This document shows, one piece after another, positions 1-47,852 of a stretch of 47,852 nt of DNA. A program made the translations under genes and the position numbers. The notes beneath the pieces are model-generated. The model did no database searches, was not told the origin of the DNA, and saw nothing but the letters and a program-made list of their open reading frames with translations. The stretch covers positions 1 to 47,852 of the forward strand of contig JAGBFX010000012.1 of assembly GCA_017936265.1 (NCBI GenBank), given 5' to 3'. Every line of letters starts with the position of its first letter. Position 1 is the stretch's first letter. The DNA is from Bacteroidaceae bacterium (GTDB taxonomy: Bacteria > Bacteroidota > Bacteroidia > Bacteroidales > Bacteroidaceae).

Positions 1-215
1 ACTCGTTGTAAACGGATGTAAACCCTTGTCAACTATCTACACGAAATGACAAAAAATAAGCTCCGCAAATTCTCCACGTCAGAAATATGTCTCAAAAATA
101 TGTGGAAATTTGGAAACCATCAAAAAGCAGTCTGAAAGTGTAAAATTTTAGAATATATTGATAATTAAAGGTTTATGTTTGGTTATTTCTGGTTGTTTTT
201 GGTTGTTTTGGGCTT
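1..215. other. AT-rich non-coding edge of window
   Basis: No gene is visible. The stretch is AT-rich and lies beyond the stop codon of the leucine-rich repeat gene on the minus strand. It could hold the rest of a longer repeat gene that was cut short, but no continuation of the repeat is recognisable in this piece. Confidence 0.4.
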
Positions 216-1400
216 CTAAATACAGTTCTTGAACGCATCACTTCCAATGCTTGTGACGCTGTTGGGGATTGTGACACTTGTAAGGCCAGAGCAACCAGAA
301 AACGCACTACTTCCAATGCTTGTAACGCTATTAGGGATTGTTATGCTTGTAAGCCCCCTACAGGAAGAGAACGCATCACTTCCAATGCTTGTGACACCGT
401 TGGGGATTTCAATACTTGCAAGCCCTGTGCAACCAGAGAACGCATCACTTCCAATGCTTGTGACGCTGTTGCCGATTGTTACGCGTGTAAGGCCAGAGCA
501 ACTTTTGAACGCATTTTCCCCAATGCTTGTTACATTATTGCCGATTGTTACACTCTTGAGTGTTTTTATATTATAAAATGGCGAATAACCATAGCTGGAA
601 GATGTGCCATAAGACAAGTCACGTCCTAAATACAATGTTTCCAATGGACAAACATAGAATAGCCCTTCATCATTAGTACTATTATATCTTAAAGACAATG
701 TCTCACCACCATCCTCAATGCGTAATTCTTTAAGGTTAGTGCAATCAAAGAACGCACTATAGCCAATGTTTGTCACGCTGTTAGGAATTGTGACACTTGT
801 AAGGCCAAAGCAATTAGAGAACGCATAATCCCCAATGCTTGTTACACTATTGCCGATTGTTACACTCTTGAGTGTTTCTATATTATAAAATGGCGAATAA
901 CCATATCTGGAACCTGCGTCATAAGATAAATTGCGGCCTAAATACAAAGTCTCCAATGGACAATCATAGAATAGTCCTTTACCAATTTCATAATAGTTAC
1001 TAGCATAATAATTATACCCTAAAGATAAAGTTTCATTTCCATCCTCAATGCGTAATTCTTTAAGGCTTGTGCAACCATCGAACGCACAATCTTCAATGCT
1101 TGTCACGCTGTTAGGGATTATTACGCTTGTAAGGCCAGAGCAATTATAGAACGCATCGCGTCCAATGCTTGTAACGGCATAAGTTATGCCATTGCTGATA
1201 ACTGATGAAGGGATATCAACTCTACCTGTATATTCATTTGAATAACTACTACAACTATTTCCTCTGTAAGTTACTTCAACAGTCTTTTCCTCTTCAGATA
1301 AAATATTGTAGTAAATCCCACCCACCTCAAAATCGTGGGCCATTGCAACTGTTGCAACCATCAACAGCAATGCAGTAAATAAGTGTTTTAATGTTTTCAT
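216..1400 (-). CDS. BspA-type leucine-rich repeat surface protein
   Basis: The protein (about 394 residues) has an N-terminal signal peptide (MKTLKHLFTALLLMVATVAMA) and then BspA/Treponema-type leucine-rich repeats of about 23 residues with the core SDAFSGCSGLTSVTIPNSVT. Two larger modules are duplicated inside it: each has LKELRIEDG, then ETLSL, a GLFYxCPLETLYLGR segment and a YGYSPFYNI segment. Family members are exported or surface proteins linked to adhesion and binding; the ligand here is unknown. ATG 1400 is chosen over ATG 1418 because it puts the signal peptide at the N-terminus. The protein stops abruptly after DAFKNCI, in the middle of a repeat, with no C-terminal sorting domain, so it may be truncated. 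The gene is more AT-rich than the core genes and follows the 153-residue gene closely, suggesting co-transcription. Confidence 0.88.
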   Translation of the reverse strand: MKTLKHLFTALLLMVATVAMAHDFEVGGIYYNILSEEEKTVEVTYRGNSCSSYSNEYTGRVDIPSSVISNGITYAVTSIGRDAFYNCSGLTSVIIPNSVTSIEDCAFDGCTSLKELRIEDGNETLSLGYNYYASNYYEIGKGLFYDCPLETLYLGRNLSYDAGSRYGYSPFYNIETLKSVTIGNSVTSIGDYAFSNCFGLTSVTIPNSVTNIGYSAFFDCTNLKELRIEDGGETLSLRYNSTNDEGLFYVCPLETLYLGRDLSYGTSSSYGYSPFYNIKTLKSVTIGNNVTSIGENAFKSCSGLTRVTIGNSVTSIGSDAFSGCTGLASIEIPNGVTSIGSDAFSSCRGLTSITIPNSVTSIGSSAFSGCSGLTSVTIPNSVTSIGSDAFKNCI

Positions 1401-1411
1401 AATTGTATTAT

Positions 1412-1873
1412 TTAGCATTGTTCATCTAGTACAATCTTTTCTATCTCTTTATCTATCATTGTTTTTATAGTTTCAAGACGCCAGTATAGGTATTTATCTT
1501 TTGATGTTATAACTTTTTTAAATGGGAAGTCTGAATATTCTGGAATTTTATAAATGTCTGACACGTCTAAGGATAATGCATATGCACAGAAGACATAATG
1601 TACTTCAACTTTATTGACACAGTTCTTCTCTTTATTGTTTATTATTGTTATATTAGATAATGTGACGTCACTATCTTTTTCAATTACATCAAAATACGCT
1701 AAAAATGCCACCTTGTCTCCATTATTCTTTACATATCTAACATAAGCATAGGACTGATTACCATATTCAGACATTTTCTTATTGTAAATCCCTGAATAAT
1801 TGTCCATTAATTTAAAAAGGCAATAACAATCTTCGTTGTCTGCTTTCTGTTCATGGTAAATATTTTCTTCCAT
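1412..1873 (-). CDS. Hypothetical protein, 153 residues
   Basis: I do not recognise this protein. It has no signal peptide or membrane segment, is rich in Lys, Asp, Asn and Tyr, and carries scattered Cys residues, so it is probably cytoplasmic. It lies directly upstream of the leucine-rich repeat gene on the same strand; the gap is 11 nt if that gene starts at ATG 1400. Base composition is AT-rich like that neighbour, and together they look like an acquired patch. It starts about 50 nt downstream of the terminator-like end of the structured RNA, so its transcription would need readthrough or its own weak promoter. Confidence 0.6.
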   Translation of the reverse strand: MEENIYHEQKADNEDCYCLFKLMDNYSGIYNKKMSEYGNQSYAYVRYVKNNGDKVAFLAYFDVIEKDSDVTLSNITIINNKEKNCVNKVEVHYVFCAYALSLDVSDIYKIPEYSDFPFKKVITSKDKYLYWRLETIKTMIDKEIEKIVLDEQC

Positions 1874-1920
1874 AACAAAAGGATTATCTCCCCCACCCGC
1901 TCCCTGAGCAAGGATTATAA

Positions 1921-2162
1921 CAAAAAGAAGGCGTGGGAACTTTGCTATTATTCAACTGAGGCTCTGGAATGCCCGTCATATATAATAAGCAAAGCCCACG
2001 CCGAATGTATGCAGTATACCAAGAACTGGTATATATACAACATTGACGTGGGCGTTTCTTGCTCATTATCCATATGACTTAAATTTTCCAGATTTCAGTT
2101 GAGGATAATTTTGCTAAACGCCCTATAACTAATATGTCTGCCAGTGAAGGCCATTCACTGAC
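1921..2162 (-). ncRNA. Candidate structured RNA or attenuator leader, about 240 nt
   Basis: On the minus strand a Bacteroidota promoter fires just upstream. The transcript would begin with a 7-bp hairpin (CAGTGAA/TTCACTG, 2160-2142). Four segments follow: 1 (about 2122-2090, GGGCGTTTAGC then ATTATCC), 2 (2071-2048, GGATAATGAGC then AAACGCCCACG), 3 (about 2010-1983, CGGCGTGGGCTTTGCTTATT) and 4 (about 1953-1929, AATAATAGCAAAG then CCCACGCC). Segments 1:2 and 3:4 can pair, or 2:3 and 1:4 can pair to give one imperfect hairpin of about 195 nt. Segment 4 is followed by TTCTTTTTG, so 3:4 looks like an intrinsic terminator. A 41-codon ORF (2073-1948, starts MDNEQETP) spans segments 2-4. It may be an independent RNA (the single long hairpin recalls 6S RNA) or an attenuating leader for the genes below. 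Confidence 0.55.
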
Positions 2163-2166
2163 AATG

Positions 2167-2198
2167 CAAAAGTAGTCAATAGGGGTCAAGAATGCAAG
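2167..2198 (-). promoter_or_regulatory. Bacteroidota-type promoter for the structured RNA
   Basis: On the minus strand TACTTTTG (2174-2167, followed by C) matches the -7 consensus TAnnTTTG. Exactly 20 nt upstream is CTTG (2198-2195), a one-mismatch -33 element (consensus TTTG). Transcription would begin near 2160, at the first hairpin of the RNA. Confidence 0.6.
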
Positions 2199-2334
2199 AA
2201 ACTATAAAAATTTAATTTTAGTGCTTGTATATCAGCTATTGACAACAAATATAGTCTAATAGACAGCAATGCGAGTTGTTGTTTTACAACTTTTTACAGC
2301 AAATGCACAAAAATTTTTAATTCCAGGCACCAGC

Positions 2335-2433
2335 ACATTGACAGCACTCGCTAACCGCGACCCACGCGGCACGAATTACTCCGTGCTACGCGTGACCAAT
2401 CGCTGCTCGCACTGTCGATGTTACAAGTAACAT
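2335..2433. repeat. Structured intergenic repeat, copy 1
   Basis: Outer arms ACATTGACAG (2335-2344) and CTGTCGATGT (2412-2421) pair with one mismatch. They enclose an inner hairpin with arms around CACGCGGCACG and CCGTGCTACGCGTG. Immediately after comes a small hairpin, ATGTTAC-AA-GTAACAT (2418-2433). Copies at 34751-34835 and 32785-32830 keep the same architecture with different paired bases. Confidence 0.65.
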
Positions 2434-3014
2434 TACACTTTTGTACCCCTCCGCCTTCGGCACCTCCCCTACAGGGGAGGAGTTTGTTACAACAAAGTGG
2501 CAACGGTTAGCATCGGTAATTCCAATGATAACCGGCACCGTTAAATTCCACAGTTTGAACCTGTTTGATTTTTGGAAAAAGTGCGAGGCCTGTTTGACCG
2601 CTAGTTACACGATTGCTTGCAAGCGGGTAACTGAGGGAGTCCCGCAGCACCCAAAAATCAACAGAAAGTTCAAGCGGCAAGACCTCTTTGACTGAAAGAT
2701 GTCGCTTGCGACTCTTGAACAAAAAAGAGGTAGACTGGAATTTCCGTGTGCCGGGACCTTTTGCGTACTTTTCAGTCATGAAAAGTATGTGATAGAACGA
2801 CAACAAGAAGAATAAACGACAACAGATTAAGGGTAAAACAAACCAAGGAATAACAGCTTTATTTAGTTGAGTTATTTCGTCCACACGAAATTTCTACTGA
2901 ACCAGCATCACTTATTTCAACAATTTTCCTCAAAAATCCATTTCTATTTGAATGAATTAATCTAAATTTACAAAAACTATACTCAGACTTATATATTAAC
3001 CAAAAGTAAAAGAT
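2434..3014. other. Non-coding spacer before hppA
   Basis: I see no convincing gene in these 580 nt. Open frames exist on both strands (for example 2441-2695 plus and 2884-2507 minus) but have no recognisable family, no start context and skewed composition. The stretch holds short inverted repeats (CTCCCCTACAGGGGAG near 2463) and resembles repetitive intergenic DNA. The final 100 nt are AT-rich and must contain the hppA promoter, but I see no strong TAnnTTTG match. Confidence 0.4.
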
Positions 3015-5216
3015 ATGGATTACAATGTTCTATTCTGGTTTGTGCCTGCGGCATCGTTGCTGGCACTTACCTTTGCCTGGTATTTCTACAGGCAGATGAA
3101 GAAAGAGAGTGAAGGTACCGAACGCATGGCATACATTGCCGAGGCAGTGCGTAAAGGTGCAATGGCTTATCTGAAGCAGCAGTACAAGGTTGTGACAATA
3201 GTATTTGTCTCTCTCGCACTGATTTTTGCCATTATGGCCTATGTATTCAAAATCCAGAACGAGTGGGTGCCTTTCGCATTCCTTACCGGTGGTCTCTTCA
3301 GCGGATTGTCGGGCTTTCTGGGCATGAAGACCGCTACATACGCATCGGCACGTACTGCCAACGCTGCACGCTCTTCAATGAACAGCGGTCTGCGCATGGC
3401 ATTCAGGAGCGGCGCTGTCATGGGCCTTGTTGTGGTAGGCCTGGGTTTGCTCGATATCTCGGTGTGGTATCTCATCCTTGACAGCTTTATTCCTGCCGAC
3501 ATTAACGACACCGGCATGAAACTGTGTATTATCACAACCACAATGCTTACATTCGGTATGGGTGCATCGACACAGGCCCTCTTTGCCCGTGTGGGTGGCG
3601 GTATTTACACAAAAGCCGCCGACGTTGGTGCCGACCTTGTTGGAAAGACTGAATACAACATCCCCGAGGATGACCCGCGTAACCCTGCCACCATTGCCGA
3701 CAATGTGGGCGACAATGTGGGCGACGTGGCCGGCATGGGCGCCGACCTGTACGAGAGCTATTGCGGCTCTATCCTCTCATCGGCAGCTCTTGGTGCCGCG
3801 GCCTTCGCTGCCGACGGTTCGGCAATGCAGACCAAGGCAGTCTTTGCTCCTATGCTCATTGCGGCAGTTGGTATAGTACTATCTATAATAGGTATATTCT
3901 CGGTTCGCACAAAGGAGAATGCCGACATCAAGAGCCTCATCGGTGCGTTGTCACGTGGTACAAACCTCTCTTCGCTGCTGATTGTAGCTGCCACATTCGC
4001 AATATTGTATATGCTTGGCATTGAGAACTGGGTTGGCTTGTCATTGGCAGTGGTTGTAGGTCTCTTGGTAGGTATCGTCATCGGCCGCTCTACCGAGTAT
4101 TACACATCACAGTCTTATGCTCCCACACGCAAGGTTTCCGAGGCCGGAAAAACCGGCCCTGCAACAGTAATCATCTCGGGTATGGGATTGGGCATGTTGT
4201 CAACAGCTATCCCTGTGCTCTCAGTAGTTGTGGGAATCATCCTGTCTTACCTGCTTGCTACAGGCTTTGAGCTTGGTGCCGAGCATGTATCTTTGGGTCT
4301 GTACGGTATTGCCATTGCATCGGTAGGTATGCTCTCTACATTGGGTATCACATTGGCTACAGATGCTTACGGCCCTATCGCCGACAATGCCGGCGGTAAC
4401 GCCGAGATGAGCGGTCTTGAGCCTGAGGTACGCCGTCGTACCGATGCGCTCGACTCGCTGGGCAACACTACAGCCGCTACAGGCAAGGGGTTTGCAATCG
4501 GTTCAGCAGCGCTCACTGCACTTGCCCTTCTTGCATCATACATTGAAGAGATAAGGATTGCTCTGGAGCGCACCAACCCCGATGTGCTTATCAACGGCAA
4601 GCCTCTCATGAGTGCAAACATCGTGGACTTCATGCACTATTATGACGTGACCCTGATGAATCCTATGGTGCTTTGCGGTATCTTTGTAGGTGCAATGATG
4701 TCGTTCCTGTTCTGCGGTCTTACAATGAATGCTGTGGGTCGTGCTGCACAGAAGATGGTATCTGAGGTACGCCGCCAGTTCAGCGAAATCAAGGGTATCC
4801 TCGAAGGAAAGACCGAGCCCGACTACTCTCGCTGCGTAGAGATTTCGACACGCGGTGCACAGCAGGAGATGATACTTCCTTCACTGCTCGCCATTGCGGC
4901 TCCAATCATCACAGGTGTGGTACTTGGCGTTCCTGGTGTCATTGGTCTTCTTATCGGTAGCTTGTCATCGGGATTCCTGTTGGCAGTATTCCTTGCCAAT
5001 GCCGGAGGTGCATGGGACAACGCGAAGAAATATGTCGAGGAGGGTAACTTCGGCGGCAAGGGCAGCGACACGCACAAGGCTACCGTTGTAGGCGACACTG
5101 TCGGCGACCCATGCAAGGATACATCGGGACCGAGCCTTAACATTCTTATTAAGCTTATGAGCATGGTAGCCATTGTTATGGCAGGCCTGACTCTTGCATT
5201 TAACCTGATAGGATAA
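3015..5216 (+). CDS. hppA: Membrane-bound ion-pumping pyrophosphatase, K+-dependent type
   Basis: This 733-residue polytopic membrane protein hydrolyses pyrophosphate and uses the energy to pump H+ and/or Na+ across the cytoplasmic membrane. The substrate-site motif [11 protein letters not shown] starts at about residue 203, and the Mg-PPi-binding stretch [19 protein letters not shown] starts at about 219. A second Asp-rich site near the C-terminus ([15 protein letters not shown]) is also intact. [10 protein letters not shown] at 483-492 has Ala where K+-independent enzymes have Lys, marking the K+-stimulated class. Members of that class from Bacteroides have been reported to move both Na+ and H+, so the coupling ion cannot be fixed from sequence alone. 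Length is normal. The gene is monocistronic, with a strong terminator 50 nt downstream. Confidence 0.97.
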
Positions 5217-5265
5217 GTATTACACAGAGGTCTGTAAATACACAGGCTTTTCAACAAACCTATAG

Positions 5266-5304
5266 TGGGTGTATCAAAAAATAATTTGATACACCCACAT
5301 TTTT
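5266..5304 (+). terminator. Intrinsic terminator of hppA
   Basis: A perfect 13-bp stem (TGGGTGTATCAAA / TTTGATACACCCA, loop AATAAT... 6 nt) is followed by CATTTTTAT. It lies between hppA and cyuA. Confidence 0.85.
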
Positions 5305-5349
5305 ATAAAAAAAGAGTACCTTTGAAGTCGACATAAACAGAAAACAGTT

Positions 5350-6636
5350 ATGCTTCCGATAGAAACACGAAACGAGATTATAGGATTACTGAAACGAGAG
5401 GTTGTACCCGCAATGGGATGTACCGAGCCTGTTGCTGTGTCGTTGTGTACGGCCAAGGCTGTGGAGATTCTGGGTTGCGTGCCACAGCGCATTGAAGTAA
5501 GACTCAGCCCTAACGTGCTGAAGAACGCTATGGGAGTAGGAATCCCGGGCACAGGAATGGTAGGCTTGCCCATAGCCATAGCTCTTGGCGCATTGGTAGG
5601 ACGCAGTGAATATAGCCTGGAGGTACTGAAAGATACCACACCGCAGGCTGTGGAACAAGGAAGACGCATGATTGAGGAGAAGCGCATAAACGTATCCCTC
5701 AAAGAGGGCGCATGCGACGTGCTGCACATTGAGGTCGAGGCGGCAACCGACACCGACAGGGCTGTTGCCGTAATATCGGGCAGCCATACGAACTTCGTAT
5801 TCCTGCAGCGTAACGATGAGGTGCTTCTGGACAACAACAGAGCGAAAGACGCTGTCAGTGAAAATGCAGCAGATGTAGAGCTATCTATGCGCAAGGTATG
5901 GGAATTCGCGATGGAGTCTCCCGTAGAGGAGCTATCCTTTATCCTCGAGGCACGCCGGTTGAACAAGAATGTTGCCGAGGAATCGCTCAAAGGCGAGTGG
6001 GGACACTGCCTTGGCCGCATAATAAGCGGTGATGCACGCAACAAGGTCTTCGGAGATACAGTATTCACAAGAATGGTCTCTTACACCTCGGCTGCATGTG
6101 ACGCACGCATGGGCGGTGCACAGATGCCGGTCATGAGCAACTCGGGTAGCGGTAATCAGGGCATAGCATCTACACTCCCTGTTGTCGTATATGCCGAGGA
6201 GACAAAAGCGTCAGAAGAAAGCCTTATACGCGCCTTGGTACTGAGCCACCTCACCGTTGTATACATCAAGCAGAGCCTTGGCCGTCTGTCGGCCCTGTGC
6301 GGATGCGTTGTTGCTTCAACAGGTTCCAGTTGCGGTATAACATACCTGATGGGCGGCGGATATGATGAGGTTGCAATGGCTGTAAAGAACATGGTTGCCA
6401 ACCTTACCGGTGTCATCTGTGACGGTGCCAAGCCAAGCTGCGCTCTCAAGCTTGCGAGTGCGGTATCCACCGCAATGTTCTCATCTGTCATGGCAATGGA
6501 GCACCATTGCGTGACATCACTCGAGGGCATTGTCGATGATGACGTGGACAAGTCGATAAGAAACCTGACATCTATCGGTTCTCAAGGCATGCAGCAGACC
6601 GACAAGATGATTCTTTCAATTATGACAAACAAGTAA
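5350..6636 (+). CDS. cyuA: L-cysteine desulfidase family protein (UPF0597/CyuA)
   Basis: The protein (428 residues) matches the UPF0597/YhaM family, whose characterised members are L-cysteine desulfidases: [4Fe-4S] enzymes that break cysteine into pyruvate, ammonia and sulfide. It begins with the family signature AMGCTEPVAVSLCTAKA (residues about 20-36). It keeps conserved Cys residues in the C-terminal half (GVICDGAKPSCALK, SSCGITYLMGG, LCGCVVAS) that are candidate cluster ligands, and a Gly-rich segment NSGSGNQGI. No signal peptide or membrane segment is present, so it is cytoplasmic. A -7 element TACCTTTG lies at 5317-5324, just after the hppA terminator, so the gene likely has its own promoter. 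Serine deamination is a possible alternative substrate activity. Confidence 0.88.
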   Translation: MLPIETRNEIIGLLKREVVPAMGCTEPVAVSLCTAKAVEILGCVPQRIEVRLSPNVLKNAMGVGIPGTGMVGLPIAIALGALVGRSEYSLEVLKDTTPQAVEQGRRMIEEKRINVSLKEGACDVLHIEVEAATDTDRAVAVISGSHTNFVFLQRNDEVLLDNNRAKDAVSENAADVELSMRKVWEFAMESPVEELSFILEARRLNKNVAEESLKGEWGHCLGRIISGDARNKVFGDTVFTRMVSYTSAACDARMGGAQMPVMSNSGSGNQGIASTLPVVVYAEETKASEESLIRALVLSHLTVVYIKQSLGRLSALCGCVVASTGSSCGITYLMGGGYDEVAMAVKNMVANLTGVICDGAKPSCALKLASAVSTAMFSSVMAMEHHCVTSLEGIVDDDVDKSIRNLTSIGSQGMQQTDKMILSIMTNK

Positions 6637-6677
6637 TTTAACGTGAATTCAATATAAACTCAACCAAATCGCGTAAC

Positions 6678-6756
6678 TGTCATCCTGACAAAGCGAAGCG
6701 GCGGAAGGATCTCTGCACCCATTCTATAGAGATGCTTCACTATGTTCAGCATGACA
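6678..6756. repeat. ATGACA-ending hairpin repeat, copy 1
   Basis: Outer arms TGTCATCCTGA and TCAGCATGACA, and inner arms GAAGGATCTCT and AGAGATGCTTC, each pair except for one central mismatch, giving a long imperfect hairpin. Related sequences are at 24192, 31329, 34698 and 39681. Confidence 0.6.
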
Positions 6757-6816
6757 AAAATGCTTTAGACAACACTTATATCGAACTCACGTTAATTTCA
6801 GTTTAGAATCAAGCAC

Positions 6817-6858
6817 AAGGAGGATGACCCATTCTATTTTGGGTCATCCTCCTTATTA
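6817..6858 (+). terminator. Intrinsic terminator-like hairpin before mnmG
   Basis: AAGGAGGATGACCC (6817-6830) pairs perfectly with GGGTCATCCTCCTT (6841-6854), loop 10 nt. The downstream tract is only ATTATA, so the U-run is weak. It most likely ends the cyuA transcript. Confidence 0.65.
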
Positions 6859-6887
6859 TAACATCACACCAAATAATTTTTTCAATT

Positions 6888-6919
6888 TTTGTGATTGACG
6901 CAAAGTTGTATTATTTTTG
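6888..6919 (+). promoter_or_regulatory. Bacteroidota-type promoter of mnmG
   Basis: TTTG (6888-6891), 20 nt, then TATTTTTG (6912-6919): a full match to TTTG-N20-TAnnTTTG. Transcription should begin near 6926, which rules out the TTG at 6917 as a start codon for mnmG. Confidence 0.75.
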
Positions 6920-6931
6920 TTGATTGGTAAT

Positions 6932-8842
6932 ATGGCGGCATGCCGCCCGATAAAAGACAAAAGAAGAGAAGTGGTTTTCAATTACGACATATTGGTTATT
7001 GGTGCCGGGCACGCAGGATGCGAGGCTGCGGCGGCTGCGGCGAACATGGGCAAGCGCACATGCCTGATGACTATTGACATGAACAAGATTGCGCAGATGA
7101 GCTGCAACCCCGCAATAGGAGGCATAGCGAAAGGACAGATTGTGCGTGAAATTGACGCACTTGGAGGATATACGGCCATTGTTACTGACCGCGCATCCAT
7201 ACAGTTCCGAATGCTCAACCGCTCAAAAGGCCCTGCAATGTGGAGCCCCCGTGCACAATGCGACAGGATGAAATTTAGCCAATATTGGCGAGAAATTCTT
7301 GAAAACACCCCGAACCTTGATATGTGGCAGGACATCGCCACCGAACTTATCGTCGAAGACGGCAAAGCCGTTGGAGTGAGGACACAGATGGGTGCGGAGT
7401 TCCGCGCCTCATGCACAATAATCACAGCGGGCACATTCCTCAACGGTCTGATGCACATAGGCAAGGTACAGATTGAGGGCGGCCGCGTAGCCGAGCCCGC
7501 CGCAAAAGGATTGACCGAGTCAATCACGGCACACGGCATAACAGCCGGACGTATGAAGACTGGCACACCGGTGCGCCTTGACAGACGCTCGATAAATCTG
7601 GAGCTGACCGAGGTTCAGGAGGGCGACAATGATTTCCACCGTTTCTCGTACAGCGACACACAACGCAGCCTGAAACAGTTACCCTGCTGGGGGTGCTACA
7701 CGAACCCCGAGGTTCACAGAATCCTGCATGACAGCCTTGCCGACTCTCCACTCTACAACGGACAAATCCAGAGCATAGGGCCACGCTACTGCCCGAGCAT
7801 TGAAACAAAGATTGTAACCTTTGCCGAGCGCGACAGGCATCTCCTGTTCCTTGAGCCCGAGGGCGAGACAACACAGGAAATTTATGTGAACGGTTTCTCA
7901 TCATCGCTCCCTATGGAGGCGCAGCTGACCGCGCTGAGGAAAATCCCCGCGCTTGAGAACGCCGTTGCCTATCGCCCAGGATACGCGATAGAGTATGACT
8001 ATTTCGACCCGACACAACTGAAGCACACCCTCGAATCAAAGATAATCGGAGGGCTATACTTCGCCGGCCAGGTAAACGGAACGACGGGATACGAAGAGGC
8101 TGCCGGTCAGGGCATCATTGCAGGAATAAACGCAGCCCTCAAGATTGACGGCAAGGAACCTTTCACTCTCCGCCGCGATGAGGCGTACATTGGCGTGCTC
8201 ATTGACGACCTTGTAACAAAAGGAGTGGATGAACCCTACCGCATGTTCACATCAAGAGCAGAATACAGGATATTGCTCCGCTCGGACAACGCCGACATGC
8301 GCCTTACCGAAAAGGCATACGGAATCGGGCTCGTGACCGAGGAGCGTTACGAGAGACTGCAAATCAAAAAGCAGAAGATTGCCAAGCTGACAGATTTCAT
8401 TGAAAACTTCTCGGTAAAGGCCGACCTAATCAATAAAGGACTCGAGGAGTTGGGCACTACCCCACTTGTTCGCGGGTGTAAGCTTGCATCAATAATCGAG
8501 CGTCCACAGGTAACGATAGAGTCGATAGCAAACTATATAAACGCTCTCAGCCGGGAGCTCGAAAAACTCGGAAACGACCGCGAAGAGATTGTAGAGGCAG
8601 CCGAGATTGAAATAAAATACCGGGGCTACATACAGCGTGAGCGTGAGCTTGCCGAGAGGATGATTCGCTTGGAGAACATACGCATCAAGGGCAAGTTCGA
8701 CTACAACAGCATAGAGTCACTTTCCACCGAGGCCCGACAGAAACTGACAGCCATAGACCCCGAAACGCTTGCGCAGGCAAGCCGCATACCGGGCGTGTCG
8801 CCAAGCGACATTAATGTGCTGCTTGTACTTGTGCGGAAATGA
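6932..8842 (+). CDS. mnmG: tRNA uridine-5-carboxymethylaminomethyl modification enzyme MnmG (GidA)
   Basis: This FAD-dependent enzyme, working with the GTPase MnmE, installs the carboxymethylaminomethyl group on wobble U34 of tRNAs. The dinucleotide fold is near the N-terminus ([16 protein letters not shown]). It is followed by the family signature [23 protein letters not shown], a redox Cys-containing segment ([10 protein letters not shown]) and the C-terminal helical domain that contacts MnmE. Length is about 630 residues, normal for the family. ATG 6932 is the first start after the promoter, but it lies only about 6 nt beyond the predicted transcription start. GTG 6971, preceded by a purine-rich AAGAAGAGAA, would give the usual short N-terminus ([11 protein letters not shown]) and is an attractive alternative. 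A parS-like palindrome follows the stop codon. Confidence 0.97.
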
Positions 8843-8847
8843 ACGGA

Positions 8848-8863
8848 TGTTCCACGTGGAACA
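8848..8863. promoter_or_regulatory. parS-like 16-bp palindrome
   Basis: TGTTCCACGTGGAACA is a perfect 16-bp palindrome, 5 nt after the mnmG stop. It differs at one position from the chromosomal parS consensus TGTTNCACGTGAAACA bound by ParB/Spo0J. In many bacteria parS sites and gidA/mnmG both lie close to oriC. Confidence 0.6.
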
Positions 8864-8989
8864 ACGCCTTAAAACAACAACCACGGTGGGGTTAAAACCG
8901 GAAACCAAAAGTTTGGCAACCATTAGCCCCCTTAGTAGCCCTTAAACGTTAAACATTAAACACTAAAATTAAACCATAACAACACAGTC

Positions 8990-9523
8990 ATGAACAAAGA
9001 ACTTTTGCTTAAGAACCTGAGAAACATCCCCGACTTCCCCATCCCGGGAATCCAGTTCAAGGATGTAACATCACTATTCAAGAACCCCGCTTGCCTCCGC
9101 GAGATGGATGAAGCCCTGTACGAGATGTACAAGGACAAAGGGATAACCAAGATTGTAGGTATTGAGTCACGCGGTTTTGTCATGGCATCGGCTCTTGCAG
9201 TTAAACTGAATGCCGGTTTTGTGCCAATACGCAAGCCAGGTAAACTGCCCGCAGAGACAATAAGCGAGACTTACGGCAAGGAGTACGGACGCGACACAAT
9301 CGAGATCCATAAAGACGCAATCGATGAGAATGACGTAGTCCTTATACACGATGACCTTTTGGCAACAGGCGGCACAATGCTCGCAGCGTACCACCTGGTA
9401 AAGAAGCTAAACCCAAAGAAAGTAATGATCAACTTCATCATCGAACTTGAGGGGCTTAAAGGAAGAGCCACATTCCCGGCAGATGCTGAAATAGAGTGCC
9501 TGCTAACACTTGAAGGCAAATAA
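8990..9523 (+). CDS. apt: Adenine phosphoribosyltransferase
   Basis: A purine salvage enzyme converting adenine and PRPP to AMP and pyrophosphate in the cytoplasm. Its 177 residues fit the family. The N-terminal hood region reads IPDFPIPGIQFKDVTSLF, and the PRPP-binding loop is VVLIHDDLLATGGTM (about residues 125-139), with the two acidic residues followed by the TGGT turn. The stop codon shares one base with the uvrC start (TAATG), so the two are co-transcribed. The 5' region (8864-8989) has TTAAAC-rich repeats but no clear -7 element. Confidence 0.96.
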   Translation: MNKELLLKNLRNIPDFPIPGIQFKDVTSLFKNPACLREMDEALYEMYKDKGITKIVGIESRGFVMASALAVKLNAGFVPIRKPGKLPAETISETYGKEYGRDTIEIHKDAIDENDVVLIHDDLLATGGTMLAAYHLVKKLNPKKVMINFIIELEGLKGRATFPADAEIECLLTLEGK

Positions 9524-11355
9524 TGGGCAAGGAGAAGAGAGGCGAAAGAGAGGAGTATCTGAAAGGGATTGTAAACAACCTACCCGACTCCCCGGGCTGC
9601 TATCAGTATCTTAACGAGAGCGGCACGATAATCTATGTGGGGAAAGCAAAGAACCTCAAGCGTCGCGTCTCATCTTACTTCAATAAAGAACAACAGACAT
9701 TAAAGACAAAGCTGCTTGTCGCAAAGATTGCCGACATACGCTATGTCGTAGTGAATAGCGAGGCTGATGCCCTGCTTCTTGAGAACAACCTCATAAAGCA
9801 GCATAAGCCTCGCTACAATGTTCTGTTGAAGGATGACAAGACATATCCTTCAATTTGCATAACGAACGACTATTTCCCTAAAATTTTCAAGACCCGCAAA
9901 ACGGTAAAAGGAGCCGGACGTTACTTCGGCCCCTACACCAACGCCGGCGCACTTCACGCACTGCTGGAACTGATAAAGGAGCTGTACCCTCTGCGTACAT
10001 GCAACCTGAACATAACACCCGAGGGCGTAAGGGATGGCAAATACAGTGCATGTCTTGAATATCAGATAAAGAAATGCTGTGCACCCTGCATCGCAAAGAT
10101 TTCACGCGATGGTTACCTCACATATATAAGCGAAGTCACATCAATTCTGAAAGGTGATATAAAGGTTCTGCAAGAGAAACTGCTCGTCGAAATGAAGGAA
10201 AAAGCAGTTGCACTTGAATTCGAGGAGGCACAGAAAATCAAAAAAAGATACGAACTTATCGAGAACTTCAGGACACGCAGCGAGGTGGTCAGCCAGTCAA
10301 TGACCAACATTGACGTATTCTCGATAGAGAGCGATGAAAAGAGTGCATTCATAAATTTCCTGCACATCACAAACGGTTGCATAAACCAGGCATTCACTAT
10401 TGAATATCAGAAAAGGCTCGATGAAACCGATGAAGAATTGATTTCAATGGGCATAATCGAATTGAGAAACAGATTCGGCAGCAACGCAAAGGAGATGATA
10501 CTACCCTTCCCCATTGAATCGCCCATTGAAGGAGTCACTATAACCGTCCCTCAAAAAGGGGAGAAGGCACGTCTGCTGGCGCTCTCGAGGCTTAATGTAA
10601 AACAGTACAAGGTTGACCGCCTGAAGCAGGAGGAGAAGCTTAATCCCGAGCAGAAAGCAACGCGCATGATGAAGGAGATTCAAGAAGCTTTGCATCTTGA
10701 AAAAATGCCGATGATTATTGAGTGTTTTGATAATTCCAACATTCAGGGAAGCGATGCCGTAGCTGCATGTGTGGTATTCCGCAAACTGAAGCCAAGCAAG
10801 AAGGATTACAGGAAATATAACATAAGAAGCGTAAACGGTCCCGATGACTATGCATCAATGCGCGAGGTCGTAATGCGTCGCTACAGCCGCATTATTGAGG
10901 AGCAGGGAGAACTGCCTAACCTTATCATCGCTGACGGCGGCAAAGGACAGATGGAGGCCATGCGTTCAGTGATAGAAGATGAACTGGGGCTGCACATACC
11001 CATTGCTGGGTTGGTAAAGGACGGACGCCACCGCACATCGGAGTTGCTTGTAGGCAAGGAGAACAAGGTAATAGGACTAAAGCAGAACACTCCCCTATTC
11101 CGCCTTATGACGCAGATTCAGGACGAAGTGCACCGCTTTGCCATCACATTCCACCGCGACAAGCGCAGCAAGCGACAGACAGCCTCACAGCTCGACAGCA
11201 TAAAGGGAATAGGCGAGAAGAGCAAGCAGGCGCTCCTGCAACACTTCAAGAGCATAAAACGCATAAGGCAGGCAACCATTGAGGATGTAGCGGCATTAAT
11301 AGGAGAGTCAAAGGCAAAATTAGTGCTCGAGGCACTCAAAAATGGAAACCTTTAG
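9523..11355 (+). CDS. uvrC: UvrABC system protein C (excinuclease subunit)
   Basis: UvrC makes the two incisions flanking a DNA lesion in nucleotide excision repair, after UvrA/UvrB recognition. Its 610 residues show the expected order: an N-terminal GIY-YIG nuclease (about residues 18-100, SPGCYQYL through IIYVGKAKNL), a Cys-rich segment (CLEYQIKKCCAPCIAKI), a UVR helical UvrB-contact motif (about 215-250), the RNase H-like endonuclease domain (IECFDNSNIQGSDAVAACVV and LIIADGGKGQ) and C-terminal helix-hairpin-helix motifs (LDSIKGIGEKSKQALLQHF). It starts on the last base of the apt stop and precedes dtd by 27 nt, inside a nucleotide/repair operon. Confidence 0.97.
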   Translation: MGKEKRGEREEYLKGIVNNLPDSPGCYQYLNESGTIIYVGKAKNLKRRVSSYFNKEQQTLKTKLLVAKIADIRYVVVNSEADALLLENNLIKQHKPRYNVLLKDDKTYPSICITNDYFPKIFKTRKTVKGAGRYFGPYTNAGALHALLELIKELYPLRTCNLNITPEGVRDGKYSACLEYQIKKCCAPCIAKISRDGYLTYISEVTSILKGDIKVLQEKLLVEMKEKAVALEFEEAQKIKKRYELIENFRTRSEVVSQSMTNIDVFSIESDEKSAFINFLHITNGCINQAFTIEYQKRLDETDEELISMGIIELRNRFGSNAKEMILPFPIESPIEGVTITVPQKGEKARLLALSRLNVKQYKVDRLKQEEKLNPEQKATRMMKEIQEALHLEKMPMIIECFDNSNIQGSDAVAACVVFRKLKPSKKDYRKYNIRSVNGPDDYASMREVVMRRYSRIIEEQGELPNLIIADGGKGQMEAMRSVIEDELGLHIPIAGLVKDGRHRTSELLVGKENKVIGLKQNTPLFRLMTQIQDEVHRFAITFHRDKRSKRQTASQLDSIKGIGEKSKQALLQHFKSIKRIRQATIEDVAALIGESKAKLVLEALKNGNL

Positions 11356-11356
11356 C

Positions 11357-11364
11357 TATCTTTG
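11357..11364 (+). promoter_or_regulatory. Possible -7 element in front of dtd
   Basis: TATCTTTG followed by C matches the Bacteroidota -7 motif and lies 18 nt before the dtd ATG, overlapping the end of uvrC. No clear TTTG is found 19-21 nt upstream, so an internal operon promoter is only possible. Confidence 0.35.
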
Positions 11365-11382
11365 CGCAATACAAAGTTCGTT

Positions 11383-11835
11383 ATGAGAGTACTTATACAG
11401 AGAGTAAAGAGAGCATCGGTAACAGTCAGCGGAGAGCTTGTATCGGAGATTGGAAAAGGATTGCTGGTATTTGTCGGCATATGCGATGATGACGGCAAAG
11501 AGGATATCGAGTGGCTCACAAAGAAAATATCAAATATACGCCTTTTTGACGATGAAAACGGAGTGATGAACCTTTCGGTGCAGGAGACTGGTGGCGAAGT
11601 GCTCGCAGTGAGCCAGTTTACCCTTATGGCATCCACAAAAAAAGGCAACCGTCCGTCATACATCAAGGCTGCAAAGCCCGACATTTCGGTACCGCTCTAC
11701 GAGCAGTTCTGCAACGAAATGGAGATTGCCATGAACAAACCGATTAAAAGGGGTGTTTTTGGTGCAGACATGAAGGTCGATTTGCTCAACGACGGCCCGG
11801 TAACGATATTCATTGACTCAAAGAACAGAGAGTGA
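11383..11835 (+). CDS. dtd: D-aminoacyl-tRNA deacylase
   Basis: This enzyme hydrolyses D-aminoacyl-tRNAs (and glycyl-tRNA-Ala), keeping D-residues out of proteins. It has 150 residues, the normal size, with the N-terminus MRVLIQRVKRASVTV, the cross-subunit signature LAVSQFTLMAST (about residues 75-86) and the C-terminal NDGPVTIFID carrying the Gly-x-Pro motif that excludes L-amino acids. ATG 11383 is chosen because the family starts exactly at MRVxIQRV; the upstream TTG would overlap the -7 motif. It is followed by the MazG-like gene after a single base. Confidence 0.95.
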   Translation: MRVLIQRVKRASVTVSGELVSEIGKGLLVFVGICDDDGKEDIEWLTKKISNIRLFDDENGVMNLSVQETGGEVLAVSQFTLMASTKKGNRPSYIKAAKPDISVPLYEQFCNEMEIAMNKPIKRGVFGADMKVDLLNDGPVTIFIDSKNRE

Positions 11836-11836
11836 C

Positions 11837-12160
11837 ATGACCATAAAGGAAGCACAAGAGCGCGTCGACAGGTGGATAAAGGAGTATGGAGTGCGATACT
11901 TCAACGAGATGACCAACATGGCAATCCTTACCGAGGAGGTGGGCGAGGTCGCGCGCATCATGGCACGCACCTACGGAGAGCAATCGTTCAAGGAAGGCGA
12001 GAAGAGAGAACTCGGCGATGAGCTTGCCGACGTGCTATGGGTACTGATATGCATAGCCAACCAGACAGGTGTAGACCTTACCGAGGCTCTTGAAAAGAAC
12101 CTCGATAAAAAGACCAAGAGAGACAAGGATAGACATATTAACAACAAAAAACTTATATGA
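11837..12160 (+). CDS. MazG-like nucleotide pyrophosphohydrolase
   Basis: A 107-residue single-domain all-alpha NTP pyrophosphohydrolase of the MazG/dUTPase superfamily. The metal-binding pattern is visible: EEVGE at about residues 34-38 and ELGDELADVLW at about 59-69 (E-x3-D). Such proteins hydrolyse NTPs or dNTPs to NMP plus pyrophosphate; the exact substrate cannot be read from the sequence. ATG 11837 is preferred over an upstream in-frame ATG at 11813 inside dtd. It is one base after the dtd stop and overlaps the deoC start by 4 nt (ATGA), so it is translationally coupled in the apt-uvrC-dtd-deoC run. Confidence 0.85.
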   Translation: MTIKEAQERVDRWIKEYGVRYFNEMTNMAILTEEVGEVARIMARTYGEQSFKEGEKRELGDELADVLWVLICIANQTGVDLTEALEKNLDKKTKRDKDRHINNKKLI

Positions 12161-13098
12161 CAATGAGAGAGAATTGTAACTGTGGCCATGGTGAACACCA
12201 CCATCACGCCGACATGGAAAGCAAATATGATTTTGTCATTGCCGAATATGGCAATGTAATGAGCGATGAAGAGGTTGCAGCCAATGTAAAGCGACTGATC
12301 GAGGAGAAGGTTGAAGAGAACAACACCCTCGAGGTAAAGAAGTTCCTTTTCAACTGCATAGACCTCACCACCCTCAAATGCACCGACAGCGAGGAGAGCG
12401 TAATGGCATTTACAGAGAAGGTAAACGAGTTCGATGACACCTACCCCGACCTGAAGAATGTCGCGGCAATATGCGTATATCCTAACTTCGCAAAGATTGT
12501 CAACGAGACACTGCAGGTTGAGAATGTAGGCATCGCATGCGTATCGGGCGGATTCCCCTCTTCGCAGACATTCCAGGAGATTAAGGTTGCCGAGACTGCC
12601 ATGGCAATACACGACGGCGCTACAGAGATTGACATCGTACTGAGCGTAGGCAAGTTCCTCAGCGGCGACTACGAAGGAGTGTGTGATGAGATACAGGAGC
12701 TGAAGAGCGTATGCGGCGAGAAACACCTGAAGGTCATCCTGGAAACAGGAGCCCTGAAGAGCGCCGAGAATATCAGGAAAGCATCGATTCTATCGATATA
12801 TTCAGGTGCAGACTTCATAAAGACCTCCACCGGCAAGGAATCTCCGGCTGCGACACCCGAAGCCGCCTATGTAATGTGCAGCACCATCAAGGAGTACTAT
12901 CAGAAAACAGGCCGTAAAATCGGTTTTAAGCCCGCCGGAGGCATTAACACCGTCCACGATGCACTCGTGTACTACACGATAGTAAAAGAGCTGTTAGGAG
13001 AGGAATGGCTGACCAATGAGCTTTTCCGCCTCGGAACAAGCCGTCTGGCAAACCTCTGCCTCAGCGAAATTGTCGGCGAGGAGACAAAATTCTTCTGA
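12157..13098 (+). CDS. deoC: Deoxyribose-phosphate aldolase with His/Cys-rich N-terminal extension
   Basis: A class I aldolase splitting 2-deoxyribose-5-phosphate into glyceraldehyde-3-phosphate and acetaldehyde during deoxynucleoside catabolism. The TIM barrel carries the Schiff-base lysine in DFIKTSTGKE and the second active-site lysine in IGFKPAGGI; VCVYP-like AAICVYPNF and EIDIVLSVG are also family segments. At 313 residues it is longer than E. coli-type DeoC (about 260). The first 20 residues contain CNCGHGEHHHH, an unusual run that could bind a metal. The gene overlaps the MazG-like gene by 4 nt and ends the operon at a long palindrome. A later start would remove the His-rich segment, but the overlap with the preceding gene supports ATG 12157. 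Confidence 0.94.
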   Translation: MTMRENCNCGHGEHHHHADMESKYDFVIAEYGNVMSDEEVAANVKRLIEEKVEENNTLEVKKFLFNCIDLTTLKCTDSEESVMAFTEKVNEFDDTYPDLKNVAAICVYPNFAKIVNETLQVENVGIACVSGGFPSSQTFQEIKVAETAMAIHDGATEIDIVLSVGKFLSGDYEGVCDEIQELKSVCGEKHLKVILETGALKSAENIRKASILSIYSGADFIKTSTGKESPAATPEAAYVMCSTIKEYYQKTGRKIGFKPAGGINTVHDALVYYTIVKELLGEEWLTNELFRLGTSRLANLCLSEIVGEETKFF

Positions 13099-13106
13099 TA
13101 GACAAG

Positions 13107-13162
13107 CATAATCATATACATATAAAGGCGGCCATGGCCGCCTTTATATGTATATGATTATG
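13107..13162. terminator. Perfect 56-bp palindrome, bidirectional terminator
   Basis: From CATAATCATATACATATAAA (13107) through the centre GGCGGCCATGGCCGCC to TTTATATGTATATGATTATG (13162), every base pairs with its mirror: 28-bp arms and no loop outside the palindromic centre. It lies between the convergent genes deoC and the polyprenyl synthase and probably terminates both. There is no simple U-run; the A/T arms play that part on each strand. Confidence 0.85.
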
Positions 13163-13166
13163 TCAA

Positions 13167-14135
13167 TTATTTGTCGCGCTTGATGACATAATCGATATAT
13201 GCCGTCAGAGCCTCTCTCAACTCATCGGAAATATCATCGGGAAGCAGCGCAAGAGCCTCGGAGCGATAGCGTTCAATCATATTCTCGGCATACCCGATGC
13301 CACCCTCCTCTATTGAAATCCTTATTAGCTGCCCTATCTCGTTCTCATCGAGGAACTGCGATGCCGTGAGCTTCGCACGGATAGGCTCCAAAATAGGGTT
13401 GTTGCTGTTCTCCAACACATACAAGGCCGGGAGTGTAATCTTTCCCTCACGCATGTCACTGCCTGTAGGCTTGCCTACATCGTTGGAATAATAATCGAAC
13501 AGGTCATCCTTAATCTGGAAGCAGATTCCGATGTTTTCACCGAATTTCTTGAACCTTTCGAGCATCTCCGTATCGGCATCGGCCGAATATACTGCACATG
13601 CACAACAGCAGACAAACAATGAAGCGGTCTTGTACTTTATAACATTGATATAGTTCTCCTCACTGTATGAGCCGTTGCGCTGCAAGTCGAGCTGCATGAG
13701 CTCGCCGCGTGTAAGAGCCTTGCCGAGGATTGAAAGTTCCTCCACTATCCTGTAGTCACGTGTAGTGGCCGCATTGTTGAGCGACTGCGACAGGATATAG
13801 TCACCGACAAGAACCGCTATGCTGTTGTTGTAGGCAACATTTACCGACGGGCGCCCCCTGCGTTTGTCACTCTCATCTATTACATCATCATGGAGAAGGC
13901 TTGCCGTATGCAACATTTCCATTGCCGACGCCGATGCCAGCATCTTGATATTAACATTGCCAAGATACTTGGCAACAAGAAGCAGCAATATCGGACGCAT
14001 CTTCTTGCCTTTACCCTCGTTGACATACCTCAAAGCCGAGTCAAGCAACGGCAAGTCGCTTTTAAACTGAGATTCGAAATAGCTGTTGAACATCGCCATC
14101 TCCTTCTCTATTGGTCTCGTTATAGTATTCAGCAT
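13167..14135 (-). CDS. Long-chain polyprenyl diphosphate synthase
   Basis: A trans-isoprenyl diphosphate synthase that condenses isopentenyl diphosphate onto an allylic primer, probably supplying the menaquinone side chain (octaprenyl/solanesyl type). The 322 residues include the first Asp-rich motif LLHDDVIDES (about residues 84-93), GKGKKMRPILLLL near the N-terminus, and the second Asp-rich motif QIKDDLFDY (about 210-218). Residues upstream of the first Asp-rich motif are small (ASAMEMLHTAS), as in long-chain rather than short-chain enzymes. Product length is an inference. The gene is convergent with deoC across a 56-bp palindrome and divergent from polA. Confidence 0.9.
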   Translation of the reverse strand: MLNTITRPIEKEMAMFNSYFESQFKSDLPLLDSALRYVNEGKGKKMRPILLLLVAKYLGNVNIKMLASASAMEMLHTASLLHDDVIDESDKRRGRPSVNVAYNNSIAVLVGDYILSQSLNNAATTRDYRIVEELSILGKALTRGELMQLDLQRNGSYSEENYINVIKYKTASLFVCCCACAVYSADADTEMLERFKKFGENIGICFQIKDDLFDYYSNDVGKPTGSDMREGKITLPALYVLENSNNPILEPIRAKLTASQFLDENEIGQLIRISIEEGGIGYAENMIERYRSEALALLPDDISDELREALTAYIDYVIKRDK

Positions 14136-14277
14136 ATCAAGAAAGTTGAAAAATAAACATACTGTAGAAATAACAGGCCAACGGCCACTATTCCCTGAAT
14201 ATTATACAAAAGTAATAAAAAAGAATATGTTTGAAAGCAAAAAATATGTATTTTTACGTTCACTTATAAATTGGAAA

Positions 14278-17106
14278 ATGGAGAAACTGTTTTTATTAGA
14301 CGCTTACGCACTCATATACCGTGCATATTATGCCTTCATCAAGAACCCGAGAATAAACTCAAAAGGGTTCAACACGTCGGCAATACTCGGTTTCATCAAC
14401 ACCCTTGAGGATGTGCTCAAGAAGGAGAATCCCACACACATCGGCATCGCCTTCGACCCTAAAGGCCCCACCTTCAGACACGAGGCCTATGAGCAGTACA
14501 AGGCACAGCGCGAAGAGACACCCGAGGTAATCAGGGAATCGGTACCTGTCATAAAAGAGTTCATAAAGGCCTATAATATCCCCATTTTCGAGGTTCCGGG
14601 GTATGAGGCTGATGACGTCATAGGAACATTGGCAAAAACCGCGGAGAAAAGGGGAATTATTACATATATGATGACCCCGGACAAAGACTACGGACAGCTG
14701 GTTTCGGAGACAACTTTCATATACCGTCCCAAGTACGGCGACAAGGAGTTCGAGATTATGGGTGTTGAAAGGGTAAAAGAGAAATTCGGCATACAATCGA
14801 CACTGCAGGTAATAGACCTTCTTGGACTCATGGGCGACTCCAGTGACAACATACCCGGATGCCCCGGCGTCGGAGAGAAAACAGCACAGAAACTCATAGC
14901 CCAGTTCGGCAGCATCGAAAATCTTCTCGAGAACACCGGCGAACTGAAAGGAGCGCTAAAGACAAAAGTCGAAGAGAACAGGGAGAAAATTATTTTCAGC
15001 AAATTCCTTGCTACCATTAAGACCGATGTTCCCATCGAGCTTGACATGGAAGCCTTGAAGAGAGAAGCGCCCAACGAGGAAGAACTTACCCGACTGCTCG
15101 ACTTCTACGAACTGCGCGCCCTAAAGGAGAGAGTAAAAAAGACAAACCTCGCTCCGTCACTTTTTGATGCAGCCGAAGAGGAGACCGCAATGCAAACCAG
15201 GGAGGAGAAGAAAGAGCCGAAAAGTACAGCTCTTCAAGGCTCTCTCTTTGATTTTTTTCCGACCGAAGATGCGGGCGAAGAAAAAAAATCGAGCCATTTG
15301 ACGTTAAAAGAGGTCAATCACACCTACAAACTCATTGAAACAGAGGAAGATATAACCTCTTTGGTCACTGCTGTAAAAAATTGCAATTCTGTGTGCTTTG
15401 ACACAGAAACCACAAGCACAAACGCTCTTGATGCCGAATTGGTGGGAATCAGCCTCTCGGTAAAAGAGAACGAGGCGTTCTATATACCCATGCCTGCCGA
15501 AAGAGAGGCAACCGAAAGGAGACTTCAGATTTTAAGAGATCTCTTCGAAAATGAAGAGAGCGAAAAGGTGGGACAGAACATGAAATATGACATCACGGTG
15601 TTAGCCAATTACGGCATAGAGGTAAGAGGTCCTCTTTTCGACACTATGATTGCGCACTATGTTCTGCAACCTGAGCTTTACCACGGAATGGACTACCTTG
15701 CCGAAATTTACCTCAATTACGAAACTATAAAGATTGAAGAACTCATAGGCGAGAAAGGACGTGGACAGAAGAACATGCGTGACGTATCCCCTACCCTTGT
15801 ATGCGACTACGCCTGCGAAGATGCCGATGTAACACTCAAGCTGAAGAACATCCTGCAGCTTGAGCTCAAGAGAGAGGGAATAGAAGAACTCTTCTACAAC
15901 ATTGAGATGCCGCTTGTGCCTGTACTTGCCTACATGGAGCGCAACGGTGCACGCATAGACACCGCATCGCTAAAGGAGACCTCTACCCTATTCACAAAAC
16001 GCCTTGCAGAGATTGAGGGGCAAATATATTCACTTGCCGGGGAGTCATTCAACATAGCATCACCGAAGCAGGTGGGCGAGATTCTGTTCGGAAAACTGAA
16101 GATTGTAGACAAGCCCAAGAAGACAAAGACAGGACAATATGTGACATCCGAGGATGTTCTCGCACAGTTGCAGAACCGCCACCCTATCGTTAAAAATATT
16201 TTACAATACCGCGGACTGAAGAAGCTGCTCAGCACATATGTCGATGCACTGCCCGAACTGGTCAACCCAAGAACAGGGAAGATACATACATCGTATAATC
16301 AGACAGTGACCGCTACAGGCCGCCTAAGTTCAAGTAACCCCAACCTGCAGAATATACCCATACGCGATGAGGACGGCAAGGAGGTGCGCAAGGCATTCGT
16401 TCCCGATGAGGGATGCCTGTTCCTGTCGGCCGACTATTCACAGATAGAATTACGCATTATGGCACATCTGAGCGGGGATAAGAACATGATTGAGGACTTC
16501 CGCAGCGGGTATGACATTCATGCAGCCACAGCCGCAAAGGTTTACAAGAAACCTATTGAAGAGGTAACAAAGGATGAACGTCGTAAAGCAAAGGTAGCCA
16601 ATTTCGGCATAATCTACGGCATATCTGTGTTCGGGCTTGCCGAGAGGATGAACGTAGACCGACGCGAGGCAAAAGAGCTCATAGAGAACTATTTTGCAAC
16701 CTACAGCGGGGTGCAGCAATACATTGAAAAATGTAAACAAGAGGCAAAGGAAAAAGGATACGTTGAGACCATATTCCACCGCAAGCGCTACCTGCCCGAC
16801 ATAAACTCACACAATGCAGTGGTGCGCGGATATGCCGAACGGAACGCAGTGAATGCCCCCATCCAGGGAAGCGCCGCCGACATAATAAAGGTTGCCATGG
16901 TAAATATATACCGTCGCATGAAAGCCGAGGGCATGCGCTCAACAATGATTCTGCAGGTACACGATGAATTGAACTTCAATGTCGTTCCACAGGAGAAAGA
17001 GAAGATGCAGGCACTGGTCCTTGAGGAGATGCAGAACGCCTTCACAATGAGCGTACCGCTCATTGCCGAGCATGGTTGGGGAAACAACTGGCTTGAGGCA
17101 CATTGA
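14278..17106 (+). CDS. polA: DNA polymerase I
   Basis: A 942-residue repair and Okazaki-fragment polymerase. The N-terminal 5'-3' exonuclease begins LFLLDAYALIYRAYYAF and has EADDVIGTLA and the LLGLMGDSSDNIPG metal-binding segment. The 3'-5' proofreading domain looks active: D375 and E377 in FDTETT, D455 in FDTMIAHY, Y511 and D515 in YACEDAD. The polymerase domain shows DYSQIELR (D719), the O-helix RRKAKVANFGIIYG and LQVHDE (H895-D896). ATG 14278 is chosen because the family starts at LFLLDA; the frame is open further upstream but without homology. A -7 motif TATGTTTG is at 14226-14233. It is divergent from the polyprenyl synthase. Confidence 0.97.
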   Translation: MEKLFLLDAYALIYRAYYAFIKNPRINSKGFNTSAILGFINTLEDVLKKENPTHIGIAFDPKGPTFRHEAYEQYKAQREETPEVIRESVPVIKEFIKAYNIPIFEVPGYEADDVIGTLAKTAEKRGIITYMMTPDKDYGQLVSETTFIYRPKYGDKEFEIMGVERVKEKFGIQSTLQVIDLLGLMGDSSDNIPGCPGVGEKTAQKLIAQFGSIENLLENTGELKGALKTKVEENREKIIFSKFLATIKTDVPIELDMEALKREAPNEEELTRLLDFYELRALKERVKKTNLAPSLFDAAEEETAMQTREEKKEPKSTALQGSLFDFFPTEDAGEEKKSSHLTLKEVNHTYKLIETEEDITSLVTAVKNCNSVCFDTETTSTNALDAELVGISLSVKENEAFYIPMPAEREATERRLQILRDLFENEESEKVGQNMKYDITVLANYGIEVRGPLFDTMIAHYVLQPELYHGMDYLAEIYLNYETIKIEELIGEKGRGQKNMRDVSPTLVCDYACEDADVTLKLKNILQLELKREGIEELFYNIEMPLVPVLAYMERNGARIDTASLKETSTLFTKRLAEIEGQIYSLAGESFNIASPKQVGEILFGKLKIVDKPKKTKTGQYVTSEDVLAQLQNRHPIVKNILQYRGLKKLLSTYVDALPELVNPRTGKIHTSYNQTVTATGRLSSSNPNLQNIPIRDEDGKEVRKAFVPDEGCLFLSADYSQIELRIMAHLSGDKNMIEDFRSGYDIHAATAAKVYKKPIEEVTKDERRKAKVANFGIIYGISVFGLAERMNVDRREAKELIENYFATYSGVQQYIEKCKQEAKEKGYVETIFHRKRYLPDINSHNAVVRGYAERNAVNAPIQGSAADIIKVAMVNIYRRMKAEGMRSTMILQVHDELNFNVVPQEKEKMQALVLEEMQNAFTMSVPLIAEHGWGNNWLEAH

Positions 17107-17153
17107 TTTACAGAGATTCATAAAAACTATTACTAACTGTCATATTCAGAAAT

Positions 17154-17483
17154 ATGGAAAATGAGAAAATAAACCTTTCATATGATTGGTACTCCGAAGA
17201 AAATGATATAGGAGGTTCTACAAAGGAGTTCAGAAGCCATGGAACAATAGAAGCCGTCATTGGAGAATGCAAGGAGAAAATTGACGGCTTTAACAGGCTT
17301 AGCATAAAAAGCATCAGCAAAGAGTGCATCACATTCTCATTCTTTGATGAAGAGAAGGAGCTGCGTCCAGGTTCAAGCATATCATTCAGCTACGAGGTTG
17401 ACGGATACGAGGACCACGATGGCGTTGTATGGTCTACAGAATACTACAGAATAAAAATCTGTTGGGATGATGTTAAAGCTTAA
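17154..17483 (+). CDS. Hypothetical acidic protein, 109 residues
   Basis: I do not recognise this protein. It is small and acidic, has no signal peptide or membrane segment, and has alternating polar/hydrophobic stretches (GFNRLSIKSISKECITFSFF, SSISFSYEVDGYEDHDGVVW) suggesting a beta-rich cytoplasmic domain. It begins 47 nt after polA on the same strand and may be read from the polA promoter. There is no clear terminator after it. Coding is supported by the uninterrupted frame, position and amino-acid composition. Confidence 0.6.
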   Translation: MENEKINLSYDWYSEENDIGGSTKEFRSHGTIEAVIGECKEKIDGFNRLSIKSISKECITFSFFDEEKELRPGSSISFSYEVDGYEDHDGVVWSTEYYRIKICWDDVKA

Positions 17484-17525
17484 GAGAAGGCCTGCAAACC
17501 CATTATTTATTAATTTAATTAGATA

Positions 17526-17556
17526 TTTCCGCAGATAATGAGTAATTTTGCGGAAA
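17526..17556. promoter_or_regulatory. ychF promoter with flanking inverted repeat
   Basis: A -7 element TAATTTTG (17543-17550) lies 45 nt before ychF. It is embraced by an 8-bp inverted repeat, TTTCCGCA (17526-17533) and TGCGGAAA (17549-17556), whose right arm overlaps the -7 element. This could be an operator or a hairpin in the promoter; no -33 TTTG is evident. Confidence 0.45.
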
Positions 17557-17594
17557 TTTCCAATTATCATAAACAGAATAAACAATAAAAAGAT

Positions 17595-18698
17595 ATGGCT
17601 CTTAAAGCAGGTATCGTTGGCTTGCCCAACGTAGGAAAATCGACACTTTTCAACTGTCTGTCAAGTGCAAAGGCACAGGCAGCGAACTTCCCTTTCTGCA
17701 CCATCGACGCGCAGCTGGGACAGATTACCGTACCCGATGAGCGACTGAACAAGCTCGCCGAACTGGTACACCCCGGACGCATTGTCCCCGCAACATGTGA
17801 CATTGTAGACATTGCAGGCCTTGTAAAGGGTGCGAGCAAGGGCGAAGGCCTCGGCAACCAGTTCCTCGGAAACATACGCGAGACCGACGCAATCATACAC
17901 GTTCTGCGCTGTTTCGACAATGACAACATTGTACACGTAGACGGCTCTGTGAACCCTGTACGCGACAAGGAAATCATTGACCTAGAATTGCAGTTCAAGG
18001 ACCTTGAGACCATCGAGAACCGCATAAAGCGTGTCGAGAAACAGGCTCGCGTAGGCGGCGACAAGCAGGCAAAGCTCGAATACGATGTACTCATGCAGTA
18101 CAAAGAGGCCCTGGAAGCGGGAAAATCGGCCCGTACAGTGGTTTTTGAAACCGAAGATGAGCAACAGATTGCAAAGAACCTTTTCCTGCTCACATCGAAG
18201 CCTGTACTCTATGTATGCAACGTAGATGATACATCGGCAGCAAGCGGCAACAAATATGTCGAGGCTGTGCGCGAAGCAATAAAGGATGAGAATGCACAAC
18301 TGCTGATTATCTCGGCACAGACCGAGGCCGACATCGCAGAGCTCGAGAGCTACGAGGAGAAGCAGATGTTCCTTGAGGACATGGGCCTGAAGGAGTCGGG
18401 TTGCGACCGCCTCATCAAGGCAATATACACCCTGCTGAACCTTCAGACATTCATCACAGCCGGCGAAATGGAAGTTAAGGCATGGACATTCCGCAAGGGC
18501 TGGAAAGCACCACAGTGCGCCGGAGTAATACACACCGATTTTGAGAAAGGCTTTATCCGCGCCGAAGTCATAAAGTACGACGACTACATTGCCTATGGCT
18601 CGGAGGCTGCCGTTAAAGAGGCCGGAAAGATGGGTGTAGAAGGCAAGGAATATGTTGTTCAGGACGGTGACATCATGCACTTCCGCTTTAATGTATAA
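17595..18698 (+). CDS. ychF: Redox-regulated ATPase YchF (Obg-family)
   Basis: YchF (OLA1 in eukaryotes) is a ribosome-associated P-loop NTPase that prefers ATP. Its 367 residues fit the family. The P-loop GLPNVGKSTLFN is at residues about 8-19, switch motifs follow (FCTIDAQ, DIVDIAGLVKGASKGEGLGNQFL), and VLYVCNVDD replaces the canonical NKxD, as is typical for YchF's relaxed nucleotide specificity. The C-terminal TGS-like domain reads AWTFRKGWKAPQCAGVIHTDFEKGFIRAEV. The lgt gene begins 3 nt after the stop codon, so the two are co-transcribed. Confidence 0.97.
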   Translation: MALKAGIVGLPNVGKSTLFNCLSSAKAQAANFPFCTIDAQLGQITVPDERLNKLAELVHPGRIVPATCDIVDIAGLVKGASKGEGLGNQFLGNIRETDAIIHVLRCFDNDNIVHVDGSVNPVRDKEIIDLELQFKDLETIENRIKRVEKQARVGGDKQAKLEYDVLMQYKEALEAGKSARTVVFETEDEQQIAKNLFLLTSKPVLYVCNVDDTSAASGNKYVEAVREAIKDENAQLLIISAQTEADIAELESYEEKQMFLEDMGLKESGCDRLIKAIYTLLNLQTFITAGEMEVKAWTFRKGWKAPQCAGVIHTDFEKGFIRAEVIKYDDYIAYGSEAAVKEAGKMGVEGKEYVVQDGDIMHFRFNV

Positions 18699-18701
18699 GC
18701 C

Positions 18702-19535
18702 ATGAATCCCCTTTTCAATGCCATTGTCTGGGCACCGTCAGAAAGCATAATCTCAATAGGCAGTTTCGAGATACGTTACTACGCTCTCTGCTGGCTGGTG
18801 GGACTGCTTTCGGCATACTTTGTTGTAAAGAAAATTTACAGCGACTCCAATGTAAAGGAAGAGCTTTTTGACCCATTGTTCTTCTATTGTTTCTTCGGTA
18901 TACTTATAGGAGCACGCCTGGGACACTGCCTGTTCTACGAACCGGAATATTACCTTGCACACCCGATAGAGATGCTGCTGCCTATAAAGGAAATCAACGG
19001 CGCGTGGAAGTTTACAGGATATGCAGGACTGGCAAGCCATGGAGGAACAATAGGTGTCATAATAGGTTTGTTGCTCTACATAAGAAAGACAAAGCTGTCG
19101 TTCATGTGGGTTCTTGACTGCTTGGGCATCGCAGCCCCCATTTTCGCGGCAATGGTGCGTTTCGGCAACTTCATGAACAGTGAAATCATAGGCCTGCCGA
19201 CCGATGCGCCATGGGGCGTCATCTTTGCAAAGACAGGAATAACGGTACCGTGCCACCCCGCGCAGCTGTACGAGTCAATGGCATACCTTGTGATATTCAT
19301 TGTCATCATACTCCTCTACAGAAAATTCCGCAACAAAGTCGGTTCAGGACTCTTCTCGGGATTTACCCTGTTCACTATTTTTACATTCCGTTTCTTTATA
19401 GAGTACATAAAGGAGGTTCAGGTGGACTTTGAGAACGGCATGCTCATAAACATGGGGCAGATACTCAGTATTCCGCTTATCATTGCAGGCGGATATCTAA
19501 TATACCGCAGTTTCAGGTGGAAAGCTAGCAGATAA
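18702..19535 (+). CDS. lgt: Phosphatidylglycerol-prolipoprotein diacylglyceryl transferase
   Basis: Lgt moves a diacylglyceryl group from phosphatidylglycerol to the lipobox cysteine of prolipoproteins, the first step of lipoprotein maturation in the inner membrane. The 277 residues contain about seven hydrophobic segments, the essential LASHGGTIG motif (about residues 107-116) and the signature RFGNFMNSEIIGLPTD (about 148-163). The last three codons (Ala-Ser-Arg) and the stop lie inside a perfect 56-bp palindrome shared with the end of the convergent catalase gene. Confidence 0.96.
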   Translation: MNPLFNAIVWAPSESIISIGSFEIRYYALCWLVGLLSAYFVVKKIYSDSNVKEELFDPLFFYCFFGILIGARLGHCLFYEPEYYLAHPIEMLLPIKEINGAWKFTGYAGLASHGGTIGVIIGLLLYIRKTKLSFMWVLDCLGIAAPIFAAMVRFGNFMNSEIIGLPTDAPWGVIFAKTGITVPCHPAQLYESMAYLVIFIVIILLYRKFRNKVGSGLFSGFTLFTIFTFRFFIEYIKEVQVDFENGMLINMGQILSIPLIIAGGYLIYRSFRWKASR

Positions 19536-19578
19536 CAAAAAAGACTCCCGCGGGAGTCTTTTTTGTTATCTGCTAGCT
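19523..19578. terminator. Perfect 56-bp palindrome covering the ends of lgt and katA
   Basis: AGCTAGCAGATAACAAAAAA (19523) GACTCCCG is mirrored exactly by CGGGAGTC TTTTTTGTTATCTGCTAGCT (19578), giving 28-bp arms. The core GACTCCCGCGGGAGTC with A6/T6 flanks is a bidirectional intrinsic terminator. The outer 13 bases of each arm encode the last three residues (Ala-Ser-Arg) and the stop codon of lgt on one strand and of the catalase on the other. Confidence 0.9.
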
Positions 19579-21071
19579 GTTTCCTCAAGCCTCTCCTTCT
19601 CGCTCAACGCGGCCAGCCTCTTTACCTCGCCCATATCAAGTTTCATGGCATCGGCCAACAGTGTTCCGTACTCCTCATCGGCCAGATAACAGTGCGCCGC
19701 GTGACGGTATTTTATATTGGGCGTGACGGGCATCATATCCTCGGCCGTATTGTTGATGAGCAACATACGTTTATCCTTGCCCATAAGCCTGTAGAGGTTA
19801 CCGGGCTGATAGAAACAGTCATCGTTGCGCTCCTCATAAGGATTGTATCGCATTGATTCCCCCGCCACCGGAGAATAGGCATAGTGCGCCTGTGTGACAC
19901 CCCACTCCCCTATGCTGTTGGGAGAATAACCCTTTGTGGCACCACTGTTACCGTCAACACGCATCAAACCGTCACGATGATAGCTATGAACATCGCAATG
20001 GGCACGATTGACGGGAATCTGGTCGTGATTCACTCCCAGACGGTAGCGCTGCGCATCGCCATAGGAGAACAGACGCCCCTGCAGCAGCTTATCGGGCGAG
20101 AGGCCTATTCCGGGAACTATGTGCGAAGGATTGAAGGCAGCCTGCTCCACATCGGCAAAATAGTTCTGAGGGTTGCGGTTCAACTCCAACACACCGACAT
20201 CGATAAGCGGGAAATCCTTATGGCTCCACACTTTGGTGACATCGAAAGGATTCTCGCGGTAAGCCACTGCCTGCTCCTCGGTCATGACCTGAATGTACAG
20301 CTTCCAGCGCGGAAAATCGCCACTGGCAATGGCATTGAATAGGTCACGCCCATGACTCTCGCGGTCCTTAGCTATGATTGCGGCAGCCTCGGCATTGCTC
20401 AGGTTCTTTATACCCTGTTCTGTGCGGAAATGGAACTTTACCCACACACGTTTGCCGCTTGCATTTATCATACTGAAGGTGTGAGAACCGAAGCCATGCA
20501 TATGTCTGTACGAAGCAGGAATACCCCTGTCGGACATTACAATCGTCACCTGATGCAGAGCCTCAGGAAGCATTGTCCAGAAATCCCAGTTGCTCTGCGG
20601 CGAGCGCAGATTGGTCTGAGGGTCACGCTTGATTGCATGGTTAAGGTCAGGGAACTGCAACGGGTCACGCAGGAAGAAGACAGGGGTATTGTTGCCCACT
20701 AGGTCCCAGTTACCCTCATCGGTGTAGAATTTTACTGCAAAGCCGCGGATATCACGCTCGGCATCGGCTGCTCCGCGCTCGCCTGCGACTGTCGAGAAGC
20801 GCACAAACACATCCGTCGTCTTGCCTATCTTCGAGAAGAGTGACGCACATGTGTAGTGCGTAATGTCGTGAGTGACTGTAAATGTTCCGAAAGCACCGCT
20901 TCCTTTGGCATGCATACGTCTCTCGGGAATTACTTCACGGTCGAAATGAGCCATTTTCTCAAGCAGCCAGTTATCCTCAACCAGCAGCGGACCACGCTTC
21001 CCCGCAGTAAGGGAATTGGTGTTGTCGGTAACAGGAGCACCGACCTCATTTGTCAAGAATTTTTTATCCAT
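19566..21071 (-). CDS. katA: Heme catalase (monofunctional, small-subunit type)
   Basis: The enzyme dismutates hydrogen peroxide to water and oxygen. Its 501 residues match the small-subunit clade. The distal catalytic His is H54 in [12 protein letters not shown], the distal Asn is in [12 protein letters not shown], and the proximal heme-ligand Tyr is in [28 protein letters not shown]-clade features appear plausible but were not assigned. No signal peptide is present, so the enzyme is cytoplasmic and relevant to oxygen exposure of an anaerobe. A 42-bp dyad 5 nt upstream of the start codon looks regulatory. The C-terminal ASR-stop is embedded in the palindrome shared with lgt. Confidence 0.96.
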
Positions 21072-21075
21072 AAAT

Positions 21076-21117
21076 ATAAGGGTGTCAAGTATTCAATTGA
21101 ATTCTCAACACCCTTAT
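21076..21117. promoter_or_regulatory. 42-bp dyad upstream of katA
   Basis: Arms ATAAGGGTGT (21076-21085) and ACACCCTTAT (21108-21117) share their centre with an inner palindrome ATTCAATTGAAT (21091-21102). The dyad ends 5 nt from the katA start codon. It could be a binding site for a peroxide or redox regulator, or a 5' untranslated hairpin. I found no convincing -7 element close by. Confidence 0.5.
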
Positions 21118-21160
21118 GCTATAATTTGTTCAAAGTCATTTTCCCATAATTACCTTGATT

Positions 21161-21365
21161 GGGAAATGAATAAAAAGATAAAATGCAAGGCTTGCGAAGC
21201 CACAAAATACCGCAACCGACGCTGTAATGCGAGAGCAGAGAATGCTTGTATTCTATGCCGAGCTACGAGGAGGAAAAGCCACTTAGTGAGTTAATTTACT
21301 GAACGTAAATGAGGATTTTTGTGGCTTCGTATAACGTAACAGTTTGCTTTTTAGTCATTTTCCCC
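21161..21365. mobile_element. Terminal-inverted-repeat element, copy A (205 bp)
   Basis: The left end GGGAAATGAATAAAAAG and the right end read inward (GGGGAAAATGACTAAAAAG) are imperfect terminal inverted repeats. Inside them are end-specific conserved blocks: ATAAAATGCAAGGCTTGCGAA on the left (with bases at 21178-21198) and TTCGTATAACG then AGTTTGC on the right. The core is bounded by a stem GCCACAAAA / TTTTTGTGGC and holds ATTTACTGAACGTAAAT followed by GAGG. Copy B lies at 41284-41405. The right end overlaps the mutS stop codon, and AGTCATTTTCCC is repeated at 21134-21145. No transposase is present, so it resembles a MITE or a structured intergenic repeat. Confidence 0.6.
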
Positions 21366-23982
21366 TGACGATTTTCTTTATTTCATTCAACTTGTTCAAC
21401 GCCTCGAGCGGAGTAAGATTGTTGACATCAATGCCCAGAATCTCATCACGCACCTGCGAGAGCACAGGGTCGTCGAGCTGAAAGAAGTTGAGCTGAAGAC
21501 CCTCGCGGCTGTCGGCAATCTCCACAGTGGGAGCACCCTTGAGCTCGCCACGGTTATTGCTTGCCTCAAGCTTCTGCAGTATCTGCTCGGAGCGTTTCAC
21601 GATGCTTTTTGGCATACCTGCAAGCTTTGCCACATGAATACCGAACGAGTGCTCACTGCCGCCAGGCATTAGCTTGCGCAGGAAGATGACCTTGCCGTCA
21701 ATCTCGCGCACGGAGACATTGAAGTTCTTTATGCGGGAGAAACTCTTCTCCATCTCGTTAAGCTCGTGATAATGAGTAGCGAACAGAGTGCGTGCCCTAC
21801 CCTTTGCATTCTCATGGATGTGCTCCACGATAGCCCATGCGATTGACATGCCGTCATATGTGGATGTTCCGCGTCCAAGCTCATCGAAGAGAACAAGGCT
21901 CTTTTCGGAAAGGTTATTGAGGATATTTGCAGCCTCGGTCATCTCGACCATGAAGGTAGACTCGCCCGCCGAGATGTTGTCACTTGCCCCGACACGTGTA
22001 AATATCTTGTCGACAAGACCCACATGAGCGCTGTCGGCTGGCACGAAACAGCCTATCTGCGCAAGAAGAGTGATAAGCGCAGTCTGTCGCAGAAGAGCCG
22101 ACTTACCCGCCATATTCGGACCTGTGACTATGATAATCTGCTGCTTCTCGCTGTCAAGATAGAGGTCGTTGGGAATATAATTCTCCCCTACCGCCATCTG
22201 ACGCTCGATGACCGGATGACGCCCCTGCTTGATGTCAAGTACATCATCCTCGCTTATCACAGGACGTATATATTTGTTGGCACGTGACACGTTGGCAAAC
22301 GACAGCAATACATCGAGTCTTGCAAGATGCGACGCATCAAGCTGTATCGATGGGATATATGATGCAAGGTCAACCACCAGGCTGTTGAATATCTGTGTCT
22401 CGAGAGCAAGAATCTTCTCCTCGGCACCGAGGATTTTCTCTTCATACTCCTTCAGTTCCTGTGTTATGTAGCGCTCTGCATTGACAAGAGTCTGCTTGCG
22501 TATCCACTCGGCCGGTACATTCTCCTTGTAGGTGTTCCTTACCTCGATATAATATCCGAAAACGTTGTTGAACGAGATTTTAAGGCTCGGAATGCCTGTA
22601 CGCTCGCTCTCACGCTGCTGCAGTTGCATTAGGTAATCCTTGCCATGATATGCTATGGCACGCAGCTCATCGAGCTGTTCGTTTACACCGTCGGCCACTA
22701 CCCCGCCCTTGTTGAGGAGCAACGGCGGTTCGGGGACAATCTCATTGGCTATCCTGTCGCGTATGTCGGCACAACAGTCAAGCTGCGCACCTATCTGCTT
22801 GAGAACCTGGTTGCCCGACGCCTCACAGGCTCTCTTTATAGGCTCGACAGCCATAAGGGCCAGTTTCAACTGGACAAGCTCGCGCGGAGAGACACGCCCC
22901 GCCGCAACCTTTGCGATTATACGCTCAAGGTCGCCTATCATCTGAAGATTCTCCTCGACAAGCTCGCGGAATTCAGGCTCACGGAAATAGTATTCCACAA
23001 TATCCAGACGCTCCTCAATGGGTTTCTTGTCCTTAAGCGGAAAGACCATCCAACGTTTCAGGAGACGCGCTCCCATGGCTGTCAGGGTACGATCCACTAC
23101 CGACAGCAGCGATGAGCCGCCGTCGTGCATGCTGCCAAGCAGCTCAAGACTGCGGATTGTGAATTTGTCGAGACGCACATAGCGCTCCTCCTCTATACGT
23201 GATATGTTGCGTATGTGCGATATCTGTGTATGTAGCGTGACACTTAGGTAATGAAGCACGGCACCTGCCGCCACGATGCCGCTGCGAAGGTGCGAGATAC
23301 CGAATCCCTTGAGGTTCTTTGTCTCGAAATGTTTTGTCAGCTTCTCATTCGCGAACTCATCGGTAAAGGCCCAGTCATCAAGTTCAAAGGTAAGGTATTT
23401 GCTGCCGAAACACTCCTCGAAACGTTTTTTCAATCCACGCTCAAAGAGTACCTCCTTGGGGTTGAAGTTTATCAGCAGTTTCTCGATGTAGTCAAATGTA
23501 CCCTCGGCAACAAGGAACTCGCCTGTTGATATGTCAAGGAACGACACACCGCACATAGGCTTGCCGAAATGAACGGCTGCAAGAAAGTTATTTTCCTTGT
23601 AGTCAAGCACATTGTCATTGATTGAGACTCCCGGGGTGACAAGTTCGGTAATACCGCGCTTGACGAGTTTCTTTGTCATCTTGGGGTCCTCGAGCTGGTC
23701 ACAGATGGCCACACGTTTTCCCGCACGCACAAGTTTTGGAAGATAGTTGTCGAGCGCATGGAAAGGGAATCCCGCCATCTCAATAGCCTTTGAGGCATCA
23801 CTCTTTCCGTTAGAGCGTTTGGTAAGTGTTATTCCGAGAATCTCCGAGGCTATCACAGCATCGGAACAGTATGTCTCATAGAAGTCGCCGCAACGGAACA
23901 GCAGTATCGCATCGGGGTGCTTAGCCTTGAGGTCATAAAACTGACGCATCATTGGCGTTGCAGCTATATCTTTTTCTGCCAT
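21355..23982 (-). CDS. mutS: DNA mismatch repair protein MutS
   Basis: MutS binds base mismatches and, with MutL, starts mismatch repair. The 875 residues show the N-terminal mismatch-binding domain ([28 protein letters not shown], with Phe-x-Glu conserved here as GDFYE), the connector, core and clamp domains, and the C-terminal ABC-type ATPase. The Walker A is [14 protein letters not shown] (about residues 614-627), with [16 protein letters not shown] as Walker B and the HxxE-like region FATHYHEL. A -7 variant TATCTTCGC lies about 35 nt upstream (minus strand, 24024-24016). Its stop codon lies within the end of terminal-repeat element A. Confidence 0.97.
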
Positions 23983-24326
23983 ATATCGCTTTTGTTTTCA
24001 CTTTGAAATAATTATGCGAAGATAGCGATTTTTATCCGATTTCGGGGGAGAAAAAAGAAAAAAGAGAGTTAGGTAACAATTTCATGGCATAAAACAAATA
24101 ATCATCCGAATTTTATATATTTTTGCAAGATATTGCATCTACTATGTAGATGTTGTTATAACTTCAAAGTCATATAACAAAATTAAGTTTTGCCATTCCG
24201 ACAGAGCAAAGCGACGAGGAATCTTAAACGTTAATGGAGATTTCTCACATCCGTTCGAAATGACAATGCATATTGATTAAATTACAGAATTATAATTGCT
24301 AATTTGGAAATAATAAACAAAAACAT
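23983..24326. other. Intergenic region between divergent mutS and leuS
   Basis: No gene is seen. The region holds a mutS -7 variant (TATCTTCGC on the minus strand, 24024-24016), AT-rich DNA, the ATGACA-type repeat at 24192-24265, and about 60 AT-rich nt in front of leuS without a clear TAnnTTTG match. Confidence 0.5.
24192..24265. repeat. ATGACA-ending hairpin repeat, copy 2
   Basis: GCCATTCCGAC and GTTCGAAATGAC (ends) pair imperfectly, and the inner GAGGAATCT and AGATTTCTC pair. The ends match the other copies of the family (6678, 31329, 34698, 39681). Confidence 0.5.
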
Positions 24327-27158
24327 ATGGCATACAACTTTAACGAGATTGAACAGAAGTGGCAGAAGCGATGGAAGGACGAGAAGACCTATCGCGTAGT
24401 CGAGAATGAGGAGAAGAAGAAATTCTATGTACTGAACATGTTCCCCTATCCGTCAGGTGCGGGATTGCATGTAGGCCACCCGCTTGGTTACATAGCATCG
24501 GACATTTTTGCACGTTTCAAACGCCTTCAGGGCTTCAATGTGCTCAATCCTATGGGTTACGATGCATACGGACTCCCTGCCGAGCAGTATGCCATACAGA
24601 CAGGCCAGCACCCTGCAATAACAACCGAACAGAACATCAACCGCTACCGCGAGCAGCTCGACAAGATAGGCTTCTGCTTCGACTGGGACCGAGAGATAAG
24701 GACATGCGATGCCGAGTACTACCATTGGACACAGTGGACATTCATCAAGATGTTCAACAGCTATTACGACAACGACGCAAAGTGCGCGAAGCCTATCGCC
24801 GAACTTGTCGCAAAGTTGGAGAAGGAGGGTAGTGCGGGCTTCAACGCAGCATGCACCGAGGAGATAGAGGTCACCGCCGATGAGTGGAACAGCATGAGCG
24901 AGACCGCACAGCAGGAGCTGCTTATGAACTGGCGCATAGCATTCCTCAACGAGACAATGGTAAACTGGTGTCCTGCATTGGGCACGGTGCTTGCCAACGA
25001 TGAGGTGGTTGACGGCGTTTCGGAGCGTGGCGGACACCCCGTCGTACAGAAGAAGATGAAGCAGTGGTGCCTTAGAGTATCGGCATACTCGCAGCGCCTG
25101 CTCGACGGCCTTGAGAAGATTGACTGGACCGAGTCGCTCAAGGAGACACAGCGCAACTGGATTGGCCGCAGCGAAGGTACCGAGATGCAGTTCCGCGTAA
25201 AGGATAGCGACGTACAGTTCACTATATTCACCACACGCGCCGACACAATCTTCGGCGTAACATTCATGGTACTTGCTCCCGAGAGCGAACTTGTTGCACA
25301 GCTCACTACAGCAGAGCAGAAAGAGGCTGTCGAGGCATACCTTGACCGCACGAAGAAGCGTACCGAGCGCGAGCGTATGATTGACCGCAACGTAACAGGA
25401 GTGTTCACTGGTTCATATGCCATTAACCCAATCACAGGCGAAGAGATTCCTGTGTGGGTGAGCGACTATGTTCTCTCGGGCTACGGAACCGGAGCAATAA
25501 TGGCCGTTCCTGCACACGACAGCCGCGACTATGCATTCGCAAAGCACTTCGGTATAGAGATACGCCCGCTCATCGAGGGATGCGACGTCAGCGAAGAGAG
25601 TTTCGATGCAAAGGAAGGCATCATGACCAACTCGCCTACAGCTGCGTTCAGCGACTGCAAGCTCAACCTCAACGGACTTACCGTCAAGGAGGCTATTGCA
25701 AAGACAAAGCAGTTCGTTACCGAGACAGGGCTTGGCCGCGTGAAAGTGAACTACCGCTTGCGTGACGCAATCTTCAGCCGCCAGCGTTACTGGGGCGAGC
25801 CGTTCCCTATCTACTACAAGAACGGAGTACCTTACCCCATTCCCGAGGAGTGTCTGCCCCTTGAGCTTCCCGAAGTAGAGAAGTTCCTGCCTACAGAGAG
25901 CGGAGAACCGCCATTGGGCCACGCAAAGATGTGGGCTTGGGATACAGTGAACAACTGTGTTACAAGCAAGGAGAACATCGACAACGCGACAATATTCCCT
26001 CTTGAGCTCAACACAATGCCAGGCTTTGCAGGCTCAAGCGCATATTATCTGCGCTACATGGACCCACGCAACGGCAATGCCCTCGTTTCAAAGGAGGCCA
26101 ACGGCTACTGGCAGAATGTAGACCTGTATGTAGGCGGAAAGGAGCATGCTACAGGCCACCTCATCTACTCCCGTTTCTGGAATATGTTCCTCTTCGACAC
26201 AGGCGTGAGCACGAAGGAAGAGCCGTTCCAGAAGCTCATCAACCAGGGTATGATTCAGGGACGAAGCAATTTCATTTACCGCATTAAGGACACAAACACA
26301 TTCGTTTCGCTCAACCTCTCGAAACAGTACGATGTGACACCGCTGCATGTCGACGTGAACATCGTTGCCAATGATATTCTTGACATTGACGCTTTCCGCG
26401 CATGGCGTCCCGAGTATGCCGATGCCGAGTTCATCCTTGAGGACGGAAAGTATATCTGCGGTTGGGCAGTGGAGAAGATGAGCAAGTCAATGTTCAACGT
26501 CGTTAACCCCGACGTCATTGTCGAGAAGTACGGTGCCGACACACTGCGCATGTACGAGATGTTCCTTGGCCCCATCGAGCAGTCGAAGCCATGGGATACC
26601 AACGGAATTGACGGCTGCCACCGTTTCCTGCGCAAGCTGTGGGGTATGTTCTTCGACAAGAACGACAACTGCATAATAACAGATGAGGAGCCTACAAAAG
26701 ATGAGCTGAAGTCATTGCACAAACTCATAAAGAAAACAACAGAAGATATCCCTGCATTCTCATACAACACAACAGTGAGTGCCTTCATGATATGCTTGAA
26801 TGAACTCTCTGCGCTCAAGTGCAACAAGAAGGCTATCCTTGAGAAGGTCGTTGTCGTGCTATCTCCATTCGCGCCGCATATATGCGAGGAGCTGTGGGAA
26901 ATCATGGGACACGACACAACCATATGCGATGCCGAGTGGCCCGCATACAACGAGGAGTACCTCAAGGAAGATACAGTCAAATACACCATCTCGTTCAACG
27001 GCAAGGCACGCTTTACCATGGAGTTTGCGGCAGATGCGGCAAATGCTGACATCGAGGCAGCTGTACTCGCCAACGAGAACAGCCAAAAGTACATTGACGG
27101 CAAACCTATCAGGAAGGTCATCATTGTGCCTAAGAAGATTGTTAATATAGTTATCTAA
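24327..27158 (+). CDS. leuS: Leucyl-tRNA synthetase
   Basis: This class I synthetase attaches leucine to tRNA-Leu. The 943 residues carry the HIGH-type motif in [14 protein letters not shown] (about residues 43-56), the CP1 editing domain with [15 protein letters not shown] and [14 protein letters not shown], and KMSKS at 717-721 followed by the anticodon-binding domain. The protein is somewhat longer than E. coli LeuRS (860), mostly from an insertion around residues 140-200 ([20 protein letters not shown]) that is common in Bacteroidales. It starts the leuS-yitT-rdgB-porZ-like run; the next gene begins 35 nt downstream. Confidence 0.97.
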
Positions 27159-27193
27159 TACTTTAGAAATTAACCGTTTTAAAAAGTTGGGTT

Positions 27194-28174
27194 ATGGCTA
27201 AACGATTCATCCCACGTCCTTCAATCCTGAGTGAGATAAAGAACTATCTAATGATCACTCTCGGACTTGCTTTCTATGCCTTTGCATGGAACTTTTTCAT
27301 GGAGCCATACACTTTCGTGACAGGAGGTGTAACCGGTGTCTGTGCCATAATACAGTACACCACCGGGATACCGATACAGTACACCTACTTTCTCATAAAC
27401 ATGGTGCTGATAATAATCGCTATCTGGCAGCTCGGACTCAAGTTCTGCATAAAGACAATATATGCGATAATATGCCTCACGCTCTTCCTGCAACTGTTCC
27501 AGATGGTGTTTGACGTATACCCCAACGCATCGGAGATTTTGGGCCCTGACAAGCAGCTCGAGTCGTGTATCGTGGGTTCAATATTCACTGGACTGGGTTT
27601 GGCATTCTGTTTCCTTAGCAATGGCAGCTCGGGTGGTGTAGACATCATTGCCGCTATTGTAAACAAATACAAGGATGTAAGCTTCGGCCGCGCCATGCTC
27701 TATGTGGACGCATGTATCGTAATAAGCAGTTTCTTCATCATCCCTACAGCCGACACGGCACTGAGCCTTCAGAAGGTCTTCTACGGATTCATAAACCTTG
27801 TGATTGTGAACGTGTCGCTCGACTACATGGTAAACAGCAACCGTCAGGCAGTACAATTCTTCATCTTCTCGAGCAAGTACGATGAGATAGGATACTACAT
27901 CACACGTCACCTTAAACGCGGTGTAACACTACTTGACTCAGTAGGTTACTATTCGGGCAAGGAGAGCAAGGTAATCACAACCATCACACGCGCCAACCAG
28001 TCGAACCAGCTGCTCAGTGCAATAAAGCAGATTGACCCCAACGCACTCGTGTCACAATCGAAAGTCATGGCTGTGTACGGTCTCGGCTTCGACAAGATAA
28101 AAGCCAAGGCAAGGAAGGTCAAGTTCGATTCAAACGAACCCAGAGAACTTGTGAAAAACGAAGAGAAAAAATGA
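27194..28174 (+). CDS. YitT family membrane protein (DUF2179 C-terminus)
   Basis: A 326-residue integral membrane protein with about five or six hydrophobic helices in the first 210 residues (for example [18 protein letters not shown] and [16 protein letters not shown]). The family Gly-rich segment reads [15 protein letters not shown] soluble C-terminal domain of the DUF2179 type (about residues 220-310, [21 protein letters not shown]) follows. The family is widespread but its transported substrate is unknown. It overlaps rdgB by 4 nt (ATGA), so translation is coupled. Confidence 0.9.
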
Positions 28175-28755
28175 AACTTGTATTCGCTACAAACAACAGA
28201 CATAAACTCGATGAGGTAAGAGCCATTGTCGGTGACAGGGTAGAGGTGTTATCCCTCAATGACATCGAGTGCCACGATGAGATACCCGAGACGGCAGATA
28301 CCCTGCAGGGCAATGCGCTTATCAAGGCAAGATACATATATGAAAAATACGGCCTCGACTGCTTTGCCGATGATACAGGTCTCGAGGTAGAGGCACTTAG
28401 CGGCGAGCCCGGAGTATACTCGGCACGTTATGCGGGCGAAGAGTGCAGTTCCGAGGCTAATATGCAGAAATTATTGCATAATTTAACAGGAAAAAGTAAC
28501 CGCAACGCACAATTTCGCACAGTTATCGCGTTAATAATTAACGGCGAGGAAAAACTGTTCAACGGAATTGTAAAGGGGAGTATTACCGAAGAGAAGAGAG
28601 GAGACTCGGGATTCGGATATGACCCGATATTCATTCCCGAAGGATTTTCCGAAAGCTTTGCGCAGATGAGCAGTGAGCAGAAGAACAGCATCAGCCACCG
28701 CTACCGCGCGACAGAGCAGCTGAGCAATTACCTAAAGGAAAAATATAAAGGATGA
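28171..28755 (+). CDS. rdgB: XTP/dITP diphosphatase (HAM1/RdgB)
   Basis: A house-cleaning enzyme that hydrolyses non-canonical purine nucleotides (XTP, ITP, dITP) to monophosphates and pyrophosphate. The 194 residues begin with the family signature [16 protein letters not shown] and include [13 protein letters not shown], the metal-binding [13 protein letters not shown], the [11 protein letters not shown] substrate loop and C-terminal SHRYRA. It overlaps both the yitT-like gene (4 nt) and the following propeller gene (4 nt), placing it in the middle of a tightly coupled operon. Confidence 0.96.
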
Positions 28756-31061
28756 TAAAAAGAATATTTGCACTTTATCTGTTACTATCGGTTTTAAGTC
28801 TCAAGTCTACGGCATTCAGTTCTAACGGTATAGACGACTGGAGACTCTATCCCTCATACCACAATGCAACATATTGTCAGGTTGCTGGCGACAAGGTATA
28901 TATACTCGCCTCGGGAGCGCTCTATTCATACAACAGGAGCGACAGCGAGGTACGCCTGTATGACAAGATAAACACCCTTAGCGACATTGACATAACACAC
29001 ATAGCCTACTGCAAAGAGATAAAGGCGCTTGTCATTGTCTACAGCAACGCGAACATCGATGTTCTCTATGATGATGAGGAGATATATAATCTCTCGGACT
29101 TCAAGAACAAACTGCTTCCACAAAAGAAGATAAACAGCATAAACATACAGGGTTCGACAGCCTACCTATCCACAGAGTTCGGAACTGTAGAGGTAGATCT
29201 TGAAAACCTCGAGTTCAGGAACACATACAATACAGGGCTTGATACAAAATATACATATCTGTTCAAGGACAGACTCTACACAGCAACAGAGTCAGGACTC
29301 TATTACTGCCAGACCAGCAAGAATATGCTCGACAAGAGCAACTGGGAAAAGGCACATCAGAATGCAATGAAGGCACTTGCAGAGCTTGACGGAAAGCTCT
29401 ACTGCATTGCAAGTGACGGAAAGCTTCTGGAGATTATTCCGGAGACAAACAAACTCAGGATGGTCGACAGCAGCGATAACTACAGTTACATATACAGAGA
29501 CAGCGACAGCTTCATAGCTGTATCGGCAAGCCGTATCGTAAAGATTGACAGCAATGGGACAAACAAGATATGCGACCTTAAAGAGAAATACAACTTCATT
29601 CTCAAGGACAACGATACTTTCTGGTGCTGCAACGGTTACGGTGGAGTAGTGGAGTCAGCCGTTGAGGATAATGCCATAGTGGCCAAGAACCGGCCTCTGC
29701 TGCCAAACAGCCCCATAAGGAACTTCTGCGACTTCATGCAGTTCGCAAGCGATGACAAGTTGCTTGTAGCCGGCGGTAAACTGAACTATTTTGACTTGAC
29801 GTTCTACGATGGTACCCTAATGGAGTACGATTACGTTAATGACAGCTGGAACAACCTCCCCGAAGATACCGTCAAGAAAGCAACGGGACTAAGATATGTC
29901 AACATGTGCTCAATCGATGAGGACCCTACAGAACCAGGGCACTACTTCGCAAGTTCGTTCGGATATGGCATTTATGAGTTCCGCAACGGAAAATTCGTGA
30001 ACCACTACAGCATACACAACAGCCCCCTTGAAACAGTGGTACCTTCGAACAACAGATATGTACGTGTACCGATGGTAAAATTCGACAACGAAGGCAACCT
30101 GTGGTGCATAAATACCGGAGTGAAGGATATTGTAAAGATACTCAAGAAAGACGGCACATGGATTTCACTACATTACAAACCGATAGAGTATCTGGAAACG
30201 ATGGTTGAACCGATGATAGACTCAAGAGGATGGCTTTGGATAACATCACTGCAGGGAGAGGCAGGAGTATTCTGTGCAAAACTCAACGGCACACCTTTTG
30301 ACACAAGCGATGACGAGTCAAAAGTATGGCTCAACAAATTTACCAACCAGGACGGAACAAGCTACGATATATACCAGGTATATGCCCTTACCGAGGACCA
30401 CAACGGCAAGATGTGGGTAGGCACCAATGCAGGACTGTTTGTCATTGACAACCCGCAGAAATTCTTCAATGATGGCATATTCAAGCAAATTAAGGTACCC
30501 CGCAACGACGGTACAGGCCTTGCCGACTACCTGCTGAGCGGAACATATATCAAAAGCATCAAGGTCGACGGAGCAAACCGCAAGTGGGTGGGAACAAACG
30601 ACAACGGTATATACCTTATCAGTGCCGACGGGCTTGAGACGATACATCACTTCACGACAGAGAACTCCCCGCTGCCGTCAGACTGCATAGAAAGCATCGC
30701 AATCAACGGAAAGAGCGGCGAAGTGTTCATCGGTACCGACAAGGGAATGGTAAGCTACATGAGTGACGCGACAAGAGCCGAGGAGAAACTTGATGAGAAT
30801 AATGTATATGCCTATCCTAACCCCGTAAAAGCCGATTACAGCGGAGTTATCTCAATTGTCGGGCTGACGGCAGGGTGCAACGTAAAAATCGTTGATTCGG
30901 CGGGATCGCTGATGAATGAAGGCACGTCACAGGGAGGCAAATACAATTGGAACGGACGCAACCGGCGCGGCGAGAAGGTCGCAAGCGGAGTCTATTATGT
31001 ACTCACATACGACAGCAATGGCGATGAAGGAGTAGCAACCAAGATACTCATTACACGATAA
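28752..31061 (+). CDS. PorZ-like beta-propeller protein with C-terminal sorting-type domain
   Basis: A 769-residue exported protein with an N-terminal signal peptide ([23 protein letters not shown]), then two beta-propeller regions built of repeats like [25 protein letters not shown] (two-component-regulator propeller type). It ends in a domain of about 80 residues beginning VYAYPNPV and finishing [24 protein letters not shown], which resembles type IX secretion C-terminal domains. Size, domain order and the opening [14 protein letters not shown] resemble PorZ, a surface component of the type IX secretion attachment complex in Porphyromonas. The alternative is another propeller protein secreted by that system. 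It is translationally coupled to rdgB (4-nt overlap), and a hairpin (GAGGGTGAC / GTCAGCCTC) follows near 31078. Confidence 0.7.
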
Positions 31062-31076
31062 CAGAACATCTTCATG

Positions 31077-31109
31077 AGGGTGACCCATTTAGTCAGCCTC
31101 TTATTAAAA
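31077..31109 (+). terminator. Weak hairpin after the PorZ-like gene
   Basis: GAGGGTGAC and GTCAGCCTC form a 9-bp stem with one G-G mismatch, followed by TTATTA. It is a plausible terminator for the leuS operon, though the U-run is poor. Confidence 0.4.
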
Positions 31110-31123
31110 GCTTAATTACAAAC

Positions 31124-31324
31124 TTGGGAGAATACATACGCGAAAAGAGAAAACTTTATAATCTTACACAGATTGAACTGGCTGAGAGGAGTGGTGTAGG
31201 AGTGTGTTTTACAAGAGAACTGGAACGTGGCAAGACTACAATACAATTGGATAAGGTTAATCTTGTACTGGCTCTTTTTGGCGAGACACTAAAACCTACT
31301 GAAATTACAGATTCTGCGAATTAA
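31124..31324 (+). CDS. Small HTH (XRE/HipB-like) regulator, orphan
   Basis: The 66 residues form a single helix-turn-helix domain of the y4mF/HipB type: EYIREKRKLYNLTQIELAERSGVG, then FTRELERGKTTIQLDKVNLVLALFGE. Relatives normally sit directly upstream of a HipA-like kinase and act as antitoxin and autorepressor. Here no HipA-like gene follows: a repeat and then a convergent gene come next. The only start that fits is TTG 31124, and there is no ATG in frame upstream, so this may be a remnant of a lost toxin-antitoxin pair. Confidence 0.65.
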   Translation: MGEYIREKRKLYNLTQIELAERSGVGVCFTRELERGKTTIQLDKVNLVLALFGETLKPTEITDSAN

Positions 31325-31328
31325 GAGA

Positions 31329-31427
31329 TGCTTGACTTCAGCCCCTTCGGGCGTCGACCGTTGGTTCGCTGCGCTCAAGCATGACAGGTCCACGTTTTTT
31401 GAGATTCCTCCTTGCGTCGGAATGACA
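31329..31427. repeat. ATGACA-ending repeat, copy 3 (composite)
   Basis: Two family-like segments lie in tandem: GATGCTTGAC near 31326 through CTCAAGCATGACAGG, then GAGATTCCTCCTTGCGTCGGAATGACA split around 31401-31427. It separates the HTH gene from the convergent metallophosphoesterase. Confidence 0.5.
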
Positions 31428-31439
31428 ATTGCATGTACG

Positions 31440-32615
31440 TTATGGTTTCTTGAGTACTATCACAGTTACCTCGGGGCGGGCACCGATGCGGGCAAAGAAG
31501 CCCACGCTGCCTATTCCGTCATTGATATAAAGCTTACCCTTTTCACGTTCGTAAAGTCCGCTCCACTCATCGTACACCAGTGCTGCCGGAGAAAGACTTG
31601 CCACTTTCATCTGCATGGCGTGTATGTGGCCGGCAAGGGTAAGGTCGCTGTAACCGCTGTCGCAGAGTGAATACCACAACTGAGGCAGATGTGATATTGT
31701 TATATTGAATACCGAATCGGGAACATTTTCATATATATGGCTGACATCGAAGTTGTCTATCGCCTTGAAAGAGTGCTTGTACTCCTGGAGTTTTTCGGAA
31801 TAGTCTATTCCTGTTATCGCTATTGAATTGGTACCGTTATTTATATATACGGTACTATCTCTGAGATATGTCCACCCGCATGATGATGCACTTCTTGCCA
31901 AAGATGCCATATTTTCTGCTCTAAACTCCTTTGTAGAGCCTTTTACATAGGAACCGGTATCATGATTACCCATAACCGCAAAAACACCGTGACGGGCTTT
32001 TATTACAGAAAGCCTGTCCAATATAGGCTGCGATAGTTCGCTGTGATGAAGATTTACCAGGTCCCCGCCAAAAAGTATAACATCGGCACCTGTAGAATTC
32101 ACTACCGAGGAAAGCTTTTCAAGCTCCGACTCGGGGTTCCACATTGAACCAATATGTATGTCTGAAATAAAGGCTATCCTGTAACCGTCGAACGATTCGG
32201 GCAGACCTTCAAAAGATAGTTCCACCTCTTTCACTTTGTAATCGGTACGTGTAACGAACGCTCCATAAGCAAATGAGAGCAAAAGGAATGATGACACTAC
32301 AACACCTGTCCACATCCAGCACTTCCTTTTTGTAGGCAACCAGAAAACATAAAGGAACAATCTCGATATGGTAAAGAAGAGATACCCGGTCAATATCGCC
32401 ATTGAAAATTTCATCATCGGCTGGCTGTTCCCGGCATTTATGAATGCAAACATGAACAGAGGAACAAGTATTATAAGAAGGTAAGAGAAAAGTATGACTC
32501 CTGCAAATGAGTATCGCACCGTCTTGCCCGCTCCTTCACGCTTTAGACGCCTGTAAGCGATGAAATCGAGCAAAGCTATCAAAAGCGCCAATACAGTAGT
32601 GATTATTTTGGTCAT
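31440..32615 (-). CDS. Membrane-anchored metallophosphoesterase (YkuE-like)
   Basis: A 391-residue protein with four hydrophobic segments in the first 130 residues (for example IITTVLALLIALLDFIAY and YSFAGVILFSYLLIILVPLF) followed by a calcineurin-type phosphoesterase domain. The dinuclear metal motifs are all present: FISDIHIGS, FGGDLVNLHH, VMGNHDTGS, and the late TISHLPQLW and LAGHIHAMQ. Such proteins act on phosphate esters at the membrane, and some relatives act on lipid A precursors or peptidoglycan-linked substrates; the substrate here is unknown. A -7 variant TATCTTCGC lies about 20-25 nt before the start on the minus strand. Confidence 0.9.
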   Translation of the reverse strand: MTKIITTVLALLIALLDFIAYRRLKREGAGKTVRYSFAGVILFSYLLIILVPLFMFAFINAGNSQPMMKFSMAILTGYLFFTISRLFLYVFWLPTKRKCWMWTGVVVSSFLLLSFAYGAFVTRTDYKVKEVELSFEGLPESFDGYRIAFISDIHIGSMWNPESELEKLSSVVNSTGADVILFGGDLVNLHHSELSQPILDRLSVIKARHGVFAVMGNHDTGSYVKGSTKEFRAENMASLARSASSCGWTYLRDSTVYINNGTNSIAITGIDYSEKLQEYKHSFKAIDNFDVSHIYENVPDSVFNITISHLPQLWYSLCDSGYSDLTLAGHIHAMQMKVASLSPAALVYDEWSGLYEREKGKLYINDGIGSVGFFARIGARPEVTVIVLKKP

Positions 32616-32784
32616 TGTGTTCTATTATTATTTGCGAAGATAACTACAAAACGCACAAATGGGACTCTTATTAGAGTTAAATTAACTCAATGAAACCAAT
32701 CAGAGCAGATAAAATGTTTAATGTGTAAAGTGTAATGTTTAATGTATAATGAGGAGCGTGTTCGCTAAACATTAAACACTAAAT

Positions 32785-32830
32785 ATTGACAGCAACCGCT
32801 GTTCGCACTGTCAATGTAGTAAACTACACT
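32785..32830. repeat. Structured intergenic repeat, copy 3 (short)
   Basis: ATTGACAG (32785-32792) and CTGTCAAT (32808-32815) enclose a short CAACCGCTGTTCGCA remnant of the inner hairpin of copy 1. A small hairpin TGTAGT-AA-ACTACA follows, as in copy 1 but with different paired bases. Confidence 0.55.
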
Positions 32831-32855
32831 AAACATTAAACATTAAACATTCATC
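32826..32855. repeat. 30-bp inverted repeat, left arm
   Basis: The arm reads ACACTAAACATTAAACATTA then AACATTCATC. Its reverse complement, with one mismatch, is at 33287-33316. It consists largely of iterated TTAAACA units, which also occur at 8948-8967 and 32765-32780. Confidence 0.65.
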
Positions 32856-33286
32856 CTTCCACCGTTTCAACCGGTTTTATTTATACATATATCCTTTTTA
32901 AAAATTTAAAAAGATAAAAAACAACAATAAAGTCAGTTGAAAGTGTAGAGAAAAAACTGCGGTTAAATTTGCTTTTTAGTTTATTAGTAGAAGAGAATAA
33001 GTTATTCATATTTTATAAACAGGATGTTTTTATTGTATACCAGTGCGTTATGTATGTTTATCAACAATTGATGTCTATGCATTTTATTTGAAAACTTAAG
33101 CTTGTTGACATGTTTAAAACTGTTCAAAACCCAATTGAAAAATAAAGGTTAAAAAGTGGTGAAATAATTTGGTGTTTTAATTATCGACAAGACTTATTTT
33201 AAAATTGCATATGACAAAATTTAAATGCCATTTTTTTTATTTTATTTATTATACTGTTTTCAACAGGTTATCAACAGTTGTTCAAC

Positions 33287-33316
33287 GATGAGTGTTTAAT
33301 GTTTAATGTTTAGTGT
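33287..33316. repeat. 30-bp inverted repeat, right arm
   Basis: GATGAGTGTTTAATGTTTAA then TGTTTAGTGT is the reverse complement of the left arm at 32826-32855 except for one base. Confidence 0.65.
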
Positions 33317-33395
33317 TTAATGTGTAACAATTGAGTTTTCTTTTTTAAAGAACAACCCCAATTCAAATTTAGTGACTTAATGCATATAAAGTACA

Positions 33396-33434
33396 AAAAC
33401 AATGGCTGGTGTTGAGAACACCGGCCATTGTTTT
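33396..33434 (-). terminator. Intrinsic terminator of the aminotransferase
   Basis: AAAACAATGGCTGGTGTT and AACACCGGCCATTGTTTT form an 18-bp stem with one G-T pair and a GAG loop. On the minus strand the stem is followed by TTTTTG. Confidence 0.8.
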
Positions 33435-33459
33435 ATTATGTTATAATTGTTAAGTCTTA

Positions 33460-34653
33460 TTATGCGAGCTTTGCAAGAGCCTCCTTTATACGGCGTATAG
33501 CCTCGATGATATTCTCGTCGCTTGTGGCGTAACTCATTCTGAAACACTCTGGTGCACCGAATGATGTTCCTCCGACAGCCGCAACGTGTGCCTCGGTAAG
33601 CAGGTACATTGCAAGGTCATCGCTGTTGTTGATAACTGTTCCGTTATAGCTCTTTCCATAGAACGAACTGCATTTCGGGAACAGATAGAATGCGCCTTCA
33701 GGAACATTTACCTCAAGTCCCGGAATCTCCTTTGCGAGCTTGACAATGAGGTCACGACGGCGCTGGAACGCCTTACGCATCTCCTCTACAGGCTCCTGAG
33801 AACCTGTATATGCCTCGAGTGATGCCATCTGTGATACAGAGCATGGTCCGCTGGTGTACTGTCCCTGGAGCTTGTTGCATCCCTTTACAATCCAGTCGGC
33901 AGCTGCAAGATAACCAATGCGCCAGCCTGTCATGGCATATGCCTTTGAAACACCGTTGATGATGATTACACGCTCTCTTATCTTGGGGAACTGTGCAATG
34001 CTCTGGTGTTTACCCACGTAGCTGATGTGTTCATAAATCTCATCGGCCACTACAAATATATTGGGGTACTTTACAAGTACGTCGGCAAGATCCTTGAGCT
34101 CCTCCTTTGTATATACCGAACCTGTAGGATTTGACGGAGAGCAGAGGATGAGCATCTTTGTCTTCGGTGTAATGGCAGCCTCGAGCTGTGCGCCTGTAAT
34201 CTTGAAGTTCTGCTCAATGCCTGCGCTTACGATTACCGGTGTACCGTCGGCGAGCTTTACCATGTCGGGGTAGCTTACCCAGTAGGGTGCAGGTACAATT
34301 ACCTCATCGCCCGGGTTTACAAGCGCCATGATAGCGTTGCAGACAGCCTGCTTTGCACCGTTTGAAACAGAAATCTGTGCCTCGGTGAACTCAAGACCGT
34401 TCTCATTCTTCAGTTTTTCTACGATAGCCTTGCGCAGGGTAGGGTAGCCCGGAACGGGAGAGTAACGTGACCAGTTGTCATCGATTGCCTGCTTTGCTGC
34501 AGTCTTGATGGCATCGGGGGTGTTAAAGTCGGGTTCGCCGACACTCATGTTGATAACATCTACGCCTTGTGCTTTAAGTTCCTGGCTTTTCTGTGACATT
34601 GCCAGTGTTGCCGACGGCGCCAATCGGTTAACGCGGTCTGATAGCTTGTTCAT
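33460..34653 (-). CDS. Class I PLP-dependent aminotransferase (aspartate aminotransferase type)
   Basis: A 397-residue fold-type I transaminase of the Iγ group, probably interconverting aspartate and glutamate through their 2-oxo acids. Landmarks are SVGEPDFNTPDAIK near the N-terminus, SNGAKQAVCNAIMAL (cofactor phosphate region), CSPSNPTGSVY with the conserved Asn, VVADEIYEHI with the Asp/Tyr pair, the Schiff-base lysine in NGVSKAYAMTGWRIGYLA, and the substrate-carboxylate Arg near the C-terminus in PECFRMSYA. Other amino acids or prephenate are possible substrates for this subgroup. The gene has its own terminator and is separated from ribBA by a repeat-filled gap. Confidence 0.93.
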   Translation of the reverse strand: MNKLSDRVNRLAPSATLAMSQKSQELKAQGVDVINMSVGEPDFNTPDAIKTAAKQAIDDNWSRYSPVPGYPTLRKAIVEKLKNENGLEFTEAQISVSNGAKQAVCNAIMALVNPGDEVIVPAPYWVSYPDMVKLADGTPVIVSAGIEQNFKITGAQLEAAITPKTKMLILCSPSNPTGSVYTKEELKDLADVLVKYPNIFVVADEIYEHISYVGKHQSIAQFPKIRERVIIINGVSKAYAMTGWRIGYLAAADWIVKGCNKLQGQYTSGPCSVSQMASLEAYTGSQEPVEEMRKAFQRRRDLIVKLAKEIPGLEVNVPEGAFYLFPKCSSFYGKSYNGTVINNSDDLAMYLLTEAHVAAVGGTSFGAPECFRMSYATSDENIIEAIRRIKEALAKLA

Positions 34654-34697
34654 TTTAGAAGTTTCTTATTTTGTAGTTAGTTATAGTTTTACTTTTT

Positions 34698-34733
34698 AAT
34701 GGGATGCCTCGCTACGCTCCAGCATGACAGGTA
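34698..34733. repeat. ATGACA-ending repeat, copy 4 (partial)
   Basis: GGGATGCCTCGCTACGCTCC followed by AGCATGACAGG matches one end of the family seen at 6678, 24192, 31329 and 39681. Confidence 0.5.
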
Positions 34734-34750
34734 TGTGTTTCACATTGTAC

Positions 34751-34835
34751 TTTTGACATCCCTTGCTTTTCGCGCCCCACGTGGCACCACGAGTGCGGTG
34801 CTTCACGTGACCTATCGCTGCAAGTGATGTCGAAA
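34751..34835. repeat. Structured intergenic repeat, copy 2
   Basis: TTTTGACATC (34751-34760) and GATGTCGAAA (34826-34835) form the outer stem. CTTGC and GCAAG continue it, and CACGTGGCACC with GGTGCTTCACGTG forms the inner hairpin. The conserved linker GTGACCTATCGCTGC matches GTGACCAATCGCTGC of copy 1, while the stem bases differ in a compensating way. Confidence 0.65.
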
Positions 34836-34848
34836 CTTCGCCTTCGGC

Positions 34849-36063
34849 TCAGTTTTCAAAGTGCAACGTATGTCCCATGCGCTCTGCTTTGGTGTGCAGA
34901 TAGCGTGAGTTATGGCTGTTAGGCGCAATCTCAATACCCACATTCTCGGTAATGGTAAGTCCGTAGCTCTCGAGTCCTATGCGTTTTACAGGGTTGTTGG
35001 TAATGAGGCGCATTTTGTGTACACCCACCTGACGCAGAATCTCCGCTCCTACACCGTAATCTCTCTCATCGGCCTTGAAACCGAGACACAGGTTGGCATC
35101 GACAGTGTCCATACCCTCTTCCTGGAGCTTGTATGCGCGCATTTTATTCATGAGTCCAATACCGCGTCCCTCCTGGTTAAGGTATACAATCACACCCTTT
35201 CCGGCCTTGTCTATGAGCTCCATTGCCTCGTGAAGCTGTGCACCGCAGTCGCAGCGCTGTGAACCGAAAATATCGCCTGTCATGCATGATGAGTGTACAC
35301 GTACAAGAATGGGTTCATCCTCTTTCCACTCTCCCTTTATAAGTGCTATATGCTCGAGTCCGTTCGATTTCTGACGGAAAGGGATAAGACGGAAATGTCC
35401 GTGGGCTGTAGGCATGTCTACCTCCTCGCCCTTCTCGACAAGTGACTCCTGCTTCAGGCGGTACTCGATGAGGTTTTTTATTGATATAATCTTCAGGTTA
35501 TGTTTCTTTGCTATCTCTACAAGCTGTGGCATGCGTGCCATAGTGCCGTCCTCATTCATTATCTCTATGAGTGCAGCAGCAGGGTACAATCCTGACAGAC
35601 GTGCGAGGTCGATGCTGGCCTCGGTGTGTCCGGCACGGCGCAGAACACCGTTATCCTGGGCATAGAGCGGGTTGATGTGTCCCGGACGTGCAAAAGTCTC
35701 GGGTTTGCTTGAAGGGTCGGCAAGTGCCTTGATGGTAGCTGCACGGTCGGCTGTAGATACGCCCGTGGTGCAACCTTCTACCTTGTCAATGGTAACTGTG
35801 AACGGTGTACCGAGAAGGCTTGTGTTTGAACTTACCTGCGGGTCGAGTTCCAGCTCCTTGCAACGTGACAGAGTGATAGGTGCGCAGAGTACTCCGCGTC
35901 CGTTCTTCAACATGAAGTTGACAGCCTCCGGCGTAATCTTCTCGGCTGCGATTATGAAGTCACCCTCATTCTCGCGGTCCTCATCATCCACCACGATAAC
36001 AAATTTACCCTCTCTGAAATCATCGAGAGCCTCTTCTATACTATTTAATTTGAAATTATCCAT
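34849..36063 (-). CDS. ribBA: Bifunctional DHBP synthase / GTP cyclohydrolase II
   Basis: This enzyme makes both early riboflavin precursors: 3,4-dihydroxy-2-butanone 4-phosphate from ribulose 5-phosphate (N-terminal half) and the pyrimidine from GTP (C-terminal half). In the 404 residues the RibB part shows [16 protein letters not shown], the [12 protein letters not shown] region and RPGHINPL. The RibA part carries the zinc site in [21 protein letters not shown], then [12 protein letters not shown]. The gene begins 7 nt after the LptF/G-type permease gene, so the two are co-transcribed. No FMN riboswitch is visible ahead of either gene. Confidence 0.96.
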
Positions 36064-36070
36064 ATTATGT

Positions 36071-38014
36071 TTATATAGTTTCTATAAGTTTTTCCTTCTT
36101 TATTGTATCTATTGTCTGTTTTGTAATCTTTTCAATCTTTACAAGGTCCTTCACAAGCCTGCGACGGAACTTCACAGCTCTCATGTATATGATTATTCCT
36201 ATTGGGAACAGAATAATAGAGAGTATATTGAGCCACCTTCTCTTGAATGGCGAGACTGTTGCGTGAGGCGACAGTATGGGGAATCCGTTGAGCATGATGA
36301 TGACCTTCCTGTTCTTGCTGTTTCCCATCTCCTCGATGAGTGTCTCCATCTTTTCATTGAAATTGTCGAGAGTGTTGTCATCCTCGTTAAAGAATACACT
36401 CTTTATCGAAGGTATTCTCTTGAGCCTGTTTTTCTTTCTGTACTCCCGCGCCTCGTTATGGAGTTCGGAAAGAATGTTTACCGACTTTCTATAGTCGGGG
36501 TCATCGATAACAACCTCCTTGAGTGTAACAACTCTCTTTTCGGGAATAGCGAAGAGCATCCTGAAGAACTTGTTTACCGAGTCACTGTTGAAAATCTCGG
36601 AATCTTTGTTCGACTGCAGTGTGAAGAATGCTCCCAGCGGTGCAAGAATCATGGTACTGAGCCATGCTCCGAACCATATGTGCCATTCTCCCTCACGAGA
36701 CATCTTGTAGCCCGATGTATTGAAAATGTAGTAGAGGATGAATGTTGCTACCGATATGAGTACAGGATAACCCAATCCTCCCTTTCTTACAATTGCTCCC
36801 AACGGTGCTCCAATAAAGAAGAATATGAGACAGCCTACCGACAGTGTGAACTTGTTCCACCATGATATCTTATGTTTGTTCAGGTTCTTCTCGCGTGCAT
36901 GCAGAATATTATGCTTTATCTCGTAGTCTACCTTCAGTTGTTTGACTCTGTTGAGCTGGGATTTTTTCCACGCCAGTTTTGATTTTCTTGTCGCGATGTT
37001 GTAGACGCTGTCGGCATTGATGCTGAACAGGTTGTTTTTCTGCATCCTTACCGAGTCTTCCTTGTTCAGCTTGGTATTTACGTTGTATGTAGTGCGTTTT
37101 AGGTTTACCCAATGGCTATCGGCTATGCTGTCACTCTGCATTGAAAGAGTATCTATCGCAACCTCAAGCTCCTTAATGTTCTTGCTGTCGGCATTGGATT
37201 TCATTATGGATGCATCCTTCATCTCGAACCCGCCTTCAACCTCAATGACTACATCCTTCTGCCTGAAAGTCTCGCGGCGATAAGGTACATTCTTCTTCTG
37301 TATGCTCTGTTCCTGAAGGTTTGAGAACTGCTCTCCCGAGTGCATGCTGAGTATCATGTTCCTTTCATCGGCACTGCTTGTAATGGTAGCCGAGTCGGCA
37401 AGCAAGATGTTTGTGTTCTCGAAACCTCCCGATACATCATATATGACAACATCGTACAGAACACCGGTCTCCTTGTCTTTCTCTCCCACATAAATATTAT
37501 ACCCCTCGAGCCTGTCATAGAATGTCTTCTCGGGTATCTCGCTTTCGGGCGATGTCTGCTTGATTGAGTACATCAGCGTGTATAGCTGCATCTGGGCATA
37601 GGGGCTCACTACATTCTGGAAATAGAATGATATGCCACCCAATATGGTACAGCATATTATCAGCGGTGTCATTATCCTGAACAAAGGTATGCCGGCAGCC
37701 TTCATGGCAAGCAGCTCGAGCTTCTCACCGAAGTTACCGAATGTCATCAGTGACGCCAGTAGTATTGCAAGAGGGAGTGCTTGGGATACAAGAGTGATTG
37801 AACCAAGCATGAAGAATTTGGCAAGTACAGTAAAGTCGAGGCCTTTATCAACGAAGTCATCAATCCATCTCCACAATAACTGCATTATGAAGATAAACAG
37901 GCAAATAAAGAAGGTTCCCACAAGGTTTGTGGCAAAGGTCTTTATTATGAAAAGATCAAGCTTCTTTATTTTGAAGTGGTCAAGAAATCTCATATACCGC
38001 GGGCTAACAAACAT
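36071..38014 (-). CDS. LptF/LptG-family lipopolysaccharide export permease
   Basis: A 647-residue permease of the YjgP/YjgQ family, the membrane part of the ABC machine that extracts lipopolysaccharide and sends it across the periplasm. The N-terminus has [15 protein letters not shown] and membrane segments to about residue 120. A large periplasmic jellyroll-type region (about 150-370) follows, then further membrane helices ([28 protein letters not shown]). A C-terminal cytoplasmic stretch and another hydrophobic segment near 610 extend the protein beyond typical LptF/G length, as is common in Bacteroidota. ATG 37993 is an alternative start (MRFLDHF). Two TAACTTTG -7 motifs lie upstream on the minus strand (about 38132 and 38232-38225). 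It is co-transcribed with ribBA. Confidence 0.88.
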
Positions 38015-38297
38015 TTCCTGTAAACGGTTCCACTGACGCCGTTATATGCGCAGGCAGTCACCATTTACAAAAATTATACAGAAAAACATACTCTCAAAAT
38101 GCAAGAGAATGCTTTTCTGTACAAAGTTAGTATAAAATAAGTGATTTTACTCCCTACTGATAGAGAAACTATTTTAATTTTATTAAAATAACTCAAAAAC
38201 AGACAGTTATCATTACTTTTCGGGCAAAGTTACACGAAACACAATTGATGTATGTGTTTCACGATACCGGATTATCCACGAGGAGTCATCATCGAGA

Positions 38298-38678
38298 CTA
38301 CATTCCCGACTGGCGTCTCAGATTCTCTATCTGAGAATCCCAAAGGTCCTTCTGGTCATCAACCTCATTCTTGTCGGCAAAGTCAGTGACCTCGAGAGTA
38401 TGCTCACGTGTCAGTTCGTTGTAGGCAATCCTCATTTCGAAGTAGGTGTTCTGGTTCTCATCATCCCAGCGGAACTTGACATACACACCGTTACGCTGTG
38501 CAATGAGATGTGCCACCCTATGTTCGGTCTTTCCCCAGTAGAAATTGAAAGTCTTGTCAAAATTCTCAACCCTGTCGGCAAACCATGGCGAAAGCCCGGC
38601 AGATGTACCAATGTATTTCCATATCATTGATGCACTTCCCTTCATAGGATATTCAATGTAGATTTTCTCTTTACCCAT
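38298..38678 (-). CDS. START-like (SRPBCC/AHSA1) domain protein
   Basis: A 126-residue cytoplasmic protein with the helix-grip pattern of the SRPBCC superfamily: IEYPMKGSASMIWKYIGTSAGLSPWFADRV, then alternating beta-strands (FNFYWGKTEHRVAHLIAQRNG, YVKFRWDDENQNTYFEMRI) and a C-terminal helix. Such domains bind hydrophobic ligands or client proteins; nothing more specific can be said. It stands alone between intergenic stretches, with a -7-like TATCTTGC upstream on the minus strand near 38740. Confidence 0.75.
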   Translation of the reverse strand: MGKEKIYIEYPMKGSASMIWKYIGTSAGLSPWFADRVENFDKTFNFYWGKTEHRVAHLIAQRNGVYVKFRWDDENQNTYFEMRIAYNELTREHTLEVTDFADKNEVDDQKDLWDSQIENLRRQSGM

Positions 38679-38999
38679 TATCTTTAAAAAACAGTTTACT
38701 ATAAGTGTGTAACTCTTTGTATCTCAGGTGCAAGATATAAATTAAAATTTATTTTTGCAATTATTGTTTATGAAATATTGAATATATTATACAAAATTGA
38801 CTTTTTTTTCAACTTGAAATATATCATTCCTGTGTATCTGGTATTCGTACAAAAATGATGTTCAGTTCATGCGAACATGCTTGTATGTTCAATAAAAAGT
38901 GACAATAAATGATTCAAGGATAAGTTTTTTTGCGAAAAACATTAAAAAAATTTGTCTGTTTGAAATTATAGACATATCTTTGCACCGCAAAAATGCGAT
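38679..38999. other. Intergenic region between START-like gene and tRNA-Met
   Basis: The stretch is AT-rich and without an open frame of note. It contains promoter elements for the START-like gene on one side and the complete tRNA promoter (38951-38982) on the other. Confidence 0.5.
38951..38982 (+). promoter_or_regulatory. Bacteroidota-type promoter of tRNA-Met
   Basis: TTTG (38951-38954), exactly 20 nt, then TATCTTTG (38975-38982) followed by C: a full consensus match placed 17 nt before the tRNA. Confidence 0.85.
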
Positions 39000-39073
39000 G
39001 GCGAGATAGCTCAGCTGGTTAGAGCGCATGATTCATAATCATGAGGTCCCCGGTTCAATCCCGGGTCTCGCTA
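39000..39073 (+). tRNA. tRNA-Met (CAT anticodon)
   Basis: The cloverleaf is complete: acceptor GGCGAGA/TCTCGCT with a first G-U pair, D arm AGCTCAGCTGGTTAGAGC, anticodon stem CATGA/TCATG around TTCATAA (anticodon CAT), and T arm CCCGGTTCAATCCCGGG. The anticodon stem lacks the three G-C pairs of an initiator, so it is an elongator Met tRNA. A tRNA-Ile with a modified CAT anticodon is a less likely alternative. CCA is not encoded. Confidence 0.93.
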
Positions 39074-39074
39074 C

Positions 39075-39108
39075 AAAAAATGCTCTTCAATTTTGAAGAG
39101 CATTTTTT
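39075..39108. terminator. Bidirectional terminator between tRNA-Met and DUF4476 gene
   Basis: AAAAAATGCTCTTCAA and TTGAAGAGCATTTTTT form a 16-bp perfect stem with a 2-nt loop. A6 and T6 ends let it serve both converging transcripts. Confidence 0.88.
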
Positions 39109-39115
39109 GTTTATA

Positions 39116-39550
39116 TTATCTTTTCATCAATATCTTTGCGGCTTTCTCCCTGTTCGATGAGAATGAGAACTGTTTGAGTATCTTGTTGTAATATTCGTTC
39201 TCAATCATTCTTGGTGCAATAATCTCTAGTGCCTCAATCTTGTTGTCATCGAAAGAGAGCAGCGAGAGAAGGCGTGCGCACTGCTTGCTGCTGAAACAGT
39301 TCCCAATGCATGCCACCCGGATGATGTCTATTTTCTTGTCATCAAAGGAGGCGTTCTTCACAACCTTGTAAACCAGTGAAAAGTCATTGTCGCACATGGC
39401 ACGCAGGTTCACAGGTTTTCTTCGTGGTTTCCTTTCGCGTTTCTCTATTTTTATTTCAGCTTTTCTCTCTTGAGCCTGGGCTTGTTGGGACATTGGTATA
39501 ATCATCAATGCCATTAATGCTATGAGCATTATGTTCTTCATGTTTTTCAT
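39116..39550 (-). CDS. Exported DUF4476-type protein
   Basis: A protein of about 144 residues with a signal peptide (MKNMKNIMLIALMALMIIPM, ending QQAQAQ) and a basic linker (ERKAEIKIEKRERKPRRKP). The helical domain (about residues 55-144, CDNDFSLVYKVVKNASFDDKKIDIIR and the repeat-like LSLLSFDDNKIEALEIIAPRM) fits DUF4476, of unknown function and common in Bacteroidota. ATG 39550 is chosen because the longer frame (to 39604) would run over the promoter. It is convergent with tRNA-Met across a shared terminator. Confidence 0.78.
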   Translation of the reverse strand: MKNMKNIMLIALMALMIIPMSQQAQAQERKAEIKIEKRERKPRRKPVNLRAMCDNDFSLVYKVVKNASFDDKKIDIIRVACIGNCFSSKQCARLLSLLSFDDNKIEALEIIAPRMIENEYYNKILKQFSFSSNREKAAKILMKR

Positions 39551-39591
39551 GGTAGTGGAGTTTTTGACGGTTAATAATGTTTCTTCTGTTG

Positions 39592-39624
39592 CAAAAATAC
39601 CCACAAATGACGGTAACAGGCAAA
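39592..39624 (-). promoter_or_regulatory. Bacteroidota-type promoter of the DUF4476 gene
   Basis: On the minus strand TTTG (39624-39621), 21 nt, then TATTTTTG (39599-39592): a full match to the consensus. It gives a 5' untranslated region of about 35 nt before ATG 39550. Confidence 0.75.
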
Positions 39625-39628
39625 AATA

Positions 39629-39673
39629 TTTCCCTATTACTGTCGAGGGGTTTCCCTAACTGTAATAGGGAAA
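39629..39673. repeat. 12-bp inverted repeat upstream of the DUF4476 promoter
   Basis: TTTCCCTATTAC (39629-39640) and GTAATAGGGAAA (39662-39673) are perfect arms separated by 21 nt, themselves containing GGTTTCCCTAAC. The dyad ends 5 nt upstream of the -33 element, so it could be an operator or an old repeat. Confidence 0.5.
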
Positions 39674-39680
39674 ATACAGT

Positions 39681-39710
39681 TTAGATTCTTCGCTTTGCTC
39701 AGAATGACAA
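39681..39710. repeat. ATGACA-ending repeat, copy 5 (partial)
   Basis: TTAGATTCTTCGCTTTGCTC followed by AGAATGACAA matches one end of the family at 6678, 24192, 31329 and 34698. Confidence 0.5.
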
Positions 39711-39775
39711 GTTCGCGGTTTATTAGTCCCCTCGCTCGGGATGAATATGGTACTGTCTGTAATCCTCGGTTTATA

Positions 39776-41263
39776 TTACCTGAAGTACTTGCCAATCACA
39801 GGAATGCTCTTGAGCGGCAGGTCTTTCTTGATGAAGTAAGCTACGAACAATGCAAGGAGCACTGTATTGATAGCCATCTTTACAATGCTGTTCTCAACGG
39901 GAATAGCCAGTGAAACACCATATATTACCGCGAACAGCATGGTGTATATGAAAATGCTCTTCAGGTCATAGTCTATTGCATTTCTCTTCTGCCCAATGAA
40001 GTATGACAGGGTCATTGCCGTGAAGTACCCGGCAAACGAAGCCCAGGCGCATGCGATATATCCATACTTCGGTACCAGCAGAATGTTCATGGCAAAGAGT
40101 ACCGCGCAGCCTATGAATGAGAATATTGCTCCCCAGTATGTCTCATCATTGAGCTTGTACCAGAAAGAGAGGTTGAAGTATATTCCCATAAAAATCTCCG
40201 CAGCCATTACTATTGGTACCACCTTTAACCCTTCCCAATAGTCGGGGTTTATGATGTAGCGTATGATATCCATGTAGAACACTACCACAAGAAAGGCTGT
40301 CATTGCCATTACAATGAAGTATTTCATCGCTTTGGCATAGAGCTCCTTGCTGTCCTTCTCCTTGCTGTTGCCGAAAACGAACGGCTCATATGCATACCTG
40401 AATGCCTGCATGAGCATTGCCATTATGGCTGCAATCTTTACCGATGCTCCGTAGATACCGAGTTCCTCTATTCCTTGCTGTCCGGGTACAAGGTATGTGT
40501 ATATGATTTTGTCGGCATTGAGGTTAAGTATTCCTGCAACACCCAACAGCAACAGCGGCCATGAGTAGCTGAGCATGTTCTTGAGCAGCTGTCTGTCGGC
40601 CGTGAAGCGGAACATCTTGAGTTCTGGGATGAAGAACAGTGTTATGAGCGAGGTACATACAAGATTAATCAGGAACACATAGAATGCCTGGTTGTGGGGG
40701 TCGTACAGGCTGCCGAATGTGTCGGGATGCGACGCTGCGAGTTTGGGCAGCAGTACGAATGCGAACAGGTTCATTGCTATGTTCATTCCTATGAACAGTA
40801 GCTTCAACGATGCGAACTTCAAAGGTTTCTTCTGGAATCTGAGCAGTCCGAACGGGATAGCCTGTAATGCGTCGAGTGACACCACTACGGCCATCATGCC
40901 TATGAACTCGGGGTTCTGTGCGTAGCCCAGATTTTCGGATATTGCGGGCAGGAACATGAACACCAGCAGCAGGAAAACTGTGCACAACGCACCGATGACC
41001 TGCATAGACATTGAGAAGACTCTCTTTATATCGGCATTCTCTTTGCTTGCGAAACGGAAAAAAGTAGTTTCGAACCCGAATGTGAGCAATACAAGCAATA
41101 TCGCGGTCCATGCATATACGTTTGTCACAATGCCGTAGTTGCCGCTCTCGACACTCATCTTGGCGGTGTACAGCGGCACGAGCAGGTAATTGAGGAATCG
41201 TCCTATTATACTGCTGAGGCCATATATTGCTGTGTCTTTTAGTAGTGATTGCAGTTTGCCCAT
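39776..41263 (-). CDS. Polysaccharide/O-antigen flippase (MATE-like, Wzx type)
   Basis: A 495-residue membrane protein with about 14 hydrophobic helices and the polysaccharide-flippase start LLKDTAIYGLSSIIGRFLNYLLVPLYTAKM. The family moves lipid-linked sugar units across the inner membrane for O-antigen, capsule or glycan assembly. No glycosyltransferases are nearby, so the sugar it handles cannot be told. It lies downstream of ruvB on the same strand, with terminal-repeat element B between them, and may be read through from ruvB. Confidence 0.88.
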   Translation of the reverse strand: MGKLQSLLKDTAIYGLSSIIGRFLNYLLVPLYTAKMSVESGNYGIVTNVYAWTAILLVLLTFGFETTFFRFASKENADIKRVFSMSMQVIGALCTVFLLLVFMFLPAISENLGYAQNPEFIGMMAVVVSLDALQAIPFGLLRFQKKPLKFASLKLLFIGMNIAMNLFAFVLLPKLAASHPDTFGSLYDPHNQAFYVFLINLVCTSLITLFFIPELKMFRFTADRQLLKNMLSYSWPLLLLGVAGILNLNADKIIYTYLVPGQQGIEELGIYGASVKIAAIMAMLMQAFRYAYEPFVFGNSKEKDSKELYAKAMKYFIVMAMTAFLVVVFYMDIIRYIINPDYWEGLKVVPIVMAAEIFMGIYFNLSFWYKLNDETYWGAIFSFIGCAVLFAMNILLVPKYGYIACAWASFAGYFTAMTLSYFIGQKRNAIDYDLKSIFIYTMLFAVIYGVSLAIPVENSIVKMAINTVLLALFVAYFIKKDLPLKSIPVIGKYFR

Positions 41264-41283
41264 AAGTCATATTTTACAATTAT

Positions 41284-41405
41284 GGGAAATTAATAAAAAG
41301 CAAACTACTGCGTTATACAAAACTCTAAAAACCGCAGTTTACTTAGCGTAAATGAGGATTTTTAGAGTTTCGCAAGCCTTGTATTTTATCTTTTTATTAA
41401 TTCCC
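41284..41405. mobile_element. Terminal-inverted-repeat element, copy B (122 bp)
   Basis: The left end GGGAAATTAATAAAAAGC and right end read inward (GGGAATTAATAAAAAG) are terminal inverted repeats close to those of copy A at 21161-21365. The end blocks are shared but in the opposite order: GTTATACAAAA on the left, TTCGCAAGCCTTG and ATTTTATC on the right. The core stem is ACTCTAAAAA / TTTTTAGAGT, where copy A has GCCAC / GTGGC. The core TTTACTTAGCGTAAATGAGG is like that of copy A. It sits about 50 nt downstream of ruvB. Confidence 0.6.
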
Positions 41406-41452
41406 GTTATTAATTCCCGGTTTTATTAACGGTTTACAATTTATATATCCGT

Positions 41453-42472
41453 TTAAAACAATGTTCCCTGCTCGCCGTTGTTGAATCGGCTGCGACCAAG
41501 ATGCTTGTATGCAAGGTCGGTCACCTCGCGTCCGCGTGGGGTACGCTTGATGAATCCTTCCTTAATGAGGTAGGGCTCGTACACTTCCTCTATGGTTCCG
41601 GTGTCCTCGCTCAGTGCTGTGGCGATAGTTCCTATTCCCACAGGACCACCCTTGAACTTATCGATGATGGTACATAAAATCTTGTTGTCAATCTCATCGA
41701 GGCCGTACTTGTCGATATTGAGTGCCTCGAGAGCCATCTTGGCTATTGAATTGGTTATGTGTCCGTTGCCCATTACCTGTGCAAAGTCACGCACTCTGCG
41801 TAGCAGAGCATTGGCGATACGTGGCGTACCGCGGCTGCGACGTGCAATCTCGTATGTCGCTTCCTCATCGAATGTGACACCAAGAATCTGTGCCGAACGG
41901 CTTATGATGCCTGCGAGTGTCTTGCTATCGTAATATTCAAGGTGCATGTTTATACCGAACCTGGCGCGTAAAGGTGCTGTCAGCAGTCCGCTGCGTGTGG
42001 TGGCGCCTATGAGCGTGAATGGGCTCAGGTCAATCTGTATTGAGCGTGCCGACGGTCCTTTGTCAATGAGGATGTCAATACGATAATCCTCCATGGCCGA
42101 ATAGAGGTACTCTTCGACAATGGGCGACAGGCGGTGTATCTCATCGATGAAGAGCACGTCGTTGGGCTCCAGTGATGTGAGGATGCCTGCGAGGTCTCCC
42201 GGCTTGTCGAGCACAGGGCCCGATGTTACCTTGAATCCTACTCCAAGCTCGTTGGCTATGATGTTGCTCAGTGTTGTCTTTCCCAGTCCCGGGGGGCCAT
42301 GTAGCAGCACGTGGTCGAGTGACTCGCCACGCATCCTTGCCGCCTGGACAAAAATCTTTAGATTGCTCACGATTTTCTCCTGACCATTGAAGTCGGGGAA
42401 GGATAGGGGTCGCAGAGCATTCTCGAACTCCTTGTCGCTGTTCTTGCCGCGTATATTGAAATCTCCATTCAT
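41453..42472 (-). CDS. ruvB: Holliday junction branch migration helicase RuvB
   Basis: RuvB is the hexameric AAA+ motor of the RuvAB complex that drives Holliday-junction branch migration. The 339 residues have Walker [11 protein letters not shown] (about 60-69), [10 protein letters not shown] as Walker B, sensor 1 [11 protein letters not shown], the arginine-finger region APLRARFG, and the C-terminal winged-helix domain with [11 protein letters not shown]. RuvA is not in this window. A -7 motif TATTTTTG (minus strand, 42484-42477) lies only 5 nt before the ATG, which would make the message nearly leaderless if real. Confidence 0.97.
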
Positions 42473-42529
42473 ATTGCAAAAATAGTGTACAGGACGGTTA
42501 TTTTAAAATTTGTAGCCTCTTTTTTAAGA

Positions 42530-42628
42530 CTAAAGAATCCACTTTATCGCAGCAGCTACGGCAATACATGCAATGAATAGTATTACTCCCCTTCGCTGGC
42601 TCTTGGTAAAATAGAAATAGTCGTTCAT
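42530..42628 (-). CDS. Small membrane peptide, 32 residues, ComEA-anchor-like
   Basis: The peptide reads MNDYFYFTKSQRRGVILFIA followed by CIAVAAAIKWIL. It has one hydrophobic helix after a basic stretch, so it would be membrane-anchored. The opening FYFTKSQRRG resembles the N-terminal anchor of Bacteroidota ComEA-like helix-hairpin-helix proteins, but the DNA-binding part is absent. A -7 motif TAATTTTG (minus strand, 42669-42662) puts transcription start near 42655. This favours ATG 42628 over the in-frame ATG at 42652, which would add eight residues. It sits between ruvB and the divergent kinase gene. It may be a real microprotein or a truncated relic. Confidence 0.5.
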   Translation of the reverse strand: MNDYFYFTKSQRRGVILFIACIAVAAAIKWIL

Positions 42629-42743
42629 TGTTTTGTTTGTGGCATTTGTCATGACTCTATGCAAAATTAGCATTATCTGTCTTTGTTGCTGTAAGGTTTT
42701 ATAATTTTAACATTATTATAGGTGTCAATATATTCAATCATGA

Positions 42744-42751
42744 TAACTTTG
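42744..42751 (+). promoter_or_regulatory. -7 promoter element of the hybrid kinase gene
   Basis: TAACTTTG matches TAnnTTTG and lies 19 nt before the ATG. No TTTG is seen at the -33 distance, so this is a partial match. Confidence 0.4.
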
Positions 42752-42770
42752 TTCTGTCAAAAGGATAAAC

Positions 42771-45185
42771 ATGGTTAAAATGTCCATACGTTATAAGGTT
42801 ACGGCCGGTTTTGTGCTGCTTGTGCTGCTGCTTGTTGTCACCATGGTGTTCATCTACCGTGGTGTGCAGAGCATGACCGTCAGCGATGACTTTGACAGTC
42901 AGATAGCCATAAGGCGGCGCATAACGAACGGGATAATAAATGAGCTTAACCATGCCGAGATTGTGGGGCAGACCATCGCTGTGGGGCAGGTGGAAAAATA
43001 TAGTCAGTACAAGAAAAACATGTCTAATGCTGATGTTTATATTGACTCGCTGCGGCGCATGACCGATGATACCCTGCAACTTGCCCGTCTTGACACTGTT
43101 GCCATGCTAATGGCACAGAAGGACAAGAACATGCGCAGTCTCATGGCCATAATCCGTAATGACAACAGTGATGACATATACCGTAAGGAGATAGAGGCCA
43201 TGATTTTGTTGCAGGATTCACTTGCTGCTTTGGAATCGGGGAAGGGTAGGATTGTCGTTCAGACAACATCTACCAAGGTACCTGGTGAGCGCAAGAGTTT
43301 CTTCAGGCGTGTGCGTGAGGTCTTTTCTCCATCCTTGAGCGATTCTACAGTTATAAATGACACAATATATGAGATACCGTCTTATGTGCCTGCTGGTGAA
43401 CTGGCCTTGTCCGACACTATAGCCGATATACTTAAGGATATGCAGCTTCGTGTATCGGACAGCCAAAGAGAGCGTATGCGCAAGCTCAACTGGCAGATGC
43501 AGAGCCTCAGTTACAGCAGTCTGCAACTCAACGGCAAGGTACAGCAACTGCTCAATACTATAGAGGATGAGAGCAGGAGGCATCTTATGCAGCAGAGCGC
43601 CGGCAATGATCGGATACGCCGCAGGATTGTACTTGTAATATCCTGCATAGCTTTGCTCTCGCTTCTGTTGGCTGCCGTATTCCTCTATTTCATATGGCGT
43701 GATATAACACGTAGCAACCATTATCGTACAGAGCTCGAGAATGCCAAGCGGCGTGCCGAGGAACTGCTGGATGCAAAGGAGAAGCTGATGCTCACCATCA
43801 CGCACGATATAAAATCTCCTGTAGGGGCCATACTTGGTTATGTGGAACTGCTCGACAATATAACCACAGGTGACCGTCAGCGCTTCTACTTGCATAACAT
43901 GCAGGGGTCTGCCAATCATCTGCTTAGCCTTGTCACCTCGCTGCTTGACTTCCACAGGCTCGACGCGGACAAGATAGAGAAACAGTCGGTTCCTTTCAAC
44001 GCAAAGGAGCTCTTCGGGGGTATATTGGGCAGCTTCCTCCCGCAGGCAACGGAGAAGGGGCTAACCCTTTCGGGAAACATAGATGACGGCCTCGATGCTG
44101 TTTTTGTCGGTGACCCGCTGCGCATACGTCAAGTGGCCGAAAATCTACTTAGCAATGCTCTTAAGTTTACCTCGGAGGGTGGTGTGCAGCTCACTGCTGA
44201 GAGTGGGGACGGCATGCTTAGTTTCAGTGTGCGCGACAGCGGTTGCGGAATGACGCCACAGGAGCAGGAACTTATATATAAGGAGTTCATAAGGCTGCCG
44301 AATGCTCAGGGTAAGGAGGGCTTCGGGCTTGGTCTTGCCATAACAAACAAGCTCGTGCAGCTTCTTGGTGGCACAATATGGGTCGAGAGCAGTGTGGGTG
44401 AGGGAACAGAATTCCATGTGACACTGCCTGTTGAGTATTCCGGTGTCAGCGGTACTACTGTTGCGCCAGGCATGGATGAACCCCATGCTGTGCCTGCCTT
44501 TGAGCTGTTGCTCATAGATGATGACAGGTTACAGCTCGAGATGACAGCCTCGTTGCTTGAAGGGACATCTGTCTCGGTTGTCTGCTGTACGCACCCCGAT
44601 GAATTTTTCCTGTATCTGCAACAGAAAAGGTTCGATGTGGTGGTAACAGACATACAGATGCCTGCCATGAATGGCATAGAGCTTATAGCAAAGCTGCATG
44701 GTATGCCAGGCTTTGACGGTATTCCGGTGATAGCCATGACGGCAAGGAGCGACATGGACAATGAGTTGCTTTCGCACCATGGCTTTGCTGCATGCCTGCA
44801 TAAGCCTTTTACACGCAGGGCATTCCTTGATGTGCTGTCGGGTCTGGTACCAGCAATGCGTTTCGATTTTGAGCAGCTTACAGCATTTGCTGCAGATGAT
44901 GCCGCCTTGGCACAGATTATGGGTACCTTCATTGCCGAGACCAGAAGAAAGAGGGATATCCTGCATAGTGCAATGGTGGAAAGGGATATTGCCACGGTGA
45001 CACAGATGACACATCAGCTGCTTCCGGTCTTCTCCATGGTTAGTGCCAAGCAGGGAAAGGAAGAGCTTGAGTGGTTCGAGTCAAGGCGCGGTATACAGGA
45101 ATATCCTGCCGGTGCTGACGAAAAGATAATATTGATACTTGGTGTCGTGGACAGGATTGTTGCCGGTGCCGAGGCATTTAAATAA
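42771..45185 (+). CDS. Hybrid sensor histidine kinase with receiver and HPt domains
   Basis: An 804-residue membrane sensor. A first membrane helix (about residues 11-30) and a second (about 285-308) enclose a periplasmic sensing region with helical, coiled-coil-like character and no recognised ligand domain. Then come HisKA with the phospho-acceptor H345 (ITHDIKSPVGAI), HATPase_c (NLLSNALKF, DSGCGM, EGFGLGLAI), and a receiver domain (acidic pocket D583-D585, phospho-acceptor D627 in VVTDIQMP, K678 in LHKPFT). A C-terminal HPt-like domain has H748 in MTHQLLPVF. All phosphorelay residues are present. It is followed after 22 nt by an NtrC-type regulator, which is the likely output partner. Confidence 0.92.
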   Translation: MVKMSIRYKVTAGFVLLVLLLVVTMVFIYRGVQSMTVSDDFDSQIAIRRRITNGIINELNHAEIVGQTIAVGQVEKYSQYKKNMSNADVYIDSLRRMTDDTLQLARLDTVAMLMAQKDKNMRSLMAIIRNDNSDDIYRKEIEAMILLQDSLAALESGKGRIVVQTTSTKVPGERKSFFRRVREVFSPSLSDSTVINDTIYEIPSYVPAGELALSDTIADILKDMQLRVSDSQRERMRKLNWQMQSLSYSSLQLNGKVQQLLNTIEDESRRHLMQQSAGNDRIRRRIVLVISCIALLSLLLAAVFLYFIWRDITRSNHYRTELENAKRRAEELLDAKEKLMLTITHDIKSPVGAILGYVELLDNITTGDRQRFYLHNMQGSANHLLSLVTSLLDFHRLDADKIEKQSVPFNAKELFGGILGSFLPQATEKGLTLSGNIDDGLDAVFVGDPLRIRQVAENLLSNALKFTSEGGVQLTAESGDGMLSFSVRDSGCGMTPQEQELIYKEFIRLPNAQGKEGFGLGLAITNKLVQLLGGTIWVESSVGEGTEFHVTLPVEYSGVSGTTVAPGMDEPHAVPAFELLLIDDDRLQLEMTASLLEGTSVSVVCCTHPDEFFLYLQQKRFDVVVTDIQMPAMNGIELIAKLHGMPGFDGIPVIAMTARSDMDNELLSHHGFAACLHKPFTRRAFLDVLSGLVPAMRFDFEQLTAFAADDAALAQIMGTFIAETRRKRDILHSAMVERDIATVTQMTHQLLPVFSMVSAKQGKEELEWFESRRGIQEYPAGADEKIILILGVVDRIVAGAEAFK

Positions 45186-45207
45186 TAATCAGTTATAAAT
45201 TGATATT

Positions 45208-46542
45208 ATGTCCAAAAGTATATTGTTAGTTGAGGATGATTTGACTTTCTCTACCATGATGGGGACGTGGCTTGCGAGAAAGGGCTTCGATGTATTCACG
45301 GCAAGTAGTGTGGGTGCGGCATGCAAGGAGCTGGACAAGGCAGGTGTTGACCTGATACTCTCTGATCTTCGTCTGCCCGACGGTGACGGTACATCCCTGC
45401 TTGGATGGACCAAGGAGAAAAGTCTGTCTATACCCATCATCATCATGACGGGTTATGCCGATATACAAGGCGCGGTGAATGCCATGAAAAACGGTGCATG
45501 TGACTATGTGTCGAAGCCAGTCCATCCCGACGTACTACTCAAAAAGATAGAGGATGCCATAAAACCCAAGGAATCCACTCCTGTCACTGCATCAAAAGGC
45601 AGGACTGCACCCTCCGTGGCAACGGATTACAATGAGTTCATGGAAGGCAAGAGCGAGCCTGCACGGCAACTCTACAACTATGTTTCCCTTGTTGCCCCGA
45701 CACCTATGTCGGTGCTCATAAGCGGGGCAAGCGGCACAGGAAAGGAGTTTGTGGCCAAACGCATACACAGGCTGAGCAAACGCAGTGATAAGCCATTCAT
45801 TGCCATTGACTGCGGTGCCATACCCAAGGAACTTGCAGCATCGGAGTTCTTCGGTCATGTCAAGGGGGCATTCACGGGTGCAGTCACCGACAAGGCCGGT
45901 GCTTTTGTGGAGGCTGACGGCGGTACGCTTTTCCTTGATGAGATAGGTAACCTCAGTTATGAGGTCCAGGTGCAGTTGCTGCGTGCACTGCAGGAGAGAC
46001 GTGTGCGCCCTGTGGGTTCTACAAAAGAGATCGATGTCGATGTGCGTGTGGTGTGCGCTACAAACGAGGACCTTCAGGCTGCTATAGAGAACGGTACTTT
46101 CCGTGAGGACCTGTATCATCGCATCAACGAGTTCACCTTGCGCATGCCCTCACTCAAGGAGCGTCAGCAGGATATAATGCTTTTTGCCAACTTTTTCCTT
46201 GACCATGCCAACCGTGAACTGGGTAGGGAGCTAGTAGGCTTTGATGCAGAAGCGACAGCTCTTCTACAGGAATACACGTGGCCCGGTAATCTGCGCCAGC
46301 TCAAGAATGTGGTCAAGCGTGCTACACTTTTGGCTCAGGGAGGTTTCATAACGGCAGCAGACCTTGACATACAGCCATCTGCCGCTGACGTGGCAAGGCC
46401 GCTGTTCGACAAGCAGGACGAGAAGAACCGTATAATCGATGCCCTGAAACGCACCGGAAACAACAAGAGTCGTGCGGCAGTGCTTCTGGGTATAGACCGC
46501 AAGACACTCTACAATAAACTCAAGATATATGGTCTCGAGTAG
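45208..46542 (+). CDS. NtrC-type sigma-54-dependent response regulator
   Basis: A 444-residue three-domain activator. The receiver domain has the acidic pair at D10-D11 and phospho-acceptor D53 in LILSDLRLPDG. The AAA+ domain has Walker A SGASGTGKEFVAKRIH, the sigma-54-contacting loop HVKGAFTGAVTD with intact GAFTGA, and GGTLFLDEIGNL as Walker B. The C-terminal Fis-type helix-turn-helix reads GNNKSRAAVLLGIDRKTLYNKL. These features mean it should open sigma-54 promoters after phosphorylation. It directly follows the hybrid kinase and precedes a lipoprotein gene with an enhancer-like and sigma-54-like upstream region. Confidence 0.95.
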   Translation: MSKSILLVEDDLTFSTMMGTWLARKGFDVFTASSVGAACKELDKAGVDLILSDLRLPDGDGTSLLGWTKEKSLSIPIIIMTGYADIQGAVNAMKNGACDYVSKPVHPDVLLKKIEDAIKPKESTPVTASKGRTAPSVATDYNEFMEGKSEPARQLYNYVSLVAPTPMSVLISGASGTGKEFVAKRIHRLSKRSDKPFIAIDCGAIPKELAASEFFGHVKGAFTGAVTDKAGAFVEADGGTLFLDEIGNLSYEVQVQLLRALQERRVRPVGSTKEIDVDVRVVCATNEDLQAAIENGTFREDLYHRINEFTLRMPSLKERQQDIMLFANFFLDHANRELGRELVGFDAEATALLQEYTWPGNLRQLKNVVKRATLLAQGGFITAADLDIQPSAADVARPLFDKQDEKNRIIDALKRTGNNKSRAAVLLGIDRKTLYNKLKIYGLE

Positions 46543-46559
46543 CCGTTTATACATATGAG

Positions 46560-46609
46560 TGTGGAAAATTTCCACATATTGTTCCACATAAATCCACACT
46601 TTTCCACAC
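46560..46609. promoter_or_regulatory. Enhancer-like palindrome and phased CCACA repeats
   Basis: A 17-bp palindrome TGTGGAAAATTTCCACA (46560-46576) is followed by three more CCACA motifs. Starts are at 46572, 46584, 46594 and 46604, so spacing is 12, 10 and 10 bp, close to one helical turn. The array lies about 70-115 bp upstream of a sigma-54-like promoter, the usual distance for NtrC-type activator binding. Confidence 0.55.
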
Positions 46610-46674
46610 TCTTTGGAATATGGAATAAAATTTTAATTATTGATTTTCAATAACTTATGAAATTATATGATTTT

Positions 46675-46692
46675 TTGGCACGCTTTTTGTGC
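46675..46692 (+). promoter_or_regulatory. Near-consensus sigma-54 promoter
   Basis: TTGGCACGCTTTTTGTGC carries the -24 element TTGGCACG and, 10 nt after its GG, GT where the consensus has GC (-12 element TTGC). It lies about 75 nt before the lipoprotein start codon. The TGGCAC/GTGCCA pair also makes a small inverted repeat. Confidence 0.55.
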
Positions 46693-46763
46693 CATATATA
46701 GTGTAGGCGCTTGCCTTCAGGTAACAGAAAATAGATTAATTATAATATTTAAAAGCAACAATC

Positions 46764-47687
46764 ATGAAAAAGACAACTGAAAGAAAGAACTATGTGAACG
46801 GTTTCATAAGTGGAACAAAGAGATTAGCCTTGGTGGCATTGGGTGTTGCATTTTTGGCATCATGTAACAACGGTCCAAGTAAAGAGGAGCTTACGGCAAG
46901 GGTCGACTCACTGAACATAGAGCTCAACAAGTCAAATAATGAGGTAAATGAGTTCATGGGTCTATTCAACGAGGTGTCGGAAGGATTTCGCAAGATAAAC
47001 GAGGCTGAGGATCGCATAGCTGTGCAGAGTGGTTCTCTTGAGAATGCTCCGGCAGGTTTGGGAGAGAACATAAAGGCCGACCTTGCTTTCATCCAGAGCA
47101 GAATGCAGGAGAACAAAGCTCTGATCGAGGAGCTGCAGTCTAAGCTTGACAAAAGCAACAACAGGTCCGCACAGTTAAAGAAGGCTGTCGCTTCGCTTAC
47201 CGCGGACCTTGCAGCGAAGGCCGACGAGGTGAAGGCCCTCCAGGAGGAACTTGCAGCAAAGAACATCCGCATCACGGAGCTCGATGAGACAGTGGCTTCA
47301 CTCACAGCCATCAAGGAGGATCTCGTGGCACAGAATGCCGAGAGCAACAACACCATCGCTGCGCAGGATGCAGCCCTCAATGCTGCATGGTATATTATCG
47401 GCAGCAAGAAGGAACTCAAGGAGCAGAATATCCTTACCAACACAGGCCTCTTCAAGAAAGGTGATGTCATGGAGGATGCTTCTGTGAATAAGGAGAACTT
47501 CACACAGGTGGACATCAGGAATACAAGTGATATCGCTCTTGGTACAAAGAAAGCCAAGGTGCTCACGACCCACCCCGAAGGTTCTTATACAATCGTGGAG
47601 AACGAGGACGGTCTGCTTACATTGAAGATCATAGATAACAGACTGTTCTGGAGCGTAACACGTTATCTCGTGGTAAGAGCAAGCTGA
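46764..47687 (+). CDS. Coiled-coil lipoprotein, Cbp1-like
   Basis: A 307-residue lipoprotein. A 20-residue basic N-terminal region precedes the hydrophobic segment LALVALGVAFLASC with lipobox cysteine C34. Residues about 40-205 are a long heptad coiled coil (for example QSKLDKSNNRSAQLKKAVAS). A compact C-terminal domain follows (about 206-307), starting AAWYIIGSKKELKEQNIL and ending WSVTRYLVVRAS. The overall design resembles the Bacteroides Cbp1 family, described as collagen-binding glycoprotein adhesins; adhesion here is unproven, and an envelope-spanning or stress role is equally possible. The upstream enhancer-like array and sigma-54-like promoter suggest control by the adjacent NtrC-type regulator. 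Confidence 0.8.
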   Translation: MKKTTERKNYVNGFISGTKRLALVALGVAFLASCNNGPSKEELTARVDSLNIELNKSNNEVNEFMGLFNEVSEGFRKINEAEDRIAVQSGSLENAPAGLGENIKADLAFIQSRMQENKALIEELQSKLDKSNNRSAQLKKAVASLTADLAAKADEVKALQEELAAKNIRITELDETVASLTAIKEDLVAQNAESNNTIAAQDAALNAAWYIIGSKKELKEQNILTNTGLFKKGDVMEDASVNKENFTQVDIRNTSDIALGTKKAKVLTTHPEGSYTIVENEDGLLTLKIIDNRLFWSVTRYLVVRAS

Positions 47688-47852
47688 TTGCAGAACTATG
47701 GAACTGTAATTTAACCTAAAATCCGCAACTATCATCCAATACACGATTAAGGGTAGATTTATGAGTCGTTAGTAGCAGCTTTCAGTAAAAAGCAACAGCA
47801 CAACATCAATATGTAGCCACCATCCCCTTACCCCACGATGCGACTTGAGGTA
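47688..47852. other. Non-coding edge of window
   Basis: No gene, hairpin terminator or recognised promoter is evident in these last 165 nt. Confidence 0.4.

Follow-up and report, generated by a model that had tools for sequence, protein, structure and literature searches.

The described systems closest to the RNA analyzed here are trp-type amino-acid attenuators, 6S RNA, UpxY/RfaH-type leaders, integrons, and structured RNA motifs computed from Bacteroidetes genomes. In UpxY/RfaH-type antitermination, termination is overcome in the 5′ leaders of accessory loci; an integron head, in turn, consists of a promoter, attI, and cassettes. Among the computed motifs, Flavo-1 is presented in PMC9723704 as a structured, multicopy motif of unknown function, some copies of which lie 5′ of diverse genes, with matches reported in either orientation. 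We analyzed a 47,852-nucleotide stretch of DNA (the window) from a Bacteroidaceae bacterium (GenBank assembly GCA_017936265.1, contig JAGBFX010000012.1), a short segment of which had been predicted from its letters alone to encode a four-segment switchable RNA. This RNA is one member of a multicopy RNA family ahead of unrelated accessory genes in Bacteroidota. The reading that we prefer, with a probability of roughly 0.55, is that the RNA is a cis-acting bistable 5′ leader that would set read-through from its own promoter into the accessory gene behind it, and that would serve as the common head of an exchangeable gene slot.

On the minus strand, positions 2197-1871 of the window comprise a promoter, a 5′ hairpin, a core of approx. 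200 nt, a U-tract, and a second hairpin, and end on the start codon of the gene for a 153-aa protein (Table 1). The promoter, the 5′ hairpin, segments 1-4, and the U-rich end of the original prediction were all located in the sequence; the four-segment RNA exists, but its extent had been drawn too small, and it now runs on through the second hairpin to the start of the 153-aa gene. The TTG-N20-TACTTTTG element presumably belongs to the Bacteroidota promoter type, an assignment made by consensus, and 73 of 80 copies have a TAnnTTTG-like box 18-60 nt upstream of the core (a raw count). The 5′ hairpin region folds better than mononucleotide shuffles (mean z of -2.0 over 73 copies, with z < -1 in 79%) and shows no sequence conservation among the aligned copies, and the hairpin after the U-tract carries a GGGAA-type loop that is conserved among them. 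Both genes named in the prediction, encoding a 153-residue protein and a leucine-rich repeat protein, stand behind the leader; the former has no match in Pfam. The window leader segment is overlapped by no tRNA gene and by no Rfam family at gathering score. A scan of window positions 1800-2300, which concerns the window copy only, found no tandem repeats; as no ToxN-like family was present among 71 first genes either, a type III toxin-antitoxin system (ToxI leader) was rejected.

Table 1. Features of the leader copy and of the genes behind it (window coordinates)
Feature	Position	Strand	Sequence, partner, or remark	Basis
Bacteroidota-type promoter-like element	2167..2197	-	TTG 2197-2195, N20 spacer, TACTTTTG 2174-2167	sequence
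5′ hairpin near the putative transcript start	2140..2162	-		folding
Segment 1	2112..2123	-	GGGCGTTTAGCA; partner is segment 2 or 4	pairing counts over copies
Segment 2	2045..2063	-	AGCAAGAAACGCCCACGTC; partner is segment 1 or 3	pairing counts over copies
Segment 3	1989..2002	-	GGCGTGGGCTTTGC; partner is segment 2 or 4	pairing counts over copies
Segment 4	1930..1945	-	GCAAAGTTCCCACGCC; partner is segment 3 (terminator form) or 1 (rod)	pairing counts
Early hairpin	2066..2108	-	TTATCC 2108-2103 : GGATAA 2071-2066; incompatible with the rod	
Central rod element	2087..2092	-	TCTGGA; partner TCCAGA 1968-1963	96% of cells paired
U-rich tract	1922..1929	-	67 of 71 copies have 6 or more T in the 10 nt that follow the stem (mean 7.1)	
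Hairpin-like stretch 3′ of the U-tract	1889..1912	-	GGGAGC 1904-1899 can pair with GTTCCC 1940-1935 of segment 4	
First gene, 153-aa protein	1412..1873	-	start codon 1873-1871	
Second gene, 400-aa BspA-type leucine-rich repeat protein (LRR_5)	216..1418	-		
41-codon ORF of the original prediction	1948..2073	-	present in the window copy, not conserved	

When 44 genomes of the window's genus were searched at the DNA level, diverged relatives of approx. 220 nt were found, several per genome in some cases, and the leader is also carried by plasmid records of Bacteroides finegoldii and Parabacteroides distasonis. In an alignment of 29 copies, the elements follow the order TAnnTTTG-like promoter, variable stretch, GACATATT, core, U-tract, second hairpin (its loop being of the GGGAA type), and start codon. 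Scanning genome contigs with a pattern yielded 66 stretches, 64 of them (several from the same genomes) labeled as Bacteroidales groups and two labeled as Clostridium/Clostridia MAGs, which may be misbinned. Model R1, the distribution figures of which may be low because it was built on an RNAalifold consensus of 34 pairs with part of the rod (see below) missing, matched 40 of the 44 genus genomes at E ≤ 1e-3 (16 of the 44 score above 100 bits). In the family, 184 of the 301 genomes searched were matched at E ≤ 1e-6; at E ≤ 1e-10, the searches of the order and of the phylum gave 50 of 198 and 10 of 296 genomes, respectively. The 10 include the window's own genome and nine others of the window's class, in which the family extends to further families. 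Among cultured Bacteroides, B. faecis MAJ27 has 11 matches and B. congonensis has 15. The model also yields weak antisense matches on the palindrome, and the matches in a genome, up to 17, include at least one that is antisense of another. The 174 profile matches reduce to 96 unique copies that span 150 or more positions of the profile, and 80 of these score at least 110; 77 copies have full flanks, and 71 are non-redundant (below 90% identity). Later sets comprise 105 and 111 unique copies and 102 non-redundant ones. Reading of 27 distant matches by eye showed that the core motifs are kept; among these divergent copies, a promoter-like box lies within 75 nt in 17, and the first ATG ORF (at least 30 aa) begins at 50-68 nt in 13. 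Two divergent copies reside in the window's own genome, both on the minus strand (L212:1593-1794 and L213:1430-1632, on contigs C59 and C44), the L213 copy 51 nt before a 332-aa ORF.

The window and seven relatives gave no match to Rfam 15 at gathering score, and cmscan of the window region (E up to 5) and of 17 of the 27 divergent loci (E up to 1) returned only matches far below gathering, among them a chance-level match of MIR869 on the apical part of the window copy (15.5 bits against a gathering score of 330). Flavo-1 was not matched in either of these cmscan searches, at the same E values. As far as Rfam 15 and the literature found can show, the leader RNA family is apparently undescribed; of the 3161 candidate RNAs reported in PMC8040213, an unnamed entry could be this family. 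The likeness to 6S RNA that had been pointed out earlier is rejected. A 6S-like regulator of RNA polymerase would account for the long hairpin of similar size, but the family occurs in several copies per genome, usually linked to a gene that it precedes, and RF00013 was found neither in the window at gathering score, nor in the region at E up to 5, nor in the window's own genome (0 matches, with 5 of 14 control genomes matched), so that we regard the probability of such a regulator as close to negligible.

The minimum free energy (MFE) structure of the window copy is an imperfect hairpin of approx. 195 nt (the rod), in agreement with the single long hairpin of the original prediction. On the transcript strand, the MFE is -91.8 kcal/mol, compared with -55.0 (sd 4.0) for 200 dinucleotide shuffles (z of -9.2; none of the 200 as good), and folding of the opposite strand is less extreme (z of -5.8). 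When 71 non-redundant copies were compared with a tree-based covariation null (60 simulations), seven column pairs exceeded all null values. All seven belong to the rod and are paired in at least 90% of cells, and six occur in all four Watson-Crick types. On alignment A1 (28 distinct rows), 88% of the rod cells are paired, with 132 double-change cells, and neither any of 500 shuffles, which ignore relatedness, nor any slid version gave counts as high. By eye, the central loops TCTGGAC/GTCCAGA are replaced in divergent copies by TCTCGAC/GTCGAGA, TCTCTAC/GTAGAGA, or CGCCAA/TTGGCG. Two proposed pieces of the rod were not above shuffles: the value for TTAT:ATAA was reached by 50 of 200 and that for the outer apical helix by 149. 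One leader (L040:3326-3531) appears to be a mosaic, with a 5′ half of the AATCGCC type, a 3′ half of the GTCCAGA type, and mismatched central loops.

The alternative fold is paired in 96% of cells on the same alignment and has 32 double-change cells, counts that likewise were reached by none of 500 shuffles (again ignoring relatedness) and by no slid version. The early hairpin, TTATCC:GGATAA, is paired in 99% of cells, with 18 double-change cells. An early helix of at least 6 bp can form in all 27 divergent copies, compared with 26% of shuffled middles, and its partners are changed there, for example, to TTATTATTCTTG/CGAGAATAATAA and ATTACCTC/GAGGTAAT; it is missing from the full-length MFE of 26 of the 27, and in approx. 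7 of them (L207, L214, L215, L221, L222, L223, and L230, by eye) the longest early helix lies off the TTATCC:GGATAA register. The two parts of 3:4 are paired in 100% and 92% of cells. No pair of the alternative passed the strict tree-based covariation test, and its support comes from helix-level counts and the divergent copies; moreover, since segments 2 and 4 are alike, as are segments 1 and 3, the rod itself entails some of the pairing of 1:2 and 3:4. G-U pairs outnumber A-C mismatches in both folds (rod, 424:114; alternative, 211:10), which identifies the transcript strand as the folded strand. The earlier proposal of a switchable RNA with mutually exclusive pairings has thus gained covariation support on both sides, from the tree-based test for the rod and from helix counts for the alternative. 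From these comparisons of sequence, we read the RNA as having two competing folds, both apparently under selection.

Forcing the 1:2 and 3:4 form on the window core costs approx. 12 kcal/mol (-66.6 against -78.7), and over 71 copies the rod is on average approx. 10 kcal/mol more stable than the forced alternative. As the rod wins at equilibrium in 67 of the 71, the terminator form would need to arise kinetically or be stabilized by a factor; it may also be transient or rare, since the full-length MFE holds 3:4 in just one or two of 71 copies. In MFE folding of growing transcripts, 1:2 is present after segment 2 in 70 of 71 copies and the early hairpin in all 71, and after segment 3, 2:3 is present in 69 and 1:2 in 13, which gives the order 1:2 with the early hairpin, then 2:3, then the rod. 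The 1:4 helix, found in the MFE of 55 of 71 copies, abuts the U-tract, and because this short helix stands against the tract, the rod need not be a clean read-through form.

We infer termination, read-through, and a signal from these features, and the bistable leader might work as follows. The rod is composed of 1:4, the central helices, and 2:3, and the alternative of the early hairpin, 1:2, and 3:4. During RNA synthesis, 1:2 and the early hairpin would form first. Emerging segment 3 could then capture segment 2, upon which the rod would zip up and leave AGUUCCC of segment 4 free; polymerase would read through, and AGUUCCC would dock on the loop of the next hairpin. By the other route, segment 3 would stay free and pair with segment 4, and the strong hairpin so formed right before the U-tract would end transcription. 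A factor or condition that stabilizes or delays one of these steps would set the outcome.

The contact beyond the U-tract involves AGTTCCC of segment 4, which is unpaired in the rod and available for pairing with the loop of the hairpin that follows. The longest Watson-Crick run between segment 4 and this loop averages 5.4 in 78 copies, compared with 4.0 for shuffled downstream sequence, and 4.9 in 37 divergent copies, compared with 3.8. Runs of at least 5, some of them in another register, are found in 57 of the 78 and 19 of the 37 copies, and 21 of the 78 have no Watson-Crick run of 5; the partners change together, as in AGTTTCC/GGAAACT, CGAGCCT/AGGCTCG, and GTGCCT/AGGCAC. In the alignment, the stem of the hairpin is ill defined, with 64% pairing at fixed columns and 61% when slid by one. 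Three distant copies (L208, L228, and L231) have no loop partner and possibly form a separate subfamily; no ORF start was found near L208 and L228. The segment-4:loop contact may govern read-through; formed after synthesis of the U-tract, it cannot itself prevent termination. A covarying contact that exists only in read-through RNA also suits a structured 5′ UTR acting post-transcriptionally, in which the rod and the contact would control how stable the mRNA is or how well ribosomes reach it, with a minor part for the U-tract hairpin. The near-constant distance to the start codon and the rod being the MFE structure point the same way; against it stand the U-tract, which 67 of 71 copies have behind segment 4, and the near-complete pairing of 3:4, which the rod does not need. 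On balance, we consider such a UTR unlikely.

The distance from the core to the first ATG, counted for ORFs that are at least 40 aa long or reach the end of the sequence, is 40-62 nt in 57 of 100 non-redundant copies and 160-219 nt in 12 more; a control on the opposite strand upstream had 1 of 98 at 40-62 nt. The first genes behind the leader are mutually unrelated: among 71, LRR_5 was matched nine times, Lipocalin_4 and TerB three times each, other non-LRR families once or twice each, and many had no match. These 71 genes share no common pathway and are not biosynthetic. Attenuation had been expected to go with synteny to the same downstream genes, an expectation that fails here, and the lack of relationship between the genes points to a leader that serves many different ones. 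The window pair, a small protein followed by a BspA-type LRR protein, has counterparts at L043 and L132 in which the small protein is a different one, and small cargo of the TerB-like, small membrane protein, and MAFWN types recurs in different genomes (L156, L049, and L090; L161, L107, and L152; L093, L080, and L134). Anti-phage defense was rejected as a cargo theme, with only scattered matches (JAB, E1-E2, and three PDC families; 1 of 71 members per model).

What had been called the logic of an amino-acid attenuator is retained in part: a promoter-driven leader, exclusive pairings, and a terminator-like form precede the 153-aa gene, but the leader ORF and the biosynthetic genes do not hold. 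The 41-codon ORF, whose translation had been proposed to decide between the structures, does cover segments 2 to 4 in the window copy; its start (ATGGAT/ATGGGT) is present in 15 of 80 copies, the frames range from 4 to 51 codons, and no peptide is common to them. Control by its translation is therefore dismissed, and an attenuator driven by this ORF, which would also be at odds with downstream genes that are not biosynthetic, is scarcely credible. A riboswitch or protein-bound leader with one ligand and a single regulon is a special case of the bistable leader and not its opposite. Conserved unpaired motifs, such as GACATATT before the core, and the conserved core itself would fit it, as would the one copy that heads a NusG-family gene, but the downstream genes are linked by no pathway, and we judge it very unlikely. 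The copy in question (L098:680-1300, plus strand) comes from a Prevotellaceae MAG with 16 R1 matches, four of them antisense of others; the NusG-family gene might encode a trans-acting factor, and the ORF that follows it may resemble LytTR regulators.

Homology between loci often stops at the 3′ edge of the leader. In two Prevotella MAGs (L177 and L176), the leader and the approx. 2.2 kb before it are 98% identical, followed by 2.8 kb and 1.1 kb of differing sequence and then by 6.3 kb at 96% identity. In the window's genus (L187 and L188), 4.9 kb up to the U-tract are 96% identical and the gene behind differs, one of the contigs ending there; at L095, L155, and L075, the shared part stops within a few bases of the start codon. 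Counterexamples with both sides shared are L091/L061, L094/L089, and L191/L192. Beside the same H+-PPase gene, a relative (G023) matches window positions 2334-2438 and 2902-6808, with nothing of positions 1-2333 in the 1.6 kb of contig remaining there. In 86 copies, the sequence available upstream spans 1 kb or more; directly upstream of the leader, 16 of them carry a gene for a small tyrosine or serine recombinase and 2 a fragment of one, often together with DUF3871, and 68 have neither recombinase type within the upstream stretch searched. An upstream module of DUF3871 and a tyrosine (195 aa) or serine (211-212 aa) recombinase, found at L062, L101, L155, L075, L067, and others, ends approx. 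90-460 nt before the leader core. A search of 18 loci for repeats of the leader region elsewhere gave only matches of 11-16 nt, the best (E of 0.002, at L155) being upstream and not behind the cargo; no clear repeats were found behind the cargo in these loci. At L101, L062, and L108, a common terminator-like sequence closes the cargo region despite different cargo. A phage element was rejected: the phage collection gave no match, and viral_contigs gave none for one strict exact pattern; the window copy does not fit this pattern, and only that form is excluded.

Exchange at this edge, together with the recombinase genes or fragments adjoining 18 of the 86 copies, could mean that the palindrome is a mobile DNA element or recombination site (a MITE or an integron-like head) and the RNA fold a by-product. 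Such an element leaves the strand asymmetry of G-U over A-C, the promoter-like box, and the start-codon spacing unaccounted for, and the 68 copies without either recombinase type and the short matches at 18 loci also speak against it; we consider it improbable. The recombinases may move the cargo, but homologous recombination through the leaders would serve equally well, and L040 has the look of a mosaic. The preferred reading, the bistable leader, takes in the exchange as well: with many unrelated genes swapped at the 3′ edge of one and the same leader, the leader would act as their common control head. More tentatively, and with somewhat less than even odds, a Bacteroidota-wide RNA switch may put many unrelated, horizontally exchanged genes under one shared signal, conveyed by a trans-acting factor or a metabolite. 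If so, a newcomer gene behind the leader would inherit the same RNA gate, and the phylum would possess an RNA-gated expression slot for accessory genes. The family is in any case a large structured RNA of a major gut phylum, without a match in Rfam 15 and with covariation support for two competing folds, and it ties RNA switching to the exchange of genes for surface LRR proteins, lipoproteins, and many small proteins. Cargo differs behind near-identical leaders in close relatives, and the behavior of one copy would bear on the expression of many accessory genes.

Several described systems share parts of this arrangement. Like 6S RNA (RF00013), the leader forms a long imperfect hairpin of similar length, but it occurs in several copies per genome and ahead of a gene. 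Flavo-1 and other computed Bacteroidetes RNA motifs are likewise many-copy structured motifs located partly 5′ of diverse genes; compared with the Flavo-1 matches reported in either orientation, the leader family differs in lying ahead of genes on the same strand. With UpxY/RfaH-type leaders, it has in common the position 5′ of accessory loci and, in the L098 copy, a NusG-family gene, whereas no general linkage to NusG paralogs was seen and the RNA fold is much larger. Trp-type attenuators have a promoter, exclusive 1:2/3:4 versus 2:3 pairing, and a terminator-like hairpin before the gene, as does the leader; in the latter, however, the peptide of the 41-codon ORF is not conserved, the downstream genes are unrelated, 2:3 extends into a rod of approx. 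195 nt closed by 1:4, and an extra loop contact lies past the terminator. Integron heads and other cargo-slot systems resemble the family in their constant head with a promoter, their exchangeable gene, and, in a subset, an adjoining recombinase gene. In contrast to integrons, the leader family has shown no cassette array and no clear repeat behind the cargo (18 loci), and it places a transcribed, structured leader between the promoter and the gene.
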